DNA of 64,000 bases. Source: Proteus terrae subsp. cibarius. Its GTDB lineage: Bacteria; Pseudomonadota; Gammaproteobacteria; Enterobacterales; Enterobacteriaceae. The stretch is from NCBI RefSeq assembly GCF_011045835.1, contig NZ_CP047349.1:868001-932000 (forward strand). The letters are read 5' to 3'. Shown here piece by piece: positions 1-64,000 of the stretch; positions within the stretch are counted from its first letter, which is position 1, and each line of letters opens with the position of its first letter. The notes below the pieces were generated by a model. The model was not told where the DNA came from, did not search any database, and worked only from the letters and a program-made list of their open reading frames with translations. A program made the translations under genes and the position numbers.

Positions 1-323
1 TATTCTTCATTTTCAGTATCAAATGGATAATTCACTGCAAAATCAAGAAAGTGACTGTAAACCTCTTCCAGATCCCAAGGATCACAAATATCAATTTCGT
101 AAGGTAATACTTCTGTATCAGGAGAGACAGTATGAATATCTTCAATGATTTTTGATGCTAATATTGAATCATTGGGTTGATGGATCATGACCAATCGACT
201 AACGGGGAAATCTTTTTGATGGCAAATAGAAATTGTTGGACGCCATGAGTTCCATCTTTTATGGCTTTTTCCCCGTTTATCTAATGTTGTGCCTAAAACA
301 CCAATCACCACTTTGCGTTTCAT
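1..323 (-). CDS. rtcR: RtcR, sigma-54-dependent activator of RNA repair operon (partial, N-terminal part)
   Basis: The minus-strand frame starts at the ATG ending at 323 and runs off the left edge, so only about 107 N-terminal residues are visible. The translation begins MKRKVVIGVLGTTLDKRGK and continues with RWNSWRPTISICHQ and VSPDTEVLPYEIDICDPWD, which I recognise as the N-terminal CARF-type sensor domain of RtcR. The family adds a AAA+ sigma-54 interaction domain and a helix-turn-helix, both of which would lie outside the window. RtcR senses RNA-damage ligands and activates rtc genes at sigma-54 promoters. The gene is divergent from the slipin-rtcB operon, and a sigma-54 promoter lies between them at 489-506, which supports the call. 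Confidence 0.9.
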   Translation of the reverse strand, partial: MKRKVVIGVLGTTLDKRGKSHKRWNSWRPTISICHQKDFPVSRLVMIHQPNDSILASKIIEDIHTVSPDTEVLPYEIDICDPWDLEEVYSHFLDFAVNYPFDTENEE

Positions 324-488
324 TAAGTTATCCCTACTTATCTTTTTATCTATATTTATAAATGTATAGATAAAAAGATAAGTTTTTATCGATTTTAATT
401 CAATAGCTAAATATTTAAAAATTACACTGAAAATCCTTTTATTAATTAAAACATATAGTTATAAATATTTTTGGTGATATTTAAAAAC

Positions 489-506
489 TTGGCACGATAC
501 TCGCAA
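489..506 (+). promoter_or_regulatory. sigma-54 promoter of the RNA repair operon
   Basis: TTGGCACGATACTCGCAA carries GG at 491-492 and GC at 503-504 with exactly ten bases between, the sigma-54 -24/-12 arrangement. It differs from the TGGCACG-N4-TTGCA consensus by one base in the -12 element. The predicted transcription start is near 515, so the tRNA-like element at 561-648 and a long leader would be transcribed ahead of the slipin gene. RtcR, divergently encoded, is the expected activator. Confidence 0.85.
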
Positions 507-514
507 TATTATTA

Positions 515-650
515 ATGTCTTGAGCAGATTTTAAATCTGGTAGGCACATAAAGAACACTCTGTGGTGTTATCTAAATGTGTTCCTCCACATCGGGACTCT
601 GTAGGTGAAGAGGGTTATTTTCAGGTTCGATTCCTGACACCAAAACCATT
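515..650 (+). ncRNA. leader RNA with tRNA-like fold, RtcR/sigma-54 operon
   Basis: Between the sigma-54 promoter and the slipin gene lies a noncoding stretch with a tRNA-like element at 561-648. A canonical T arm is present: TCAGG (621-625), loop TTCGATT, CCTGA (633-637). It is followed by a seven-base acceptor strand CACCAAA (638-644), a discriminator A and an encoded CCA (646-648). TGTGGTG (561-567) pairs with the acceptor strand with one mismatch. Two further arms lie inside: ATGTG/CACAT (576-591) and CTCT/AGAG (597-612, loop GTAGGTGA). An extra hairpin CAGATT/AATCTG (525-539) precedes them. No normal D-arm/anticodon order is seen, so this is not an ordinary tRNA. tRNA-like RNAs such as YrlA occur in related RNA-repair operons. 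Confidence 0.65.
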
Positions 651-877
651 ACAAATCCAAATGTAAAATTAAATATAAAAAATCGTTGTGACAGCAGTAT
701 CGTCACCTTGCTTATCCACCAGCAACTACGCTGGATTGAAGGCAGAAGAAGAGACAAACAAAGTATCGTTCCTCTCTTGTTTTCCCTTCGATTTCGCCAA
801 GTTTGTTCGTGGGAAGCAAGTCACGATAAAAATGGTAATAAAAGAAAGCCAATAATAAAGAAGAGAAAAAGGAAGCA
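651..877 (+). other. structured 5' leader upstream of slipin gene
   Basis: No credible gene lies between the tRNA-like element and the slipin start. Two hairpins are visible: CCAGC/GCTGG around 719-734, and a longer interrupted pairing between CTTG..TTCCC near 776 and GGGAA..CAAG near 820. Its role is unknown; it could be a second RNA domain of the same transcript or a processing site. A good ribosome site (AAGGAAG) precedes the ATG at 878. Confidence 0.4.
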
Positions 878-2023
878 ATGATGATAAGAACAACAATAAA
901 AGTGAAACAGGGACAACTGGGTTTATTAAAGAAGGACGATGAATATATTGATGTCCTTGCTGTGGGTGAACATAAATTTTTCGATCTTCGCCGTCAATTA
1001 AGTGTTGAGCTGGTGGAATTAAACGGCCCTGCAATTGAAAGGGAAAAAGCTGAATTTTTACGCCAATATCATCCAGAATGGGTGAGTGAATATTGTTTTG
1101 ATATTGTGCTATCTGATGAAGAGATTGGCTTACTTTATGAAAATGGCTCTCTCAAAGAGATCTTATCGCCGAGTACTCGCCGCCTCTATTGGAATTATGC
1201 ACAGCGCTCAATGGAAGTGTTGTCAGCAAATGAATTGGAAGTTTCGCCAGCTTTGGTTAAAAAATTACAGTATCCAAAATTACGTAACCAGACGATAAAA
1301 GGCAGTGAAGGTGTATTAAGTGTGGATATTCCGACATGGCATGCTGGCATTATCCGTGTTAATGGTGAAACTCAATCACTATTACCACCTGGATTAAAAG
1401 GCTATTGGCGTTATCAGCACAAAGTTGATGTTGAAGTCGTTGATATGCGCTTGCAAACACTCGATGTAAGTGGTCAAGAGATCTTAACAAAAGATAAAGT
1501 GACCTTACGCATTAATCTGTCAGCGAGTTGGCGTTATCGCGACGTGCTTTCAGCGTACCAACTACTGAGTTCACCTCTTGAGTTCTTATATAAAGAGTTG
1601 CAGTTTGCGTTACGTGAAGCCGTAGGAACAAGAACATTGGATGAATTATTAGAAAATAAAACACTGATTGACAGTTTAGTGAGTGAAAAAATCAGGGAAG
1701 TGACTAAAGGATATGGCATTGAAGTAGCTTCATTAGGGGTAAAAGACATTGTTTTACCGGGTGAAATGAAAACGATTTTAGCGCAGGTGGTTGAGGCTGA
1801 AAAATCAGCTCAGGCTAATGTTATACGTCGAAGAGAAGAGACATCCGCGACACGTTCTTTATTAAATACGGCAAAAGTGATGGAAAACAATCCAGTAGCT
1901 CTACGATTAAAAGAGCTAGAAACCGTAGAACGTATTGCAGAACGTATTGATAAGATTTCCGTTTATGGTGGTTTAGACCAAGTATTAAACGGGCTAGTAC
2001 AAATTAAAGGAGCACAGGCATGA
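878..2023 (+). CDS. slipin-like SPFH/band-7 protein of RNA repair operon
   Basis: The 381-residue protein has an N-terminal region of about 130 residues without a recognised domain. An SPFH/band-7 domain follows at roughly 135-330, with VDVEVVDMRLQTLDVSGQEI and LREAVGTRTLDELLENK typical of slipins. A charged, probably helical tail includes VVEAEKSAQANVIRRREE. Slipins usually carry an N-terminal membrane hairpin; none is visible here, so this form may be soluble or peripherally attached. The ribosome site AAGGAAG precedes the ATG at 878; a second ATG follows at 881. Its stop overlaps the rtcB start (ATGA), implying translational coupling. Band-7 proteins paired with RtcB are known from comparative genomics of RNA repair, but their biochemical role is unsettled. 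Confidence 0.85.
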   Translation: MMIRTTIKVKQGQLGLLKKDDEYIDVLAVGEHKFFDLRRQLSVELVELNGPAIEREKAEFLRQYHPEWVSEYCFDIVLSDEEIGLLYENGSLKEILSPSTRRLYWNYAQRSMEVLSANELEVSPALVKKLQYPKLRNQTIKGSEGVLSVDIPTWHAGIIRVNGETQSLLPPGLKGYWRYQHKVDVEVVDMRLQTLDVSGQEILTKDKVTLRINLSASWRYRDVLSAYQLLSSPLEFLYKELQFALREAVGTRTLDELLENKTLIDSLVSEKIREVTKGYGIEVASLGVKDIVLPGEMKTILAQVVEAEKSAQANVIRRREETSATRSLLNTAKVMENNPVALRLKELETVERIAERIDKISVYGGLDQVLNGLVQIKGAQA

Positions 2024-3243
2024 TATTGGATCATCAAATAGTAAAAGAAGCAGGGACTGCTGAAATCAAAATGTGGACAAATGGTGTACCTGTTGAAGCA
2101 GATGCTCTAAAGCAACTTATCAATACCGCCAAGATGCCTTTTATTTTTAAACATATGGCAGTAATGCCCGATGTTCACTTAGGGAAAGGTTCAACAATAG
2201 GAAGTGTTATCCCAACAAAAGGTGCGATTATTCCGGCTGCTGTTGGTGTGGATATTGGATGTGGAATGATTGCGGTAAAAACATCATTACACGCAAATGA
2301 TCTGCCAGATAACTTATTTGCCATAAGAACGGCAATAGAAAGAGCAGTACCTCATGGACGAACAAGTTATCAGTCAGGGAACGATCGGGGTTCATGGAAG
2401 AACCCACCTAAACTTGTTGATCAACATTGGCAACAACTTGAAGGGCGTTTTAAGGTTTTAACTGATAAGTATCCGCGTTTACGAAATACGAATAACTATC
2501 GTCACCTAGGTACATTAGGAACAGGAAACCACTTTATCGAGTTGTGCCTTGATGAAGCAGATAATGTTTGGGTAATGCTACATAGTGGATCTCGTGGTGT
2601 GGGTAATGCTATCGGTACATTATTTATACAAATGGCACAAGAAGACATGAGAGAACATATCGCTAACTTGCCAGACAAAAATTTAGCGTACTTAAAAGAA
2701 GGAACGCTTTTCTATGATGACTATATAGAAGCCGTAGAATGGGCACAGGATTTTGCTCGACATAACCGTGAAATTATGATGGAACGTGTGTTGGCGGCAT
2801 TATCAACAGAAATAACTAAACCTTTTACGACTCAACAACAGGCAGTGAACTGCCACCATAACTATGTGCAAAAAGAAATGCACTTTGGTGAAGAGGTTCT
2901 GGTGACTCGAAAAGGGGCTGTTTCTGCTCAAAAAGGTGAAATGGGGATCATTCCGGGTTCAATGGGAGCGAAGAGCTTTATTGTTAGAGGTAAGGGAAAT
3001 GCCGAAAGTTTCTGTTCATGTAGCCATGGTGCAGGACGCGTAATGAGCCGAACCGCAGCGAAAAAAGCCTTTAGTGTTGAAGACCAAATTCGAGCTACAG
3101 CGCATGTGGAATGTCGAAAAGATGAAGATGTGATTGATGAAATTCCAATGGCTTATAAGGATATTGATGCTGTTATGAAGGCTCAGTTATCGCTTGTTGA
3201 GGTTGTTCATACACTACGACAGGTTGTTTGTGTAAAAGGATAA
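2020..3243 (+). CDS. rtcB: RNA-splicing ligase RtcB
   Basis: The 407-residue protein matches the E. coli RtcB length. RtcB ligates RNA ends carrying 2',3'-cyclic phosphate or 3'-phosphate to 5'-OH ends, using GTP and Mn2+. Metal-binding signatures are present: HMAVMPDVHLGKGSTIGSV and VGVDIGCGM (Cys about 81). The SCSHGAGRVMSR motif contains the histidine that becomes guanylylated (about residue 336). It overlaps the slipin gene by ATGA and sits in the operon behind the sigma-54 promoter. No rtcA cyclase gene follows; the next gene is mrpI on the other strand. The role is repair of cleaved tRNA or other RNAs, regulated by RtcR. Confidence 0.96.
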   Translation: MILDHQIVKEAGTAEIKMWTNGVPVEADALKQLINTAKMPFIFKHMAVMPDVHLGKGSTIGSVIPTKGAIIPAAVGVDIGCGMIAVKTSLHANDLPDNLFAIRTAIERAVPHGRTSYQSGNDRGSWKNPPKLVDQHWQQLEGRFKVLTDKYPRLRNTNNYRHLGTLGTGNHFIELCLDEADNVWVMLHSGSRGVGNAIGTLFIQMAQEDMREHIANLPDKNLAYLKEGTLFYDDYIEAVEWAQDFARHNREIMMERVLAALSTEITKPFTTQQQAVNCHHNYVQKEMHFGEEVLVTRKGAVSAQKGEMGIIPGSMGAKSFIVRGKGNAESFCSCSHGAGRVMSRTAAKKAFSVEDQIRATAHVECRKDEDVIDEIPMAYKDIDAVMKAQLSLVEVVHTLRQVVCVKG

Positions 3244-3268
3244 TGGTGTTTTTTTAAGATAATTCATA

Positions 3269-3299
3269 ACTATCCCCTAACAGTAACGTAGGGGATAGT
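3269..3299 (+). terminator. hairpin after rtcB
   Basis: ACTATCCCCT (3269-3278) pairs perfectly with AGGGGATAGT (3290-3299). No U tract follows, so it may be a 3' end stabiliser or a factor-assisted terminator. The rest of 3300-3678 is very AT-rich and I see no gene in it. Confidence 0.55.
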
Positions 3300-3678
3300 G
3301 AGATATTACAGCGTGTGCATGGAATGCAAATGAATAAAATTTTTAAGAATAGAAATTTTCTTTGAATAAGGTCCTTATTTTCTGATTAAAAATCAAACAA
3401 AGAATGTTTAATATTTTTTATAAATAAAGATTGATATTAAACTTACAGTTTTCCAATAAAGATAATCAAAAAAAGAATATCTTTATTAAATTATTCTTTA
3501 ATTAGAAAACGATTATTAATAAATTATTAATACCAGTAATAGCGATTATTTATTTAATATAAAACATTTCCTAATTTTCTTAATTAGATTGAAATTAACT
3601 TTATTCTTATTGAAAAAGTATAGCCTACTCTATTTAGTGTATTAATTCTCAGTAAGTATATTAATTAAAAACCAGATG

Positions 3679-4245
3679 TTAATTTCTTATATCCCAAATG
3701 TGAACAAAGCGTTTTGAATTACTTGCAGTATAGATAACAGTATGTGAAATATTACGATGTCCCAAGTAATCCTGAATTAAGCGCGTATCTCTACCTAAAT
3801 CGGCCAAAGCATAGCCGCAGGCATGGCGAAGCATATGCGGATGAGGGGCAATGGATACATTAGCTTCCTTACCTAAACGACGAAGTAATCCATAAACTTG
3901 TTGACGTGAAATTGGGCCTGTTTTTTGAGATAAAAAGACCCATTCAGAATCCGATTCTCTCCATGTTTCCCGTTTTTTCAACCAGTTAACTAACGCATCA
4001 TATTCCTCTTCTATAATAGGTTGTGTTGTTGATAAACCTCCTTTTAAGCGCCTGACATAGAGTATCCTACTTTCCAAATCAATATCGCTTAAGGTTAGTC
4101 TGCATAGCTCACTAACACGAAATCCATGTAAAAAACACATTAAAAACATACAGTAATCTCTTTCTGGGTACCGTCCTTCTTTTGCTTGCTTCAAAATAGA
4201 GTTGATCTCAAAACGTGTAAGAAACTTACGTTGCTTCATTTTCAT
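3679..4245 (-). CDS. mrpI: MrpI, tyrosine recombinase controlling MR/P phase switch
   Basis: This is a FimB/FimE-type site-specific recombinase of about 188 residues. The catalytic set is visible: Arg in FLHGFRVSELCRLTLSDID, Lys in RRLKGG, H-x-x-R in HMLRHACGYALADLG, His in YLGHRN, and the nucleophilic Tyr in HTVIYT. The family inverts a promoter-bearing DNA segment. The frame stays open upstream to 4290, but MKMKQRKFLTR at 4245 fits the family length. An internal ATG at 4239 has better spacing from an AAAGG ribosome site, so the start is uncertain by two codons. It is divergent from mrpA, with the invertible element at 4467-4762 between them. Confidence 0.93.
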   Translation of the reverse strand: MKMKQRKFLTRFEINSILKQAKEGRYPERDYCMFLMCFLHGFRVSELCRLTLSDIDLESRILYVRRLKGGLSTTQPIIEEEYDALVNWLKKRETWRESDSEWVFLSQKTGPISRQQVYGLLRRLGKEANVSIAPHPHMLRHACGYALADLGRDTRLIQDYLGHRNISHTVIYTASNSKRFVHIWDIRN

Positions 4246-4466
4246 AACCTTTTCAATGAGATAACAAGGAACAAAAGTCAATTGATACATAACTATAACA
4301 AGTAATATATATCAATAAAGAGTTGTGTTTTTTTTATGCTTGCACTTTTACTTGTTAATTTTAAACAAGTTTATTGAAAGTTTATTTATTTTTAGAAAAT
4401 GAAAGTGATTGATTGACAAAGCGAAAAATGAATATAGATAGGAATTCGGCCATCTTTAGAGAAATA

Positions 4467-4762
4467 AACAGAATACACCAAATTGTTTACTATTATTCTC
4501 TGGCTTCTCACTTAAGTCAAATTTAATGTTCATCACATATCATCATTTATTTAACATATTGATATTTATCATTATTTCAAAAATCAAATATGATTAGTTA
4601 CTTTGTTTAAAATCTAGAAATAAATTTTTTTACTTTTTTCACAAATTATAGTAATTGCACTTAGAATTATAAACTCTTTTTCTGATATTTAAAGTTAGAT
4701 TATCTAAATGTGTTTGATTTCGAGATGAAAATTTTTAACAAAACAATTTGGTGTATTTTGTT
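4467..4762. repeat. MR/P invertible element with imperfect 22-bp inverted repeats
   Basis: The left repeat 4467-4488 and right repeat 4741-4762 are inverted copies with the shared core AATACACCAAATTGTTT preceded by AACA and one differing base. Exactly 252 bases lie between them (4489-4740), the size reported for the P. mirabilis mrp switch. MrpI recombines the repeats and flips the promoter. Two promoter-like patterns lie inside: TTCACA (4638) - 18 - TAGAAT (4662) on the plus strand, and TTTATA - 17 - TATAAT (4645-4673) on the minus strand. I cannot decide by eye whether this copy is ON or OFF. Confidence 0.9.
4638..4667 (+). promoter_or_regulatory. candidate sigma-70 promoter inside the switch, pointing to mrpA
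   Basis: TTCACA and TAGAAT are each one base off consensus, with an 18-base spacer. If this is the real mrp promoter, the window shows the ON orientation. The overlapping minus-strand candidate TTTATA-17-TATAAT (4645-4673) has a perfect -10 and would mean OFF. The assignment is therefore tentative. Confidence 0.35.
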
Positions 4763-4770
4763 TTGTTTCT

Positions 4771-4864
4771 AACGAGATTTAATTTCGTTTTGGACAGGCA
4801 TCAGTATACCAAAATTCAAAAACTCAATAATGAGTCATTCAATTAGGAATAATTTAATCCTAAT
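4771..4864 (+). promoter_or_regulatory. mrpA 5' leader with two hairpins
   Basis: Between the right inverted repeat and mrpA are AACGAGAT/ATTTCGTT (4771-4789) and ATTAGGA/TCCTAAT (4842-4864). Both would lie in the mrpA leader RNA in the ON phase. The mrpA' leader lacks them, although the last 40 or so bases before both start codons are alike. Their function is unknown; leader stability or attenuation is a guess. Confidence 0.4.
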
Positions 4865-4915
4865 GAATTTATTATTTTTAATGTCTTCGTCCTTTATATT
4901 TTAGGAAACAAAAAG

Positions 4916-5455
4916 ATGAAATTAAATAAATTAGCGTTAGTTCTTGGCTTAGGTTTATCTGTTGCTGCGGGTTCTACATTTGCTGCTGATCCAGTAAAAG
5001 ATCAAGGTCATGGTACAGTTAAATTTGTTGGTTCAATTATTGATGCTCCTTGTTCAATTACTCCAGATACAGAAAATCAAACTGTTCCATTAGGTCAAAT
5101 TTCTACTGCTGCATTAAAAGATGGTGGCCGTAGTAATTCTCGCGATTTTAAAATTTCTTTAGAGAATTGCACAACAGAAACTTATAAAACTGTTCAAACA
5201 ACCTTCACTGGTTCAGAAGATGCAGACATCTTAGCTGGTTCTTTAGGTATTGAAGGTATCGCTAAAAATGCTGCTGTTGTTATCACTGATGCGGGTGGTA
5301 AACAAATCAAATTAGGTACACCAAGCGCTGCTCAAACATTACGTGATGGTAATAACGATCTGAACTTTGCTGCTTACTTACAAGGTTCTTCTGCAGAAGC
5401 TGCTGTTCCTGGTGACTTCACTGCAATCGCAACTTTCGCACTGACTTATCAGTAA
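4916..5455 (+). CDS. mrpA: MrpA, MR/P major fimbrial subunit
   Basis: The 179-residue precursor opens with a signal peptide (MKLNKLALVLGLGLSVAAGS, cleavage near AFA-A). The mature pilin has the usual two cysteines (DAPCSI and ENCTTE), which form the fimbrial disulfide, and a C-terminal donor-strand region ending FTAIATFALTYQ. It forms the rod of the mannose-resistant Proteus-like fimbria. AGGAAAC gives the ribosome site. It carries a few extra residues (ADPVKDQGHG) after the signal compared with MrpA' (ADQGHG). It is the first gene of mrpABCDEFGHJ, and a hairpin with a U tract follows it, which would keep its mRNA in excess over downstream genes. Confidence 0.95.
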   Translation: MKLNKLALVLGLGLSVAAGSTFAADPVKDQGHGTVKFVGSIIDAPCSITPDTENQTVPLGQISTAALKDGGRSNSRDFKISLENCTTETYKTVQTTFTGSEDADILAGSLGIEGIAKNAAVVITDAGGKQIKLGTPSAAQTLRDGNNDLNFAAYLQGSSAEAAVPGDFTAIATFALTYQ

Positions 5456-5468
5456 GAAAAAATAAGTT

Positions 5469-5496
5469 CTGTACAGGGATGTACAGGGCTTTTTTC
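5469..5496 (+). terminator. attenuating hairpin between mrpA and mrpB
   Basis: CTGTAC (5469-5474) pairs with GTACAG (5481-5486), followed by GGCTTTTTTC. This partial terminator would explain high major-subunit mRNA relative to assembly genes. The core TACAGGGATGTA recurs, exactly or nearly, in hairpins at 14839-14866 and 23967-23999. Confidence 0.75.
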
Positions 5497-5537
5497 TTGT
5501 GTCTATTTTTAACGATTTTTTTCTTACGGAGAAAAAT

Positions 5538-6098
5538 ATGAATCGCAAGATGACACCACTATGGCTATGCCTTATTGCCAGCTTACTGACAACAACAGCA
5601 GTAGCAAGTGATGTAAAACAAGATAAAAACATGCATCAGCGATTTGGGGCACTTAATCTTTCAGGCTCGATTTTAGAACCATCATGCACGATTGCAGCTG
5701 GGAGTGGTGAACAAGTTATTCCACTGACAATGGTTTCTATTCCGATGCTGGTGACTGAAGGGCAAGGACCTATTGAGTATTTTTCTATCAGATTAACGGA
5801 ATGTACGCTAATTGAACAAAAAGGTCAGGAAGCGGACAACCCTCGTTTTATTGCGACGTTTGAAGGTCCCTCTAACGGGAATGGGAATTTTGCACTTTCT
5901 GGTGAGGCGAGAGGTGCGTCATTAGCCATTGCCGATCGTTATGGCAGACGAGCAATCCCTGGGAAGCCATTACCCCCGGTTGGTATTGACTCCAAATCGA
6001 TGGCGTTACTTTACCAAGCGCGAATAGTCAAAAATAACGATATACCAAAAGCTGGAAATTACCGAACAACGCTGCGATTTAAGCTGGAATACTATTAA
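5538..6098 (+). CDS. mrpB: MrpB, fimbrial subunit (rod terminator type)
   Basis: The 186-residue protein starts MNRKMTPLWLCLIASLLTTT with a signal peptide. The frame is open upstream to 5499, but ATG 5538 follows ACGGAGAAAAAT and matches MrpB' (MNRKMVPLLLL). Cysteines occur in EPSCTI and TECTLI. The protein ends YRTTLRFKLEYY, the aromatic C-terminal donor strand. In the MR/P system MrpB has been reported as the terminator that anchors and ends the fimbria. It lies between mrpA and the usher gene; its stop is 21 bases before mrpC. Confidence 0.9.
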   Translation: MNRKMTPLWLCLIASLLTTTAVASDVKQDKNMHQRFGALNLSGSILEPSCTIAAGSGEQVIPLTMVSIPMLVTEGQGPIEYFSIRLTECTLIEQKGQEADNPRFIATFEGPSNGNGNFALSGEARGASLAIADRYGRRAIPGKPLPPVGIDSKSMALLYQARIVKNNDIPKAGNYRTTLRFKLEYY

Positions 6099-6119
6099 AT
6101 GGATCGGGTTGGATAACTT

Positions 6120-8735
6120 ATGGTTAGAACATTCAAAACCGTTTGTTTAGGGACGGAAAAAAAGAAAAAACAACATACTATTCGGCCTGTTGCTGTACTG
6201 ATCTATTTAATTCTTACTGGCGCTTCTAGTATTTCAAGTTCAGCTTTAGCAAATAGTGATATTGAATTTAATGCCGATATTTTAGATTTAAAAGATAAGC
6301 AAAATATCGACTTATCAGATTTTTCTCGCGCTGGGTATATTATGCCTGGCCGATATGAATTTGTTGTTCGTGTGAATAATAATGAACTCCCAGAACTCTA
6401 CAACATTAACTATGTTGTGCCAGCAAATGATCCTAAAGGTAGTGAGGCTTGTTTACCGCAAGAATTGGTCAATCAAATAGGGCTCAAACCTGAATGGGTT
6501 GAAAAAGTTAAATATCAAGATAATGGAAGTTGTCTTGATATCTCTTCTATTCCAGGTATGACGGTAAGTGCAAGCCTGGGAAATGGCAATCTTATTCTTA
6601 CTATTCCTCAAGCCTATCTTGAATACTCAGCACCAAACTGGGATCCACCCTCTCGTTGGGATCATGGTATTTCAGGAGTACTTTTCGACTATAACGTCAA
6701 TGCTAACGTAACAGATCCCGCTAAAGGAAAACAGCGGCAACAAGTTACGGGCTTAGGAACTGTGGGAGCAAACCTTGGTGTTTGGCGTTTCCGTGCCGAT
6801 TGGCAAGCAAGTTATCAGCATACAACGGGTATTCCTGATAGCACTGAAAATAGTTGGAAATGGAACCAGCTTTATCTTTATAGAGCGATCACGCAATTAG
6901 GGGCTCGCCTTGTAATGGGGGAGACTTACTCACGCTCTGACATTTTCGATAACTTCCGTTTTACCGGGGTTAATTTGTCTACGGATGACAATATGCTACC
7001 ACCTAACTTAAGAGGATATGCCCCTGAAGTAACGGGAGTAGCAAAAACGAATGCGAAAGTAACGATTAGCCAGCAAGGTCGTGTGATCTATGAAACTCAG
7101 GTTGCTCCCGGGCCGTTTCGTATTCAAGACATCAATGATGCAGTGAGTGGTAAATTAGATGTACGTGTTGAAGAGCAAGATGGATCTGTTCAAGAATTCC
7201 AAATGGATACGGCAAGTATTCCTTATTTAACACGTCCGGGTCGAGTGCAATATAAATTATCTGCGGGTAAACCGTCAGATATGAACCGTAATACGGAAGG
7301 CCCTATTTTTGGTATGGGTGAATTCTCATGGGGGATCAGTAACGGTTGGTCACTTTATGGTGGTTCATTAATATCGGGAGATTATAACTCTGTTTCTGCT
7401 GGTATTGGTCGTGATCTGATGGTGCTAGGTGCTATCTCTTTCGATGCGACGCATTCTTGGGCCAAAATTCCAAGTGATAATAAGCGTTATCACGGTGGTT
7501 CCTATCGCCTAAGTTACTCAAAACGATTTGAACAAATCAATAGCCAAGTGACATTCGCAGGTTATCGATTCTCCGAACGTGACTTTATGAGTATGAATCA
7601 ATATTTAGATCGTCGTTATCATGGTGGTGAAGAAGATAACAATAAAGAGCTTTATACCATTATGTTTAGTAAGCAGTTCCCTGAATGGGGATTAAGCGCT
7701 TACTTAAACTACAGTCATCAAACCTATTGGAATAAACCTAATAACGATAACTACAACCTGTCGTTAGCTAAAACGATGGATATTGGTAGCTTTAAAAATA
7801 TCAATCTCAGTCTGTCGGCGTTTCGCAATAAATTTAATGGTAACAATGATAATGGCATTTATATGAATGTCAGTATGCCTTGGAGCGATCGCGCGACCAT
7901 TAGCTACAACACTGTGATTAATAAACACGGTAATTCACATAATGTCAGTTATTACGATCGTATTGATAACAATAGTAGTTATCGTGTTGGGGCAGGTTTA
8001 AGTAGTAACGGTAAGCCATCTGCAGATGCTTACCTCATGCATTATGCTGATGCAGCATTGATCACTGCCAGTGCGAGTCATATTAATGACGAATACACAT
8101 CAGCTACATTATCTCTACAAGGTGGGGCTACATTAACACCAAAAGGTGGTGCATTACACCGCACAAGTCGTACTGGTAGTACTCGTTTACTAATTGATAC
8201 AGATGGTGTTTCTAATATACCAGTAAAAAGCATTGGCGCGATTACGCACACCAATGCTTTTGGTAAAGCAGTACTACCTGATATCAACGATTATTATCGC
8301 AGTAGTGCCAGTATCGACCTTGATAAGATGCCAGATAATGCTGAAGCATTACGCTCAATTCAACAATTAACACTAACAGAAGGTGCAATTGGCTACCGTC
8401 ACTTTGATGTGGTTTCGGGACAAAAAGCCATGGCTGTCATTCGCTTACAAGACGGAACTTATCCCCCATTTGGTGCCAGTGTCACAACTGAGAAAGGGCG
8501 TGAACTCGGTATTGTCAATGATGGTGGGAATGTCTATCTGACGGGGATTAATAGTGATGATGTATTGAGTGTGCGTTGGAATGGTCAAGAGCAGTGTAAA
8601 GTTCGTATTCCAACATTAGTTGAAGGATTATTTATGTCTTCTTTATTACTGACTTGTAGTGATGGAGACGCAACACCTTCGACAATCAATCAAAGAACAG
8701 AGCCCTTACCTAAACCTCAACTGATTACACAATAA
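6120..8735 (+). CDS. mrpC: MrpC, outer-membrane usher
   Basis: The 871-residue protein is a FimD/PapC-family usher. The N-terminal domain begins after the signal with NSDIEFNADILDLKDKQNIDLSDFS. The 24-strand barrel includes the family signature around YSRSDIFDNFRFTGVNLSTDDNMLPPNLRGYAPEVTGVAKTNAKV, with the plug domain following. C-terminal domains contain FGKAVLPDINDYYR, PPFGASVTTEKGRELGIV and a disulfide pair (EQCKV ... LTCSDG). It secretes and assembles MR/P subunits in the outer membrane. The ATG at 6120 aligns with the MrpC' start. It is very similar to MrpC' throughout. Confidence 0.96.
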   Translation: MVRTFKTVCLGTEKKKKQHTIRPVAVLIYLILTGASSISSSALANSDIEFNADILDLKDKQNIDLSDFSRAGYIMPGRYEFVVRVNNNELPELYNINYVVPANDPKGSEACLPQELVNQIGLKPEWVEKVKYQDNGSCLDISSIPGMTVSASLGNGNLILTIPQAYLEYSAPNWDPPSRWDHGISGVLFDYNVNANVTDPAKGKQRQQVTGLGTVGANLGVWRFRADWQASYQHTTGIPDSTENSWKWNQLYLYRAITQLGARLVMGETYSRSDIFDNFRFTGVNLSTDDNMLPPNLRGYAPEVTGVAKTNAKVTISQQGRVIYETQVAPGPFRIQDINDAVSGKLDVRVEEQDGSVQEFQMDTASIPYLTRPGRVQYKLSAGKPSDMNRNTEGPIFGMGEFSWGISNGWSLYGGSLISGDYNSVSAGIGRDLMVLGAISFDATHSWAKIPSDNKRYHGGSYRLSYSKRFEQINSQVTFAGYRFSERDFMSMNQYLDRRYHGGEEDNNKELYTIMFSKQFPEWGLSAYLNYSHQTYWNKPNNDNYNLSLAKTMDIGSFKNINLSLSAFRNKFNGNNDNGIYMNVSMPWSDRATISYNTVINKHGNSHNVSYYDRIDNNSSYRVGAGLSSNGKPSADAYLMHYADAALITASASHINDEYTSATLSLQGGATLTPKGGALHRTSRTGSTRLLIDTDGVSNIPVKSIGAITHTNAFGKAVLPDINDYYRSSASIDLDKMPDNAEALRSIQQLTLTEGAIGYRHFDVVSGQKAMAVIRLQDGTYPPFGASVTTEKGRELGIVNDGGNVYLTGINSDDVLSVRWNGQEQCKVRIPTLVEGLFMSSLLLTCSDGDATPSTINQRTEPLPKPQLITQ

Positions 8736-8790
8736 GGTTAGGAAAGAAGGGAAAGATAAAAATAATTTCAGACAAAAAGAGTAATTCAAA

Positions 8791-9549
8791 ATGATGTTAT
8801 CAAAGCGCTTATTCATTGTAACAACCACTTTATTGACTGGAATGGTCTTTACTAGTCAAGCCCTTGCTGCGATTGCTTTAGATAGAACGCGTGTCATTTT
8901 TAATGGTGCAGATAAATCTATTAGCTTAAATGTCAGCAATCAAAACAAAGAGCTCCCTTACTTGGCTCAGGGCTGGATGGAAAATGAAAATGGAGAACGT
9001 ATTGACAGCCCATTATTAGTTTTACCTCCAATTCAGCGTATTGAGCCGGGTGATAAAAGCCAAGTAAAAGTACAGTCATTACCAGATATTGCCAAGTTAC
9101 CACAAGATAGAGAAAGTGTTTTCTATTTTAACTTGCGTGAAATTCCACCTCGTAGTGATAAACCTAACGTGTTGCAAATTGCATTACAAACACGAATTAA
9201 GTTGTTTTATCGCCCAGCATCAATCTATGCCACACAAACGGATCTCACTCATCCTTGGCAGGAAAAAATTACCTTAATAAAGAAAGGTGATCGTTATGAA
9301 GTGAATAATCCAACACCTTATTACGTGACATTAGTGGATGGCCTAACAGGGTTACAAGGAAAAAGTCTTGATGGCTTTGAGCCACTGATGATAGCGCCTA
9401 AAAGTACAGGAACGATAAATCTGCCTACTTCGGCGTTTGGCGCATCACCTGTACTTAGCTATATCAATGATTACGGCGGACGTCCTCAGATGAAGTTCAC
9501 CTGTAATGGCAATGAATGCAAAGTCGCAGAAACATCAGCAGGAAAATAA
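8791..9549 (+). CDS. mrpD: MrpD, periplasmic fimbrial chaperone
   Basis: The 252-residue protein has a signal peptide (MMLSKRLFIVTTTLLTGMVF, cleaved near ALA) and the two Ig-like domains of PapD-type chaperones. Subunit-binding residues are visible: Arg in AIALDRTRVIFNG and Lys in LQTRIKLFYRPA. The chaperone signature is ESVFYFNLREIPPRSDKPNVLQIA. It delivers subunits to MrpC by donor-strand complementation. A C-terminal cysteine pair (FTCNGNECK) is present. The ATG at 8791 is followed by another ATG at 8794. The order usher-chaperone-minor subunits is that of MR/P. Confidence 0.95.
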   Translation: MMLSKRLFIVTTTLLTGMVFTSQALAAIALDRTRVIFNGADKSISLNVSNQNKELPYLAQGWMENENGERIDSPLLVLPPIQRIEPGDKSQVKVQSLPDIAKLPQDRESVFYFNLREIPPRSDKPNVLQIALQTRIKLFYRPASIYATQTDLTHPWQEKITLIKKGDRYEVNNPTPYYVTLVDGLTGLQGKSLDGFEPLMIAPKSTGTINLPTSAFGASPVLSYINDYGGRPQMKFTCNGNECKVAETSAGK

Positions 9550-9562
9550 ATAGGTCTATTTT

Positions 9563-10108
9563 ATGAAAATGGAACAGCGGTTTAGCCCAAGCAAAGCAGT
9601 GTTGATTCTTATTTTGGCAACGTTTACTGGAGGCCTAAGTTTTACTGCTGTTGCGAATTCATCCGCGAGAGCGGTGAAAGCCGTTATTCCTGGAATTGTT
9701 TATATCAATATTTCAGGAAATGTTATTGCACCACCACCTTGCCTCATTAATGACGGCAAAATGATCGAAGTTAATTTTGGTGAGGTGATGAGTACGCGTA
9801 TTGATGGCGTTCGCTATAAAGAGCCTATCCACTACACCGCGACTTGCCAAAAAATGCCAACTAATGCCATGAAAGTCTATGTTACGGGTAGCGCAACAGG
9901 ATTCGATTCAAATGCGTTACAAACAAATATTACAGGATTAGGGGTACGTATTCTGTATAAGGGGAGCTTATTAGATTTAGGTAAGGCGGTAAATTTTACC
10001 TATCCCAACTTACCTGAATTAGAAGCCATTCCTGTTCGTGATCAGAATGAAGCCTTAGTGGGTGGTGATTTTGTCGCAAGTGGCACACTGCATGTGGATT
10101 ATCAGTAA
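9563..10108 (+). CDS. mrpE: MrpE, minor fimbrial subunit
   Basis: The 181-residue precursor has a signal-like N terminus and the short motif APPPCLINDGK, shared with MrpF, followed by a second cysteine in TATCQKMP. It ends FVASGTLHVDYQ, a donor strand. It is similar to MrpE' in the second operon and, more weakly, to MrpF, suggesting an old internal duplication. It lies 13 bases after mrpD. The likely role is an adaptor or minor subunit near the fimbrial tip. The ribosome site is weak; an internal ATG at 9569 (MEQRF) is an alternative start. Confidence 0.88.
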   Translation: MKMEQRFSPSKAVLILILATFTGGLSFTAVANSSARAVKAVIPGIVYINISGNVIAPPPCLINDGKMIEVNFGEVMSTRIDGVRYKEPIHYTATCQKMPTNAMKVYVTGSATGFDSNALQTNITGLGVRILYKGSLLDLGKAVNFTYPNLPELEAIPVRDQNEALVGGDFVASGTLHVDYQ

Positions 10109-10119
10109 GGGGTCAGAAG

Positions 10120-10605
10120 ATGAATAAATTAAAGTACATATGTCTGATTGCATTACTGAATTCTTATTCTGCCATAAGTGCAGACGCACCTAATATGAAA
10201 TTGTTTGGCACTTTATTAGTGCCACCACCTTGTGTCATCAGTAACAACGAACTGATTGATGTCTATTTTGGGCACAACGTAGGTATTCATAAAGTAGATG
10301 GCATTAACTACACCGAATCCGTGAATTATCGATTGGTCTGTGATCCAAATTTAAAAGGTTGGGATTTAGGGCTTTCTATTATTGGTCCTAAAACTCAGTT
10401 TGATGAAGCTGCGCTACAAACCAATATTCCAGATTTAGGTATTCATCTCACGCAAGATGGTAAGCCTTTTAAATTGAACGAGCGTATTGCGATATCACCC
10501 GATAATCCACCTGTGATCCAAGCAGTACCTGTTAAAAGACCGGGTAGCACTTTGCCTGAAGGTGCATTTGAAGTTTCAGCAACATTGCTTGCTGAATACC
10601 AATAG
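10120..10605 (+). CDS. mrpF: MrpF, minor fimbrial subunit
   Basis: The 161-residue precursor has a signal peptide (MNKLKYICLIALLNSYSAIS-A). The mature part begins DAPNMKLFGTLLVPPPCVIS, pairs cysteines at PPPCV and LVCDPN, and ends FEVSATLLAEYQ. It resembles MrpF' closely and MrpE partly. It is predicted to be a minor component linking rod and tip. It starts 11 bases after mrpE and ends just before mrpG. Confidence 0.88.
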   Translation: MNKLKYICLIALLNSYSAISADAPNMKLFGTLLVPPPCVISNNELIDVYFGHNVGIHKVDGINYTESVNYRLVCDPNLKGWDLGLSIIGPKTQFDEAALQTNIPDLGIHLTQDGKPFKLNERIAISPDNPPVIQAVPVKRPGSTLPEGAFEVSATLLAEYQ

Positions 10606-10615
10606 GAGCGTATTG

Positions 10616-11164
10616 ATGAATATAGCAAGATTATCGATCCCGTTCGTATTGAGTCTGGCCACATTTATGGGATTAACATCAACCGCTCTCTCTGCACCAG
10701 ACAATATGCGTTTTCACGGCATATTAGTTGACGAGCCTTGCACCATAAAGCCCGGAGACGAAACTGTTGAGTTAGATTTTGGCAATATTCCGGACAAAAA
10801 CCTTTATGCGTATCAAAGAACACCAAGCAAGTTGTTTCAAATACGCTTGTCTGAATGTGACTTAACGATTGGTAAAAGCGTCAAAATCACCTTTAAAGGT
10901 GATGAAAATCAAGCCATGGCAGGACAAGGTTTTTTAGCAATAAGCCCAAGCAGTCAAGCCGCGGGTATTGCTGTTGGACTGGAATCTGAAAATGGAAATG
11001 CGCTACCTGTTAATAAAGAAACAGACAAAATGTCATTAAGTGCGGATGACACAATTTTAAATTTTTATGCCTTTATTCAAGGGGAGCCGGATGCGATTGC
11101 TAACCAGTCCATTAAACGCGGCCCATTTAGTGCAATAGCCACATTTCATTTGAATTATGACTAA
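10616..11164 (+). CDS. mrpG: MrpG, minor fimbrial subunit
   Basis: The 182-residue precursor starts MNIARLSIPFVLSLATFMGL after AGGAGCG. The upstream in-frame ATG at 10562 lies inside mrpF and is rejected. The mature pilin begins near APDNMRFHGILVDEPCTIKP, has a second cysteine in LSECDLT and ends FSAIATFHLNYD. In the MR/P operon mrpG precedes the adhesin gene, and the product is thought to be a tip-proximal subunit. MrpG' is a clear paralogue. Confidence 0.88.
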   Translation: MNIARLSIPFVLSLATFMGLTSTALSAPDNMRFHGILVDEPCTIKPGDETVELDFGNIPDKNLYAYQRTPSKLFQIRLSECDLTIGKSVKITFKGDENQAMAGQGFLAISPSSQAAGIAVGLESENGNALPVNKETDKMSLSADDTILNFYAFIQGEPDAIANQSIKRGPFSAIATFHLNYD

Positions 11165-11185
11165 TTATTAGGGTTGAGGTTTTTT

Positions 11186-12013
11186 ATGTCCATATTAAAG
11201 CGATTTCCGGCTTTATGTATTGCAATCGGTTTGCTGTTTTCGGCACCTGCGATGGCATCCATCTTTTCTTATATAACCGAATCAACTGGAACACCAGCAA
11301 ATGCAACCTATACCTATGTTATTCAACGCTGGGATCCTGAAGATCCTTACACCCCAAATCCTTGTTATGGTTGGAGTAAATGCTGGATAACCATTAACCA
11401 TAAACATGATGCTAATGGTTCTCCAGGATCTGCGGTAAGAAGTATTGTCCGTGTTGAAAAAGAGCGTTATTTAGCTGGCGTTCGTGATGCGGTAATGCGA
11501 ATGGAAAGTTTTCCAATACAAGGCACTGCTCGACATGTTGGTGATCCACTTACCTCAAACCAAGAATGTGTCGGGTTATTTTATGAATCTAAGGAAGGAG
11601 GTTGGTCTCCAAATGGGCGTTTATTACCAGGATCACTATGTGGTATTGCGCCACCACCAGTAGGTGCCTGCAAAATAACAGAAGGTGCTGTAAACCTAAA
11701 TTATGGCGATATTGATGAAGTGAGTTTAGAAAATGCAACACGTGCTCAAAATATTAATGTCACTTGTAACTTGGCAATGAAAGTTCTAGTTATCGCATCA
11801 GGCTCAGACAGTGGCCGAGTACCACTGCGACCTGATAATAGTCTTTATGCCGATTTGTTTCTTGATAATTATCCTGGTGAAAAAGGTACTGTAATTGATG
11901 TTCCTGCAAATGGAACCATACCTGTAGAGGTTAAATCAGTTTTACATACCAATGGTCGCGTTGCACCGGGCTATTTCTCTGGTTCAGGTTCAATTATTTT
12001 AACGATGCCTTAA
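11186..12013 (+). CDS. mrpH: MrpH, tip adhesin with zinc site
   Basis: This is the 275-residue two-domain fimbrial adhesin. A signal peptide ends near AMA-S. An N-terminal receptor domain (to about residue 155) holds the cysteines in NPCYGWSKCW and QECVGLFY. A C-terminal pilin domain begins around PVGACKITEG and ends GSIILTMP. With the ATG at 11186 the residues of INHKHDA and TARHVGD are His72, His74 and His117, the numbering I recall for the MrpH zinc site, which supports this start over the TTG at 11174. GGGTTGAGG is the ribosome site. MrpH mediates haemagglutination, biofilm formation and urinary-tract attachment. Confidence 0.94.
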   Translation: MSILKRFPALCIAIGLLFSAPAMASIFSYITESTGTPANATYTYVIQRWDPEDPYTPNPCYGWSKCWITINHKHDANGSPGSAVRSIVRVEKERYLAGVRDAVMRMESFPIQGTARHVGDPLTSNQECVGLFYESKEGGWSPNGRLLPGSLCGIAPPPVGACKITEGAVNLNYGDIDEVSLENATRAQNINVTCNLAMKVLVIASGSDSGRVPLRPDNSLYADLFLDNYPGEKGTVIDVPANGTIPVEVKSVLHTNGRVAPGYFSGSGSIILTMP

Positions 12014-12034
12014 TCATGATAATGGGTGAATATT

Positions 12035-12355
12035 ATGATGAATTACGATTTTACAGATATTGATGTTAATGCGTTAGTTGGCAAAAGAATTCAGAAAAAA
12101 CGTAAAGAATTAGGTTACACCGGTATGCAAATTGCTGAAAAAATTGGTGTTAGCCAACAGCAATTTTCTCGTTATGAGCGAGGAATGAATAAAATAGATC
12201 TCAGTTATCTCGTTTTGTTGGCTAATTTTTTAAATACGCCTATTTATTGGTTTTTTGAAGACTGCTTTACCACGAAATCTTCATCTGAAAGTCTGCGTAT
12301 CGATAAACGAAGTAACATCATGGCTGAAACCATGCCTGACGTTTTTTTGTATTAA
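12035..12355 (+). CDS. mrpJ: MrpJ, XRE-type repressor of motility
   Basis: The 106-residue protein has an HTH_XRE domain across residues 15-75, with GYTGMQIAEKIGVSQQQFSRYERG as helix-turn-helix; SQQQFSRYERG is characteristic of the MrpJ family. MrpJ is known to repress flhDC and flagellar genes when MR/P fimbriae are expressed. A GTG at 12026 would add three residues; ATG 12035 or 12038 is more likely. It is the last gene of the operon, followed by the terminator at 12433. Confidence 0.93.
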   Translation: MMNYDFTDIDVNALVGKRIQKKRKELGYTGMQIAEKIGVSQQQFSRYERGMNKIDLSYLVLLANFLNTPIYWFFEDCFTTKSSSESLRIDKRSNIMAETMPDVFLY

Positions 12356-12432
12356 TGCATATCGCGAAAGGATACTTTAACTTGGTGTTTTAGAGCGTAT
12401 GCTTTTTCTTTGATTGATTACCAAATTGGTAA

Positions 12433-12458
12433 GGCAGGGGAAACCCTGCCCTTTTTTT
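12433..12458 (+). terminator. rho-independent terminator of the mrp operon
   Basis: GGCAGGG (12433-12439), GAAA tetraloop, CCCTGCC (12444-12450), then CTTTTTTT. This is a textbook intrinsic terminator about 80 bases after mrpJ. Confidence 0.93.
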
Positions 12459-14297
12459 ATGCTAAAAAGTACTAAATACGGTTAGTCAAATTTGAGTTAT
12501 TGATCGTGCTATCTGTAAAAAAAGGAAGGTATTGATAATCAATTTTTACTCTTTTATAAGAGATGAAAATTAGCCATAAAAGTAAAACTGTCATTTTATG
12601 ACGATAATAATTATCTAAGACACGCATTTTGCTAAAAATGTATGTTAAGAATACTCTTAAAGAGAGTGTTTTAAAAAAAGTGCATTTCTATTAGGTTAAA
12701 CATGTCTTTTTTTATTACATCATGAAAAAGATAAATAAAGCTAACTTAATTTATTAAATAAAGACCTTCTAATAATGATATTCTTATTAAGAGGTGGTTG
12801 GTCGAATAATTAAATAATATTAATGAAATTCTCTATTTTTATTTAAATTCTTAACTTGTTATTATTTAATCGATAAAAGATTATTTCTAATATATACCTT
12901 AAAACTTACTTATTTTGATTAATTAACTCATTCAAAAATGAGTTAAATTTATTCAGATAATATAAAACTATTCCTGATTTATCGTAAAGATAAAAAACTC
13001 CAATATTCTTATTGAAAAAGATTTGATGATTAAAAAACAAGTAATAACGACTAATATATATACGCACTAAATGAGTAGTGTTAAATATATATATATTAAA
13101 TGTAAATAAAATGTATTTAATGGTGTTTCTTTTTGGATAAAAACATGTGGATTCTATGGGAAGGCAATAATATGAATAAGCTAATAATGAAATTAGTAGC
13201 AATACGTAAAATAGTCAATAATCTAATAAATAAATAATTTAAATGTTTGAGCTAGCTCTTAATAAATACATTAAAATTTTTACCCAAAAAAGGAGTAACC
13301 ATTCTCAATCAAATGATTAAATTTCTGGTTTTTTTTGAAGAAAAAATAGGCATTACACGAATTTCTTTTTTGAATTATCAGTTAGTTAACATATGGAAGT
13401 GTTCTTAATCAAAAAATGCAAATTGTACAAAAAACTCACTTTCTGACCTTAATTTCCTAAGTGTAAATACTCACATCCAAGTGTTAAATTATTATCAAAA
13501 CACTCTATTCTCGATTATATTATTTGTATAATTAATTATAAATCAATGCTTTATAATGTTTTTACTCTTTTTGTATTGTTTATTATAAATATCCGTAATT
13601 ATAAAAGGATGTAATTATTAATTTATATATAAAATACAATGTCTTATCTATTATTGAGACTGATAGTTCAATATTTAATTCAATTTAAGATTATCATTAT
13701 AAGATTATTATTAGTGTGATTTCTGCCCGAGAGTAAATAATGATAATAAATCAATTAACAAATTCATTATTTTGATCTTCTGGTAAATCAATGCATTAGG
13801 CTTGATTTGTTTCAATATGTAAAATTTAGGTTATGTAAGGTTAAAGTAAGTAAATAATAAAATGTTATTTAATTGACAAATACTCTTATTCATAAAAAGA
13901 TAATCAGATCTTTTAACTTTAAATTTTGAAATGTCAGTATTTAAATCTCATATATCTCTTTTTAAGAGTAATTTATTGGTTTTAAATTCCATTCGGGGCG
14001 TTTTCGAAAAGTAATATTTTGTATGAAAATGTAAAAAATACACTTAATATCAGTAAATTAATAAAAATGAATTTAATAAAGTTGGGGTGGTTTGACTTAA
14101 TAAAAATCGAAGAGAATAATATATCCAACTTGATATGTTTCCTTTATCTAATTTCATTATTAAATATGAAATTGATTAGGCGAAATTTATCAAAATATAG
14201 AAACTCTATTTAGTATGACATTCATTTAAGCAGTTTGCTTATATTGAATTTTATTATTTTAAATATCTTCGTTCTTATATTTTCAGGAAACATAAAG
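12459..14297. other. long AT-rich intergenic region between mrp and mrp'
   Basis: About 1.8 kb without a credible gene. Short open frames at 12906-13202 (minus) and 14019-14213 (plus) have the composition of random AT-rich DNA and no recognisable features. I found no inverted repeat resembling the mrp switch repeats and no recombinase. A TTGACA at 13873 has no well-spaced -10; GATAAT lies 20 bases on. The last 40 or so bases before mrpA' resemble the mrpA leader. The length and composition suggest a large silencer/regulatory region, for example for H-NS or Lrp, but that is inference. Confidence 0.5.
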
Positions 14298-14825
14298 ATG
14301 AAATTAAATAAATTAGGTTTAGTTTTAGGTTTAGGCTTAACTGTTGCTGCTGGTTCTGCATTCGCGGCTGATCAAGGTCATGGTACTGTAGAATTTTGGG
14401 GTTCAATCATTGATGCTCCATGTTCAATTGATCCTAACTCTGGTGACCAACGTGTTCCATTAGGACAAGTTTCAGCAAATGCTCTGAAAGATGGTGGTCG
14501 TAGCGTTTCTAACACTTTCAAAATCAAATTACTGCAATGCTCTACTGAAACTTATAAAACAGTTCAAACTACTTTCACTGGTGCTGAAGCAGCAGCTATC
14601 CTGCCTGGCTCTTTAGGTATTGAAGGTTTAGCGAAAAATGCAGCAGTTGTTATTACTGATGCAGGTGGTACACAAATTAAATTAGGTGAACCAACAAAAG
14701 CTCAAACTATTCGTGATGGTTCAAATGATCTGAACTTTGCTGCTTACTTAAAAGGTTCTGCAACAGATGCAGCTGTACCAGGTGACTTTACTGCGATCGC
14801 TACTTTCGCATTAACTTACCAATAA
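14298..14825 (+). CDS. MrpA', major subunit of second mrp-like operon
   Basis: The 175-residue precursor starts MKLNKLGLVLGLGLTVAAGS after CAGGAAAC. The frame stays open to 14235, but that extension is AT-rich noise. It is very close to MrpA, with the same cysteines (DAPCSI, LLQCST) and the end FTAIATFALTYQ. Differences cluster in the exposed middle (EFWGSIIDAPCSIDPNSGDQ). It would form the rod of a second MR/P-like fimbria or mix into the MR/P rod. It is the first gene of a full A-to-J operon, and a hairpin follows as after mrpA. I recall such an operon being called mrp' in P. mirabilis. Confidence 0.93.
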   Translation: MKLNKLGLVLGLGLTVAAGSAFAADQGHGTVEFWGSIIDAPCSIDPNSGDQRVPLGQVSANALKDGGRSVSNTFKIKLLQCSTETYKTVQTTFTGAEAAAILPGSLGIEGLAKNAAVVITDAGGTQIKLGEPTKAQTIRDGSNDLNFAAYLKGSATDAAVPGDFTAIATFALTYQ

Positions 14826-14838
14826 TAGATGTTCTTTT

Positions 14839-14866
14839 AAGCCCTGTATAAGGATGTATAGGGCTT
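14839..14866 (+). terminator. attenuating hairpin between mrpA' and mrpB'
   Basis: AAGCCCTGTA (14839-14848) pairs with TATAGGGCTT (14857-14866), ten pairs including one G-U, with an 8-base loop. The following run is only CATTCC, so termination is likely weaker than after mrpA. It occupies the same position as the mrpA hairpin. Confidence 0.65.
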
Positions 14867-14913
14867 CATTCCAGCATTATTTTTTTATGGTTTATTTTAT
14901 GGAGTAGAGCGCA

Positions 14914-15474
14914 ATGAATCGCAAAATGGTGCCACTATTATTACTTGTTGCGACAGGATTATTAGTTAAACCTGTAATGGCAGTGACCGACATAAAACAA
15001 GATGTAAAATCACATCAGCGATTCGGCGTGGTTAGTTTACAAGGTTCTATTTTAGAACCAACATGTACTATCTCAGCAGGAAGCCGAGAGCAAGTTATTT
15101 CTTTAAGTACCGTGTCTATTCCAACCTTAGCTGTCGAAGGCCAAGGACCTATTGAATATTTCTCTATTCGATTAACAGAATGTTCTCTTGTTGACCAAAA
15201 AGGTATGCAAGCTGAGCGTCCTCGTTTTATTGCTACTTTTGAAGGCCCCGCACAGAACGGATTATTCCAACTTTTTGGTGACGCGAAAGGTGTTTCGTTA
15301 GCTATTGCTGACCGTTATGGAAGATTGGCAATACCAGGGAAACCTCTACCTCCTGTGGATATTGATACAAAATCGTTGTCTTTGCTATATCAAGCAAGGC
15401 TCGTCAAAAATAACGAAATTCCACGAGCAGGTAATTACCAAGCAACCCTGCGTTTTAAACTCGAATATTATTAA
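14914..15474 (+). CDS. MrpB', fimbrial subunit
   Basis: The 186-residue precursor is the same length as MrpB. It starts MNRKMVPLLLLVATGLLVKP, has cysteines at EPTCTI and TECSLV, and ends YQATLRFKLEYY. GGAGTAGAG gives the ribosome site. By analogy with MrpB it would terminate or anchor the second fimbria. It lies 20 bases before mrpC'. Confidence 0.9.
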   Translation: MNRKMVPLLLLVATGLLVKPVMAVTDIKQDVKSHQRFGVVSLQGSILEPTCTISAGSREQVISLSTVSIPTLAVEGQGPIEYFSIRLTECSLVDQKGMQAERPRFIATFEGPAQNGLFQLFGDAKGVSLAIADRYGRLAIPGKPLPPVDIDTKSLSLLYQARLVKNNEIPRAGNYQATLRFKLEYY

Positions 15475-15494
15475 ATGGATTGGTTGGATTATTT

Positions 15495-18116
15495 ATGGCT
15501 AAATCATTCAAAACTGCTTCACGAAAAGCAGAAAAAAAGAGTAATCAGCATACTATTCGACCTGTTGCGGCACTGATCTATTTAATTATTGCTGGTATGG
15601 CAAGTGCTTCTAATGTGGTGTTTGCTACTAGTGATATCGAGTTTAACTCTGATATTCTTGATCTTAAAGATAAACAAAATATTGATTTATCTGACTTCTC
15701 TCGTGCTGGCTATATTATGCCAGGAAGATATGAGTTCATTGTTAAAGTTAATAATAATGAATTACCTGATCTCTATACTATTAATTATATTGTTCCCGAA
15801 AATGATCCTAAAGCGAGTATTCCTTGTATTCCTCGTGATTTGGTCAATCAATTTACGCTGAAACCTGAGTGGATTAAAGCGGTGACTTGGAAGGATGGCG
15901 ACGCGTGTCTTGATGAGTCTTCATTACCAGGTATGACAACAAGCACTAACTTAGGTGCGGGTAGCTTTATTGTCACCATTCCTCAAGCTTATGTTGAGTA
16001 TTCAACTGAAGACTGGGATCCACCTTCTCGTTGGGATGAGGGTATTTCAGGTCTTATTTTTGACTATAACGTCAATGCTAACGTCAATGATCCTGCAAAC
16101 GGTAAGCAAACACAACAAGTAACGGGGAGCGGTACTGCGGGTGCAAACTTAGGTGTTTGGCGTTTTCGTGCTGATTGGCAAGCAAGCTATCAACATACAA
16201 CAGGCGTTAACAGTAGTTCAGAAAATGATTGGGATTGGAGCCAATATTATCTTTATAGAGCAATCACTCAATTGGGCGCTCGCCTTGTTATGGGTGAAAC
16301 TTACTCACGCTCTGATGTTTTTGATAATTTCCGTTTTACAGGTATCAGTTTACTGACTGATGACCAGATGTTACCACCCAACTTACGCGGTTATGCTCCT
16401 GAAGTAACGGGGGTGGCGAAATCTAATGCAAAAGTAACAATTAGTCAGCAAGGCAGAGTGATCTATGAAACTCAGGTCGCGCCAGGTCCATTCCGTATTC
16501 AAAATCTTAATGATGCAGTGAGTGGTAAGCTTGATATTCGAGTAGAAGAGCAAGATGGCTCAGTACAAGAATATCAAATGGATACCGCAAGTATTCCTTA
16601 CTTAACACGACCTGGTCGAGTGCAATATAAATTATCAGCGGGTAAACCTTCTGATATGGACCATAAAACGGAAGGACCTGTTTTTGCAATGGGTGAGTTT
16701 TCATGGGGGATAACAAATGGTTGGTCTCTCTATGGTGGTTCATTAGTTGCAGGCGACTATAATTCTGTTTCTTTAGGTATTGGTCGAGATTTGATGGCAT
16801 TAGGTGCAATTTCTTTTGATGCCACCCATTCATGGGCAAAAATTCCTAATGATGGTAAGAACTATCATGGTGGTTCTTATCGGGTCAGCTACTCTAAACG
16901 TTTTGAAGCAATTAATGGTCAGGTAACTTTCGCCGGTTATCGCTTCTCTGAACGTGACTTTATGAGTATGGAGCAGTATTTAGATCGTCGTTATCGCGAT
17001 AACAATCGTGATAATAATAAAGAGCTTTATACCGTCACATTAAGTAAGCAATTCCCTGATTGGGGAATGAGTGCCTATCTTAACTATAACCACCAAACTT
17101 ATTGGAATAAGCCTAATAACGATTATTACAACTTATCATTATCTAAATTTATGGATATTGGTAGGTTCAAAAATATTAACTTTAACTTATCAGCGTATCG
17201 CAACAAATTTAACGGCACTAATGATGATGGTGTTTATCTGAATGCCAGTATGCCGTGGAGTGATAAAGCGACAATTAGCTATAACACTGTGATTAATAAA
17301 CACGGTAATTCACATAACGTAAGTTATTTCGACCGCCTTGATGACAATAATAACTATCGTTTAGGTGCCGGTTTAAGTAGCCGTGGTCGTCCTTCAGCTG
17401 ACGCCTATTATACCCGTTATGGTGATACTGCATTAGTCACTGCAAGTGCAAGCCATATTCAAGGTGAAAATACATCAGCATCACTTTCATTCCAAGGTGG
17501 CGCAACGTTGACACCAAAAGGTGGCGCATTCCACCGTACGGCAATGCCAGGCGCGGCGCGCCTATTAGTTGATACTAATGGTGTTTCTGGAGTACCAGTG
17601 AGAAGTTTAGGAGCGGTAAGCTACACCAATGCCTTTGGTAAAGCGGTGCTTCCAGATATTAATAACTATTATCGTAACAGTGCAACAATCGATTTAGATA
17701 AATTACCTGATGATGTCGATGCGGTACGTTCAATACAACAATTAACCCTAACTGAAGGGGCTATTGGTTACCGTGAATTTGACGTTATTGCAGGGCAAAA
17801 AGCGATGGCAATTGTACGTTTGAAAGACGGTACTTATCCACCATTTGGAGCAAGCATTACCACTACAAAAGGGCGTGAATTGGGGATCGTGAATGATAGC
17901 GGTAATGTTTATCTTAGTGGAATAAATTCAGGTGATATTTTAGACGTACGTTGGAGTGGTAAAAAACAGTGCACAGTACAAGTCCCTAAATTAGATGAAG
18001 GTTATTTTATTTCTTCACTATTATTAACTTGTGGAGCCACTCCATCAACATCTTCTCCAGCAGAAGAGAGAACCGAATCACCATCTCAACCACAGCTTGT
18101 TAAAACAGAAGGTTGA
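15495..18116 (+). CDS. MrpC', outer-membrane usher
   Basis: The 873-residue usher is close to MrpC over its whole length, with the same N-terminal motif (TSDIEFNSDILDLKDKQNIDLSDFS), barrel signature (YSRSDVFDNFRFTGI) and C-terminal domains (FGKAVLPDINNYYR). ATG 15495 (MAKSFKTASRK) aligns with the MrpC start; the in-frame ATG at 15480 overlaps the end of mrpB' and is rejected. The region just after the signal and around residues 110-130 differs most from MrpC. The presence of its own usher suggests independent assembly. Confidence 0.95.
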   Translation: MAKSFKTASRKAEKKSNQHTIRPVAALIYLIIAGMASASNVVFATSDIEFNSDILDLKDKQNIDLSDFSRAGYIMPGRYEFIVKVNNNELPDLYTINYIVPENDPKASIPCIPRDLVNQFTLKPEWIKAVTWKDGDACLDESSLPGMTTSTNLGAGSFIVTIPQAYVEYSTEDWDPPSRWDEGISGLIFDYNVNANVNDPANGKQTQQVTGSGTAGANLGVWRFRADWQASYQHTTGVNSSSENDWDWSQYYLYRAITQLGARLVMGETYSRSDVFDNFRFTGISLLTDDQMLPPNLRGYAPEVTGVAKSNAKVTISQQGRVIYETQVAPGPFRIQNLNDAVSGKLDIRVEEQDGSVQEYQMDTASIPYLTRPGRVQYKLSAGKPSDMDHKTEGPVFAMGEFSWGITNGWSLYGGSLVAGDYNSVSLGIGRDLMALGAISFDATHSWAKIPNDGKNYHGGSYRVSYSKRFEAINGQVTFAGYRFSERDFMSMEQYLDRRYRDNNRDNNKELYTVTLSKQFPDWGMSAYLNYNHQTYWNKPNNDYYNLSLSKFMDIGRFKNINFNLSAYRNKFNGTNDDGVYLNASMPWSDKATISYNTVINKHGNSHNVSYFDRLDDNNNYRLGAGLSSRGRPSADAYYTRYGDTALVTASASHIQGENTSASLSFQGGATLTPKGGAFHRTAMPGAARLLVDTNGVSGVPVRSLGAVSYTNAFGKAVLPDINNYYRNSATIDLDKLPDDVDAVRSIQQLTLTEGAIGYREFDVIAGQKAMAIVRLKDGTYPPFGASITTTKGRELGIVNDSGNVYLSGINSGDILDVRWSGKKQCTVQVPKLDEGYFISSLLLTCGATPSTSSPAEERTESPSQPQLVKTEG

Positions 18117-18161
18117 GAAGGGAAAAATTAAACGATTTTATAAACAAAAGAGTAATTAAAG

Positions 18162-18920
18162 ATGATGTTATTAAAGCGCTCATTCATTGTAGCAACCACA
18201 TTATTAACTGGCATGGTATTCACTCAACAAGCCATTGCTGCGATTGCATTGGATAGAACTCGTGTCATTTTTAATGGAGCTGATAAATCTGTCAGCCTGA
18301 ATGTTAGTAATCAAAATAAAGATCTCCCTTATTTAGCACAAGGTTGGATGGAAGATATCAATGGGCAAAAAGTGGAAAGTCCATTAATCGTTCTGCCACC
18401 TATTCAGCGAATTGAACCAGGTGATAAAAGCCAAATAAAAATACAGGGATTACCTGATGTCGCTAAATTACCTCAAGATAGAGAAAGTGTGTTCTATTTT
18501 AACTTACGTGAAATTCCACCACGTAGCGATAAACCGAATGTTTTACAAATTGCTTTACAAACGCGTATTAAACTCTTTTATCGTCCAGCAGCTATTTATG
18601 CAACGCAGACAGATTTAACAAATCCTTGGCAGGAAAAAATTACCTTAACAAAAAAAGGTGATACCTATCAGGTAAATAATCCAACACCTTATTTTGTGAC
18701 CATTGTTGATGGATTAACAGGATTGAAAGGTGAGAGCTTAGCCGGATTTACGCCATTAATGATAGATCCAAAAAGTAGTGCGGATCTTAATTTAAAAGCT
18801 TCTGCATTTGGTGCCTCACCAGTATTAAGTTACATCAACGATTACGGTGGACGCCCTCGTTTAAAATTTAGCTGTAGTGGTAACGACTGTAAGGTTGTAG
18901 AAACTGCAGTAGGAAATTAA
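18162..18920 (+). CDS. MrpD', periplasmic chaperone
   Basis: The 252-residue PapD-type chaperone is the same length as MrpD. A signal peptide precedes AIALDRTRVIFNGADKSV; the family signature ESVFYFNLREIPPRSDKPNV is identical to that of MrpD, and LQTRIKLFYRPA is retained. The near identity of the binding face suggests that MrpD and MrpD' could exchange subunits. Cysteines at FSCSGNDCK are conserved. Confidence 0.94.
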   Translation: MMLLKRSFIVATTLLTGMVFTQQAIAAIALDRTRVIFNGADKSVSLNVSNQNKDLPYLAQGWMEDINGQKVESPLIVLPPIQRIEPGDKSQIKIQGLPDVAKLPQDRESVFYFNLREIPPRSDKPNVLQIALQTRIKLFYRPAAIYATQTDLTNPWQEKITLTKKGDTYQVNNPTPYFVTIVDGLTGLKGESLAGFTPLMIDPKSSADLNLKASAFGASPVLSYINDYGGRPRLKFSCSGNDCKVVETAVGN

Positions 18921-18931
18921 TAGGTTTATTT

Positions 18932-19489
18932 ATGGATATGGAACAGCGGTTAAACACAAGCAAAGCAGTGTTGATTTTATTAATGACAGCATTTACTGGT
19001 GTCCTGAGTTCAGCTGCTGTTGCAAATACATCATCAAGTATGTTCGCACCTAAAGCGACGACAGTTTCACCGGGTATGGTTCCTGTTAATATTACCGGTT
19101 ATGTTATCGCTCCTCCACCTTGTGTTATTAATAATGGGCAGATGGTTGAGGTCGATTTTGGCGAAGTAATGAGCACGCGTATTGATGGTGCTAACTATAA
19201 ACGTCCCATTAATTATAAAGTTGAATGTAAAAAAATGCCGACTAATGCGATGAAAATCTCGGTTGTTGGTGGTGGTGCTGGATTTGATAGTAATGCGCTA
19301 AAAACAAATATTACTGGGTTGGGCGTCCGTATACTCTATCAAAATAAATTGTTGCGATTAGGACAAACTGTAAACTTTACTTATCCGAATATACCGGTTC
19401 TTGAGGCAATCCCCGTTCGCGATTATTCAGCAACATTAAGCGGTGGTGATTTTTCGGCAATCGCGACACTTCGCATTGAATATCAGTAA
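18932..19489 (+). CDS. MrpE', minor fimbrial subunit
   Basis: The 185-residue precursor carries APPPCVINNGQMVEVDFGEVMS and the second cysteine in KVECKKMP, and ends FSAIATLRIEYQ. It is parallel to MrpE, with the start (MDMEQRL) matching MKMEQRF. It differs most after the signal peptide. It lies 12 bases after mrpD'. Confidence 0.87.
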   Translation: MDMEQRLNTSKAVLILLMTAFTGVLSSAAVANTSSSMFAPKATTVSPGMVPVNITGYVIAPPPCVINNGQMVEVDFGEVMSTRIDGANYKRPINYKVECKKMPTNAMKISVVGGGAGFDSNALKTNITGLGVRILYQNKLLRLGQTVNFTYPNIPVLEAIPVRDYSATLSGGDFSAIATLRIEYQ

Positions 19490-19501
19490 GGAGCCGAGAC
19501 T

Positions 19502-19999
19502 GTGTATAGCAAATTGAAACATGTTTGTTTGATGACTCTACTTGTAATGGCTCCATTATCAATCAATGCAGCAGACGAACAACCTAATCTAAAATTATTT
19601 GGAACATTATTAATTCCGCCACCTTGTGTGATCGAAAATAATAACTTAATCGAAGTTTTTTTTGGCGACAATGTGGGGATTAATCGGATTGATGGAATTA
19701 ATTACACAAAACCGGTGAATTACACATTAAAGTGCGATCAAAATATAAAAGGTTGGGATCTTACCTTGTCAATAATTGGCCCTAAAAGCCAATTTGATGA
19801 TGCGGGACTACAAACCAATATGGCAAATCTAGCTATTCATATGATACGTGATGGTCAACCTTTTATTTTAAATGAACGTGTCATTATATCGCCAAGTAAA
19901 CTACCGATTATTCAAGCTGTACCTGTCAAAAAACCAGGAAGCACGTTGGCAAAAGGCCCATTTGAAGTCACTGCAACATTGCTCGCTGAATATCAATAG
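19502..19999 (+). CDS. MrpF', minor fimbrial subunit
   Basis: The 165-residue precursor begins with GTG at 19502, eight bases after AAGGAG; no better ATG is nearby. A signal peptide (to about NAA) precedes DEQPNLKLFGTLLIPPPCVI. The second cysteine is in LKCDQN and the end is FEVTATLLAEYQ. It is the paralogue of MrpF, whose gene starts with ATG; the GTG start is an expression difference between the operons. Confidence 0.87.
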   Translation: MYSKLKHVCLMTLLVMAPLSINAADEQPNLKLFGTLLIPPPCVIENNNLIEVFFGDNVGINRIDGINYTKPVNYTLKCDQNIKGWDLTLSIIGPKSQFDDAGLQTNMANLAIHMIRDGQPFILNERVIISPSKLPIIQAVPVKKPGSTLAKGPFEVTATLLAEYQ

Positions 20000-20009
20000 G
20001 AGAGTGAAA

Positions 20010-20561
20010 ATGAAAATCAAGACATTATCGCTTCCTGTTATTTACGGGCTAACGGTATTGATAGGAAGTATGGCAACAGCCAATGCAGCACCGAATAATA
20101 TGCGGCTTTATGGTACGTTAGTGGATGAGCCTTGTGTGATTAAGCCGGGTGATGAAACTATTTCTCTGGAATTCGGTAATGTGCCTGATAAAACATTTTA
20201 TATTGGTTCTGGAAGAACAAATAGCCAAGCATTTCAAATTCATTTATCAGAGTGTGATCTTTCGATTAATAAAAAAGTGAGAGTGACATTTAGTGGTACT
20301 GAAAATCAGGCAATGGTCGGGCAAGGTTTTCTTGCTTTAAGTGCAGGAAGCCAAGCAGAAGGTATTGCTATTGGATTAGAAAATTCAGATGGTACACCAC
20401 TACGGATTAATCAAGAAACCAGTAATATTGCCTTAAATTCAGGGGATTCGATTTTAAGGTTTCGAGCCTTTATACAAGCAGAACCTAATGCTATTGCCAA
20501 TGAATCAATAAAACGAGGTCGTTTTAGTGCAATAGCCACATTTCACCTGAATTATGATTAA
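20010..20561 (+). CDS. MrpG', minor fimbrial subunit
   Basis: The 183-residue precursor starts MKIKTLSLPVIYGLTVLIGS after AGGAGAG; the longer frame from 19872 lies within mrpF' and is rejected. Mature features match MrpG: RLYGTLVDEPCVIKPGDE, LSECDLS and the end FSAIATFHLNYD. It is probably tip-proximal. Confidence 0.88.
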   Translation: MKIKTLSLPVIYGLTVLIGSMATANAAPNNMRLYGTLVDEPCVIKPGDETISLEFGNVPDKTFYIGSGRTNSQAFQIHLSECDLSINKKVRVTFSGTENQAMVGQGFLALSAGSQAEGIAIGLENSDGTPLRINQETSNIALNSGDSILRFRAFIQAEPNAIANESIKRGRFSAIATFHLNYD

Positions 20562-20581
20562 TCCTTAAGATTGAGGTTAAT

Positions 20582-21436
20582 ATGTCTACCCCAAAACGAT
20601 TATCAGCATTATTTATATTTAGTGTGATGATGTTATTTTCAACATCATCAATGGCGGCAATTTTTTCTTATATCACAGAATCTAAGCTTGTAGGCTCAAA
20701 AGGTGCTGACTATACCTTTATTATTCAACGTTGGGATCCTGAGCCTCCTGGTACATTAAATCCATGTTATGGATGGAAAAGATGTTATATCACAATTAAC
20801 CACCGGCATGAAGCTGATGGTTCTGGGGGGACAGCAACAAAAAGGATATTAAGCAATGCACAAAATTATCGCACGATGGAAGAATTGCGCCAAGCCGTTT
20901 TGGCTAAATTAGCGTTACCTTATGGGCCTAACAAAGCCGTACACAGAGGTGTTGATCCTTCTCTTCTTCAAGAATGTGTGGGGCTATTTTACCAAGAAGA
21001 GTCAAGTGGTATTGCTAAAAGTGGTCGTTTATTACCCGGTTCTTCTTGTGGTATAGCACCTCCTCCTGTGGGAGCTTGTCAAATTATTGATGGCTCTGTG
21101 AATTTAGACTATGGTGAAATTAATGAGAACGAATTAAATAATGCACGCCGTTCAAAAAATATCAATATCACATGCAATAAGGATATGAGTGTAAAAGTGA
21201 TTGCGACAGGTATGGTAAGTGATCGTATTCCTTTACGTTCAGATAATAGCTTATATGCAAACTTATATTTAGGAACCCTTAATGGGGGCGAATATCCTGG
21301 GGAAGACGGCGCAATTATTTTTGTTCCCAAAGGTAGAGCAACATCAGTATCAGTCAGTTCTGTATTGCGTACAAATGGTCGTGTCGAGGCGGGATTCTTC
21401 TCAGGTTCTGGTGCACTTATCTTAACATTGCCATAA
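20582..21436 (+). CDS. MrpH', tip adhesin paralogue retaining the zinc histidines
   Basis: The 284-residue adhesin has a signal peptide ending near SMA-A. The lectin-like domain carries NPCYGWKRCY and QECVGLFYQ, and the C-terminal pilin domain runs from PVGACQIIDG to GALILTLP. The MrpH zinc histidines have counterparts at His74 and His76 (INHRHEA) and about His121 (AVHRGVD). The segment between them (AQNYRTMEELRQAVLAKLAL) and the surrounding loops differ strongly from MrpH, pointing to a different ligand. It is the most divergent pair between the two operons. Confidence 0.9.
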   Translation: MSTPKRLSALFIFSVMMLFSTSSMAAIFSYITESKLVGSKGADYTFIIQRWDPEPPGTLNPCYGWKRCYITINHRHEADGSGGTATKRILSNAQNYRTMEELRQAVLAKLALPYGPNKAVHRGVDPSLLQECVGLFYQEESSGIAKSGRLLPGSSCGIAPPPVGACQIIDGSVNLDYGEINENELNNARRSKNINITCNKDMSVKVIATGMVSDRIPLRSDNSLYANLYLGTLNGGEYPGEDGAIIFVPKGRATSVSVSSVLRTNGRVEAGFFSGSGALILTLP

Positions 21437-21456
21437 TAGAGAGAATAGGTTAAAGC

Positions 21457-21774
21457 ATGATGGATTATGATCTTATAGACATCAATGTGAATGAGCTAGT
21501 TGGCAAGAGAATACAAAGAAAACGTAAAGAGCTTGGTTATACTGGCGGCCACATTGCTGATAAATTGGGAATTAGCCAACAACAATTCTCACGTTATGAA
21601 CGCGGGTTAAATAAAATAGACTTGAGTTACCTTGTGACATTGGCGGTCTATTTAAAAACCCCCATTCACTGGTTTTTTGAAGATTGTTTTCATGTTGAAG
21701 AAGAAATTGAAGATAGACATGCAAGTAAGTGTATATATTTTATGGCGGAAACTACGCCAGATATTATCTTCTAA
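21457..21774 (+). CDS. MrpJ-family XRE regulator (MrpJ')
   Basis: The 105-residue protein has an HTH_XRE domain with GYTGGHIADKLGISQQQFSRYERG, matching MrpJ. The C-terminal third differs. MrpJ paralogues at the ends of fimbrial operons in Proteus repress swimming and swarming. The gene starts with tandem ATGs (21457, 21460). A terminator follows at 21806. Confidence 0.92.
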   Translation: MMDYDLIDINVNELVGKRIQRKRKELGYTGGHIADKLGISQQQFSRYERGLNKIDLSYLVTLAVYLKTPIHWFFEDCFHVEEEIEDRHASKCIYFMAETTPDIIF

Positions 21775-21805
21775 TCAGTAAATATTTTCTCATTAAGTGA
21801 TAGAT

Positions 21806-21834
21806 AAAAAGGGCAATAATAAATTGCCCTTTTT
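21806..21834 (+). terminator. terminator of the mrp' operon
   Basis: AAAAAGGGCAAT (21806-21817) pairs with ATTGCCCTTTTT (21823-21834) around a five-base loop, with T-rich sequence on the right arm. Intrinsic terminator. Confidence 0.88.
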
Positions 21835-22381
21835 ATCTTTAAAATATCAACGATATTGTCCTTTTAAAGATTTTTTTGTCATTTTTCTCTTTCTTCTCTC
21901 AGACCATCAACTCTTCATTCTGCGTATACTCGAACGTTCAATATCTACTATAAAATTAGTTGCTCACGTTACAAATAATCTAAAGTTTTAACCTATTCTG
22001 ACCATTTATTCGTCATTACTTTCTCTTTTATAGTAATTACAACCGTTACTATCAGGTTTATCTGAGTGTTTAATCGTTTCTGACTATTAATTGAAGGCAT
22101 TTTTAATCAGAAAAGGTTAATAAATAATCATGATAATGTTAAAAAATGTTACCTTATGCACATTTTTTAATTTTAGATATTATAAATTAATTTTAATGTA
22201 AGTTATTTGTAATTGTATGATTTATTTTTAATTTATTGTTTATTAAAGTAAAAAATATTTTATTTAGCAATTTTATTCAGGGTTTTATCTTAAATAAGGC
22301 ATTTATAAATAGGATTAACGGATAGTCATAATAAAAAGGGTTGTGTACTGTGCATTTTCTGTTTTTTTATAAAAAGGATAA
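21835..22381. other. AT-rich intergenic region before the AbgT gene
   Basis: No gene is supported here; the open frame at 21797-21991 runs through the terminator and is rejected. The region must hold the promoter of the following transporter, but I see no unambiguous -35/-10 pair. Confidence 0.4.
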
Positions 22382-23959
22382 ATGATGCAAACAAAAAAAC
22401 AGGGAGGCAGTCGCTTTCTACGCACAGTGGAATGGCTAGGAAATGCGCTACCCCATCCCGTTATTTTATTTATTATTTTAATTGCTATTTTACTTGTCTC
22501 TTCGGCGGTTGGTGAATATTTCGGTGTTACGGTACAAGATCCCCGACCAGAAGGCGCCAAAGGACGCGCAGATGATGGCTATATCCATATTATTAGTTTG
22601 TTAGATGCGGATGGCATTCGTCGTATATTGGCAAATATCGTCACAAACTTTACTGGATTTGCGCCTTTAGGTACGGTGCTGGTGGCGTTATTAGGTGTCG
22701 GTATTGCTGAACGCGCAGGTTTATTATCTGCGGTGATGCGTTTAGTGGTAATGAAAGCACCTCGCAAGATGACTACATTGGCAATTGTATTTGCCGGTAT
22801 TATGTCTAATACCGCGGCTGAATTAGGTTATGTGGTACTGATACCGTTATCAGCAATTATCTTCCATTCATTAGGGCGGCATCCTCTAGCGGGTCTTGCT
22901 GCTGCATTTGCGGGTGTTTCTGGCGGTTATTCTGCTAACTTGCTCTTAGGAACGATAGATCCGTTATTATCGGGTATTACACAGCAAGCAGCGCGTATTA
23001 TAGATCCAACCTATATCGTTGGTGCTGAAGCAAACTGGTACTTTATGTTTGTCAGTACATTCCTTATTACTTTCTTAGGTTACTTCATTACGGAAAAAAT
23101 CGTTGAGCCTCAACTAGGGCCTTATAACGGTAACGAACTTGATGATGAAGAAAATGATTTAAGGAATGCTGCTGAAGTTACGCCACTAGAAAAGAAAGCA
23201 CTATGGGCTTCAACAGGGACATTTATTGTGATGGCCGTGATTTTGGCGCTAACGGTTGTTCCTGAAAATGGCATATTGAGAAACCAAGAAACAGGGTTAA
23301 TTGGTAATTCTCCTTTCTTAAAATCTATTGTTGTCTTTATTTTCTTATTCTTTGCAATACCGGGTATTGTTTACGGATGGATTGCTAAGACAATGCGTAC
23401 AGATAAAGACATCGTTGATGCTATGGCGAATTCGATGAGTACGCTTGGCCTCTATTTAGTGATTATTTTCTTTGCGGCTCAGTTTGTTGCGTTCTTTGGT
23501 TGGACAAACATCGGTCAGGTCATTGCTGTTAAGGGTGCTGCGCTACTTAATAGTATTGATATGCCAAGTGGATTACTGTTCTTAGGCTTTATTTTAATCT
23601 GTGCTTTTATTAACTTAATGATTGGTTCAGCATCGGCACAATGGGCTGTGACAGCACCTATCTTTGTACCAATGTTAATGCTTGCAGGTTATGCGCCAGA
23701 GACAATCCAAGCAGCATATCGAATAGGAGATTCTGTCACTAATATCATTACACCTATGATGAGTTACTTTGGTTTGATATTAGCAGTCGCAACAAAATAT
23801 AAGAAAGACACAGGTATTGGTACGATGATCTCTATGATGTTGCCATATTCCGTTATTTTCTTAATTGGTTGGTCATTATTGTTCTACTTATGGGTGTTTG
23901 TATTCAATTTACCAGTAGGGCCTGGCTCACCAACATACTACTCTCCAACAGCAGGTTAA
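22382..23959 (+). CDS. AbgT-family transporter
   Basis: The 525-residue integral membrane protein has many hydrophobic helices, starting with LPHPVILFIILIAILLVSSAVG. Family motifs include GTVLVALLGVGIAERAGL, GVSGGYSANLLLGTIDPLLSG and IGSASAQWAVTAPIFVPML. The AbgT family carries p-aminobenzoyl-glutamate and some members export sulfonamides; the substrate here is not known. The start is one of the tandem ATGs at 22382/22385 behind AAGGAT. No abgA or abgB hydrolase gene is adjacent, so a salvage role is not supported by context. Confidence 0.9.
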   Translation: MMQTKKQGGSRFLRTVEWLGNALPHPVILFIILIAILLVSSAVGEYFGVTVQDPRPEGAKGRADDGYIHIISLLDADGIRRILANIVTNFTGFAPLGTVLVALLGVGIAERAGLLSAVMRLVVMKAPRKMTTLAIVFAGIMSNTAAELGYVVLIPLSAIIFHSLGRHPLAGLAAAFAGVSGGYSANLLLGTIDPLLSGITQQAARIIDPTYIVGAEANWYFMFVSTFLITFLGYFITEKIVEPQLGPYNGNELDDEENDLRNAAEVTPLEKKALWASTGTFIVMAVILALTVVPENGILRNQETGLIGNSPFLKSIVVFIFLFFAIPGIVYGWIAKTMRTDKDIVDAMANSMSTLGLYLVIIFFAAQFVAFFGWTNIGQVIAVKGAALLNSIDMPSGLLFLGFILICAFINLMIGSASAQWAVTAPIFVPMLMLAGYAPETIQAAYRIGDSVTNIITPMMSYFGLILAVATKYKKDTGIGTMISMMLPYSVIFLIGWSLLFYLWVFVFNLPVGPGSPTYYSPTAG

Positions 23960-23966
23960 TTCTCTG

Positions 23967-23999
23967 CGATGATTGAAGCTTATACAGGGATGTATAGGC
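23967..23999 (+). terminator. terminator after the AbgT gene
   Basis: A hairpin of the form AGCTTATAC..GTATAGGCT around the core TACAGGGATGTA is followed by TTTTTCTATTTT. The same core is found in the mrpA hairpin. It could serve both strands, since the yhdN-like gene converges from the right. Confidence 0.8.
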
Positions 24000-24020
24000 T
24001 TTTTCTATTTTGATATTTCA

Positions 24021-24410
24021 TTATTTTTGTTCGGTTTCTTTTTTATGATTTACCAATTTTTCTGTTAATTGTGTGGCATAGTCTGCATGTAAAAATTGGG
24101 TATCTAAACCTGCTTGTTGCAATTTTAGCTCAAGTAATGCCAAACGCTTTTGCAGTGTTTCATCTTCTATTCCCGTTTCATTTAACGTACTTAGGATTTC
24201 CGCTAGAGATAAGGCTTCTTTTCTGTCTTGCATTTCAGGTGGTAAAAAACCAGCATTCTTTAATAAGTGATAGCTTGCTCTGAGTGACTCAGGAACATGG
24301 CTATTATCATCAAGTATCAGTGGTTTTCCTTCACCTTTTAGTGATGAAAGTTCTCCTTTTTGTAACGCTTTTTCGATATGGCGTTCAGCCCACTCATCTA
24401 AAATAGACAC
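24021..24410 (-). CDS. yhdN: YhdN-like DUF1992 protein
   Basis: The 129-residue protein has the N-terminal DUF1992 (DnaJ homologue subfamily C member 28 conserved domain) motif DEWAERHIEKALQKGELSSLKGEGKPL, also found in E. coli YhdN. The function is not established. No signal peptide or membrane segment is seen; the C-terminal half is probably helical. It is convergent with the AbgT gene. Confidence 0.8.
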   Translation of the reverse strand: MSILDEWAERHIEKALQKGELSSLKGEGKPLILDDNSHVPESLRASYHLLKNAGFLPPEMQDRKEALSLAEILSTLNETGIEDETLQKRLALLELKLQQAGLDTQFLHADYATQLTEKLVNHKKETEQK

Positions 24411-24540
24411 TTTAAACCTCTTTTTTAGTAACTATCGCAATAGAAAAGATCACCACAAATTAAATTGACTTGCTTAGATTATATAATTTGATATTATATT
24501 TTTATATTATATAAATAAGTATATCGATAGGGGATCAAAA

Positions 24541-24879
24541 ATGAGCAAGTACAAAGAAATAGTAACAGACATTGCAGGTAACATGGGGGCATTGTCTCAA
24601 AATATTCCAGAAGTGATGAAAGCTTTTATGAGCACGACAAAAGCGGGTGGTAAAGAAGGTGCTTTAGATGCAAAAACAAAAGAATTGATCGCTATTGCAA
24701 TTGCTGTTGCGAATCGTTGTGATGGCTGTATTGGATTTCATACAAAAACACTTGTAGAGCTTGGCACAACAGAACAAGAACTTGCAGAAGCATTAGGTGT
24801 TGCTATTTATATGGGCGGTGGTCCTTCAGTTATGTATGCATCCAACACCATGGGCGCTTTTAAAGAGTTTAGTAAATAA
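24541..24879 (+). CDS. AhpD-like / carboxymuconolactone decarboxylase family protein
   Basis: The 112-residue protein matches the short CMD-family proteins: KTKELIAIAIAVANRCDGCIGFHTK with the redox-type CxxC (CDGC) and a downstream His, then GTTEQELAEALGVAIYMGGGPSVMYA. Members act as alkylhydroperoxidase-like disulfide reductases. The ribosome site is AGGGGATC. The upstream stretch 24480-24520 has overlapping AT-rich palindromes (TATTATAT), possibly an operator. A terminator follows. Confidence 0.88.
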   Translation: MSKYKEIVTDIAGNMGALSQNIPEVMKAFMSTTKAGGKEGALDAKTKELIAIAIAVANRCDGCIGFHTKTLVELGTTEQELAEALGVAIYMGGGPSVMYASNTMGAFKEFSK

Positions 24880-24915
24880 GATTTTTATCATCATATGATT
24901 AAATAAAGTAATCAG

Positions 24916-24948
24916 AAACCAGAATAAGTTCCTTCTGGTTTTTTTTAT
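24916..24948 (+). terminator. terminator after the AhpD-like gene
   Basis: AAACCAGAA (24916-24924) pairs with TTCTGGTTT (24933-24941) followed by TTTTTT. The following stretch to 25272 is AT-rich with no gene seen. Confidence 0.9.
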
Positions 24949-25272
24949 TTATATACTTTGTTTACCTTCTGTTTATATTTAACAGTTATCCTCTATGTTT
25001 TGTTTTAATACTATCTAGATAATCTTTTAATAAAAAGACGTTCATTATTTAATAAAAAATTAATCTTTTATTATTTTGATTTCTAACGAGATGGTTTATC
25101 GTATTGATTTTTATTGGTAAAATTTCCATTAAACGTTATTTGGGTTGGTTGGGAATAAATAAAAACAATAATTAATTATAATTTAATAAATAATATTGAA
25201 TCTTTTATAGGATAGCTATTCTAAGTGAATAGTTTGTATAACGTGATATTGTTTTATTTTAACGGGGAATAT

Positions 25273-26919
25273 ATGCGTGTTGACTTTGTAGAAAAATATA
25301 AATGGTTTCTACTTTTTATTTTTGTATTTCTAACTTATTTAATTCCTCTCGAAACGCGACTACTCTGGCAACCAGATGAGATCCGCTATGCTGAAATTAG
25401 CCGAGAAATGCTGGTATCAGGTAATTGGTCAGTACCTTACATGCTGGATATTCGCTATTTTGAAAAGCCAGTATTGGGGTATTGGCTAAACAGTATTGCA
25501 CAATGGTTATTTGGCGGAGGTAATTTTTCTGTTCGCATTGTTGTTGTAACTTCAACCTTATTAACCGGCTTATTTGTTTATCGTGCCACTATGCTAGTTT
25601 GGCATAACCGTACTTTGGCGTTTAATGCACTAGTGGTCTTTTTATCCTCGTTTCTTGTGTTAGCAATTGGTACCTACAATATTCTTGATCCTATCGTGAC
25701 AATGTTTGTCACTATTGCGATGTATTACTTTTTAAGTGGATTATCTGCACAAAATAGAAAGTCAAAAATCAATGCTTATATTTTAGTCGGTATTTTCTGT
25801 GGATTAGGTTTTTTAACTAAAGGTTTTATTGCTGTTGTATTACCTGCGTTAGTTTTTGTTGTAACCGCAATTAGCTCATCTCGTTTTAAAGAAGTCCTTT
25901 GTTATGCGCCAATAGCGCTTATCTCAATGCTTGTTATTGCAGGCCCTTGGGTGATTTCTGTTGCACTTCAAGCCCCTGATTATTGGCACTACTTCTTTTG
26001 GATTGAACACGTTCAACGTTTTGTTGAAAAGGATTCAGCAAGATCGCAACCTATGTGGTTTTATTTACCTATTATTGTTTTGGGTATTTTGCCGTGGTTA
26101 GGGTTCTTATTTGGCGCTCTTAAATCTGCTATTTTTTTGAAAAAGGGAACGCTTTATTTTTCGTTTTGGTTATTCCTGTTTTTTGCATTCTTTTCTGCCT
26201 CCAGCGGTAAGTTATTAACCTATATGTTACCTTGTTTTGTGCCACTCTCTATATTGATTGCACATTATATGGAAGAGCTAAAAGATAAACAAAATGAAAA
26301 AATTCATAATATCAATGCGATCATAAATACTATTTTTGGGCTTATAGGCGTTTCTATTATTGCTTATTCGCTGTTCTCTACACGATTTACGTTATATGAA
26401 ACACATGAGCAATATAAAGCGCTGCTGGGTATTGTGGGCTTTTTATTTTGGAGTGTGATGGGAATTGCTTCACTCTTTAAACCCACACGTTTACTGACTT
26501 TATTCTGCTCGATAGGATTAAGTCTAGTAATTGGGTATGCCATTCCTCATAAAGTTGAAAGCAAAAGCACCCCTGAAAAAGCAATTAATCACTATTACAG
26601 TGAGCTAGCAGATAAGCCTTATATTTTAACTGATGAAGTGGGGATTGGAACGTCCTTAGCATGGAGTTTAAAACGCACTGATATTCGTTTAACAGAGACG
26701 AAAGGAGAGCTTGCCTATGGTCTGGCATATCCTGATGTGCAAAATAAATATTATGATCTTAAGCAGTTAGTTAACTTAATTGAAGAGAATAACTATCAAG
26801 GGCTTGCGATTGTTTTAGTCCGACCAGAGCGAAAAGAAATATTATCTGTTATAAGTCAGTTAAAGGTAAAACCTATTGTAGAAAAACAGGGTGATTTAAC
26901 ATTCGTTTTCTTTAATTAA
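25273..26919 (+). CDS. arnT: ArnT, lipid A 4-amino-4-deoxy-L-arabinose transferase
   Basis: The 548-residue GT83 membrane glycosyltransferase is the E. coli ArnT size. The first periplasmic loop has LLWQPDEIRYAEISREML with the essential acidic pair, then RYFEKPVLGYWLNSIAQWLFG and FLTKGFIAVVLPAL. Many membrane helices follow, and the C-terminal periplasmic domain includes YILTDEVGIGTSLAWSLKR. It transfers L-Ara4N from undecaprenyl phosphate to lipid A, a basis of polymyxin resistance. ATG 25273 behind GGGGAAT is chosen over 25225. It stands alone here, without the other arn genes. Confidence 0.93.
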   Translation: MRVDFVEKYKWFLLFIFVFLTYLIPLETRLLWQPDEIRYAEISREMLVSGNWSVPYMLDIRYFEKPVLGYWLNSIAQWLFGGGNFSVRIVVVTSTLLTGLFVYRATMLVWHNRTLAFNALVVFLSSFLVLAIGTYNILDPIVTMFVTIAMYYFLSGLSAQNRKSKINAYILVGIFCGLGFLTKGFIAVVLPALVFVVTAISSSRFKEVLCYAPIALISMLVIAGPWVISVALQAPDYWHYFFWIEHVQRFVEKDSARSQPMWFYLPIIVLGILPWLGFLFGALKSAIFLKKGTLYFSFWLFLFFAFFSASSGKLLTYMLPCFVPLSILIAHYMEELKDKQNEKIHNINAIINTIFGLIGVSIIAYSLFSTRFTLYETHEQYKALLGIVGFLFWSVMGIASLFKPTRLLTLFCSIGLSLVIGYAIPHKVESKSTPEKAINHYYSELADKPYILTDEVGIGTSLAWSLKRTDIRLTETKGELAYGLAYPDVQNKYYDLKQLVNLIEENNYQGLAIVLVRPERKEILSVISQLKVKPIVEKQGDLTFVFFN

Positions 26920-27135
26920 TTGATTTGACACTCTATTTCTATTTTTCAAAAGACGGTTATAAAAGAGAAAATAAATTTAGTTTCAGCTTTAAAATGACAT
27001 CAATTTGATTTTTTGTGTTGTTTTTATGTGATCAAAGCCAAAAAATGGATTTTGTTGAGAAATATATTTTGCTCTTTTTAGTTTTAATGGTAGGTTTAAA
27101 ATGTGTCCATTAAATCGGAGTTAGCTAAGCACTAT
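26920..27135. other. AT-rich intergenic region after arnT
   Basis: No gene seen. It probably contains the promoter for the small-ORF transcript at 27136-27296; no clear -35/-10 could be fixed by eye. Confidence 0.3.
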
Positions 27136-27210
27136 ATGACAAGTCACTTTACTTTATCAGAACCCCCGCCCAAACAAAATGTACTTATGAATGGGGGTAA
27201 TTTATGCTGA
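27136..27210 (+). CDS. possible 24-residue upstream ORF overlapping the small membrane-protein ORF
   Basis: ATG 27136 opens a 24-codon frame (MTSHFTLSEPPPKQNVLMNG...) ending at the TGA 27208-27210, seven bases inside the next ORF. It reads through both arms of a stem, CCCCC (27163-27167) with GGGGG (27193-27197). Translation of this frame would melt the stem and expose the downstream ribosome site. A leader/coupling role is inferred; no homologue is recognised. Confidence 0.4.
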   Translation: MTSHFTLSEPPPKQNVLMNGGNLC

Positions 27211-27296
27211 TTTTCCTAGCTGAATGTTTTATCGGTCTAGCATCAATTGCTCTTACTCACCGTGTATTAACGTTGTACGGTACTAAAAAGAAGTGA
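27204..27296 (+). CDS. possible 30-residue hydrophobic small protein
   Basis: ATG 27204 lies six bases after GGGGGT and encodes MLIFLAECFIGLASIALTHR followed by VLTLYGTKKK. This is one short hydrophobic segment with a basic tail, like small membrane proteins and type I toxins. The ribosome site GGGGG is paired with CCCCC at 27163-27167, so initiation should depend on the overlapping upstream ORF. A terminator lies at 27342. I do not recognise the protein, and no antisense RNA was identified, so a toxin role is only a hypothesis. Confidence 0.45.
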   Translation: MLIFLAECFIGLASIALTHRVLTLYGTKKK

Positions 27297-27341
27297 TGAT
27301 ACCCGCTAGCTAAAATAAGTAATCAACAGTTGCTTATAATT

Positions 27342-27375
27342 AAAAGTCCTATATCTATCGCGATCTAGGACTTTT
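27342..27375. terminator. bidirectional terminator between small ORF and zapD
   Basis: AAAAGTCCTA (27342-27351) pairs with TAGGACTTTT (27366-27375). A/T runs on both sides allow use by the small-ORF transcript on plus and by zapD on minus. Confidence 0.8.
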
Positions 27376-27415
27376 ATAATTATATTAATATCTCTTATTA
27401 AAAAATTTAATAATT

Positions 27416-28765
27416 CTATTGAAAATAACCTTCAATCAATTTTATTTTTTCAGTATCCAATGTATTAGTATATTGATGTAATAATGTCCAAGCCTGAATA
27501 TAATCATATTTAGCTTTAATTAAATCCTGTTGAGCGCGATATAATAATTCTTCAGCATTAAGAACATCGACCATTGTTCTTTGCCCACCAATATAACTTT
27601 TCTGAGTTGCATCTAGTTGCAATTTAGCAGAAGAAACTGATTGCTCATAGGCATCCAATTTAATATTACTCGTTGTGCATATTTGGTATTGATGACGTAA
27701 TTCTTGTTTAATTTGCTGGATAATGGCATCTCTTTCAAAAGCACTCATTTGATATAGTGCAGTAGATTGACGCATTGAAGCTGTTGTTTTTCCACCATTA
27801 AATAAAGGTAAACTGACATAAAAACCAACGTTCGCTGATTGATATTTCTGATTTACGGTATTATTACTATCGGAATCGCTATTAGAATAAGAAGCATAGA
27901 GTTGCACTGTTGGGAAAAATTCACCTCTATTTTTTTCTACTTCTTGTTTTGCTATTGCCATTTCATAACGAGCTGTTTGAATATTGAGGTTGCTTTGCAT
28001 AGCCTCTTTTTCCCATGACTCGTAATTATTAGGTGTGATAGGTTGTAATGTAAAACTATTATTACTTAATTTTGCTATATGCTCTGCATAAGGAAGTGAT
28101 GTACCAATCATTGAACTTAGTTTATTTTTAGCATTATCTAACTCAAGCTGGATATCTGTATATTGAGATTGAGTTAAATATAATCGTGTTTGGATCTCTG
28201 AAATATCTGTTTTTGTTCCTTCACCTAATTCGAATAAACGCTGACTTGATATTAGCTGTTTTTTATAAATCTCTTGCTGTGAAAGATTTAATAATAATTT
28301 ATCCTGCGCATAAGCTAATTCTATATAATTATCTACTAACCTTATCACAAGCTCAGAAAATTTAACTTGATAACGACTGTCAGATAATAATGTTTTAATT
28401 ACTGATGATTTGTAATCGCTAAATGCCGTGTAATCAAAGAGAGGTTGGCTAATAATGGCACTGACAGAATGACTTTGATAATTCTGATATTCGGTTCGTT
28501 CCATTTCACCTTGATTCGTGTTAATAGGATAAACTTTTCGTTGCCAATTTCGTGGGTTGTTTTGATAGTTTACATGTACACTTGGAAGTAATTGAGATAA
28601 TCCAATGTTTTCATACTCTTTCCCCGCAACCTGTTCTTTAATCGCAGCATTAAACGTAGGATCATTTTTTATTGCTAAGAAATAGAGATCAGATAAACTG
28701 ATGGCAAAAGCGTGAAAACTTAGCATCCATATAAATAAAATGGCAGAGAGTTTTTTTATTTGCAT
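27416..28765 (-). CDS. zapD: ZapD, TolC-type outer-membrane channel of the protease exporter
   Basis: The 449-residue protein has a signal peptide (MQIKKLSAILFIWMLSFHAF-A) and the outer-membrane efflux protein repeat structure: helices with LYFLAIKNDPTFNAAIKEQ and FELGEGTKTDISEIQTRLY in the first half, and SLPLFNGGKTTASMRQ and YIGGQRTMVDVLNAEELLYR in the second. It forms the outer-membrane duct of the type I system with ZapB and ZapC. It starts two bases after zapC. Confidence 0.92.
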   Translation of the reverse strand: MQIKKLSAILFIWMLSFHAFAISLSDLYFLAIKNDPTFNAAIKEQVAGKEYENIGLSQLLPSVHVNYQNNPRNWQRKVYPINTNQGEMERTEYQNYQSHSVSAIISQPLFDYTAFSDYKSSVIKTLLSDSRYQVKFSELVIRLVDNYIELAYAQDKLLLNLSQQEIYKKQLISSQRLFELGEGTKTDISEIQTRLYLTQSQYTDIQLELDNAKNKLSSMIGTSLPYAEHIAKLSNNSFTLQPITPNNYESWEKEAMQSNLNIQTARYEMAIAKQEVEKNRGEFFPTVQLYASYSNSDSDSNNTVNQKYQSANVGFYVSLPLFNGGKTTASMRQSTALYQMSAFERDAIIQQIKQELRHQYQICTTSNIKLDAYEQSVSSAKLQLDATQKSYIGGQRTMVDVLNAEELLYRAQQDLIKAKYDYIQAWTLLHQYTNTLDTEKIKLIEGYFQ

Positions 28766-28767
28766 TA

Positions 28768-30093
28768 TTATTCTTCCGTCAATGAAGTATGGAGCCTATC
28801 TAAAACAGGTTTGAATAAATAATTTAGTAATGAGCGGTCACCCGTATTAATAAACACATCAACTGGCATTCCTGCCTTTAATTTATTTTTCTTGTCTTCA
28901 AGAAGCGTATAATCTTTAACATTAATAAATACTTGGTAATAAGGTTCTGTCGTTCTTTCATCGAGAAGTCTATCCGCTGAAATTAACGTCACCTCTCCGG
29001 GGATTTTAGGTGTTGTATTTTGATTGAATGCACTAAACATTAAATCAACAGGAAGACCAAGGGTAACTTTATCAATAAGATGAGGGGCTAAACGAGCCTC
29101 AATAATTAATTGGTGATCTAGAGGAACAACTTCCATTAATGTTTGACCGGTTCTTACAACCCCACCTTGGGTAAAAACAGATAAATCCATTACTATTCCT
29201 GAAATTGGGGCAGTAATTTGCATTTTTTTCAGTTTATCTATTTCAATGATAAGTTGTTTTTCTGTTTCACTTATTTGTAATTGAACTTGATTAAGTTCAG
29301 TACGTGCTGATTGGTAAAAATTGGCATTGCGTTGCAATATTTTTTGCTCATATTCCAACTTCTGTTTTTCTAATGTACTTATTTGCCCAAATGTATCATT
29401 GAGATGGTTATTATTTTCAGCGAGTTCACGCTCAATTTCTTGATAACGATGACGAGGAATATAGCCCTCATTAGCAAGTGTGTATAAATCTTTGATTTGA
29501 TTTTGTAAGCTATTAATTTGATGCTGCTTATTTTGTGTAGATCTTTTTAAATGAATTAAACGATTAGAAACTCCATCAATAATAGCCTTATAGCCATTTA
29601 TTTCACTATGCAATTCAATATACTTTTCATTAAGTAATTTGTTTTGAAGTAGTACTAAATTATTTAAATTTTCTGAAGGAGAGTAATATTCTTCATTAAG
29701 ATCTAAGGTGAATTCTGTTTTTTCATTCAATTGAGCATATAAACGCTGTTGAGTAATAAGTAAATTATCATATTGTTCTGATAAGGATTTTACTAAGGCT
29801 TTTGATTGAATAGGACTTAATTGAATAAGTGTTTGGCCTTCGGTTACTCTATCTCCATTCTTTACTAGAATATCAGTAATAATGCCTTCTACAGATGCTT
29901 GAACACTTTTTTTATTACCTGAAATTGAAACATTTCCTTTAGCAGATACGCCTTTATCTAAAGGAGCAAAAGCTGCCCAAAAAATAAAAATAGCAAGACC
30001 TAAAAGAATAACTGACCATCCTATTATTAAGAATTTCCTAGGATCATCTGAAATTCCATGAACAATATCGATTTCATTTTTTTTTGTGATCAT
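28768..30093 (-). CDS. zapC: ZapC, membrane fusion protein (HlyD/PrtE family)
   Basis: The 441-residue adaptor has one N-terminal membrane segment (FLIIGWSVILLGLAIFIFWA), a biotinyl-lipoyl-like lobe (VQASVEGIITDILVKNGDRV), a long coiled-coil stretch (about residues 110-280) and a second lobe (ITAPISGIVMDLSVFTQGGV). It ends with a beta-barrel domain. It bridges the ZapB ABC transporter and ZapD. It starts 16 bases after zapB; the order matches prtDEF-type exporters. Confidence 0.93.
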   Translation of the reverse strand: MITKKNEIDIVHGISDDPRKFLIIGWSVILLGLAIFIFWAAFAPLDKGVSAKGNVSISGNKKSVQASVEGIITDILVKNGDRVTEGQTLIQLSPIQSKALVKSLSEQYDNLLITQQRLYAQLNEKTEFTLDLNEEYYSPSENLNNLVLLQNKLLNEKYIELHSEINGYKAIIDGVSNRLIHLKRSTQNKQHQINSLQNQIKDLYTLANEGYIPRHRYQEIERELAENNNHLNDTFGQISTLEKQKLEYEQKILQRNANFYQSARTELNQVQLQISETEKQLIIEIDKLKKMQITAPISGIVMDLSVFTQGGVVRTGQTLMEVVPLDHQLIIEARLAPHLIDKVTLGLPVDLMFSAFNQNTTPKIPGEVTLISADRLLDERTTEPYYQVFINVKDYTLLEDKKNKLKAGMPVDVFINTGDRSLLNYLFKPVLDRLHTSLTEE

Positions 30094-30109
30094 AATAATC
30101 TTCTTAATA

Positions 30110-31849
30110 TTAAATATTACTTTGAGTAATAGGTGTGGTTGCTGGCGTTGGCGTACTCTTTATTGCTGATGAGTTATTTAACTCAGCAATAACTGCAGTT
30201 GTAGAGCCAAATAATTTAGTGTGACCATCGAAAAGAACTAAGAGTTTATTGGTCACTGAGAGTAATTGTTTTTGATGCGTAATTAATATAACGGTTTTCT
30301 TATTTTTTTTAAGCGTTTGAATTGCTTGTATTAAAGCTTTAATACCCAAATCATCTAAATTAGAATTCGGCTCATCTAAAACAACTAAAGCAGGATTTCC
30401 ATACAATGCGCGAGCTAACGCTATACGTTGTCGTTGTCCTCCTGATAACCCTTCCCCATGAGCACCAATAACGGTTTCATACCCATCAGGAAAACGTAAA
30501 ATCATCTCATGAACATTTGCCATCATTGCAGCTTGAGTGACCTTTTGAGGATCTATCTCAGAAAAACGTGCAATATTTTCAGCAATTGTACCGGGGAAAA
30601 GGGCGATTTCTTGTGGAAGGTATCCAATATATTGACCAACTTCACTTTTATTCCATTGATATATATCTGCATTATCAAGGCGTATGGCACCGGTTTTAAC
30701 TTCCCATATGCCAACAATAAATTTAGCTAAAGAGGATTTCCCTGAAGCACTAGGGCCAATAATACCAAGTACATCACCCGGGCTTAGTGAAAAATGAATA
30801 TTATTTAATAGAGTACGTTCCGTTTGAGGATATTGAGCTTGATTAATATTGACTGTTAATTCACCTTTAGGAGCAGGTAGCGCCATTTTTTTATTTTCTT
30901 CAGGATACGCATTTAGTAATGTGGTTAATCTTTTATAAGCTTCTTTACTACTATCCCAGTTTTTCCATACACCAATAACTTGTTCAATTGGAGCTAAAGC
31001 ACGACCTAATAGTATTGATCCTGCGATCATCATTCCTGGGCTAATCGAATTATCTATTGCTAGCCATCCGCCTAATCCTAACATTAAAGACTGCAGTGCC
31101 ATTCGGGTGACCTTTGTTATTGCATTGACACTGGCTGCATTATCACTTGCATGAGTTTGTGCTTGTAGATATTTAAAATGAGCAATTTGCCATTGGTTTC
31201 GTAAATAACCTAACATTCCCATTGCTTCAATAGGTTGTGGATGTTCAAAATGATGGCCTTGTATTACTTGTGCTTGATTAGCAAACTCATTGGCCTTTTT
31301 TAATGATGATCGAGATAAATATTCATTAAGAATTGCCAATGAAAATAAAATGAGTGCACCACATAATGCAAATAATCCTAACCATGGATTAAATAATGCG
31401 ATAACAAGAAGATAAATAGGGAACCAAGGTAAATCAAAAAAAGCAAAAATAGCATGACTTGTAATAAATTGCCTAATAGTCACTAAATCATTAAATGCTA
31501 AAGAGGAATTAATACCGGGAGTTTTGTTCAATTTTGCTTGATATGCTGCGGTGTAAATTCTTGAATTTAAAGATAAATCAAGTTTATTACTCATTCTAAT
31601 GACAATAATGCTTCTTAAATACTCTAATCCTCCCATAAAAATAAATAATGCTAACATAATGAGTGTTAGCATTAATAAAGTCATTTCATTACCTGAAGGT
31701 AAGACTCGATCATAAACTTGCAACATATAAATGGAAGGAACTAACATTAAAATATTTATTAAGGCTGTAAATATTCCAATGGAAAGAAATACTTTCTTTC
31801 GCTCTTTTATAATGTTTTTTATTTCATTATTGTATTTGTTTGCTGGCAT
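30110..31849 (-). CDS. zapB: ZapB, type I secretion ABC transporter (PrtD family)
   Basis: The 579-residue protein fuses a membrane domain (several helices within residues 20-300) and an ATPase domain. The Walker A is GIIGPSASGKSSLAKF, the signature GEGLSGGQRQRIALARAL, the Walker B ALVVLDEPNSNLD, and the H-loop histidine lies in VILITHQ. PrtD-type exporters lack the N-terminal C39-like domain, as here. It drives export of the RTX proteases through ZapC-ZapD. A separate promoter in 31850-31977 is likely, because a terminator follows zapA. Confidence 0.94.
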   Translation of the reverse strand: MPANKYNNEIKNIIKERKKVFLSIGIFTALINILMLVPSIYMLQVYDRVLPSGNEMTLLMLTLIMLALFIFMGGLEYLRSIIVIRMSNKLDLSLNSRIYTAAYQAKLNKTPGINSSLAFNDLVTIRQFITSHAIFAFFDLPWFPIYLLVIALFNPWLGLFALCGALILFSLAILNEYLSRSSLKKANEFANQAQVIQGHHFEHPQPIEAMGMLGYLRNQWQIAHFKYLQAQTHASDNAASVNAITKVTRMALQSLMLGLGGWLAIDNSISPGMMIAGSILLGRALAPIEQVIGVWKNWDSSKEAYKRLTTLLNAYPEENKKMALPAPKGELTVNINQAQYPQTERTLLNNIHFSLSPGDVLGIIGPSASGKSSLAKFIVGIWEVKTGAIRLDNADIYQWNKSEVGQYIGYLPQEIALFPGTIAENIARFSEIDPQKVTQAAMMANVHEMILRFPDGYETVIGAHGEGLSGGQRQRIALARALYGNPALVVLDEPNSNLDDLGIKALIQAIQTLKKNKKTVILITHQKQLLSVTNKLLVLFDGHTKLFGSTTAVIAELNNSSAIKSTPTPATTPITQSNI

Positions 31850-31904
31850 AATGTTATTCCTGATTTTATTCCTATCTGTCTATTGCTATTTACTGCATTT
31901 TTTC

Positions 31905-31972
31905 TATCAATACGGAGTAATAAATCTATCTTTTTTTTAATAAAAGAATATAAAAATAGCTCCGTATTGATA
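31905..31972. repeat. 13-bp inverted repeat between zapA and zapB
   Basis: TATCAATACGGAG (31905-31917) and CTCCGTATTGATA (31960-31972) are perfect inverted copies with 42 AT-rich bases between. The pair sits directly behind the zapA terminator and ahead of zapB. It could be a paired operator or an RNA stem in the zapB leader. Confidence 0.65.
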
Positions 31973-32003
31973 AAAAAAGTAGGAGAAATGTATCTCTCCT
32001 ACT
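31970..32003 (-). terminator. terminator downstream of zapA
   Basis: AGTAGGAGA (31978-31986) pairs with TCTCCTACT (31995-32003). On the minus strand the stem is followed by a run of seven Ts (31971-31977). It lies ten bases beyond the zapA stop and would separate high zapA expression from zapBCD. Confidence 0.9.
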
Positions 32004-32013
32004 CAATGCCAAA

Positions 32014-33441
32014 TTAAACAATAAAGTCAGTTTCGTAATTAACAAATCCTACAATGTCAATTTTGAAATCAGGGTTATATCCATAACCATAAGCATTAAT
32101 AGCAAGTTCACTTGAGTTTGTTGCTTGATCATATTTAATGGTTGCTTCACCTGAGCGACCTGTAAAATTATCAACAAAGTTAAGGAATTTTTGGCTAAAG
32201 GTATTTTCGATTAATTCTGATAAATCAATCTTATCAATGCCTGATTTGAAGTCCATTATCTTGTCAGCAGCAGAGACTAAAGAGTCAGAGATCTCTTTAT
32301 AAACAAAGGTATTGCTACCTGTACCACCCCATAATGTATCTTGACCACCGCCACCATATAGTATGTCGTTACCGCCACCACCGATGAGAATATTATCAGC
32401 ATCATTTCCATAGATAATATCATTACCTGATCCACCGATTGCATTTTCTATTGTAACGCCTTGTGCAATAGAAACGTTTTTCTGTAGTCCGCCAACATCA
32501 GAGAAATGCCCCTCACGTAAATCAATAACTTGATCTTGATAATATCCTGAGAAGTCAAAAGTATCGTTACCACCGCTATCCCAAACGGAGAATATTAATT
32601 TATCGTTACTGCTTGTTGCTGTGTAATAATCAATACCTGTGTTTGAATTGAAACCATAAACATCATCACCTGTTCTGGTTGTTGTATTTGCACCATAGAG
32701 GTATTGCATTGCTGAAATATCATGAAGTAATGGTGCGCCTGCATAAGCACCTTGGAAGTGTGCGCCTGTTTCATATTCATCCCAATAACTCATAACAGTA
32801 TATTGGCGACTGTCTTCAGCGTAGTCAGATTTTAAATAACCTGGTACATTTTCTCCTGCGTTATAATCTCCGGGATGCATTAAACCGAGCGCATGACCAA
32901 TTTCATGGATAATAGTTAAGCGACCATAATTACCTAATTCAGGTGTTGTATTACCTGCATAATAATAATCACTAAACCAAGCTTGGCCTGAAACATCACG
33001 CCCGTAATAATCATGGGTGTTTGGTAATGTTGCATAAGCTTGGAATTTACCATATGGATCAGTAATATTCCCAAAGGTAATATCTGATTTTACATTTGGT
33101 CCTACTTCTGTAAATTTAATATTTGCGATATCAGACCATGCATCTAAAGATTGTCTTGCATGTTCTTTCTGTGTTGAATTAAATCCATAGGGATTTTTAT
33201 CACCAAAGTCATTAAACTTTTTACCAGCCCAAGTTGGGAATGAATATGTTACTTCTGCGGCCTGACCGATAACATATTTCCCATTCCATGTGGAATTTTC
33301 ACGTGCGATATGTTTTCCTGCGGTATCATAATCAAAAGAAGGTAGAGTTTTAGCTGAGAAATTATAAAAAATTCCACTCTTATCTAATAAATCAGAAACA
33401 TTAGATAGTCCTACTGCTTTTTTTAATAAAGAAGAACCCAT
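32014..33441 (-). CDS. zapA: ZapA-type serralysin (secreted zinc metalloprotease)
   Basis: This is a 475-residue M10B protease. The zinc site HEIGHALGLMH (His179, Glu180, His183, His189) and the Met-turn YTVMSYW (Met217, Tyr219) identify the metzincin domain. RTX calcium-binding repeats follow around residues 330-380 (GGSGNDIIYGNDADNILIGG, GGGGNDILYGG). The C terminus DFIV is the short acidic-hydrophobic end of type I secretion signals. There is no N-terminal Sec signal, as expected. ZapA of P. mirabilis degrades IgA, IgG and antimicrobial peptides and is induced in swarming. It has its own terminator and a 333-base upstream region. Confidence 0.94.
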   Translation of the reverse strand: MGSSLLKKAVGLSNVSDLLDKSGIFYNFSAKTLPSFDYDTAGKHIARENSTWNGKYVIGQAAEVTYSFPTWAGKKFNDFGDKNPYGFNSTQKEHARQSLDAWSDIANIKFTEVGPNVKSDITFGNITDPYGKFQAYATLPNTHDYYGRDVSGQAWFSDYYYAGNTTPELGNYGRLTIIHEIGHALGLMHPGDYNAGENVPGYLKSDYAEDSRQYTVMSYWDEYETGAHFQGAYAGAPLLHDISAMQYLYGANTTTRTGDDVYGFNSNTGIDYYTATSSNDKLIFSVWDSGGNDTFDFSGYYQDQVIDLREGHFSDVGGLQKNVSIAQGVTIENAIGGSGNDIIYGNDADNILIGGGGNDILYGGGGQDTLWGGTGSNTFVYKEISDSLVSAADKIMDFKSGIDKIDLSELIENTFSQKFLNFVDNFTGRSGEATIKYDQATNSSELAINAYGYGYNPDFKIDIVGFVNYETDFIV

Positions 33442-33774
33442 AATATCCTCCGGATATCAAGTTTAGGTTAAGTTTATTTTCATGTTGAAAATAGTTTAAT
33501 TATCTGGCGAGCGCCAGAGATAATAAAGATAGCTAATTATTGATATTAATCCAGAGGGGGAAAATATGTTTTTAAATAATTGTGAAGTGGGGTGTGTTTT
33601 AAGTCGGAATAATTTAATTAAGTAAATAAAATTATCGTCATCTTCCCTAGAGGTATTTTTTTTATTGTTATTGTTTTATTTTGTTATTTTATTTAGATGA
33701 ATATAACTTAAATCTTATACTTTATTAATCTAAGTTATATTTTTAGGTTGTTTTTAATTTTATTAAATTTATTT
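33442..33774. other. zapA upstream region
   Basis: No gene seen. It should contain the zapA promoter. A 9-bp inverted repeat TATAACTTA/TAAGTTATA (33702-33710, 33731-33739) lies toward the upstream protease gene and could be its 3' hairpin. A strong ribosome site (GGAGG on minus) precedes zapA. Confidence 0.4.
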
Positions 33775-35403
33775 TTAAATGTTAAATATATCATCAAAAC
33801 TAAAATTTCCCACAAGATCGATTGTATGAATATACTTTATAGATTGTATTTCTTTTGAAATAGAGAGCCGAGTAGTGTTTTCTATATTATGATAATTTAT
33901 TGAAATAATAATTTTTTTATCTTCAACTAAATCTTTAATGCTGAATGTATCTTTATTCCTATCAGAAAATAACAAGCGATCATCATTTATATTGAAATCC
34001 ATAATTTTATTATGGTTATTGTGATTATTAAGGCCTAATATAAAGATATCTTTCCCTTTTCCACCACTGAATTGATTACACCCTTTATCATCCCAAAGAA
34101 TATCATTTCCATCAGAGCCATATAGGATGTCATCATCTTCGCCACCATAAAGCCAATCATCGCCTTTCCCACCATAAAGGACATCATTACCTTTATTTCC
34201 ATAAATAGTATCGTTACCGTTATTACCATAAAGATGATTATTAGTGCGATTACCAATAATAATATCATCATTAATGCCACCAATAGCATTCTCAATGACA
34301 GCACCATATGCGATAGAGAGATTACTTCGTAATCCTCCAATGTCAGAAAAAGCACCTTCATTGAGATCTATTTTTTGTTGTGCGTTATATTTATAAAAGT
34401 TAAGAGTATCAATACCTCCGGCATCCCAAATACAACTAATAATGACATCGTCTGGTGTAGTTAAGCTATAACAGTCTCTTTGTGTATTAGAATTAAAACC
34501 ATAAACAGTATCACCTGTTCGAGTCATTAAATTTATTCCATAGAATTTTTGAATTACATATATATCTATTAACAATGGAGACATAGGGAAAAGCCCCCCC
34601 AAATCTGCTTCTTCTATTTTTGGATAACGATATGTCATCACTGAATATTTGAAACTGTTTTCTTCAATATCAGGATTATTACAATCATTTCCTCTAAAGG
34701 TATGAGGTAAACCAATAGCATGTCCAATCTCATGTATATAAGTTTGAGTGTCTTTATTTCCTTTTTGTAATATTATGGGTTGATTATTTATATGACCATC
34801 TTTATTGTTGTTTTTATATAGAGTAATATGTGAATCTGTTTCTGTATAATAGTATTTTATATTATCTGATTTTTCTTTAAATGAGTCTATTTCAAGTTTT
34901 TGCTCTGGTGTTATTTTATTTTTATTGAGTTTTTTTATACGTATAGTTGTGGATATATTAATCCAAACATGTCCTCCATTACTGTAATCAGTGATTTTTT
35001 CTATTTTTTTACTGGGATCTATATTATTTAATGGGAATGTTGCAACACCTTTTACTAAGTGAGATGTGTCTTTCGTTATCTCATTTACATTATTATAAAT
35101 ACCAAATTTAATATTGGTGTCATATTTATTACCTTTCTTAATAAACTTAATGTTTGCAACATCAGACCATAGTTGTAATATTTTTTCGGCAAATTCTTGT
35201 TGATATTCATTTAATGTTGTAATTGTTTTATATTCGTTTTCTCTTAAATTACTCCAATCGGGAAAGCTATATGTTACTTCAGTAAAATCACTATTAAGAT
35301 CTTGTTTTTTCCATCTACGTAGTGGCTTAAAGCTCTTTATTAGCTTGATAATATCATTATTTTCTAAATTTTCTAAAGAGATATCTTGACGAGTCGTACT
35401 CAT
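33775..35403 (-). CDS. serralysin-family metalloprotease paralogue 2
   Basis: This is a 542-residue M10B-like protein. The zinc motif HEIGHAIGLPH (His224, His228, His234) and Met-turn YSVMTYR (Met256) are intact, so activity is plausible. Compared with ZapA there is roughly 50 extra lysine/asparagine-rich residues just before the zinc helix (around 155-215). RTX-like repeats (IYGNKGNDVLYGGKGDDWLY) occupy about 370-440. The end IDLVGNFSFDDIFNI resembles the ZapA secretion signal. It is presumably exported by ZapBCD. P. mirabilis zap loci are known to hold ZapA-like paralogues (zapE-type names), but I cannot match the exact name. It is AT-richer than zapA by eye. Confidence 0.85.
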   Translation of the reverse strand: MSTTRQDISLENLENNDIIKLIKSFKPLRRWKKQDLNSDFTEVTYSFPDWSNLRENEYKTITTLNEYQQEFAEKILQLWSDVANIKFIKKGNKYDTNIKFGIYNNVNEITKDTSHLVKGVATFPLNNIDPSKKIEKITDYSNGGHVWINISTTIRIKKLNKNKITPEQKLEIDSFKEKSDNIKYYYTETDSHITLYKNNNKDGHINNQPIILQKGNKDTQTYIHEIGHAIGLPHTFRGNDCNNPDIEENSFKYSVMTYRYPKIEEADLGGLFPMSPLLIDIYVIQKFYGINLMTRTGDTVYGFNSNTQRDCYSLTTPDDVIISCIWDAGGIDTLNFYKYNAQQKIDLNEGAFSDIGGLRSNLSIAYGAVIENAIGGINDDIIIGNRTNNHLYGNNGNDTIYGNKGNDVLYGGKGDDWLYGGEDDDILYGSDGNDILWDDKGCNQFSGGKGKDIFILGLNNHNNHNKIMDFNINDDRLLFSDRNKDTFSIKDLVEDKKIIISINYHNIENTTRLSISKEIQSIKYIHTIDLVGNFSFDDIFNI

Positions 35404-35457
35404 AATGTATTAATTTCCTTTTTTATGAGATATTCCTTTAAACTAAATTCGCTTGAG

Positions 35458-35489
35458 ATATTACTTGATGATTTCTCATCAAGTAATAT
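35458..35489. repeat. 14-bp perfect hairpin between protease paralogues
   Basis: ATATTACTTGATGA (35458-35471), TTTC loop, TCATCAAGTAATAT (35476-35489). No T run follows on the minus strand, so it is more likely a 3' stabilising or attenuating hairpin than a full terminator. Confidence 0.7.
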
Positions 35490-35512
35490 ATGAAAAAATG
35501 CTTGTATGTTAA

Positions 35513-37312
35513 TTAACAGAATAAATCTTCATATTCGTATTCACCGATGATGTTAATATTCAAATATTTAGGTGATGATATTTCTGCTGTGTTTATTTTT
35601 AATTTTGTAATATTGTTAATGTTATCATAATAAAGGTTACCTTCATTATTATTTAGATGATTTGAATTTACAATATTAATATTATTTATAATATTGCCAA
35701 GGTCTGTTTTCTTATAAAAAAATACTTTATCAATACCAGATTCAAAATCAGTAATTAAATTTGAAGAATCATTATCTTTACTATTAAAACTAAAGGTATC
35801 ATAACCTGTACCACCCGTTAATTGGTTATTCCCCATTCCTGCATCTAAATAATCATTACCTTCACCTCCATTAAGTACATCATCACCTTTATCACTAAAT
35901 AAAATATCATCACCTAACCCGCCATCAAGAGTGTTATTTCCTTCAGAGTCCCAAAGATAATCATTTCCTTGTCCACCAGATAGATAATCGTCACCATCAG
36001 AACCCATGAGAGAATCATTTCCTTGTTCTCCATATAAGTAATCATTTCCTTGTTCTCCATAAAGAGAATCATTTCCTTCTCCACCATATAAGAAATCATT
36101 ACCTCCTTTAGCGTATAAAGTGTCGTCACCAAGATTACCAAATAGGCTGTTATTAGCATCATTTCCAGATATAATATCTGCGTTGCTGCCTCCTATTGCG
36201 TTTTCAATAACAGTATTATAGGCAATAGAAATATTAGCTCGTAATCCTCCTACATCAGAAAAACTCCCTTCACTAAGATCTATTTTTTGGTCAACTGAAT
36301 ATTCTGAAAAATCTAATGTATCTATTCCCTCAGCATCCCAAATACATGTAATAATTTTATCTTCAGCGGTATTTAATGAATAATGTTCTTTTTTTGTATT
36401 AGAATTAAAACCATAAGTGGTATTACCAATATGTGTGAATTTATTTTGTCCATATGCTGATTGAATAGCGTAAGTATCCATTAATTGTGGTGTTAAAGGA
36501 GACATACCTTGAAAATCAGCATGTTTAAATTCAGGCGTGTTATATGCCATTATTGAGTATTTAGTGGTATTTTCTTCACAATCAGTTGTTTTTTGTCTAG
36601 TAAATGTATGATTTAGGCCAAGAGCATGGCCTATTTCATGACTAATAACTCGTTGTATGTCGGAGCTGTTTTTGAATACATTTTCTGTATTATCAATATG
36701 AGCTTGAGCATTGTTGTTTTTTAGTAGTAAATAATAGTCATTATTTTCTTCAATAGCATAATTAATAATATTTGCTTTAGATTTAAAATCGTTTACTCTT
36801 TTTTGTTGCTCTGGCGTTATTGTTGATTTCCTAATGTGTTCAATAATATTCATATCAGAGATGTTTATCCAAACTTGCCCGCTTAAACTATAATCTCCTA
36901 CTTTCTCTATTTTATCTTTTTCTATCTTATTCTTTTTTTCTATATTATTGGGTCTATAGGCAAATCCTTTTATTGAATAGTTTGTATAACCGGTAATCTC
37001 ATTGATATTATTATAAATACCAAACTTAATATCTGTGTCTTTTTCGCTTTTTACTTCAATAAATTTAATATTTGCAACATCTTCCCATTGCTGAAGTTTT
37101 GCTCTAATTAAATCTTTTCCTTTATCATTGAATGTTGTGAGTGTTTTATATTTATCACCTCTTAATATTGACCAATTAGGAAAACTATAGGTTATTTCAG
37201 TATAACCTTTTTCAATATTATAATTTTCCCATTTGTTATTTGATTCATTTATTTTCATTATGTTGTAAATATAATGAAAATTGGGTGAAATATGTTTTAA
37301 ATATCTATTCAT
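35513..37312 (-). CDS. serralysin-family metalloprotease paralogue 3
   Basis: The 599-residue protein has the zinc motif HEIGHALGLNH (His225, His229, His235) and Met-turn YSIMAYN (Met255). It shares with paralogue 2 the extra lysine/asparagine-rich segment ahead of the zinc helix (about 150-218). Its RTX array (about residues 375-510) is the longest of the three, around a dozen nonapeptides such as GGEGNDSLYGEQGNDYLY. The C terminus INIIGEYEYEDLFC ends in Cys, unusual for this secretion signal. It is the first gene of the minus-strand cluster; its start codon is not certain, since MKINESNN further in is possible. Confidence 0.85.
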   Translation of the reverse strand: MNRYLKHISPNFHYIYNIMKINESNNKWENYNIEKGYTEITYSFPNWSILRGDKYKTLTTFNDKGKDLIRAKLQQWEDVANIKFIEVKSEKDTDIKFGIYNNINEITGYTNYSIKGFAYRPNNIEKKNKIEKDKIEKVGDYSLSGQVWINISDMNIIEHIRKSTITPEQQKRVNDFKSKANIINYAIEENNDYYLLLKNNNAQAHIDNTENVFKNSSDIQRVISHEIGHALGLNHTFTRQKTTDCEENTTKYSIMAYNTPEFKHADFQGMSPLTPQLMDTYAIQSAYGQNKFTHIGNTTYGFNSNTKKEHYSLNTAEDKIITCIWDAEGIDTLDFSEYSVDQKIDLSEGSFSDVGGLRANISIAYNTVIENAIGGSNADIISGNDANNSLFGNLGDDTLYAKGGNDFLYGGEGNDSLYGEQGNDYLYGEQGNDSLMGSDGDDYLSGGQGNDYLWDSEGNNTLDGGLGDDILFSDKGDDVLNGGEGNDYLDAGMGNNQLTGGTGYDTFSFNSKDNDSSNLITDFESGIDKVFFYKKTDLGNIINNINIVNSNHLNNNEGNLYYDNINNITKLKINTAEISSPKYLNINIIGEYEYEDLFC

Positions 37313-37508
37313 GATTAATCCTCATCTTTAAGAAGCGAGTAGTTTATCGATAACCCGCTAAATGCCTTTCAAAAAAGAGATATTTTAAATAATTTTAAGG
37401 CTAATTAATCTTATGAATTAATATTTGAATAAAAGGTGATAAAATTTATTGTTGTATAATATTTTTTGTTTATGTATTTAGACTTGTAATTGAAGAGGGG
37501 GATAGGGG
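37313..37508. other. AT-rich intergenic region upstream of the protease cluster
   Basis: It must hold the promoter of the minus-strand protease cluster. A plus-strand TATAAT (37455-37460) without a good -35 could start the short transcript ending at 37615. Nothing else is recognised. Confidence 0.3.
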
Positions 37509-37568
37509 ATGCGTAATTTATATATTTTTTATTTGTATTTTGTTGAGTTAATGATTGTTAATCGCTAG
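37509..37568 (+). CDS. possible 19-residue small ORF with strong ribosome site
   Basis: ATG 37509 follows GAGGGGGATAGGGG and encodes MRNLYIFYLYFVELMIVNR, ending 12 bases before a strong terminator. A candidate -10 (TATAAT, 37455) lies upstream. The arrangement looks like a small transcript with a leader peptide or tiny hydrophobic protein, but AT-rich chance is a real alternative. Confidence 0.3.
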   Translation: MRNLYIFYLYFVELMIVNR

Positions 37569-37580
37569 ATATAGTGAATA

Positions 37581-37620
37581 AAAAAGTGCTGTTATATCCA
37601 TTAACAGCACTTTTTGTTTT
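37581..37620 (+). terminator. strong terminator without an assigned gene
   Basis: AAAAAGTGCTGTTA (37581-37594) pairs with TAACAGCACTTTTT (37602-37615), followed by GTTTTTTTA. It ends a plus-strand transcript that begins in a region with no large gene, so a small RNA or the 19-residue ORF is the likely source. Confidence 0.85.
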
Positions 37621-37843
37621 TTTATTGTTAATTTTACTGCTTTAACCCTGGTGAGGTTACCTGCTAGGAGACAGGTTGATCGCAATAGACTAAATTTTTA
37701 CTGCAAACTTCTTTTATTTACCTCATTGTGAGGAAGGTGATTCTTTTTATTTTGGGTTTAATTTAAACTATCTGCACTAATGTCTTATTGTTGTGCTGTT
37801 ACTTTACCCTAGTACTTTGTGCATTTGGGAGCCAATTATAAAT
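37621..37843 (+). promoter_or_regulatory. upstream region of the XRE regulator
   Basis: It contains small hairpins (ACCTG..CAGGT near 37660-37677; CCTCATTGTGAGG near 37721-37733). The second is a near palindrome that could be an operator. No gene seen. Confidence 0.3.
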
Positions 37844-38728
37844 ATGCCTTATATACCTAGAGAAAAAATAGATTACCAATCCATTGGTTATCGCTTACGT
37901 GCTTATCGCATAGCCTCTTCATTAAAAGCTGAAGATGTAGCAGAAAACTTGGGTATTTCTCGAGCTGCTGTATATCGGTTAGAAAAAGGTGAAATTGTTA
38001 AAATTGAGACACTTGATAATCTTGCTAGATTATTAAATACCTCGTTAACCAGTTTGTTGGGCATTAATACTGAATATTATTCAAGTGCAAATGGCTTTTT
38101 TGAACGAATGCGCCAGCTTGAAACTCAATCCTCACATATTTACACCCACTTCGAACCTTTCTCTTACTTATTAACTTCAGATTGTTATGACAAAACATTG
38201 GTGGAAATGCTAACAGAGGCTTCCCCCTTAAATCTTTTGTCTGAAAAACAACAAGAAGTTTTGTCTATCTTAAAAGAGCGTAAGAAACATCAGTCCTTGC
38301 ATTCACCCCATATTTATAACCTTATTAGCCAACAGCAAATTGAAAAATTTCTTTACGTTGGCATGCTAGGTTCGGTCAATTTAACTAAAACAGTGCAACA
38401 AGAAAGAAAACAACGAGCAAAAAATGAGATTCTTCATTTAATTGAAAAGTTAGAACAAAAAAATAGTTATCTTAATATTGCAATCATTTCAGATACTATG
38501 CCGTCTTTGACTTTCCAATTATTTTATCAAGATAAAGTACCTCTTTCTTTAGCCGTTAGCCCGTTCCGTTTAGGTGAGTTTCCTAATGTCAGTACGGGCA
38601 TAGCGACTGTGACTTCTTCAACTGAGGCAATATTTCAGTATCAGTCCCTCTTTGATAAGTTATGGTTAAAAGCCACTAAAGATGTTGATGCAATTAATCT
38701 TTTAAAACGAATAGTTAGCGATTATTGA
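37844..38728 (+). CDS. XRE-family transcriptional regulator
   Basis: With ATG 37844 the protein has 294 residues (MPYIPREKIDYQSIGYRLRA). The frame is open to 37793, but that extension looks noncoding, and GGGAG lies upstream of 37844. The HTH_XRE domain covers about residues 10-70 (LKAEDVAENLGISRAAVYRLEKGEIVKIETLDNLARLLN). The remaining 220 residues are a sensor-like region without a family I can name. The gene converges with the amidohydrolase, and their ends overlap by seven bases, so regulation of that gene or of an amide/hydantoin pathway is possible but unproven. Confidence 0.8.
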   Translation: MPYIPREKIDYQSIGYRLRAYRIASSLKAEDVAENLGISRAAVYRLEKGEIVKIETLDNLARLLNTSLTSLLGINTEYYSSANGFFERMRQLETQSSHIYTHFEPFSYLLTSDCYDKTLVEMLTEASPLNLLSEKQQEVLSILKERKKHQSLHSPHIYNLISQQQIEKFLYVGMLGSVNLTKTVQQERKQRAKNEILHLIEKLEQKNSYLNIAIISDTMPSLTFQLFYQDKVPLSLAVSPFRLGEFPNVSTGIATVTSSTEAIFQYQSLFDKLWLKATKDVDAINLLKRIVSDY

Positions 38729-39978
38729 TTGGCTAATGTACCTAATGTTTCAGCTAATAAATCCGCTGCAACAGCAATATCACTAAATTCGGTAAATTCA
38801 TCAGGATGATGACTAATACCAGCAACAGATGGTGTAAAGATCATTGCAGTTGGACAAAGTGGCGCCATATTCATAGAGTCATGACCTGCACCACTTAGCA
38901 TGGTCATGTAGTTGATATCATGTTTTTGGCATAAACTTTCAATAACTTGGCAAATTGAATCATCTAGTTTTACTGGCGATTCAGCAGAAATCGGTTGAAC
39001 ATCAATAGCGACACCAAAATCTTTTTCTGCTTTTTCAACACTATTATTCAAGCGCTGTACAACACGTTGAATACTTTCAGTATCAATACCACGAATATCC
39101 ACTGAAAATTTTACTTGCCCAGGAATAACATTCATGGAGTTTGGTACAACATTGAGCTTACCAACTGTACCAACAGTGCCATAAACAGCTTCAGTACATG
39201 CCGCACGATTGATATCTGTAATAATACCCGCACTCGCCACTAGAGCATCTTGGCGCTGGTACATTGGTGTAGCTCCAGAGTGATCCGCATGGCCATTAAC
39301 CGTAACCGAGAAACGAGTTGGCGCAGCTATTCCGTTGACAATACCGATAGTTTTTTTGTCATTCTCAAGGCGTTTACCTTGCTCTATATGAAGCTCAACA
39401 AAGGCACTAAAACGATCTTTTGTGATTAAACAATCATCAAAATTATCATGTTGATAGCCTAAAGATTTTAGAACTTCAAAAAAGTTATTGCCGTCGTCAT
39501 CTCTATTCTGCTCCCAGCGAGCTCTATCTATTTTGCCTGTTAAAACTTTACTGCCAATGCATGAAAAGCCAAAACGGCTAGATTCTTCTGCACGGAAAAC
39601 AACAAGCTCAAGGTCTCGTTTAAGTTGTTGTGGTTTGTATTGCATTAAGGCATAAAACCCAGCGATAACACCCAAAGCTCCGTCATAAGCACCACCTTGA
39701 GGTACGGTATCAAGGTGAGAACCAGTACCTATTGCGGGTAGTGAGCGATCCTTGCCTGGCAAACGAGCGTAAAGTGTACCAATACCATCACGATAAACTT
39801 CAAGCCCAGCTTCTTTCATTAAACCAGCAAGATACAGATGTGCGGCTTCATCTTCTTCGCCATAGGCAATACGAGTGATCCCTTTGCCACTGTTATCTTT
39901 TTTATAGATTTGCATTGTTTCAATTAACGCTTTCATATCGTCAATTGAATAGTGAATTGCTGTATCTTGTTGAGTCAT
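38722..39978 (-). CDS. M20-family amidohydrolase (allantoate / N-carbamoyl-amino-acid hydrolase type)
   Basis: The 418-residue zinc amidohydrolase has metal-binding motifs GTGSHLDTVPQGGAYDGALGV, the following acidic pair in VFRAEESSRFG, and His in ELHIEQGKRLE. The C-terminal part has MLSGAGHDSMNMAPLCPTAMIF. The dimerisation insert holds VNGHADHSGATPM. Family members hydrolyse allantoate, ureidoglycine or N-carbamoyl amino acids; the substrate is not determinable here. ATG 39978 (MTQQDTAIHYS) is preferred over the open frame to 40053. Confidence 0.88.
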   Translation of the reverse strand: MTQQDTAIHYSIDDMKALIETMQIYKKDNSGKGITRIAYGEEDEAAHLYLAGLMKEAGLEVYRDGIGTLYARLPGKDRSLPAIGTGSHLDTVPQGGAYDGALGVIAGFYALMQYKPQQLKRDLELVVFRAEESSRFGFSCIGSKVLTGKIDRARWEQNRDDDGNNFFEVLKSLGYQHDNFDDCLITKDRFSAFVELHIEQGKRLENDKKTIGIVNGIAAPTRFSVTVNGHADHSGATPMYQRQDALVASAGIITDINRAACTEAVYGTVGTVGKLNVVPNSMNVIPGQVKFSVDIRGIDTESIQRVVQRLNNSVEKAEKDFGVAIDVQPISAESPVKLDDSICQVIESLCQKHDINYMTMLSGAGHDSMNMAPLCPTAMIFTPSVAGISHHPDEFTEFSDIAVAADLLAETLGTLANQ

Positions 39979-40490
39979 AAGAGAATTCTCCCGTGGTTTT
40001 TGTAATATCCCTTTGTCTAAAAAATGAGACAATTTAAGGATTAAAAAAGCCATCTTAAAAGATGGTCACTGTTTTTATGATCATTGCCTATTATATTTAC
40101 TGCTGTAGTTATATTTCGTCAATGATAATTAAGGTGAATTTCATATTCTGTGAGGTAGGTATTAATTAAAAGGAGATATATATCTAGAGTATTTCTTAAA
40201 TGAACTTAATTTGTATGATAAATGTTATAAAATAGATCGCTTTTATTTTAAATATATAAAAGAGTATATATTTAAAGTTTTAAATGAAAATAAGAATTAG
40301 TATTGGTAGTGGTTTTTATTAGAGTGAAATATTATTTATGATAAATTTCAATCTTTTTATAAAATAGAATAAATAAACTTTAATGATATTAAAGTAATAT
40401 TGTTAAAATGATAAGCATCCTATTTATATAGTTGAAGTTAAAATCAATTCTTTATTTTAGTAATATAAGCTTTTATCTTCAGGTGAATAG
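39979..40490. other. AT-rich region upstream of the amidohydrolase
   Basis: No gene recognised. AT content is very high, and stop codons are frequent in all frames. It merges into the fragments starting at 40491. Confidence 0.4.
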
Positions 40491-40613
40491 GAAAAGGAAG
40501 TAACAGCTGGTGCTCAAGGTAGCTCTGAAATGTTGAATATGGTTAAAAATATTGGTGTAAAAATAGTTTTAAAAAATGAGAATTATTCATTGAAGATGAA
40601 TGTAATTAAATAA
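40491..40613 (+). pseudogene. short gene fragment, family unknown
   Basis: An open frame flanked by stops translates to EKEVTAGAQGSSEMLNMVKN followed by IGVKIVLKNENYSLKMNVIK, which reads like the C-terminal end of a protein. There is no start codon with a ribosome site. It is considered a remnant in the decayed stretch left of tRNA-Phe. Confidence 0.35.
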
Positions 40614-40635
40614 TACCATTATGTAAGTACATGTT

Positions 40636-40963
40636 TTAGTGAAAATATTGCAAAATAGAGCTCCACCATTTTTTATGTTTTGTTGAAATTAGATAATCAT
40701 CGCTAAAAGAACCACCACTTAGATAAAAATTATCATAATCTCCAAATACCTAATGGTTCAAAATTACCTGAAAAATTATAAGCGTCTTTAATATAAAAAC
40801 TTATATTATCAATAATAATCGCTTTTCGAATTTCTGATAAATCGTAATATCCACGAATACAAAGCTCTAAATTTCCTGCACCGATGGCAGCCCTTAATTC
40901 ATCACCCATTTCAAAGGCAGGAGTGGTAGAAAACCAATGATCCATTAAGTTAGTTGCTGCATT
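40636..40963 (-). pseudogene. frameshifted fragment, possibly DUF6402-like
   Basis: The minus strand encodes MDHWFSTTPAFEMGDELRAA and continues to FSGNFEPLGIW before a frame break near 40733-40745. In another frame the product continues DYDNFYLSGGSFSDDYLIST and ends KHKKWWSSILQYFH at 40636. The join would restore a protein end. Upstream of 40963 the frame is closed. The sequence recalls DUF6402-type proteins found with type VI secretion or polymorphic-toxin genes; that match is from memory. It is a remnant of a larger gene. Confidence 0.6.
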
Positions 40964-41042
40964 CTATCCCATTTTTTATTTCAATCCAAATGGGAATTGC
41001 CCCCCATTTGATGGTAATTCCCTTTTTTAACAGGAATTGCCT

Positions 41043-41280
41043 ATGAAAAAAGGAACAGAACCTTGGGGTACTGAAAATGAAGGGCTATCTGTTAATGCAG
41101 CAACGGGCGATATTATAACGATATTAATGTCATGCTGTTATGAATGAGAGCGATTGAAAAAGGGGTTAATTCAAATAGATGGTTGACATTTAATAAGCAA
41201 AATGAGCAGGAGGCAAAAAGAAAAAGGCTCTGACTAAATCACAATGGGATGATATTACCGTCGAATGGTACACTATCTAG
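41043..41280 (+). pseudogene. decayed gene with two frame breaks
   Basis: A frame starting MKKGTEPWGTENEGLSVNAA behind AACAGGAA stops at 41147. Coding-like sequence continues in a second frame (AIEKGVNSNRWLTFNKQNEQ, from 41150) and a third (ALTKSQWDDITVEWYTI, to 41280). The three pieces read as one small protein broken by indels. The family is not recognised. It belongs to the fragment cluster beside tRNA-Phe. Confidence 0.55.
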
Positions 41281-41324
41281 AACTAAGAAAGAAGACCTCA
41301 AAAATTTATAAAGTGCAGAAAGCA

Positions 41325-41350
41325 AAAAACCAGCCCTAAGGCTGGTTTTT
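41325..41350 (-). terminator. terminator of tRNA-Phe
   Basis: AAAAACCAGCC (41325-41335), CTAA loop, GGCTGGTTTTT (41340-41350). On the minus strand it lies seven bases beyond the tRNA 3' end and ends in a T run. Confidence 0.92.
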
Positions 41351-41357
41351 CTAAAGA

Positions 41358-41433
41358 TGGTGCCCGAACTCGGAATCGAACCAAGGACACGGGGATTTTC
41401 AATCCCCTGCTCTACCGACTGAGCTATTCGGGC
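41358..41433 (-). tRNA. pheV: tRNA-Phe (GAA)
   Basis: The minus strand reads GCCCGAATAGCTCAGTCGGT at the 5' end, an anticodon arm GGGGATTGAAAATCCCC with GAA anticodon, a T loop TTCGATT and an encoded CCA. Length is 76. All arms pair. Symbol given by analogy with E. coli pheV/pheU. Confidence 0.97.
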
Positions 41434-41682
41434 AACGGGGCGTATTAAACCCGATATCGCCTTGCTCGTCAACGTTATTTATCACAAAACCGTTTGATTG
41501 CTGTTTTTTTAAACTTATTGATTAATAAAACGCTATTTGACGTGGGAAATGAATAAAAATAAAGCTGAAAGTGTTTTGTGATACTTAAAAAACACATGAC
41601 GATAAGCCATTTATTGAGCCTCAGTAACAAAAAAGCTTCCCCAAACTTATTGAGGAAGCTTTATTTTTAGACTAATCATCAA
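41434..41682. other. intergenic region between mltC end and tRNA-Phe
   Basis: It holds the tRNA promoter region on the right side of the tRNA and the mltC terminator at its far end: AAAGCTTCC (41632-41640) with GGAAGCTTT (41654-41662), followed on the minus strand by a T run. No gene seen. Confidence 0.7.
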
Positions 41683-42753
41683 CTAACGATAGTTACGTTG
41701 AGCCGTACTGACCTTCTCAAGATAACGACGAGATTGATCGGCAGGGTGTTTATTACGTAATGTGGTATACACCTGTGTTGGCGCTAAGTTGTTAATCATA
41801 GCCGCCGCTTGTTTCTTATCGTTATGGAATATCCGCAACACGCTACCTGCACCACCGTTGTAAGCCTGTATAACGGCGTAGCGACGTGAAACAGGATCTT
41901 TGATATCTCCAAGGTAACTATTTTGCAATATCGAAATATAAGCCGCACCTGCATCGATATTATTAGCAGGATCAAATAAGTAACTACGACTTGGTTGTCC
42001 TGATTTTCCTTGCATCCGGAATACATCTCGACCTGCGGTTGCTGGCATAATCTGCATTAAGCCGAGTGCATCAGAACTGCTCACCGCATATGGATTGAAA
42101 CTGGATTCAATCTGCATAATTGCCAAGATCAATGATGGCTCAACACCATATTTAGCTGCTGCTTGTTGTACTAGTGGTAAATATTTATGAGCACGTTGAT
42201 CAAGGTGATTAGGAACAAGATTAAGAGTGACATACCAAATTGTGTTCATACCGGATTGACGTTTTTGTAATTTATTGGCAATCAGATAATCTGCAAATTT
42301 ATTGGCGCGCCATTCCCAACGTATAGGTTGCCCTGTGTTATCGAGTACTTGTCCTAATAAAAAGGGTTCTGTACTGTGAGGGATATTATTGATATCAGAA
42401 TAAAGGTCGATAGAGCCCGGATCTTCACCCATTAATAATGTAGTGACAATCGCTTTATGTAATTGGAATTGAGGTGCATCATTACCTAATGTTTCGATCG
42501 TGATCGTACCTGCTTCAAAGTTAATATGGCTACGGGTTTTATAAGCGTCAGTGTATTTTACGTAGTCTTTAGGGCCTGCGATTAATACTTCCTTCATACC
42601 CCAAATCATTTCGATATTATTGGCGAATTGCCCCATAAGAATATCGAACGCATTGGTATCCTTTGCATAATCGGGTTCAAATGTTTTTGGTGGTTGACTA
42701 CTACATGAAATGAGTAGAGGGGCGATAATCAGCAAGAGAAGGATTTTTTTCAT
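41683..42753 (-). CDS. mltC: MltC, membrane-bound lytic murein transglycosylase C
   Basis: The 356-residue lipoprotein starts [20 protein letters not shown] with lipobox LISC. An N-terminal domain ([39 protein letters not shown]) precedes a Slt-type lysozyme domain from about 195, with catalytic Glu in [17 protein letters not shown] and [11 protein letters not shown]. It cleaves peptidoglycan glycan strands at the outer membrane. ATG 42753 is chosen over 42765 because the lipoprotein signal then starts correctly. It follows yggX as in E. coli. Confidence 0.96.
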
Positions 42754-42816
42754 GGTCAATTGCATCGCTATGGTGAATAAAATACCAGAGCCTTAAAGGC
42801 TCTGGAAAAGTGAATA

Positions 42817-43089
42817 TTATTTTTCAGGTGGTGTATAGCCGTCAATATGAACATCATGGCCTTCAAATAAAAATCTCACCATTTCTTGTTCTAATAGTTT
42901 GCGATCGTCAGGATTCATGGTGTTAAGTTTTTTCTCATTGATAAGCATGGTTTGTTTTGCCATCCATTGAGCCCATGCTTCTTTTGAGATTTCATTGAAA
43001 ATGCGCTTTCCAATTTCTCCTGGGTACAACTGAAAATCAAGTCCATCAGCTTCTTTGTTAAGGAAAGTACAAAAAATAGTTCTGCTCAT
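42817..43089 (-). CDS. yggX: YggX, Fe(2+)-trafficking protein
   Basis: The 90-residue protein contains [20 protein letters not shown] and [21 protein letters not shown], the well-conserved YggX signature with its single Cys near the N terminus. It protects iron-sulfur clusters from oxidative damage and is functionally tied to MutY, which is encoded just upstream. Spacing to mutY is 29 bases, so the two are probably co-transcribed. Confidence 0.96.
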
Positions 43090-43118
43090 AATAAATCCTC
43101 AATATCGCAGGTATTAGC

Positions 43119-44159
43119 TTAGGCTAATTGTCTAAGTAAATTCTCTACAGGTGCTGCTAGCCCTACGGTTGCAGGTGTCTGTAAGTTATACCAAAGTCCT
43201 TTTTGCTCCTCCATCATAGAGGTAAACGCTGAGAGTTTTACGCAAATTGGCACAATATCTAAATGAAAGTGGCTAAAAGTATGTCTAAATGAAATCAGTT
43301 GCTCGGATTCATTATTATCAAGTCCATGCTCAGTTAACCATTGTTCTAAAAGCGCTTGTGTTTCAAATTGAGGAAAGGCAAATAACCCACCCCATATTCC
43401 TGCTGGTGGTCTTTTATCCAACCAAACAAGATTATCATATTGTAAAATAAGAAAATAAGTTGTTTTTTCTGGGATGACTTTTTTCGGTTTTTTCCCAGGA
43501 TAATCCGCCCAATTATTTTGAGCATAAGCGATACAGCCAGTATTTAATGGGCATAATTCACATTTAGGCTTACTTCTTGTACAAACCATGGCACCTAAAT
43601 CCATCATTGCCTGATTAAAATACTCTATACCTTCGGTTGGGGTGACGTTTTCGCTGATCTCCCACAATTTATTTTCAACTTCTTTTTTACCCGGCCATCC
43701 TTCAACTGCATAACAACGTGCTAAAACACGTTTCACATTACCATCAAGAATTGGATAAGGTTTTTTCAGTGATAACGATAAAATAGCACCAGCGGTTGAA
43801 CGTCCAACACCGGGTAAGGCACAAACGTCCTCAAAGGTATCAGGAAACTGCCCTTGATGTTTATCTACAATGTGTTGTGCCGCTTTATGTAAGTTTCTTG
43901 CTCTTGCGTAATAACCAAGGCCAGTCCAGAGATGAAGTACTTCATCTAGAGGGGCTTTAGCTAATGCGTTGACATCAGGAAAACGTGCAATAAAACGCTC
44001 AAAATAAGGAATAACCGTTGCAACTTGAGTTTGTTGCAACATTACCTCTGATAACCATACGTGATAAGGCGTTTTTTCTTGCTGCCAAGGGAGCGTTTTA
44101 CGCCCATATTTGTGATACCAATTGAGTACGACTTGCGAAAATTGCAGAGCTTCCATCAT
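43119..44159 (-). CDS. mutY: MutY, adenine DNA glycosylase
   Basis: The 346-residue enzyme has the catalytic Glu in [19 protein letters not shown], the helix-hairpin-helix [20 protein letters not shown] with catalytic Asp in [11 protein letters not shown], the 4Fe-4S cluster [17 protein letters not shown] (C-x6-C-x2-C-x5-C), and a C-terminal Nudix-like domain. It removes A mispaired with 8-oxoG. Tandem ATGs stand at the start. It is divergent from trmB, as in enterobacteria. Confidence 0.97.
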
Positions 44160-44375
44160 GTTTTATTTTATTAACTCATGTTCTGATTAAGGTAAGATTG
44201 CACCACAGAGAGAATAAACTGTAAACACTCTTAATATTTATCTTATAGAGTGATGCTTCTATGTGTGACTCTTGCTAAACTTAGTGATCTTTGGATAATG
44301 TCGGTTAAGTTGCACTCTTGCGACATTATAACGATTTTAAGTAAATAATTGGCCTAACGACTGACAGTATTAGAC
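44160..44375. promoter_or_regulatory. divergent promoter region mutY / trmB
   Basis: The spacer must hold promoters for both directions. No single pair is clear; AT-rich TATAAT-like stretches occur. No gene seen. Confidence 0.4.
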
Positions 44376-45095
44376 ATGATCAAGAATGTAATTTCTCCGG
44401 AATTCAATGAAGAGGGGCGTGCGTTACGACGCGTTCGTAGTTTTGTTCGTAGACAAGGCCGTTTAACGCCTCGTCAAGAGCAAGCATTAGAAACACAGTG
44501 GCCCGCCTTTGGCATTGAATATCAACCGGAACCCATCGACTTCAGTCAGGTTTTTGGACGCGAAGCGCCTGTAATTTTAGAAATTGGCTTCGGCATGGGT
44601 GCATCGCTCGTGACTATGGCAAAAAATACACCAGAAAATAATTATTTCGGTATTGAAGTACATGCGCCGGGTGTTGGTGCTTGTCTTGCAAGTGCTGAAG
44701 AAGAACAATTAAGCAATCTGAGAGTCATGTGTCACGATGCGATTGAAGTGCTCAATCATATGATCCCAGATAATAGCTTAAAAATGGTTCAGCTATTCTT
44801 TCCTGATCCATGGCACAAAGCGCGTCATAATAAACGCCGAATTGTTCAAGTGCCTTTTGCAGAATTAATTTTAAATAAATTAACGTTAGATGGTGTTTTT
44901 CATATGGCGACAGATTGGGAGCCATATGCAGAACATATGCTTGAAGTAATGACAAGTGTTGAAGGTTATCAAAATTTGTCAGAAACTCAGGATTATGTAC
45001 CACGACCAGAAACACGACCTGTGACTAAGTTTGAAAAACGTGGTCATCGTTTAGGGCATGGTGTCTGGGATCTTATGTTTAAGAGGGTAAAATAA
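44376..45095 (+). CDS. trmB: TrmB, tRNA (guanine-N7)-methyltransferase
   Basis: The 239-residue SAM-dependent enzyme has the motif [18 protein letters not shown], then [16 protein letters not shown] and the family signature [21 protein letters not shown]. It makes m7G46 in tRNAs. The last base of its stop codon is the first base of the yggL start, indicating co-translation. Confidence 0.97.
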
Positions 45096-45421
45096 TGGCT
45101 AAACAACGTAGTCGCCGCTTACGCAAAAAAATGCGTATCGATGAATTTCAGGAATTAGGTTTCTCAGTTAAATGGACTTTCCCAGAAAATACCCCAATTG
45201 AGGAAGTAGATCGCTTTGTTGATGAACTGATCCTCAAAGTTATTGAGCCAAACGGGCTGGCATTTGATGCAAGTGGTTACCTGAGTTGGGAAGGCTTAAT
45301 CTGCTTACAACAAATTGGTAAATGTACAGAAGAACATCGCCAATTAGTCGAAAACTTCCTAAAAGAAAGCAAAATGCAAGATGTACAAACCTCTGAACTA
45401 TTTGATGTTTGGTGGGATTGA
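45095..45421 (+). CDS. yggL: YggL, DUF469 ribosome-associated protein
   Basis: The 108-residue protein begins [20 protein letters not shown] with the basic N terminus of YggL and the conserved ELGFSVKWTF. YggL has been linked to 50S ribosome assembly. It is coupled to trmB by a one-base overlap. Confidence 0.93.
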   Translation: MAKQRSRRLRKKMRIDEFQELGFSVKWTFPENTPIEEVDRFVDELILKVIEPNGLAFDASGYLSWEGLICLQQIGKCTEEHRQLVENFLKESKMQDVQTSELFDVWWD

Positions 45422-45450
45422 TAGAAAGTTATACATTTAGCAAATAATAA

Positions 45451-45476
45451 CAAGGGCATCCAAAAGGATGCCCTTG
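45451..45476 (+). terminator. hairpin after yggL
   Basis: CAAGGGCATCC (45451-45461), AAAA loop, GGATGCCCTTG (45466-45476), followed by a weak T run. It lies just before the glutaminase ribosome site, so readthrough is possible. Confidence 0.75.
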
Positions 45477-45495
45477 TCTGTCTGGGGAAGGGACT

Positions 45496-46422
45496 GTGAC
45501 TACAACGTTATCTAACGCATTACTGTCAGATATTTTGCAACAAATTCGCCCATTAATCGGGCAAGGAAAAGTCGCGGATTATATTCCCGCATTGGCTCAA
45601 GTACCTCCAGAACAGCTTGCTATGGCTGTTTATACGGTTGATGGTGAACTCTATCAATCAGGCATGGCAGATAAGCGTTTTTCAATCCAATCTATTTCTA
45701 AAGTACTCAGCTTAACGCTTGCTTTAACTCGTTATGAAGAAAATGAAATTTGGCAACGTGTAGGAAAAGAGCCATCAGGGCTACCTTTTAATTCCTTGAT
45801 ACAGCTAGAAATGGAAAAAGGAATACCACGTAATCCTTTTATTAATGCGGGTGCCATTGTTATCACTGATATGTTGCAGTCTCGCTTAAGTGCGCCTAAG
45901 CAAAGAATGTTAGAAGTGATCCGTTTTCTCACTGATACTCCTGATATTTGTTATAACTCAGTGGTTGCAAAATCAGAGATGGAGCATCTTAGTCGAAATG
46001 CCTCTATCGCTTATCTAATGAAATCTTTCGGTAATTTTGAGAACGATGTTATTACGGTACTGGAAACCTATTTTCACTACTGTTCAATAGAGATGAGTTG
46101 CACCGAGTTAGTGCGATGTTTTAGCTATTTGGCTAATCAAGGTACATGTGTGGGTAATAAAAATCAGATTATTACGCCAAGACAAACCCGCCAAATAAAT
46201 GCGTTAATGTTAACTTGTGGCATGTATGATGGTGCCGGTGAATTTGCATTTCGTATCGGTATTCCCGGAAAATCAGGCGTCGGTGGTGGCATTATTGCCG
46301 TTGTTCCCGATGCTTTTACGGTTGCAGTTTGGTCACCCGAGTTGGATAAATCAGGTAACTCATTAGCAGGTTGTGCAGCACTTGAATTATTAGCAAACAA
46401 AGTAGGGCGTTCCATTTTTTAG
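45496..46422 (+). CDS. glsB: glutaminase (GlsA/GlsB family)
   Basis: The 308-residue enzyme starts with GTG at 45496 behind GGGAAGGGA. The serine-type active site is S-x-x-K in [16 protein letters not shown], with [25 protein letters not shown] and the C-terminal [14 protein letters not shown]. It hydrolyses glutamine to glutamate and ammonia. In E. coli this neighbourhood carries ansB (asparaginase) rather than a glutaminase, so this is a lineage difference. Confidence 0.94.
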
Positions 46423-46443
46423 GTGTGTTTTCAGGAGGTTGTT

Positions 46444-47187
46444 ATGAGTTTAAAAAATATTGCTGTCACCCTGTTTTTTGTTGCTGGTACAGCAAATGCA
46501 TCACCAAGTTTTGATTGCGCTGTAATGCCAAAAGATGATTTACGCATCACCTCTGAATTTGTTGAAGTTGCGGGTTCACATGGTCTAATGGTGATTTATC
46601 CTGACGGTACATTAATTCAAAACGAAAAAAGTGCCACATTGACACCACAACAACAAGAACTGGCAAAAAAATATCAAGCCACTGTCAGACGAGATGTACC
46701 TTGGTTAAGAACGGAAACTGGGGTAAAACTGCAAGATTCGCGCAAAGTGCTTGATAAAGTGGTGATTGAAGCTTTTGGTAAAGATAGCAATATCCTCAAT
46801 AGATTAAGTCGATTAGAGAAAGATCTTAATCAGCAAATGGATAGAGTGGTCAGTATAGAACCGAATAACATTACATTCCATTCTCAAGCCATTAAAGACG
46901 TTGAAGCCAAAGGCAGGGAAATCGTAGAAAGTAGCCTTGGTGGTATGTTGCAAGACAGCATTAATGAGTTGGGGAAAAAACAGTTATTAGCCGCCGCGGG
47001 GGGGGATAGTAAAAAAGCCTTAGGTGGATTGTTAGGAAACTTAGATGGTTTTCAAAAAATTATAGATCAGGAGTGGAAACAGCAAGAAGCTGCATTTACT
47101 CAATTTGGTCAGCAAGCTTGCAGCAAAATAACCCAGATGGAGAGTCAACGAGTTGAGCTTGTCAATTCTTTAAAGGAGTCGCATTAG
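46444..47187 (+). CDS. yggN: YggN, DUF2884 protein
   Basis: The 247-residue protein begins MSLKNIAVTLFFVAGTANAS behind AGGAGG; the longer frame from 46423 is rejected. The signal peptide is followed by SFDCAVMPKDDLRITSEFVE and a helical body with KYQATVRRDVPWLR. E. coli YggN is a periplasmic protein of unknown function in the same neighbourhood. It is 21 bases after glsB. Confidence 0.9.
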   Translation: MSLKNIAVTLFFVAGTANASPSFDCAVMPKDDLRITSEFVEVAGSHGLMVIYPDGTLIQNEKSATLTPQQQELAKKYQATVRRDVPWLRTETGVKLQDSRKVLDKVVIEAFGKDSNILNRLSRLEKDLNQQMDRVVSIEPNNITFHSQAIKDVEAKGREIVESSLGGMLQDSINELGKKQLLAAAGGDSKKALGGLLGNLDGFQKIIDQEWKQQEAAFTQFGQQACSKITQMESQRVELVNSLKESH

Positions 47188-47242
47188 CCTCTCCCTACAT
47201 TACATCTAATATATAAATAGTTGGCTCACAATAATTGAAAAT

Positions 47243-47261
47243 AACAATGAAAATCATTCTT
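47243..47261 (+). promoter_or_regulatory. Fur box upstream of the siderophore-binding protein
   Basis: AACAATGAAAATCATTCTT matches 14 of 19 positions of GATAATGATAATCATTATC. It lies about 75 bases before a periplasmic iron-chelate binding protein, so iron repression by Fur is expected. Confidence 0.75.
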
Positions 47262-47333
47262 ATTCAATTGACTTGTGAGGGGAGCTGTTTAGAATGCCCT
47301 GTTTGAGTATTCCACTTAAACAGGGCAAAATTA

Positions 47334-48284
47334 ATGAAGAAGATCCTTCCTTTAGTTATCGCATCTATCCTTTCTGTAACCAGTTTCTCTGCGTTAAGCA
47401 AAACGCCAATCGAATACCAACCTAACCAAGTTATTAGCCAAAATAATGACAAGATGGTGATAAAACACCAGTTGGGTGAAACATCGGTTACTAAGAACCC
47501 TTCAAAAGTGGTTCTATTTGATTTTGGTCTCTATGATTCTTTAGTTGAGTTAGGTTTAGCCGATAAAGTGGTTGGGTTACCGTTAGGTAATGCACCTGCC
47601 TATATTAAAGGAAGTATTGCAAGTAACGTTGCTAATGTTGGTGGCATGAAAGCGCCTGACTTAGAAAAATTAGCCGAAATTAAACCTGATTTAATTATTA
47701 TTACGGGTCGCCAAGGTGCCTCATATGAGGCTTTAGCGAAAATTGCACCAACCGTTAATTTAGGCACTAACAGTGCAAATTATCTCAATTCAGTTGAGTC
47801 AAATATCAAATTATTAGGTGAATTATTTGATAAACAGCAAGCGACTCAAGAGCAAATTGCCAAATTAAATACTGTTATTGAGCAAGCCCAGAAAAAAGCA
47901 GCAGGGTCGGATAAAAAAGTTTTAGTATTATTACATAACGCTGGCAATTTAATGCCTAACAATCAAAGTGTTGTTTATGATGTTGTTAAAGCAAAAAGAG
48001 CTGAATTACCGCCTGTTGCTGAAGAAGAGAAAGGCAAGCGTCGTGTTGTAACGCCTGAAATGATCGCAAAAGCCAACCCTGATGTTATTTTAATTGTGGA
48101 TCGTAGCGAAGCTATTGGTGCTGATAAATTAGACAAAGCAACATTTGAGAATGAGATAATAAAAACAACTTCAGCCTATAAAAATGGCGGTATTGTTTAT
48201 CTACAAGCTGATCTTTGGTATCTTTCTGGCGGTGGCTTAGATAGTTTAACTAAACAAATTGAAGCGGTAGAGAGTGCGCTTTAA
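47334..48284 (+). CDS. periplasmic siderophore-binding protein (FatB/CeuE-like)
   Basis: The 316-residue protein has a signal peptide (MKKILPLVIASILSVTSFSA) and the helical-backbone periplasmic binding fold: VVLFDFGLYDSLVELGLADK, LEKLAEIKPDLIIITGRQG and VTPEMIAKANPDVILIVDR. The closest known group binds ferric catecholates and other siderophores for ABC import. No permease or ATPase gene is adjacent, so it either works with distant components or is an orphan. The upstream Fur box supports an iron role. Confidence 0.88.
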   Translation: MKKILPLVIASILSVTSFSALSKTPIEYQPNQVISQNNDKMVIKHQLGETSVTKNPSKVVLFDFGLYDSLVELGLADKVVGLPLGNAPAYIKGSIASNVANVGGMKAPDLEKLAEIKPDLIIITGRQGASYEALAKIAPTVNLGTNSANYLNSVESNIKLLGELFDKQQATQEQIAKLNTVIEQAQKKAAGSDKKVLVLLHNAGNLMPNNQSVVYDVVKAKRAELPPVAEEEKGKRRVVTPEMIAKANPDVILIVDRSEAIGADKLDKATFENEIIKTTSAYKNGGIVYLQADLWYLSGGGLDSLTKQIEAVESAL

Positions 48285-48314
48285 TTGATTAATCTTTAAG
48301 GTTTGTTATTAAAG

Positions 48315-48353
48315 AAAAATGCCCAACTGTGAATATTCAGTATGGGCATTTTT
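48315..48353. terminator. bidirectional terminator between the binding-protein gene and hemW
   Basis: AAAAATGCCCA (48315-48325) pairs with TGGGCATTTTT (48343-48353), with A and T runs on the two sides, suitable for both convergent genes. Confidence 0.88.
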
Positions 48354-48379
48354 AAGTTAGCTATTTGAAATCAGTAATA

Positions 48380-49510
48380 TTAAAGAAATAACTCAAGCAA
48401 TGAATTGAGGAACAGCTTGCCATGAGGTGTAATTTGCCAGTGAGTGTCTGATTCACTGATATAACCTAAAGACAAAGCTTCATCTATTTGATGGCGAATA
48501 ACTTCTTCAGAAAGCCCTGTGTAATCACTGAAATCTTGTCTTGGGAATGCTTCTAATAGACGAAAACGGTTCATAAAAAATTCAAATGGACGGTCATCAT
48601 TATCAACAAAATTTTGCTGGTGGAGATAACGACCTTCCATAAAACCTTTAGGATGCTTGGTTTTTACTGTTCGCATTATGCGACCATCTTCAAAGCTTAT
48701 TTTTCCATGAGCACCACAACCGATACCTAAATAATCCCCGAAACGCCAATAATTTAAGTTATGCTCACATTGAAAGCCCGGCTTACAATATGCTGATGTT
48801 TCATATTGTTGATAACCTGCTGCTGTCAGTAATTTGTCACCTTCTGAGAAAATATCCCACAGCATATCGTCATCAGGCAATTTCGGTGGACGAGAGCCAA
48901 ATTGTGTATTAGGTTCAATGGTTAATTGATACCAAGACAAATGTGGTGGCGATAACTCTATTGCTTGCTGTAAATCAGAAAGTGCTTGAGATAATGATTG
49001 GTCTGGTAATCCATGCATTAAATCTAAATTAAAGCTACGTAGGCCTAATTCTTTGGCTAAACGAGCGGCATTTTTAGCTTCATCAGCGTCATGTATGCGC
49101 CCTAAGCGAATAAGTTTATCGTTGCCAAAACTTTGCACACCAATAGAAATACGATTTACACCCGCACGTTGGAATCCAGCAAAGCGTTCAGCTTCTACGG
49201 TTCCCGGGTTAGCTTCCATAGTAATTTCTGCATTAGGGCTAACAGCAATGCGCTCTTTAACGCCATAGAGTAAATCAGCCATTGACTCAGCGCTTAATAA
49301 GCTAGGAGTACCGCCACCAATAAATATGGTTTGGATTTCACGGGAACCCACGTGAATAAGATCGGCATCTAAGTCATTGAGTAAATGTTGCACATATTCC
49401 TGATGTGGGACTTCGCCTTTTAGTGTGTGTGAATTGAAATCACAATAAGGACATTTTTGTACACACCAAGGAATATGAATATACAAACTTAATGGAGGCA
49501 ACTTAAGCAT
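48380..49510 (-). CDS. hemW: HemW, radical-SAM heme chaperone
   Basis: The 376-residue protein has the radical-SAM cluster motif CVQKCPYC (C-x3-C-x2-C) in [19 protein letters not shown], followed by [11 protein letters not shown] and [18 protein letters not shown]. HemW inserts heme into respiratory proteins; it is often misnamed a coproporphyrinogen oxidase and lacks that enzyme's extra cysteine. Its start overlaps the rdgB end by eight bases, as in E. coli. Confidence 0.95.
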
Positions 49511-50096
49511 TCTTAAGAGTATCCAACATTAATTTAAGTGCTTTACCACGATGCGAATGCTGATTTTTTTGCTCTTTAGTTAATTGTGCCGCAGTACAAT
49601 TTAATTCAGGAACAAAGAAAATAGGATCGTAGCCAAATCCACCTTCACCATGCATTTCTGTGCTCAATACACCGTGCCAAATACCGTGGAAAATTAATGG
49701 AGTTGGATCGTTCTCATGGCGCATATAAACTAATACACAGTTAAATTGTGCTTGGCGTTTTTCAGCAGGCACATCTTTCATTGCATCAAGCAATTTATCC
49801 AGATTTTGCTGATCACTCGCATCAACACCCGCATAGCGTGCTGAGTAAATTCCTGGAGCACCACCTAAAGCATCAACCGAAATACCTGAGTCATCGGCAA
49901 TTGCGGGTAGACCAGTTACTTTTGCTGCATGACGCGCTTTAATCAGCGCATTTTCAACAAAGGTTAGGCCCGTTTCTTCAACAGAATCAACACTAAGCTC
50001 TGTTTGAGCAACAATATCTAAACCGAAATCAGAAAGCAAAGAGGCTAGCTCTTTGACTTTTCCCGGATTTCCTGTTGCAAGGACTACTTTTTGCAT
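49503..50096 (-). CDS. rdgB: RdgB, dITP/XTP pyrophosphatase
   Basis: The 197-residue Ham1-family protein contains [38 protein letters not shown] and the C-terminal [13 protein letters not shown]. It removes dITP, dXTP and related non-canonical nucleotides. The start is 11 bases after yggT. In E. coli yggU lies between yggT and rdgB; here it is missing. Confidence 0.96.
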
Positions 50097-50107
50097 GAGT
50101 GTTATCC

Positions 50108-50665
50108 TTAGTAAAGCGTTACACTAAGTAGCCATTGTAAAACGTCTACACGCAGATAATTCAGGGCGTAAAGCACAAGAATAACAATCATTGCTGAGAA
50201 ATCTAAGCCACCCATCGCAGGAATGACACGACGAATCGGTGCCATTAAAGGTTCTGTTAATTGAAATAAAAGATGATCAATTGGATTACGACCTTGGCTT
50301 ACCCAGCTAAGAATTGCACGAATAATGATTAACCAGAAAATCATCTTACCTGCTGCTGTAAGCAGTTCAATAAAAGCAAATGGGAACATCAAAGAGAAAG
50401 GAATTGATGTTCCTGATAAGTAAGATGGAATAATAATACCTAGTAGGATTAATACATATGCTAGTAATATGGAGGCTGTATCAATAGGGCCAATAGAAGG
50501 AATAATACTTCTTAATGGGCGAACAATTGGCTGTGTGATCTTGACGATAAATTGTGAAAAAGGATTATAAAAATCAGCTCTGACACATTGCATCCAAACA
50601 CGTAATAACAGTACGGATGTGTAGAGTTGAAGAAGAGTCAGAATGACGAAATTTAAAAAATTCAT
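50108..50665 (-). CDS. yggT: YggT-family membrane protein
   Basis: The 185-residue protein has two YggT repeats, each with a membrane segment and the motif [23 protein letters not shown] or [23 protein letters not shown]. The family is implicated in osmotic or cell-division-linked membrane functions; the activity is unknown. It lies between proC and rdgB. Confidence 0.93.
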
Positions 50666-50683
50666 TAGTTGGCCCTGATGAAA

Positions 50684-51502
50684 TTAAAATTGTTTTTCCA
50701 TTTCTTGCGCACGTTTAATCGCAGCTTGCATGGCAGAAGAGACGTTTTCAGGTAATTTACCTTCATAAAACTGCATAAGTGCAGCTGCAGTCGTTCCACC
50801 TTTTGATGTTACTTGTTCACGTAAAGTTGAGAAAGGCAACATGTGTTGTTTCTCTGCTAAAGCGGTAGAACCACTTGCTGCTTGTTGCACAATAGCTCTT
50901 GCTACTTCAGGTGAAAAACCTAAACGTTCTGCTTCTTGTTGCATTGATTCCATAAACAAGAAGAAATAAGCGGGTGCACTACCAGCAACGGCGATAATAT
51001 CATTGATGGCAGATTCTTGCTCTACCCAAACGGTTGTTCCAACACTTTTCATTAATTCATCGGCAAACTGTTTATCTTGAGATGAAAGTGAATTGTGCGC
51101 GAACATACCACTTAAACCTTTACCTACAAGGGCTGGGGTATTTGGCATAATGCGTACGAGCTGTAATTGAGTCGCAAAATAGTCGTTATAACGTGTAGCA
51201 GGAATACCAGCAGCGATAGTGAGGACTAACTTTTTACTCATATCGATATTTTGTAAGGGCTTACAAACTTCTTCCATCATTTGTGGCTTTACTGCCAGCA
51301 CAATAACATCCGCTTTCTCAACCGCATCAATATTGTCATTAGTACTATGAATACCGAACTCTTTTTCTAATGGTTCACGGCGAATGGCAGAAGGTGAGCT
51401 GACTGTAATTTTATTTGCTGGATATCCACCTTGAACCAATCCTGCAATAATGGCTTGAGCCATATTTCCAGCGCCAATAAATGCGATGTTACGATGTTCC
51501 AT
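50684..51502 (-). CDS. proC: ProC, pyrroline-5-carboxylate reductase
   Basis: The 272-residue protein has an N-terminal Rossmann motif (IAFIGAGNMAQAIIAGLV), then VIVLAVKPQMMEEV and RIMPNTPALVGKGLSGMF. The C-terminal dimer domain holds the signature LREQVTSKGGTTAAAL. It catalyses the last step of proline synthesis. In E. coli K-12 proC is elsewhere, but in Morganellaceae and many gammaproteobacteria it is in the yggS-yggT operon. Confidence 0.97.
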   Translation of the reverse strand: MEHRNIAFIGAGNMAQAIIAGLVQGGYPANKITVSSPSAIRREPLEKEFGIHSTNDNIDAVEKADVIVLAVKPQMMEEVCKPLQNIDMSKKLVLTIAAGIPATRYNDYFATQLQLVRIMPNTPALVGKGLSGMFAHNSLSSQDKQFADELMKSVGTTVWVEQESAINDIIAVAGSAPAYFFLFMESMQQEAERLGFSPEVARAIVQQAASGSTALAEKQHMLPFSTLREQVTSKGGTTAAALMQFYEGKLPENVSSAMQAAIKRAQEMEKQF

Positions 51503-51516
51503 ATAAACCTCTATTT

Positions 51517-52215
51517 TTATTTAGTCGCGTAATCTCTTGCGCCAAAAATTGCCGTTCCAATACGAACGAGTGTTGAACCACAAGCAATAGCAGCTTCCAT
51601 ATCACTCGTCATTCCCATAGATAACGTATCTATATGGGGATATTGAGATTGTAATTGTTTAAATGCGAGATGCATTTTTTCTAACACTTCAACTTGTTTG
51701 TCATAATTGCTTTCAGGTGCAGGGATTGCCATTAATCCGCGTAATTTAATGCCTGAAAGAATAGAAATTTGTGCCGCTAGTCCATCAAGTTCAGTCAGAT
51801 TAATACCTGATTTACTGTTTTCATCGCTAATATTGATTTGAATAAGGACATTTAATGGTGGCAATGAGTCAGGACGTTGGTCACTTAATCTTTGAGCGAT
51901 TTTCAATCTATCAATGGTATGGCACCAATCGAAATTCTCAGCAACAAGGCGTGTTTTATTTGACTGTAAAGGACCGATAAAGTGCCAAACTAGGGTGTGG
52001 TTATCAGCAAAATAATGGATTTTATCAACGCCTTCTTGGACATAGTTTTCACCAAACTCAGTTTGTCCACACGCTATTGCTTTTTCGATATCACTCGCAG
52101 GTTTTGTTTTACTTACTGCAAGTAATGTTATTTCTTCTGAAGAACGGCCGCATTTCTGCGCTGCTGTGTCAATGTGAGACCTGACATTGACGAGATTCTG
52201 TTTAATAGTATTCAT
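51517..52215 (-). CDS. yggS: YggS, PLP homeostasis protein
   Basis: The 232-residue PLP-binding protein has the lysine motif ITLLAVSKTKPASDIEKAI, then FGENYVQEGVDKI, WHFIGPLQSNKTR and the C-terminal SMGMTSDMEAAIACGSTLVRIGTAIFG. The role is pyridoxal-phosphate homeostasis, without catalysis of its own. It is divergent from the pilT-like gene and starts 21 bases from it, so their promoters overlap. Confidence 0.96.
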   Translation of the reverse strand: MNTIKQNLVNVRSHIDTAAQKCGRSSEEITLLAVSKTKPASDIEKAIACGQTEFGENYVQEGVDKIHYFADNHTLVWHFIGPLQSNKTRLVAENFDWCHTIDRLKIAQRLSDQRPDSLPPLNVLIQINISDENSKSGINLTELDGLAAQISILSGIKLRGLMAIPAPESNYDKQVEVLEKMHLAFKQLQSQYPHIDTLSMGMTSDMEAAIACGSTLVRIGTAIFGARDYATK

Positions 52216-52236
52216 GGCAACTCAGGAGATAATAAG

Positions 52237-53241
52237 ATGAAAATGGAAAATTTAATTGCATATAGTGTAAAGCATAACGCCTCGGATCTGCACCTTTGTT
52301 GTGGTGATGTACCACGATTGCGGATCAATGGAATACTTTATCAACAAAATCAATGTAAACCTATCACTTCTGATAGTCTATTAGCGTGGTTTTTGCCTTT
52401 TTTGAGCAACACCCAAAAGCAAACTTTTGAGAATGAGGGGCAGGTTGATACAGCACTCACGCTATCATGTGGGCAACGACTTCGTGTCAATTTATTTCGC
52501 CAACAAAAGGGGGTTTCAGCTGTATTAAGAATAATTGAAACACAAATTCCTTCTTTAGATAAACTTCGAGTACCTAAGTCGGTTTCAACACTTTTAGACA
52601 ACTATTCTCATGGGCTTATTTTAGTGACGGGAGCAACAGGTAGTGGGAAATCATCGACATTAGCGGCAATGATCAATCATTTAAACCAATATCAACGTCA
52701 GCATATTTTGACATTAGAAGATCCCATTGAGTTTATACATAGCAATAAGCAAAGTATTGTGCAGCAAAGGGAAATAGGGCGAGATGTTCAGCATACTGCA
52801 AATGCGATAAAGAGTGCTCTACGCCAAGATCCAGATGTCATTATGTTAGGTGAATTAAGAGATGCACAAAGTATTCAGTTGGCATTAACTGCAGCAGAAA
52901 CGGGACATTTGGTGCTGGCAACATTGCATACTCAAGGGGCGGTACAAACGCTTGAGCGCGTGACTAATGTATTTACAGGCAATGAGCGACAATGGATTTC
53001 ATCACAGCTAGCGTGCAGTTTAAGGGCGATAATTTCACAAGAGTTAGTCTCTTCAACTGAAGGTGGACGAGTGGCGTTATTTGAAATAATGCAGGTCACA
53101 CAGGGTATTTCACATCTTATTCGAGAAGGAAAATACCACCAAGTGACAACATTAATGCAAACAGGTAGTGAATACGGTATGCAAACCTTCATGTTAAGTC
53201 GGCAACAACGCCAACATGAAGGTTTAATTCAAGCTGAGTGA
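52237..53241 (+). CDS. yggR: YggR, PilT-like ATPase
   Basis: The 334-residue protein is a PilT/GspE-family retraction-type ATPase: Walker A GATGSGKSST, the Asp box LTLEDPIEFIH, Walker B VIMLGELRD and AAETGHLVLATLHTQGA. ATG 52237 behind CAGGAG is chosen; the frame is open to 52174 but overlaps yggS. It is encoded alone; the only other type IV pilus-like gene in the window is the prepilin peptidase at 56365. In E. coli yggR is similarly isolated and its role is unclear. Confidence 0.92.
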   Translation: MKMENLIAYSVKHNASDLHLCCGDVPRLRINGILYQQNQCKPITSDSLLAWFLPFLSNTQKQTFENEGQVDTALTLSCGQRLRVNLFRQQKGVSAVLRIIETQIPSLDKLRVPKSVSTLLDNYSHGLILVTGATGSGKSSTLAAMINHLNQYQRQHILTLEDPIEFIHSNKQSIVQQREIGRDVQHTANAIKSALRQDPDVIMLGELRDAQSIQLALTAAETGHLVLATLHTQGAVQTLERVTNVFTGNERQWISSQLACSLRAIISQELVSSTEGGRVALFEIMQVTQGISHLIREGKYHQVTTLMQTGSEYGMQTFMLSRQQRQHEGLIQAE

Positions 53242-53289
53242 TAACCTATAAGTAAGAATAGGTAATTATTACTAGTTGGAACCTATTTT

Positions 53290-53709
53290 TTAGAATTGTT
53301 GTTCAAACCAGCTTTCAAGAATAATAACGGCAGACGCTGCATCTACACTGCCTTTATCTAAGGAACGATAACCACCACGTTCAAAAAGATGAGCGCGAGC
53401 TTCTACGGTGCTAAGGCGTTCATCATGCAACGCAATTTGTACACCAAATCGACCATGAAGGCGATTAGCAAATTTTTTAGCTTGAGTTGTGACTAACTGT
53501 TCGGTGCCATCCATATTAAGAGGTAAACCGACAACCACGAGATCAGGCTGCCACTCTTTTATGATTTTTTCGATTTGAGTCCAATCAGGAATACCATCTT
53601 TTGCTTTAAATGAAGCTAAAGGTCTTGCTGTTCCTGTAACTTCTTGACCGATAGCTGCACCAATGCTTTTTGTGCCGAAATCAAAACCCATTACCGTTCT
53701 GTTTGACAT
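53290..53709 (-). CDS. ruvX: RuvX/YqgF, Holliday-junction resolvase-like
   Basis: The 139-residue RNase H-like protein has the N-terminal Asp in [34 protein letters not shown] and [20 protein letters not shown]. It acts in rRNA 5' processing and possibly in recombination. The last base of the yqgE stop is shared with its start. Confidence 0.95.
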
Positions 53710-54272
53710 TATGCGTGACCCGCTATCGGTGAAATGGTGTGGATATTAATCCCAATTAATTCAGCGGCTTTATGCCAACGTTCAGCAATAGGGGTATCAA
53801 AAATAATTTGAGGTGAAGCTTCAACTGTTAGCCAGCTATTTTCTAAAATTTCTTTCTCTAATTGGCCTTGTTCCCAACTAGAATAACCTAAAGAGACTAA
53901 TGTTTTTTCTGGTTGTCTTGCTGTACCTAAGGTTTCTAACACATCTTTGGAAGTTGTGATCATCGTGCTATCACTAATTTTGATACTAGAACTAAAACCT
54001 GAAACCGGAGTGTGCAAGATAAAACCATGCTCTTCTGCAACAGGGCCTCCTGACATCACGGGTTTTTGTAAGCTAATCGCTTCATCTCTATCAGTCGAAA
54101 AAATTTCCAGTTGATCTAATACACCTTCCACAGAGATATCTTCGATAGGTTTATTAATAATTAAACCCATCGCACCGTTTTCATTATGTTCGCAAACATA
54201 GACGACCGAGCGTTCAAATAACGGATCGCTTAATGAAGGCATAGCAATAAGAAAATGGTTAAGTAAATTCAT
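53709..54272 (-). CDS. yqgE: YqgE, UPF0301 protein
   Basis: The 187-residue protein contains the family motifs [37 protein letters not shown] and [13 protein letters not shown]. The function is unknown. It forms a pair with ruvX, as in nearly all gammaproteobacteria. Confidence 0.95.
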
Positions 54273-54302
54273 AATAGTCGTACTGTTCCCTGATCATTTT
54301 TA

Positions 54303-54378
54303 TTAAAAAACCTAGCCCTTTTATACATTGTATTTCTTAATGTATACCGCTTATTGATTAATATGTGGGGGCTAGGTT
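54303..54378 (-). terminator. terminator between gshB and yqgE
   Basis: AACCTAGCCC (54309-54318) pairs with GGGCTAGGTT (54369-54378), enclosing an inner hairpin TATACATT/AATGTATA (54322-54346). On the minus strand the stem ends with a T run (54303-54310). Confidence 0.75.
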
Positions 54379-54414
54379 CATACTTTTAAACCCGTTAATC
54401 TCAGTGTCTAAAAG

Positions 54415-55371
54415 TTAGTTTTTCTTGTTTAAGCGTACTTCAATTGCATCCATTAACATACCTGTAATAGAAACATCAGGATAAGCTGCTTCTATTTCAC
54501 GCGCACATGTTGGACTTGTGACATTAATTTCAGTCAAGCGATCGCCAATAACATCTAATCCAACAAAAATAAGGCCTTTTTGTTTAAGGATAGGTGCAAC
54601 TTGACGCGCAATAGCCCAATCACTTTCTGTTAATGGACGAGCTTCGCCACGGCCACCAGCAGCTAAGTTGCCTCGTGTTTCACCTTTTGCTGGAATACGC
54701 GCTAAGCAATAAGGCACCGGTTCGCCATCGACAACCAGAATACGCTTATCACCATCAACAATTTCTGGTAGGAAGTTTTGTGCCATACAGAAACGATGAC
54801 CATGTTCTGTCAATGTTTCAATAATAACACCTACGTTTGGATCGTCTTTTTTCAAGCGGAAGATTGATGCGCCACCCATACCATCTAGTGGCTTGAAAAT
54901 GACATCACCGTGTTTTTCATGAAAAGCTCGTAAATGTTTAGCTTCACGAGTCACTAAGGTGTCTGGTGTTAATGTTGGAAACCAGGCAGTAAAGAGTTTT
55001 TCATTACAGTCACGTAAACTTTGTGGCTTATTAACTATCAGTGTTCCCATATCTTCAGCGCGTTCTAAAATATAGGTTGCGTAGATAAATTCGGTATCAA
55101 AAGGCGGATCTTTACGCATTAAGATGGTATCGAGTTCACCTAAAGCAATATCCTGCTCTTTGCCAAACTCAAACCATTTTTCTGGGTTTTCTTCTACGCT
55201 GAGTAAACGAGTGTGAGCGCGTGCTTCACCTTGATGTAGGTAAAGGTCGTTCATCTCCATATAATGAATTTCCCAGCCACGACGTTGTGCTTCTAATAAC
55301 ATGGCAAAGCTGGTGTCTTTTTTGATTTTGATGGATGAAATAGGGTCCATCACAATACCTAATTTAATCAT
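54415..55371 (-). CDS. gshB: GshB, glutathione synthetase
   Basis: The 318-residue ATP-grasp enzyme has IKLGIVMDPISSIKIKKDTS at the start, the ATP lid GDVIFKPLDGMGGASIFRL, and RGNLAAGGRGEARPL with the metal-binding INVTSPTCAREIE. It joins gamma-glutamylcysteine and glycine. It follows rsmE by ten bases, an operon conserved in enterobacteria. Confidence 0.97.
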   Translation of the reverse strand: MIKLGIVMDPISSIKIKKDTSFAMLLEAQRRGWEIHYMEMNDLYLHQGEARAHTRLLSVEENPEKWFEFGKEQDIALGELDTILMRKDPPFDTEFIYATYILERAEDMGTLIVNKPQSLRDCNEKLFTAWFPTLTPDTLVTREAKHLRAFHEKHGDVIFKPLDGMGGASIFRLKKDDPNVGVIIETLTEHGHRFCMAQNFLPEIVDGDKRILVVDGEPVPYCLARIPAKGETRGNLAAGGRGEARPLTESDWAIARQVAPILKQKGLIFVGLDVIGDRLTEINVTSPTCAREIEAAYPDVSITGMLMDAIEVRLNKKN

Positions 55372-55381
55372 TACTTCTCCT

Positions 55382-56113
55382 TTATCCCAGATCGCCGAAC
55401 CGAACCTGCAAAGCGGTGATTGCGGTGAGCGCTGTTGTTTCAGTTCTTAATACACGAGGACCTAATAAAATATCAGTAAAATGGTGCTCTGCTGTCATGG
55501 CGATTTCTTCAGGAGAAAGTCCACCTTCAGGGCCAATCAATAAGCGCACTTTTTTAACAGGTAAGGGTAAGGTATTAATACTTTGGTTAGCCCTAGGATG
55601 TAAATTGAGTTTTAAACTACCATCATCTTGAGCACACCATTCTTCTAATGACATTACTGGCATTAATTGTGGAATGCTATTTCTGCCACATTGCTCACAT
55701 GCCGAGATAATAATTTTTTGCCATTGCTGATGTTTTTTCTCTAAACGACTAGGGTCAAGTTTAACACCACAGCGTTCTGAGATCAGTGGAGTGATCGTAT
55801 TAACCCCTAACTCAACTGATTTTTGAATAGTAAACTCCATTTTTTCTCCTCTTGAAAGGACTTGCCCTAAATGGAGATCGAGAGGGGATTCTTTATCATC
55901 AACAATGCCTTCATTTATTTGCACAGTGACTGACTTTTTTGTGCTTTCTATGATTTCAGCATCAAATACCTGATTTGAACCATCAAACAGTGCCAATTTT
56001 TGCCCAGTAGACATTCTTAATACACGTCCAACATGATTAGATGCTTCTTCATCTAAAGCAGTTTTTGTGCCTGCTGATAGTGGTTCTGAATGATAAATGC
56101 GAGGAATACGCAT
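55382..56113 (-). CDS. rsmE: RsmE, 16S rRNA m3U1498 methyltransferase
   Basis: The 243-residue SPOUT-class enzyme begins [20 protein letters not shown] and has the knot motifs [15 protein letters not shown] and [17 protein letters not shown]. It methylates U1498 of 16S rRNA. In E. coli endA and sprT lie upstream; here a prepilin peptidase gene takes that side. Confidence 0.96.
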
Positions 56114-56364
56114 AACGTGAAACCCTTACGTAAAAGATAGTTAACTGTGATAAATAAAATATGTGATATGCATCATACGCATGACATTATGGCATGCAAG
56201 TTATCACTTTACTTTTGTCGCTATTATAGCGTGGATCTTATTGCGTGTTTTGTCGCAAAATTTCATGTTTTCATTGTCATTATAAAGAAACTTCTCGGTA
56301 TCAAATGGATCCTCTTATACAGTCGTTTAGTAAGGATAACGATGTATCTAGGGAGTAGATATTT
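56114..56364. other. intergenic region rsmE / prepilin peptidase
   Basis: A 75-codon frame at 56147-56374 has no convincing features and is rejected. Promoters for both flanking genes should lie here; none is clear. Confidence 0.4.
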
Positions 56365-57018
56365 ATGCCATTAAGCCGCTGTTGTTTTATAAAAACACCT
56401 TTGTTTTCTTTTTTGAATGATTTTCTTGTTTTTATTAAGTTTTGTCTGCCTTTTTCATTATTATTTTTGTTATCTAAAACTCGATGTAAACAACTTACAC
56501 TGAGTTACATTATCGTTTGTTTATATTGGCTTTTTTCAATTAATTCATTTTCTTTATTGATAATACTTTCGGTATTAAGTTTTTATTTGTTGATGCTCTC
56601 TTTCTTTGATGCTGATTATTTTCTTCTGCCTAATACGTTGACTTATTGGCTAATATTTTTAGGGTTATTATGTAATTACTCAGTATATGGATTAGTACCT
56701 TTCAATCATGCTTTTTATGGCTTTTTAGGTGGTGTTGGGCTTTTTTATGGCATCTATTTATGGGGATATTTTATCTGTAAAAAATGTGTTTTAGGTTTTG
56801 GTGATGTAAAATTATTTGGTGCTATTGGGGCATGGTGTGGGTTTGAGAAATTGCCGTATATTCTTTTGCTTGGTTCTTTTCTAGGATTAAGTGTGTATTG
56901 TGCAGTATTAATCACAACAAAAGATCATATCAAAAAAGTAGCATTTGGCTCTTGCCTTTCATTTTCAACATTAATGGTATTAGGTTTCAATTTTTCATCT
57001 TACAATTATTTCAATTAA
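56365..57018 (+). CDS. prepilin peptidase-like protein (A24 family), methylase domain absent
   Basis: The 217-residue membrane protein is rich in hydrophobic helices. The two catalytic aspartates are in SFFDADYFLLPNTLTYW and GFGDVKLFGAIG (GxGD). PilD/GspO proteins usually have a cytoplasmic cysteine-rich methylase domain at the N terminus; here it is absent, and a short hydrophobic region replaces it. It could process prepilins or type II pseudopilins, but no such substrate gene is adjacent. Strong use of T-rich codons sets it apart from its neighbours. Confidence 0.78.
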   Translation: MPLSRCCFIKTPLFSFLNDFLVFIKFCLPFSLLFLLSKTRCKQLTLSYIIVCLYWLFSINSFSLLIILSVLSFYLLMLSFFDADYFLLPNTLTYWLIFLGLLCNYSVYGLVPFNHAFYGFLGGVGLFYGIYLWGYFICKKCVLGFGDVKLFGAIGAWCGFEKLPYILLLGSFLGLSVYCAVLITTKDHIKKVAFGSCLSFSTLMVLGFNFSSYNYFN

Positions 57019-57128
57019 TTGATTTTAAAGAAACTAAATCATTTTTTAGATATGTATAAAAAGAAAATAATAATAATCGAAATAAAGAAGGCAGTGTGCG
57101 GAAATTAATCAGCACACTGAAAAGAAGA

Positions 57129-57797
57129 TTATAGATTTTCTTTTATAAATTGCTGCCAACGTTTTGTATCACCTAAATATTTTTCAACTGGTATCAGGTG
57201 GTAACCTTGGTTATCTTCAATAAATAAAGTAGGAAAACCGCGACCATTAATTTGAGACATTAATTGTTGCGTCTGGCTTAAATGTTGCTGAATTTGTGTT
57301 TCGTTAATTTCAGCCAGTAAAGATGCAAACTGCTCAACATCAAAACCAAGTTTTTTCACAATAAATAGCAGAGTGTCTTTATCACTGATATTTAAGCCAT
57401 CAAGGTAATAGGCCTCTTGTAATGCTTTTAGTAAATAAGCATCTCGCTTTCCCATTACTTCAGCAACAAGAACGGCTGAAATAGGTAGCAATGAGTTTAA
57501 TACCATTTCAGTGTTACCAAGAGCATCATGATATGCATGACTAAAAACTTGGCCCGATAATTGACTAATACGTTCATCAATGGGTGTAACATGCTCTTTC
57601 CATGATTGACCACCTGTGACGGCTCTTGCTGGTGTAAACAATCCACCACCATGTAACTTAATGGAATTTGGAAACGTATTGCTTACTTCTTCAATCAAGG
57701 GCGCAATGCCGTAGCACCAACCACAAAGAGGATCATAAACATAGTGCAATATTTTAGTACTTTGGGTATTACCTGTATTGCTTACTACTGAGGCCAC
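57129..57797 (-). CDS. DsbA-family thiol oxidoreductase (FrnE-like)
   Basis: The 222-residue protein has HYVYDPLCGWCYGIAPLIEEV, with CGWC as the active-site CxxC, and a helical insert followed by GFPTLFIEDNQGYHLIP with cis-Pro. No signal peptide is seen, so it is probably cytoplasmic, like FrnE and 2-hydroxychromene-isomerase-like members. Its start overlaps the MBL-fold gene by 13 bases, suggesting translational coupling. The substrate is unknown. Confidence 0.85.
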   Translation of the reverse strand: MASVVSNTGNTQSTKILHYVYDPLCGWCYGIAPLIEEVSNTFPNSIKLHGGGLFTPARAVTGGQSWKEHVTPIDERISQLSGQVFSHAYHDALGNTEMVLNSLLPISAVLVAEVMGKRDAYLLKALQEAYYLDGLNISDKDTLLFIVKKLGFDVEQFASLLAEINETQIQQHLSQTQQLMSQINGRGFPTLFIEDNQGYHLIPVEKYLGDTKRWQQFIKENL

Positions 57798-58657
57798 TGC
57801 ATCTCTCCTTTTAGTACTTTTGCACTAAGTTCTAGGCTTGATTTATCTGCTAAATTCTGATGATTTTTTTCCATTGCTGCAATAAATTCATCTGAATTTT
57901 TCGTTTTTTCAAGATTTTTCTCAGCTTCAATTAGGTAATTCATTGTGAAGTCAACGGCTTGTAGATCGTACGTTGCTTTTGGTAAATAGTGACCAGGAAT
58001 AACGGTTTTTGGGGATAGTGATTTTATTTGCTGTAATGCACTAACCCAATGTTGGCGCTCTTCTACGGTTTGAGTGTCGGCCAACCAAACATGAATATTT
58101 TCAGAGACCAAAACACCACCCATTACTGCATTAAGTTTTGGAACATAAAGATATGTTCTCTCTGGAGATTGCCCATCTAAGCCTTTGACTGAAATGGTTT
58201 CACCTTCTAGAGAAAAGCTATCACCTTTTAGTACTTCAGGAATGATGATTTTCTGAGGGGCATTCTCTTTAAGTACAGGCCCCCAGTAGGCAAGCTTTCC
58301 TGCTTGAGTTTCATTAATGGCTTTAATTGTGGGTGCTGTTGCAATCACTTTAGCATTTGGAAATGCATCAGTAATGACATCTAACCCAAAATAAAAGTCA
58401 GGATCAGAATGGCTGATATAGATATAAGTCAGGTTTTTTCCAGAGGCTTTTATTTTATCAACTAGCGCTTGTGCATCATTTTTTTGAAATTGTGCATCAA
58501 TTAAAACGGCATCTTTATCGCCATAAATAATTTCGGAAGAAACAGGGAAAACACTCGCCTCTCCTGGGTTATAAATATCTAATGTTAAATCAGTTGCTAA
58601 CGCTGATGTTGCAAAGAATGCGGTAGTTGCAAGTGTTAAAGGAAGTAATTTTTTCAT
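57785..58657 (-). CDS. secreted MBL-fold hydrolase-like protein with altered metal motif
   Basis: The 290-residue protein has a signal peptide (MKKLLPLTLATTAFFATSAL-A) and the metallo-beta-lactamase fold: AVLIDAQFQKNDAQALVDKI, then YIYISHSDPDFYFGLDVI and VIPGHYLPKA. The canonical HxHxDH metal motif reads HSDPDF here: the second His is Asp and the last His is Phe. I recall other family members with the same change, so it may be a subfamily with a different chemistry. It is coupled to the DsbA-like gene and divergent from a LysR-type regulator. Confidence 0.8.
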   Translation of the reverse strand: MKKLLPLTLATTAFFATSALATDLTLDIYNPGEASVFPVSSEIIYGDKDAVLIDAQFQKNDAQALVDKIKASGKNLTYIYISHSDPDFYFGLDVITDAFPNAKVIATAPTIKAINETQAGKLAYWGPVLKENAPQKIIIPEVLKGDSFSLEGETISVKGLDGQSPERTYLYVPKLNAVMGGVLVSENIHVWLADTQTVEERQHWVSALQQIKSLSPKTVIPGHYLPKATYDLQAVDFTMNYLIEAEKNLEKTKNSDEFIAAMEKNHQNLADKSSLELSAKVLKGEMQWPQ

Positions 58658-58762
58658 CTTTTGTTTTCTCCATAATGTTGTTGCTGACTATAATATGTTG
58701 CATAAAACAAGAGAAAAACCCTATTTTAGGCAATTAATTGTTGCGTAAATCGAGTAAATAAA

Positions 58763-59683
58763 ATGGATAAAATAAAAGCATCAGAAGTGTTTATAACCAT
58801 TGTGAAGCAGGGAAGTATGATAAAAGCTGCTGATTATCTAGGTATGTCTAGAGCCATGGTGACGCGCTATTTAAATGAGATGGAAGAGTGGGCAGGAGTG
58901 CGTTTATTGCATAGAACGACACGCAAACAAAGCCTAACATCAGTAGGTGAAATGGTATACGAACAGAGTTTACAGTTATTAGAAATGGCTGAACGTATAC
59001 CAGCTAATGTTCCGAAAGAACGTCATCAAATCAGTGGGCTTGTTCGTATTACCAGTTCACAATCATTAGCAAATAGTATTTTGTCAATGGCAATATGTGA
59101 GTTTATGCTGCGTTATCCTTTAATTGCGGTTGATTTACAAATCACTAATCAAACCGTGAATTTGGTGGAAGAACGTATTGATATTGCATTGCGTATTACG
59201 AATCACCTCGAGCCTAACTTAATCGCACGCTCGCTTGCGACATGTCTTTCTGTGGTGTGTGCCCATAAAGATTACTTAGCAAAAAAAGGTATACCTCAAA
59301 ACCCAGATGAACTTACTCAGCATCAATGTTTAACTTACCGGTTTTTTGGTCGTAGTTTGTGGGAGTTTAATTTAGGTGATGAACGTTATTCAGTACCTGT
59401 TGGGGGGAATTTAAGCGCAAATGAATCGGTTGTTTTATTACAAGCTACGTTAAAAGGAGCTGGTATATCGCTACAACCTTATTATTCAGCCAAACCTTAT
59501 ATCGAAAGTGGTGAGTTAGAACAAATTTTGTCTGACTATCAAGCTCAGCCGATGGGAATTTATGCGGTTCTAGCGAGCCGACAAAATATGCCTGCTGCCG
59601 TTAGAGTATTGCTGGATTTCTTAGTGGAGTGGTTTTCATCATCACCTTATTGGCTTGCTTTATCGGGTAAAAGCTTGGGTTAG
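58763..59683 (+). CDS. LysR-type transcriptional regulator
   Basis: The 306-residue protein has an N-terminal winged HTH (MIKAADYLGMSRAMVTRYLNEME) and a periplasmic-binding-like effector domain (ISGLVRITSSQSLANSILSM onward). It is divergent from the MBL/DsbA genes, with 105 bases between, and is the probable regulator of that pair. Its 3' end overlaps lysR by 24 bases on the opposite strand. Confidence 0.88.
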   Translation: MDKIKASEVFITIVKQGSMIKAADYLGMSRAMVTRYLNEMEEWAGVRLLHRTTRKQSLTSVGEMVYEQSLQLLEMAERIPANVPKERHQISGLVRITSSQSLANSILSMAICEFMLRYPLIAVDLQITNQTVNLVEERIDIALRITNHLEPNLIARSLATCLSVVCAHKDYLAKKGIPQNPDELTQHQCLTYRFFGRSLWEFNLGDERYSVPVGGNLSANESVVLLQATLKGAGISLQPYYSAKPYIESGELEQILSDYQAQPMGIYAVLASRQNMPAAVRVLLDFLVEWFSSSPYWLALSGKSLG

Positions 59684-60586
59684 CCGTTTAGGGTAATCTG
59701 ATAATGTCTCTTTCATCACACCAATAAAATAGGCAACAAGTTGTGATGAAGGGCGATGTGATGGAGTAATTAAGCTGATAGTAAAAGGGATAGTAAAGCT
59801 TAAAGGACGAAGGCAAATAGACTTATCTAAGTAATCAAGTGCGGTAATAGGGTTAACAATTGAAATGCCGATATTCTCACTCACCATTGCACAAATAGAG
59901 GCGGCACTTTGCGTTTCCATCACTAATTGTCGTGCAGTTCCATTTTTAATAAATACAGTATCAATTAATTGCCGGTAGCTATCATTGGCTGACAGGCTAA
60001 TAAAACGTTCATTTTGAAAATCCATAGGATGTAATAATGTTTTTTTACACAATGGATGTGACTTGGGTAAAACTGCGACTTCATTGAGTGTAAGCACGGT
60101 TTCTTGTTGAGTTCCTGCTGGTGTTTGTGTGTGTTCTACCAATCCTAAATCGTAATGTTGCGCGGATAACCACTCTTCTAATAAAGGGGATTCTTGAGGA
60201 ACAATGGTTAAATTGACATCAGGATATTTATCTAGAAATTGTCGGCAAATTGAAGGTAATAATGACTGAGCAAATGCGGGCAAGCAGGTGATGTTCAATT
60301 CTGCTTGGTTAAAATGGCGAATATTTTCAGCAGCGTTAATTATTCTATCTAAACCATAATAAGAACGTTGTACTTCCTCAAAAAAGCGCAACCCTTCGGT
60401 TGTGGGCTGTAAACGGCCTTTTATTCTATCAAATAATTTAAATGCTAATAGATGCTCAAGACGAGATAATTCTCTACTGACTGTGGGTTGTGACGTTTTC
60501 AGTAGCTCTGCGGCTTCAGTAAGATTTTGTGTCGTCATCACCGCATGAAAAATTTCAATATGTCGCCAATTAAAAGGAGTTTTCAT
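59660..60586 (-). CDS. lysR: LysR, activator of lysA
   Basis: The 308-residue protein closely resembles E. coli LysR: NWRHIEIFHAVMTTQNLTEAAELLKTSQPTVSRELSRLE, then YYGLDRIINAAENIRHFNQAELNI and NIVPQESPLLEEWLSAQ-type sequence. It activates lysA in response to diaminopimelate and is repressed by lysine. It is divergent from lysA with 112 bases between, the classic arrangement. Confidence 0.96.
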   Translation of the reverse strand: MKTPFNWRHIEIFHAVMTTQNLTEAAELLKTSQPTVSRELSRLEHLLAFKLFDRIKGRLQPTTEGLRFFEEVQRSYYGLDRIINAAENIRHFNQAELNITCLPAFAQSLLPSICRQFLDKYPDVNLTIVPQESPLLEEWLSAQHYDLGLVEHTQTPAGTQQETVLTLNEVAVLPKSHPLCKKTLLHPMDFQNERFISLSANDSYRQLIDTVFIKNGTARQLVMETQSAASICAMVSENIGISIVNPITALDYLDKSICLRPLSFTIPFTISLITPSHRPSSQLVAYFIGVMKETLSDYPKRLTQAFTR

Positions 60587-60698
60587 CTTATATTCCTATA
60601 TCACAGATGAATAGAGTGTAGCTTATTTGATATTTTTATTCCCTTTTAAGTTCATAAATAATGATTCTATTCACCTGTGATTTTTATGAGTAGATAAC
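60587..60698. promoter_or_regulatory. lysR-lysA divergent regulatory region
   Basis: The 112-base AT-rich spacer must contain the LysR binding sites and both promoters. TCACAGATGAATAGAGT and TATTCACCTGTGA at its ends form an imperfect inverted repeat (around 60601-60680), a possible LysR operator. Confidence 0.45.
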
Positions 60699-61940
60699 AT
60701 GACAACATCAATAACTATGGCTCAATACCAATTAGCACAAACCTATGGAACGCCATTATGGATTTATCAAGGCGATACTATTTCTCAGCGTATTGCCCAG
60801 CTTAAATCTTTTGATGTCGTTCGATTTGCTCAAAAAGCGTGCTCCAATATTCATATTTTACGTTTAATGAAAGCACAGGGTGTTAAAGTTGACTCTGTTT
60901 CGTTGGGGGAAATTGAGCGCGCTTTAGTTGCTGGTTATCAAGGTGGTAGAGAAAAAAGTGAGATTGTCTTTACGGCTGATTTACTTGATGAAAGAACTAT
61001 TGAACGTGTTGTTGAATTAGATATACCTGTTAATGCAGGCTCTATTGATATGCTTCGTCAATTGGGTGAGCGCAATCAAGGTCATGCTGTTTGGATAAGA
61101 GTTAACCCCGGATTTGGTCATGGACATAGCCAAAAAACCAATACAGGTGGTGAAAACAGTAAGCATGGTATTTGGTACGAAGATGTGCCAGAAGCGTTAG
61201 CCGTGATCCAGCAATACAATCTAACTCTAGTTGGTTTTCATATGCATATTGGCTCAGGTGTTGACTATCAACATCTTGCTTGTGTCTGCGATGCAATGGT
61301 AGAGCAAGTGCTTACCTCTCAAGTTGATATTCAAGCTATTTCGGCAGGAGGCGGATTATCAACGCCTTATCAAGAAGGGGATGCAACCGTCGATTTGGAT
61401 CACTATTTTTCTTTATGGGATAAAGCACGTCAGCGTATTGCACAACACTTAGGGCATTCTGTTGAGTTAGAGATTGAACCGGGACGCTTTTTAGTGGCTG
61501 AATCCGGTGTATTGATTTCACAAGTGAGAGCTGTTAAATCAATGGGAAGTCGTCACTATGTGCTGGTGGATGCTGGATTTAGTGATTTAATGCGTCCTGC
61601 AATGTATGGCAGTTATCATCATATTTCAGTTTTAGATAGTGATGGTCAAATAAAACCAATGACAGAATTACAAGAGACGATCGTGGCAGGCCCGCTGTGT
61701 GAATCGGGTGATGTTTTTACTCAGCAAGAGGGAGGCACAGTTGTTCCTCGTTTATTGCCTCAAGCACAGGTAGGCGATTATTTAGTGATCCATGATACAG
61801 GGGCATATGGTGCGTCAATGTCATCAAATTATAATAGCCGACCACTTATTCCTGAAGTGTTGATAACAGAGGGTGTTCCTCAATTAATTCGTCGTCGCCA
61901 AACAATAGAAGAGTTATTGGCATTGGAGTTAGCTCTCTAA
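60699..61940 (+). CDS. lysA: LysA, diaminopimelate decarboxylase
   Basis: The 413-residue PLP enzyme of fold III has the PLP lysine in VVRFAQKACSNIHIL, HMHIGSGVDYQHL, SAGGGLSTPYQEGD, the glycine-rich EIEPGRFLVAESG and the CESGDVF motif with the other active-site cysteine. It converts meso-diaminopimelate to lysine. A strong terminator follows at 61977. Confidence 0.97.
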   Translation: MTTSITMAQYQLAQTYGTPLWIYQGDTISQRIAQLKSFDVVRFAQKACSNIHILRLMKAQGVKVDSVSLGEIERALVAGYQGGREKSEIVFTADLLDERTIERVVELDIPVNAGSIDMLRQLGERNQGHAVWIRVNPGFGHGHSQKTNTGGENSKHGIWYEDVPEALAVIQQYNLTLVGFHMHIGSGVDYQHLACVCDAMVEQVLTSQVDIQAISAGGGLSTPYQEGDATVDLDHYFSLWDKARQRIAQHLGHSVELEIEPGRFLVAESGVLISQVRAVKSMGSRHYVLVDAGFSDLMRPAMYGSYHHISVLDSDGQIKPMTELQETIVAGPLCESGDVFTQQEGGTVVPRLLPQAQVGDYLVIHDTGAYGASMSSNYNSRPLIPEVLITEGVPQLIRRRQTIEELLALELAL

Positions 61941-61976
61941 TTAATTTTTGGGAGCTTAATAATTGGCTCTTAATAA

Positions 61977-62013
61977 AAAAACACCTCATCACTAAAAGTG
62001 ATGAGGTGTTTTT
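61977..62013. terminator. terminator after lysA
   Basis: AAAAACACCTCATCACT (61977-61993) pairs with AGTGATGAGGTGTTTTT (61997-62013), 17 pairs. A and T runs make it usable by fadE on the minus strand too. Confidence 0.92.
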
Positions 62014-62018
62014 GTTTT

Positions 62019-62042
62019 ATCAAGGGAAATATTTCCCTTGAT
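62019..62042. repeat. 24-bp perfect palindrome between lysA and fadE
   Basis: ATCAAGGGAAAT is followed directly by its complement ATTTCCCTTGAT. It lies nine bases from the fadE stop and adjoins the lysA terminator. It probably acts as a second 3' hairpin for fadE. Confidence 0.6.
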
Positions 62043-62050
62043 CTCGATTG

Positions 62051-64000
62051 TTAGGCTGCTTTGTCTGTTTTGACTTTGTCAGCTTTCGGCTTTTTTGCAG
62101 GCACCGCCAATGCATCAAAGTCAAACTCATCAACATTGATACTCCGTAAGCGACTCTGTTCTGCTTTACGTAAGATATCGGCTTCTTCTTGAGTTACTCG
62201 TTTATCAGCCAGTGCTTTGTCCGCTAATTTATCTAATTGTGTAAAGTTAAATTTCTTCTCATAGAGGCGACAAATACGGTCGAAAATAGGTTCTGCAGCC
62301 AAAATATCAAGCAACGCTTCTTCCATTAAACCATGTGGATTATGCTCGCTCGGTGTTAAGTATTGACCTCTACCAATGCGATCACGGGTTTCAGAAGGTT
62401 GTTGGATAAGTTGCGCCACTTTGCTATCTAATTTATCTGATGGTAATTTTTGAGCTTTACCCAGTGGGAAAATAATTGCTCGCATAGTGCCTGCAACAAC
62501 ACGGCTTGGGAAATTGCGTAGCAGTTCATCAATTGCATTTTCTGCTTGGTATAAACACTCTTTTACGCTCCAATGTACGAGAGGTAAATCTGCAGTATGA
62601 CGGCCTTCATCTTCATAACGCTTAAGTGCAGCAGAAGCTAGGAAGATATGACTTAATATATCACCTAAACGTGCTGAAATACGCTCACGACGTTTTAAGC
62701 TTCCGCCTAAAACTCCCATTGAAACATCAGACAACAGCGCCATATTGGCACTCAAACGGTTAATTTGTTGATAATAACGACGTGTTTCATCATTAGTTGG
62801 CGAATTACTTAATCGACCATTTGTGATACCTAACCACAGACTGCGTAAGGTATTACTCGCTACGTGACCAATATGACCAAATAAAGCACGGTCAAAATCA
62901 TGTAGGTTGTTATCTCGAGCGGCTGCAATTTCATCTAATACATAAGGATGGCAGCGGATAGCACCCTGACCATAAATGATCATGCTACGAGTTAAAATAT
63001 TGGCACCTTCAACCGTGATGGCAATTGGAGAGCCTTGATAAGAACGTGCGACAAAGTTCGATGGCCCAAGGCTGATCCCTTTACCACCAACGATATCCAT
63101 TGCATCAATAACGCCACGCTGTGCTCGGTGAGTACAATGGTATTTTACGATAGCGGATAATACGGCAGGTTTTTCACCTAGCATAATACCCGTAGTAATT
63201 AAGGTTGCCGCAGAATCTAAAAGATAGGCGTTACCAGCCAGACGAGCTAATGGCTCTTCAATACCTTCCATTTTACCAATTGGAATTTTGAACTGACGAC
63301 GGACACGAGAATAAGCGCCTGTTGCCATAGCCACACTTTTTAAACCGCCGGTAGAGTTTGAAGGTAGAGTGATCCCTCGACCAACTGAGAGACATTCCAC
63401 CAGCATTCTCCAACCCTGACCTGCCATTTTTGGTCCGCCAATGATGTAATCGATAGGAACAAAAACATCTTTACCACGAGTCGGTCCATTCATAAATGGC
63501 ACGTTCAGTGGGAAATGACGATGACCGATTTCAACACCTTTGACATCAGTTGGAATTAACGCACAGGTAATACCCGGATTTTCGTCATCACTTAATAGAT
63601 GGTCAGGATCGCGTAATTTAAATGCTAATCCTAATACGGTTGCGATAGGGGCAAGAGTGATATAGCGTTTATTCCATGTTAAACGAAGACCAAGTACTTG
63701 CTCGCCTTGCCATTCACCCATACAGACTACGCCACTGTCAGGAATAGCACCTGCATCGGAGCCCGCTTCTGGGCTTGTTAATGCGAAACAAGGAATTTCA
63801 TCTCCTTTGGCTAAACCGGGTAAATAGCGCTTTTTCTGTTCATCAGTACCATAGTGTTGCAGTAGTTCGCCGGGGCCTAAAGAGTTAGGTACACCCACGG
63901 TGATGGCTAAAATACCAGACACTCCCGACAGTTTTTGCAATACGCGTGATTGAGCGTAGGCTGAAAACTCTAACCCGCCGTACTCTTTTTTAATGATCAT
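62051..64000 (-). CDS. fadE: FadE, acyl-CoA dehydrogenase (partial, C-terminal 649 residues)
   Basis: The gene runs off the right edge; the start is not in the window. The visible 649 residues include [41 protein letters not shown] and [21 protein letters not shown], with [20 protein letters not shown], all typical of the FadE group with its long C-terminal extension (to about [13 protein letters not shown]). The full protein is about 815 residues in E. coli. It catalyses the first step of fatty-acid beta-oxidation. Expected regulation is by FadR; the promoter is outside. Confidence 0.95.

Follow-up and report, generated by a model that had tools for sequence, protein, structure and literature searches.

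The slipin–rtcB operon of Proteus terrae subsp. cibarius is preceded by a leader that is best explained, on comparative grounds, as a structured noncoding RNA in which a reduced tRNA mimic lies between a multi-helix domain on the 5′ side and a hairpin domain on the 3′ side. Its likely protein partner is the slipin encoded directly behind it. The window, i.e., the whole stretch of 64,000 nucleotides that was analysed, contains in this order rtcR on the minus strand, a σ54 box, the structured leader, slipin and rtcB, with rtcR divergent from slipin–rtcB. The features are located as follows:

1..323, minus strand: 5′ part of rtcR, start codon at 321-323; the whole gene encodes 530 aa and continues outside the window (translation of L114 and tblastn against 80 loci).
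336..383, no strand: perfect 19-nt inverted repeat with 10 nt between the arms, 154 to 107 nt upstream of the σ54 box on the rtcR side.
490..504, plus strand: σ54 promoter (TGG...GC), box TTGGCACGATACTCGC, with GG at 491-492 and GC at 503-504; consensus and position are kept in Enterobacterales relatives.
517..597, plus strand: domain I, with helices P0 (GTC 517-519/GAC 595-597), P2 (525-530/534-539) and P3 (543-558/565-584).
604..648, plus strand: domain II, tRNA-like, with acceptor, T arm 621-637, A645 and CCA 646-648.
649..666, plus strand: hairpin P5, TTACA-AATCCAAA-TGTAA, directly after the CCA.
690..850, plus strand: domain III, structured and reaching the slipin ribosome-binding site; scored helices at about 717-808, long hairpin.
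878..2023, plus strand: slipin, Band_7/SPFH (PF01145), 381 aa, carrying two additional beta domains at the N-terminus.
2020..3243, plus strand: rtcB RNA ligase (PF01139, E 7.9e-131), overlapping the slipin stop.

With its divergent rtcR, σ54 box and rtcB, the locus has the make-up of an RtcR/σ54 RNA repair operon. Neither Rsr/TROVE nor RtcA (PF01137) has a match in the genome; the operon is thus without rtcA and not of the rtcBA type. RlaP, an RNA-ligase-associated nucleotidyltransferase (PMC7824862), occurs in this genome only elsewhere, near 2.177 Mb, away from the rtc locus. PADLOC matched nothing for slipin, RtcB or one RlaP. In P. aeruginosa, PaFlo8 is reported to be located within the rtc locus (PMC13086221).

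Judging from the −12 element at 504, transcription is expected to start near 516, and no convincing plus-strand gene was found in the 360 nt between this position and slipin. The inverted repeat at 336-383 is possibly an enhancer site for RtcR. Some form of palindrome is present between rtcR and the σ54 box in 13 of 17 relatives examined and absent from the other four; these palindromes are mostly shorter than the one in the window and lie at other places. A shared palindrome as RtcR site was rejected, being inconsistent among relatives. Further along the window, 23-nt inverted repeats (4466-4488/4741-4763) flank a 252-bp segment beside an ORF at 3679-4290 on the minus strand. We take this ORF to be tyrosine recombinase-like and its neighbours to be fimbrial-looking, and the region 3679-4763 presumably resembles a fimbrial phase switch.

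A preliminary description, made from the letters of the window, had placed a tRNA-like RNA at 515..650, within an RtcR/σ54 RNA repair operon without Rsr. The operon type and the missing Rsr are borne out (no TROVE match in the genome, YrlA model unmatched), and an RNA at this place is upheld; its limits are not, as the conserved structured leader extends from about 516 to about 850. In domain I, P3 carries a conserved bulge (581-582); P0 was taken from the alignment by eye and is unscored, while P2 and P3 come from the fold and from covariation counts. The T stem of domain II (621-625/633-637, TCAGG/CCTGA) is perfect and closes the loop TTCGATT (626-632), after which come an acceptor-like 3′ strand of 7 nt (CACCAAA, 638-644), A645 and CCA. 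The T arm, the seven-nucleotide acceptor strand, the discriminator A645 and the CCA that had been described between the σ54 box and slipin–rtcB could thus all be located. Full pairing of the acceptor does not hold: in the window, only GGTG (604-607) pairs with CACC (638-641), i.e., four of seven pairs, whereas P. hauseri forms six and betaproteobacteria up to seven. Nor does the supposed permuted order of the D arm, since the "D-like loop" GTAGGTGA (601-608) contains the acceptor 5′ strand and neither a D arm nor an anticodon arm was seen in the Proteus RNA. Both a canonical tRNA and a tmRNA were rejected; ARAGORN calls neither at the window, and the resemblance to tRNA consists of the T arm and the four-pair acceptor. 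In every one of the 35 distinct Enterobacterales copies, the T arm is followed by a hairpin of at least four pairs, counted without a chance control. The P5 loop, at 654-661 in the window, often has UCC in the window and relatives. The fold of the whole leader (515-877) has a z of −3.8; for the 142-nt stretch by itself, the value is ordinary (z −0.5). Because this short-stretch fold energy is unremarkable, the support for the RNA rests on comparison.

The comparison set consisted of the best 80 of 568 slipin-locus relatives, selected by slipin. Among them are 45 Enterobacterales other than Gilliamella (L011-L054 and L058), the rest being Gilliamella, betaproteobacteria and a few others. In 75 of these 80 loci (best 80 of 568), the T-arm motif GGTTC[GA]AN[TC]CC is found no more than 500 nt before slipin. 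The five exceptions are L056, whose upstream sequence is only 334 nt long, L063 and L086, in which the motif occurs farther upstream, and Xenorhabdus hominickii (L041) and Providencia stuartii (L045), which are without it; in the last two, the T arm is missing but domain I is present. Since the motif gives 2 background matches in 461 kb, on one strand of the rest of 44 Enterobacterales loci, a T-arm leader in 75 of the best 80 is beyond chance.

Covariation among homologous loci had been set beforehand as the test on which the proposal would fall, and it was found for the leader fold, for the acceptor helix and for domain III. Alignment A1 comprises 41 leaders, i.e., the window and 40 of the 44 Enterobacterales loci L011-L054 (L013, L015, L017 and L020 are omitted). 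Its consensus fold has 24 pairs, 20 of them with both-sided changes. Pairing occurs in 92.8% of the cells, against 76.3% when shuffled and 42-54% when slid (maximum 53.6%), both-sided cells number 189 against 61 in the control, and covariation is 0.598 against 0.288; pair types are no more numerous than in shuffles (43 vs 42.3). RNAalifold misses the acceptor helix in A1, owing to its variable spacing, which is why this helix was tested by partner swapping, on distinct copies only. The 35 Enterobacterales copies score 365 against 272 ± 18 with swapped partners, and the 18 betaproteobacterial-type copies 265 against 170 ± 15; in both groups, none of 1000 swaps reaches the own score. At least five acceptor pairs are formed by 24 of the 35 and 16 of the 18 copies, respectively, while pairing is absent in three Enterobacterales copies (L026, L040, L031) and limited to three pairs in six more. 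The CCA is in register in nine Proteus copies, two of them shifted by one base. It is found at offsets 7-9 in only 19 of the 44 Enterobacterales copies having a T arm, and is not general there. In Klebsiella/Citrobacter-type leaders (e.g., L033, L035, L044), the acceptor 3′ strand can alternatively pair with the strand of the following hairpin, possibly forming a two-state switch. For domain III, alignment A3 contains 28 hand-chosen copies (27 loci and the window), in which 91.4% of the cells are paired, against 76.4% when shuffled and at most 51.7% when slid, and 17 of 20 pairs have both-sided changes. The RNAalifold covariation term is unfavourable here (+3.9), though the controlled pair counts support the helices.

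Model R1, built from Enterobacterales leaders, was applied to 39 loci and the window. On the 35 unseen loci from outside the Enterobacterales group, it gave 15 matches upstream of slipin with E from 3e-6 to 0.06, among them L055 (3.2e-6), L073 (2.5e-5), L062 (6.4e-5), L068 (4.6e-4), L079 (5.1e-4) and L086 (9.5e-4). The other 20 gave weaker matches than E 0.06 or none, and the few matches elsewhere in the loci all had E above 0.3. A phylum-wide R1 search of 398 genomes returned only the own genome; it used strict filters, scored seven candidates in each genome and probably included few genomes with slipin, and so carries little weight. By DNA similarity, the leader has no match among phages or plasmids, and one weak match of 34 nt in another family among 197 genomes.

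Which gene the RNA accompanies was examined in 246 genomes of the family, using R1 with strict filters and 11 candidates scored per genome. Slipin was found in 23 genomes and R1 matches in 23; 22 genomes have both, and in 22 of 22 the two are adjacent. Eleven of the 21 matches outside the own genome are identical to training sequences over 130 nt, and ten are new. The single R1 match without slipin (G700) is tRNA-Ser. The single slipin without RNA (G768, locus L117) is a remnant of the last ~100 residues, beside a full-length RtcB match, and neither RtcR nor R1 has a match within the 4.5 kb fetched there. In genome G612, both the slipin and the RtcB reading are fragmented.

The presence of RtcB and RtcR was judged on the fetched loci only, at E 1e-10, so that more diverged copies would be missed. 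RtcB is unmatched in 15 of the 80 fetched loci, again the best 80 of 568 (L022, L023, L031, L033-L035, L038, L042-L044, L047, L050, L053, L062 and L084), and the T-arm motif is kept in all 15. L081 is unjudged because its contig ends, and in L063 and L076 RtcB occurs only elsewhere in the locus. Six genes standing at RtcB's place were tested; five are RlaP (PF10127), and that of L084 matches nothing. Among loci with 4 kb or more of upstream sequence, RtcR is undetected in 13 (L050, L062-L066, L069, L072, L074, L076 and L083-L085), 12 of which have the motif within 500 nt; in L063 it lies farther upstream. Three loci (L050, L062, L084) match neither RtcB nor RtcR. Because the RNA persists without an RtcB or RtcR match in the locus, slipin and RNA are the constant pair. 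From the three partners named in the preliminary description, this gene content singles out the slipin as the likely one, and RtcB and RtcR look dispensable, within a set of loci selected by slipin.

In other lineages, a second tRNA-like unit appears. Two T-loop motifs are present in 20 loci (best 80 of 568), mostly from betaproteobacteria. Their first unit forms up to seven acceptor pairs and has CCA at offsets 7-9 in 18 of 20; the second unit, which has a D arm, comes immediately after it. This second unit is called a tRNA by ARAGORN (60 loci scanned, namely 59 from the set of 80 plus the own locus once) or by Rfam in many loci, and in betaproteobacteria and Gilliamella it is nearly complete (Rfam tRNA 40.6-54.9 bits in the four loci scanned). 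Six Gilliamella loci (L059, L060, L067, L075, L077, L079) have one motif, which belongs to a unit of the second type; five of these loci have CCA at offset 8. Alignment A2 covers 28 of the 32 second units. Since their anticodon loops differ in length and identity, decoding by these units is unlikely. The Enterobacterales loci L011-L054 have one motif or none, so no second unit was seen there. Eight loci (L064, L065, L066, L069, L070, L072, L074, L076) carry arrays of 5 to 18 tRNA genes upstream of the leader on the same strand, and RtcR is undetected in all of these except L070.

The abstract of a 2016 study by Burroughs and Aravind reportedly mentions SPFH/Band-7 modules with "a novel tRNA-like molecule". 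As relayed by a later source, that study connects RNA repair with homologs of Band-7/MVP and with ncRNAs of the operons (Burroughs and Aravind, 2016, via PMC13404743). The Band-7 RNA repair operons described there are alike in having a tRNA-like RNA by a Band-7 gene together with RtcB, and RlaP occurs in them too. The Proteus leader has a Band-7/SPFH neighbour in a repair operon, and its T arm and acceptor covary. It is filed here with the Band-7-linked tRNA-like RNAs of repair operons, the published molecule being known by description only. The three-domain leader, its reduced form in Enterobacterales and the two-unit form in betaproteobacteria were measured here and may or may not be contained already in the 2016 paper. 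In the literature searched, as far as its accessible text goes, a description of the RNA in Proteus was not found, and operon ncRNAs with MVP homologs were met only in PMC13404743. When seven leaders were compared with Rfam 15, neither the 5′ domain nor the first tRNA-like unit matched a family over cut-off; the only match was that of the second unit of other lineages, to tRNA. Besides these operons, the eukaryotic vault RNP (MVP and vault RNAs) is among the closest known systems. In Anabaena, TrcR represses rtcB together with a slipin gene and an operon of 26 tRNAs, and this repression is relieved under translation stress (PMC10272220). The upstream tRNA arrays of the L064 type recall that operon; the TrcR regulon differs in being without an RtcR homolog, and a linked tRNA-like leader is unmentioned in the accessible part of the same source (PMC10272220).

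How might the RNA act? The slipin resembles stomatin, HflK and major vault protein (alignments A4 and A5 hold 29 slipins, L074 being omitted for a stop within its reading). Stomatin and HflK form rings or cages. The promoter match, the covarying fold, the tRNA-like end and the slipin linkage are the data on which the following proposal rests, to which we give about an even chance: the leader would be transcribed upon tRNA damage and would act in trans, as a slipin-bound tRNA mimic that aids tRNA repair. In keeping with such induction, tRNA halves bearing a 2′,3′-cyclic phosphate activate RtcR in Salmonella (PMC7790460). The leader would be the cognate RNA of the operon's slipin, and its T-arm/acceptor minihelix with encoded CCA may be what a slipin ring or cage grips, as a tRNA-shaped RNA. 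Once processed and held by the slipin, it could serve as a scaffold uniting damaged tRNA with the repair enzyme, i.e., RtcB, or RlaP in other genomes.

A slipin partner acting in trans is favoured over a leader acting in cis, which we consider a serious, if less probable, competitor. Here, the RNA would stay on the mRNA and control translation or stability of slipin–rtcB, and either the slipin or some general tRNA-binding factor would hold the mimic. Some tRNA-handling proteins are indeed controlled by tRNA-mimicking leaders. Every checked match lies upstream of slipin on the same strand, no unlinked match besides tRNA exists in the 246 genomes, and the constant position just before the first gene fits a cis-acting leader equally well. 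Domain III is structured almost to the ribosome-binding site, and the alternative acceptor pairing of the Klebsiella/Citrobacter type could be a switch. However, the near-complete tRNA-like unit in the leaders of betaproteobacteria and Gilliamella would be expected to be cut out, and in L063 and L086 the RNA lies farther upstream of the fetched slipin match.

The trans-acting reading can be carried further, speculatively and with considerable doubt: the slipin may be a soluble vault-like shell, and the leader, once its tRNA-like acceptor end has been processed, a tRNA-shaped counterpart of vault RNA that docks an exchangeable RtcB or RlaP to act on damaged tRNA at or within the shell. The vault-like outline was anticipated by Burroughs and Aravind (2016), according to PMC13404743; what is new is the idea that the RNA stays with the shell while the enzyme is interchangeable.

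An unlikely alternative in view of the slipin linkage, which it leaves unexplained, is that the mimic serves as a lure or a reporter for nucleases that cut tRNA, or is a competitor for enzymes of tRNA processing. It would account for the tRNA-like end. In Salmonella, moreover, YrlA is a tRNA-mimicking RNA of the RtcR-controlled operon, which is induced by tRNA cleavage; competitive inhibition by YrlA was floated by the authors (PMC7790460). But anticodon nucleases have no evident target in the Proteus RNA, as no anticodon arm was seen there, and YrlA fragments went undetected in Salmonella (PMC7790460). That the RNA is itself a YrlA-type Y RNA left after loss of Rsr is very improbable: YrlA of rsr-yrlBA-rtcBA operons is likewise a tRNA mimic under RtcR, in the same kind of operon (PMC7790460), but it goes with Rsr, whereas the Proteus genome has no TROVE gene and the YrlA covariance model (RF02553), searched with E limits of 5 and 10, matched nothing at the locus. 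Weaker evidence comes from 247 Enterobacterales genomes, none of which exceeded the YrlA cut-off under strict filters, but no control genome exceeded it either; the match in L074, covering its tRNA-like units, scores 26.5 bits where the cut-off is 69. Equally hard to credit is that an ordinary tRNA gene was captured along with the operon and that this RNA is its relic. The near-real tRNA character of the second unit in betaproteobacteria and Gilliamella could suggest this, but pairing kept across groups and varying anticodon loops in the second unit point to a kept non-decoding role, and the T-loop motif is kept rather than drifting in 75 of the best 80 of 568 loci.

RNA repair operons and vault particles both have small RNAs of unsettled role. 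The leader RNA described here can be traced through dozens of genomes, and its company suggests that the slipin, and not the ligase, is its protein. The pairing of slipin and RNA opens direct tests in bacteria that can be manipulated.
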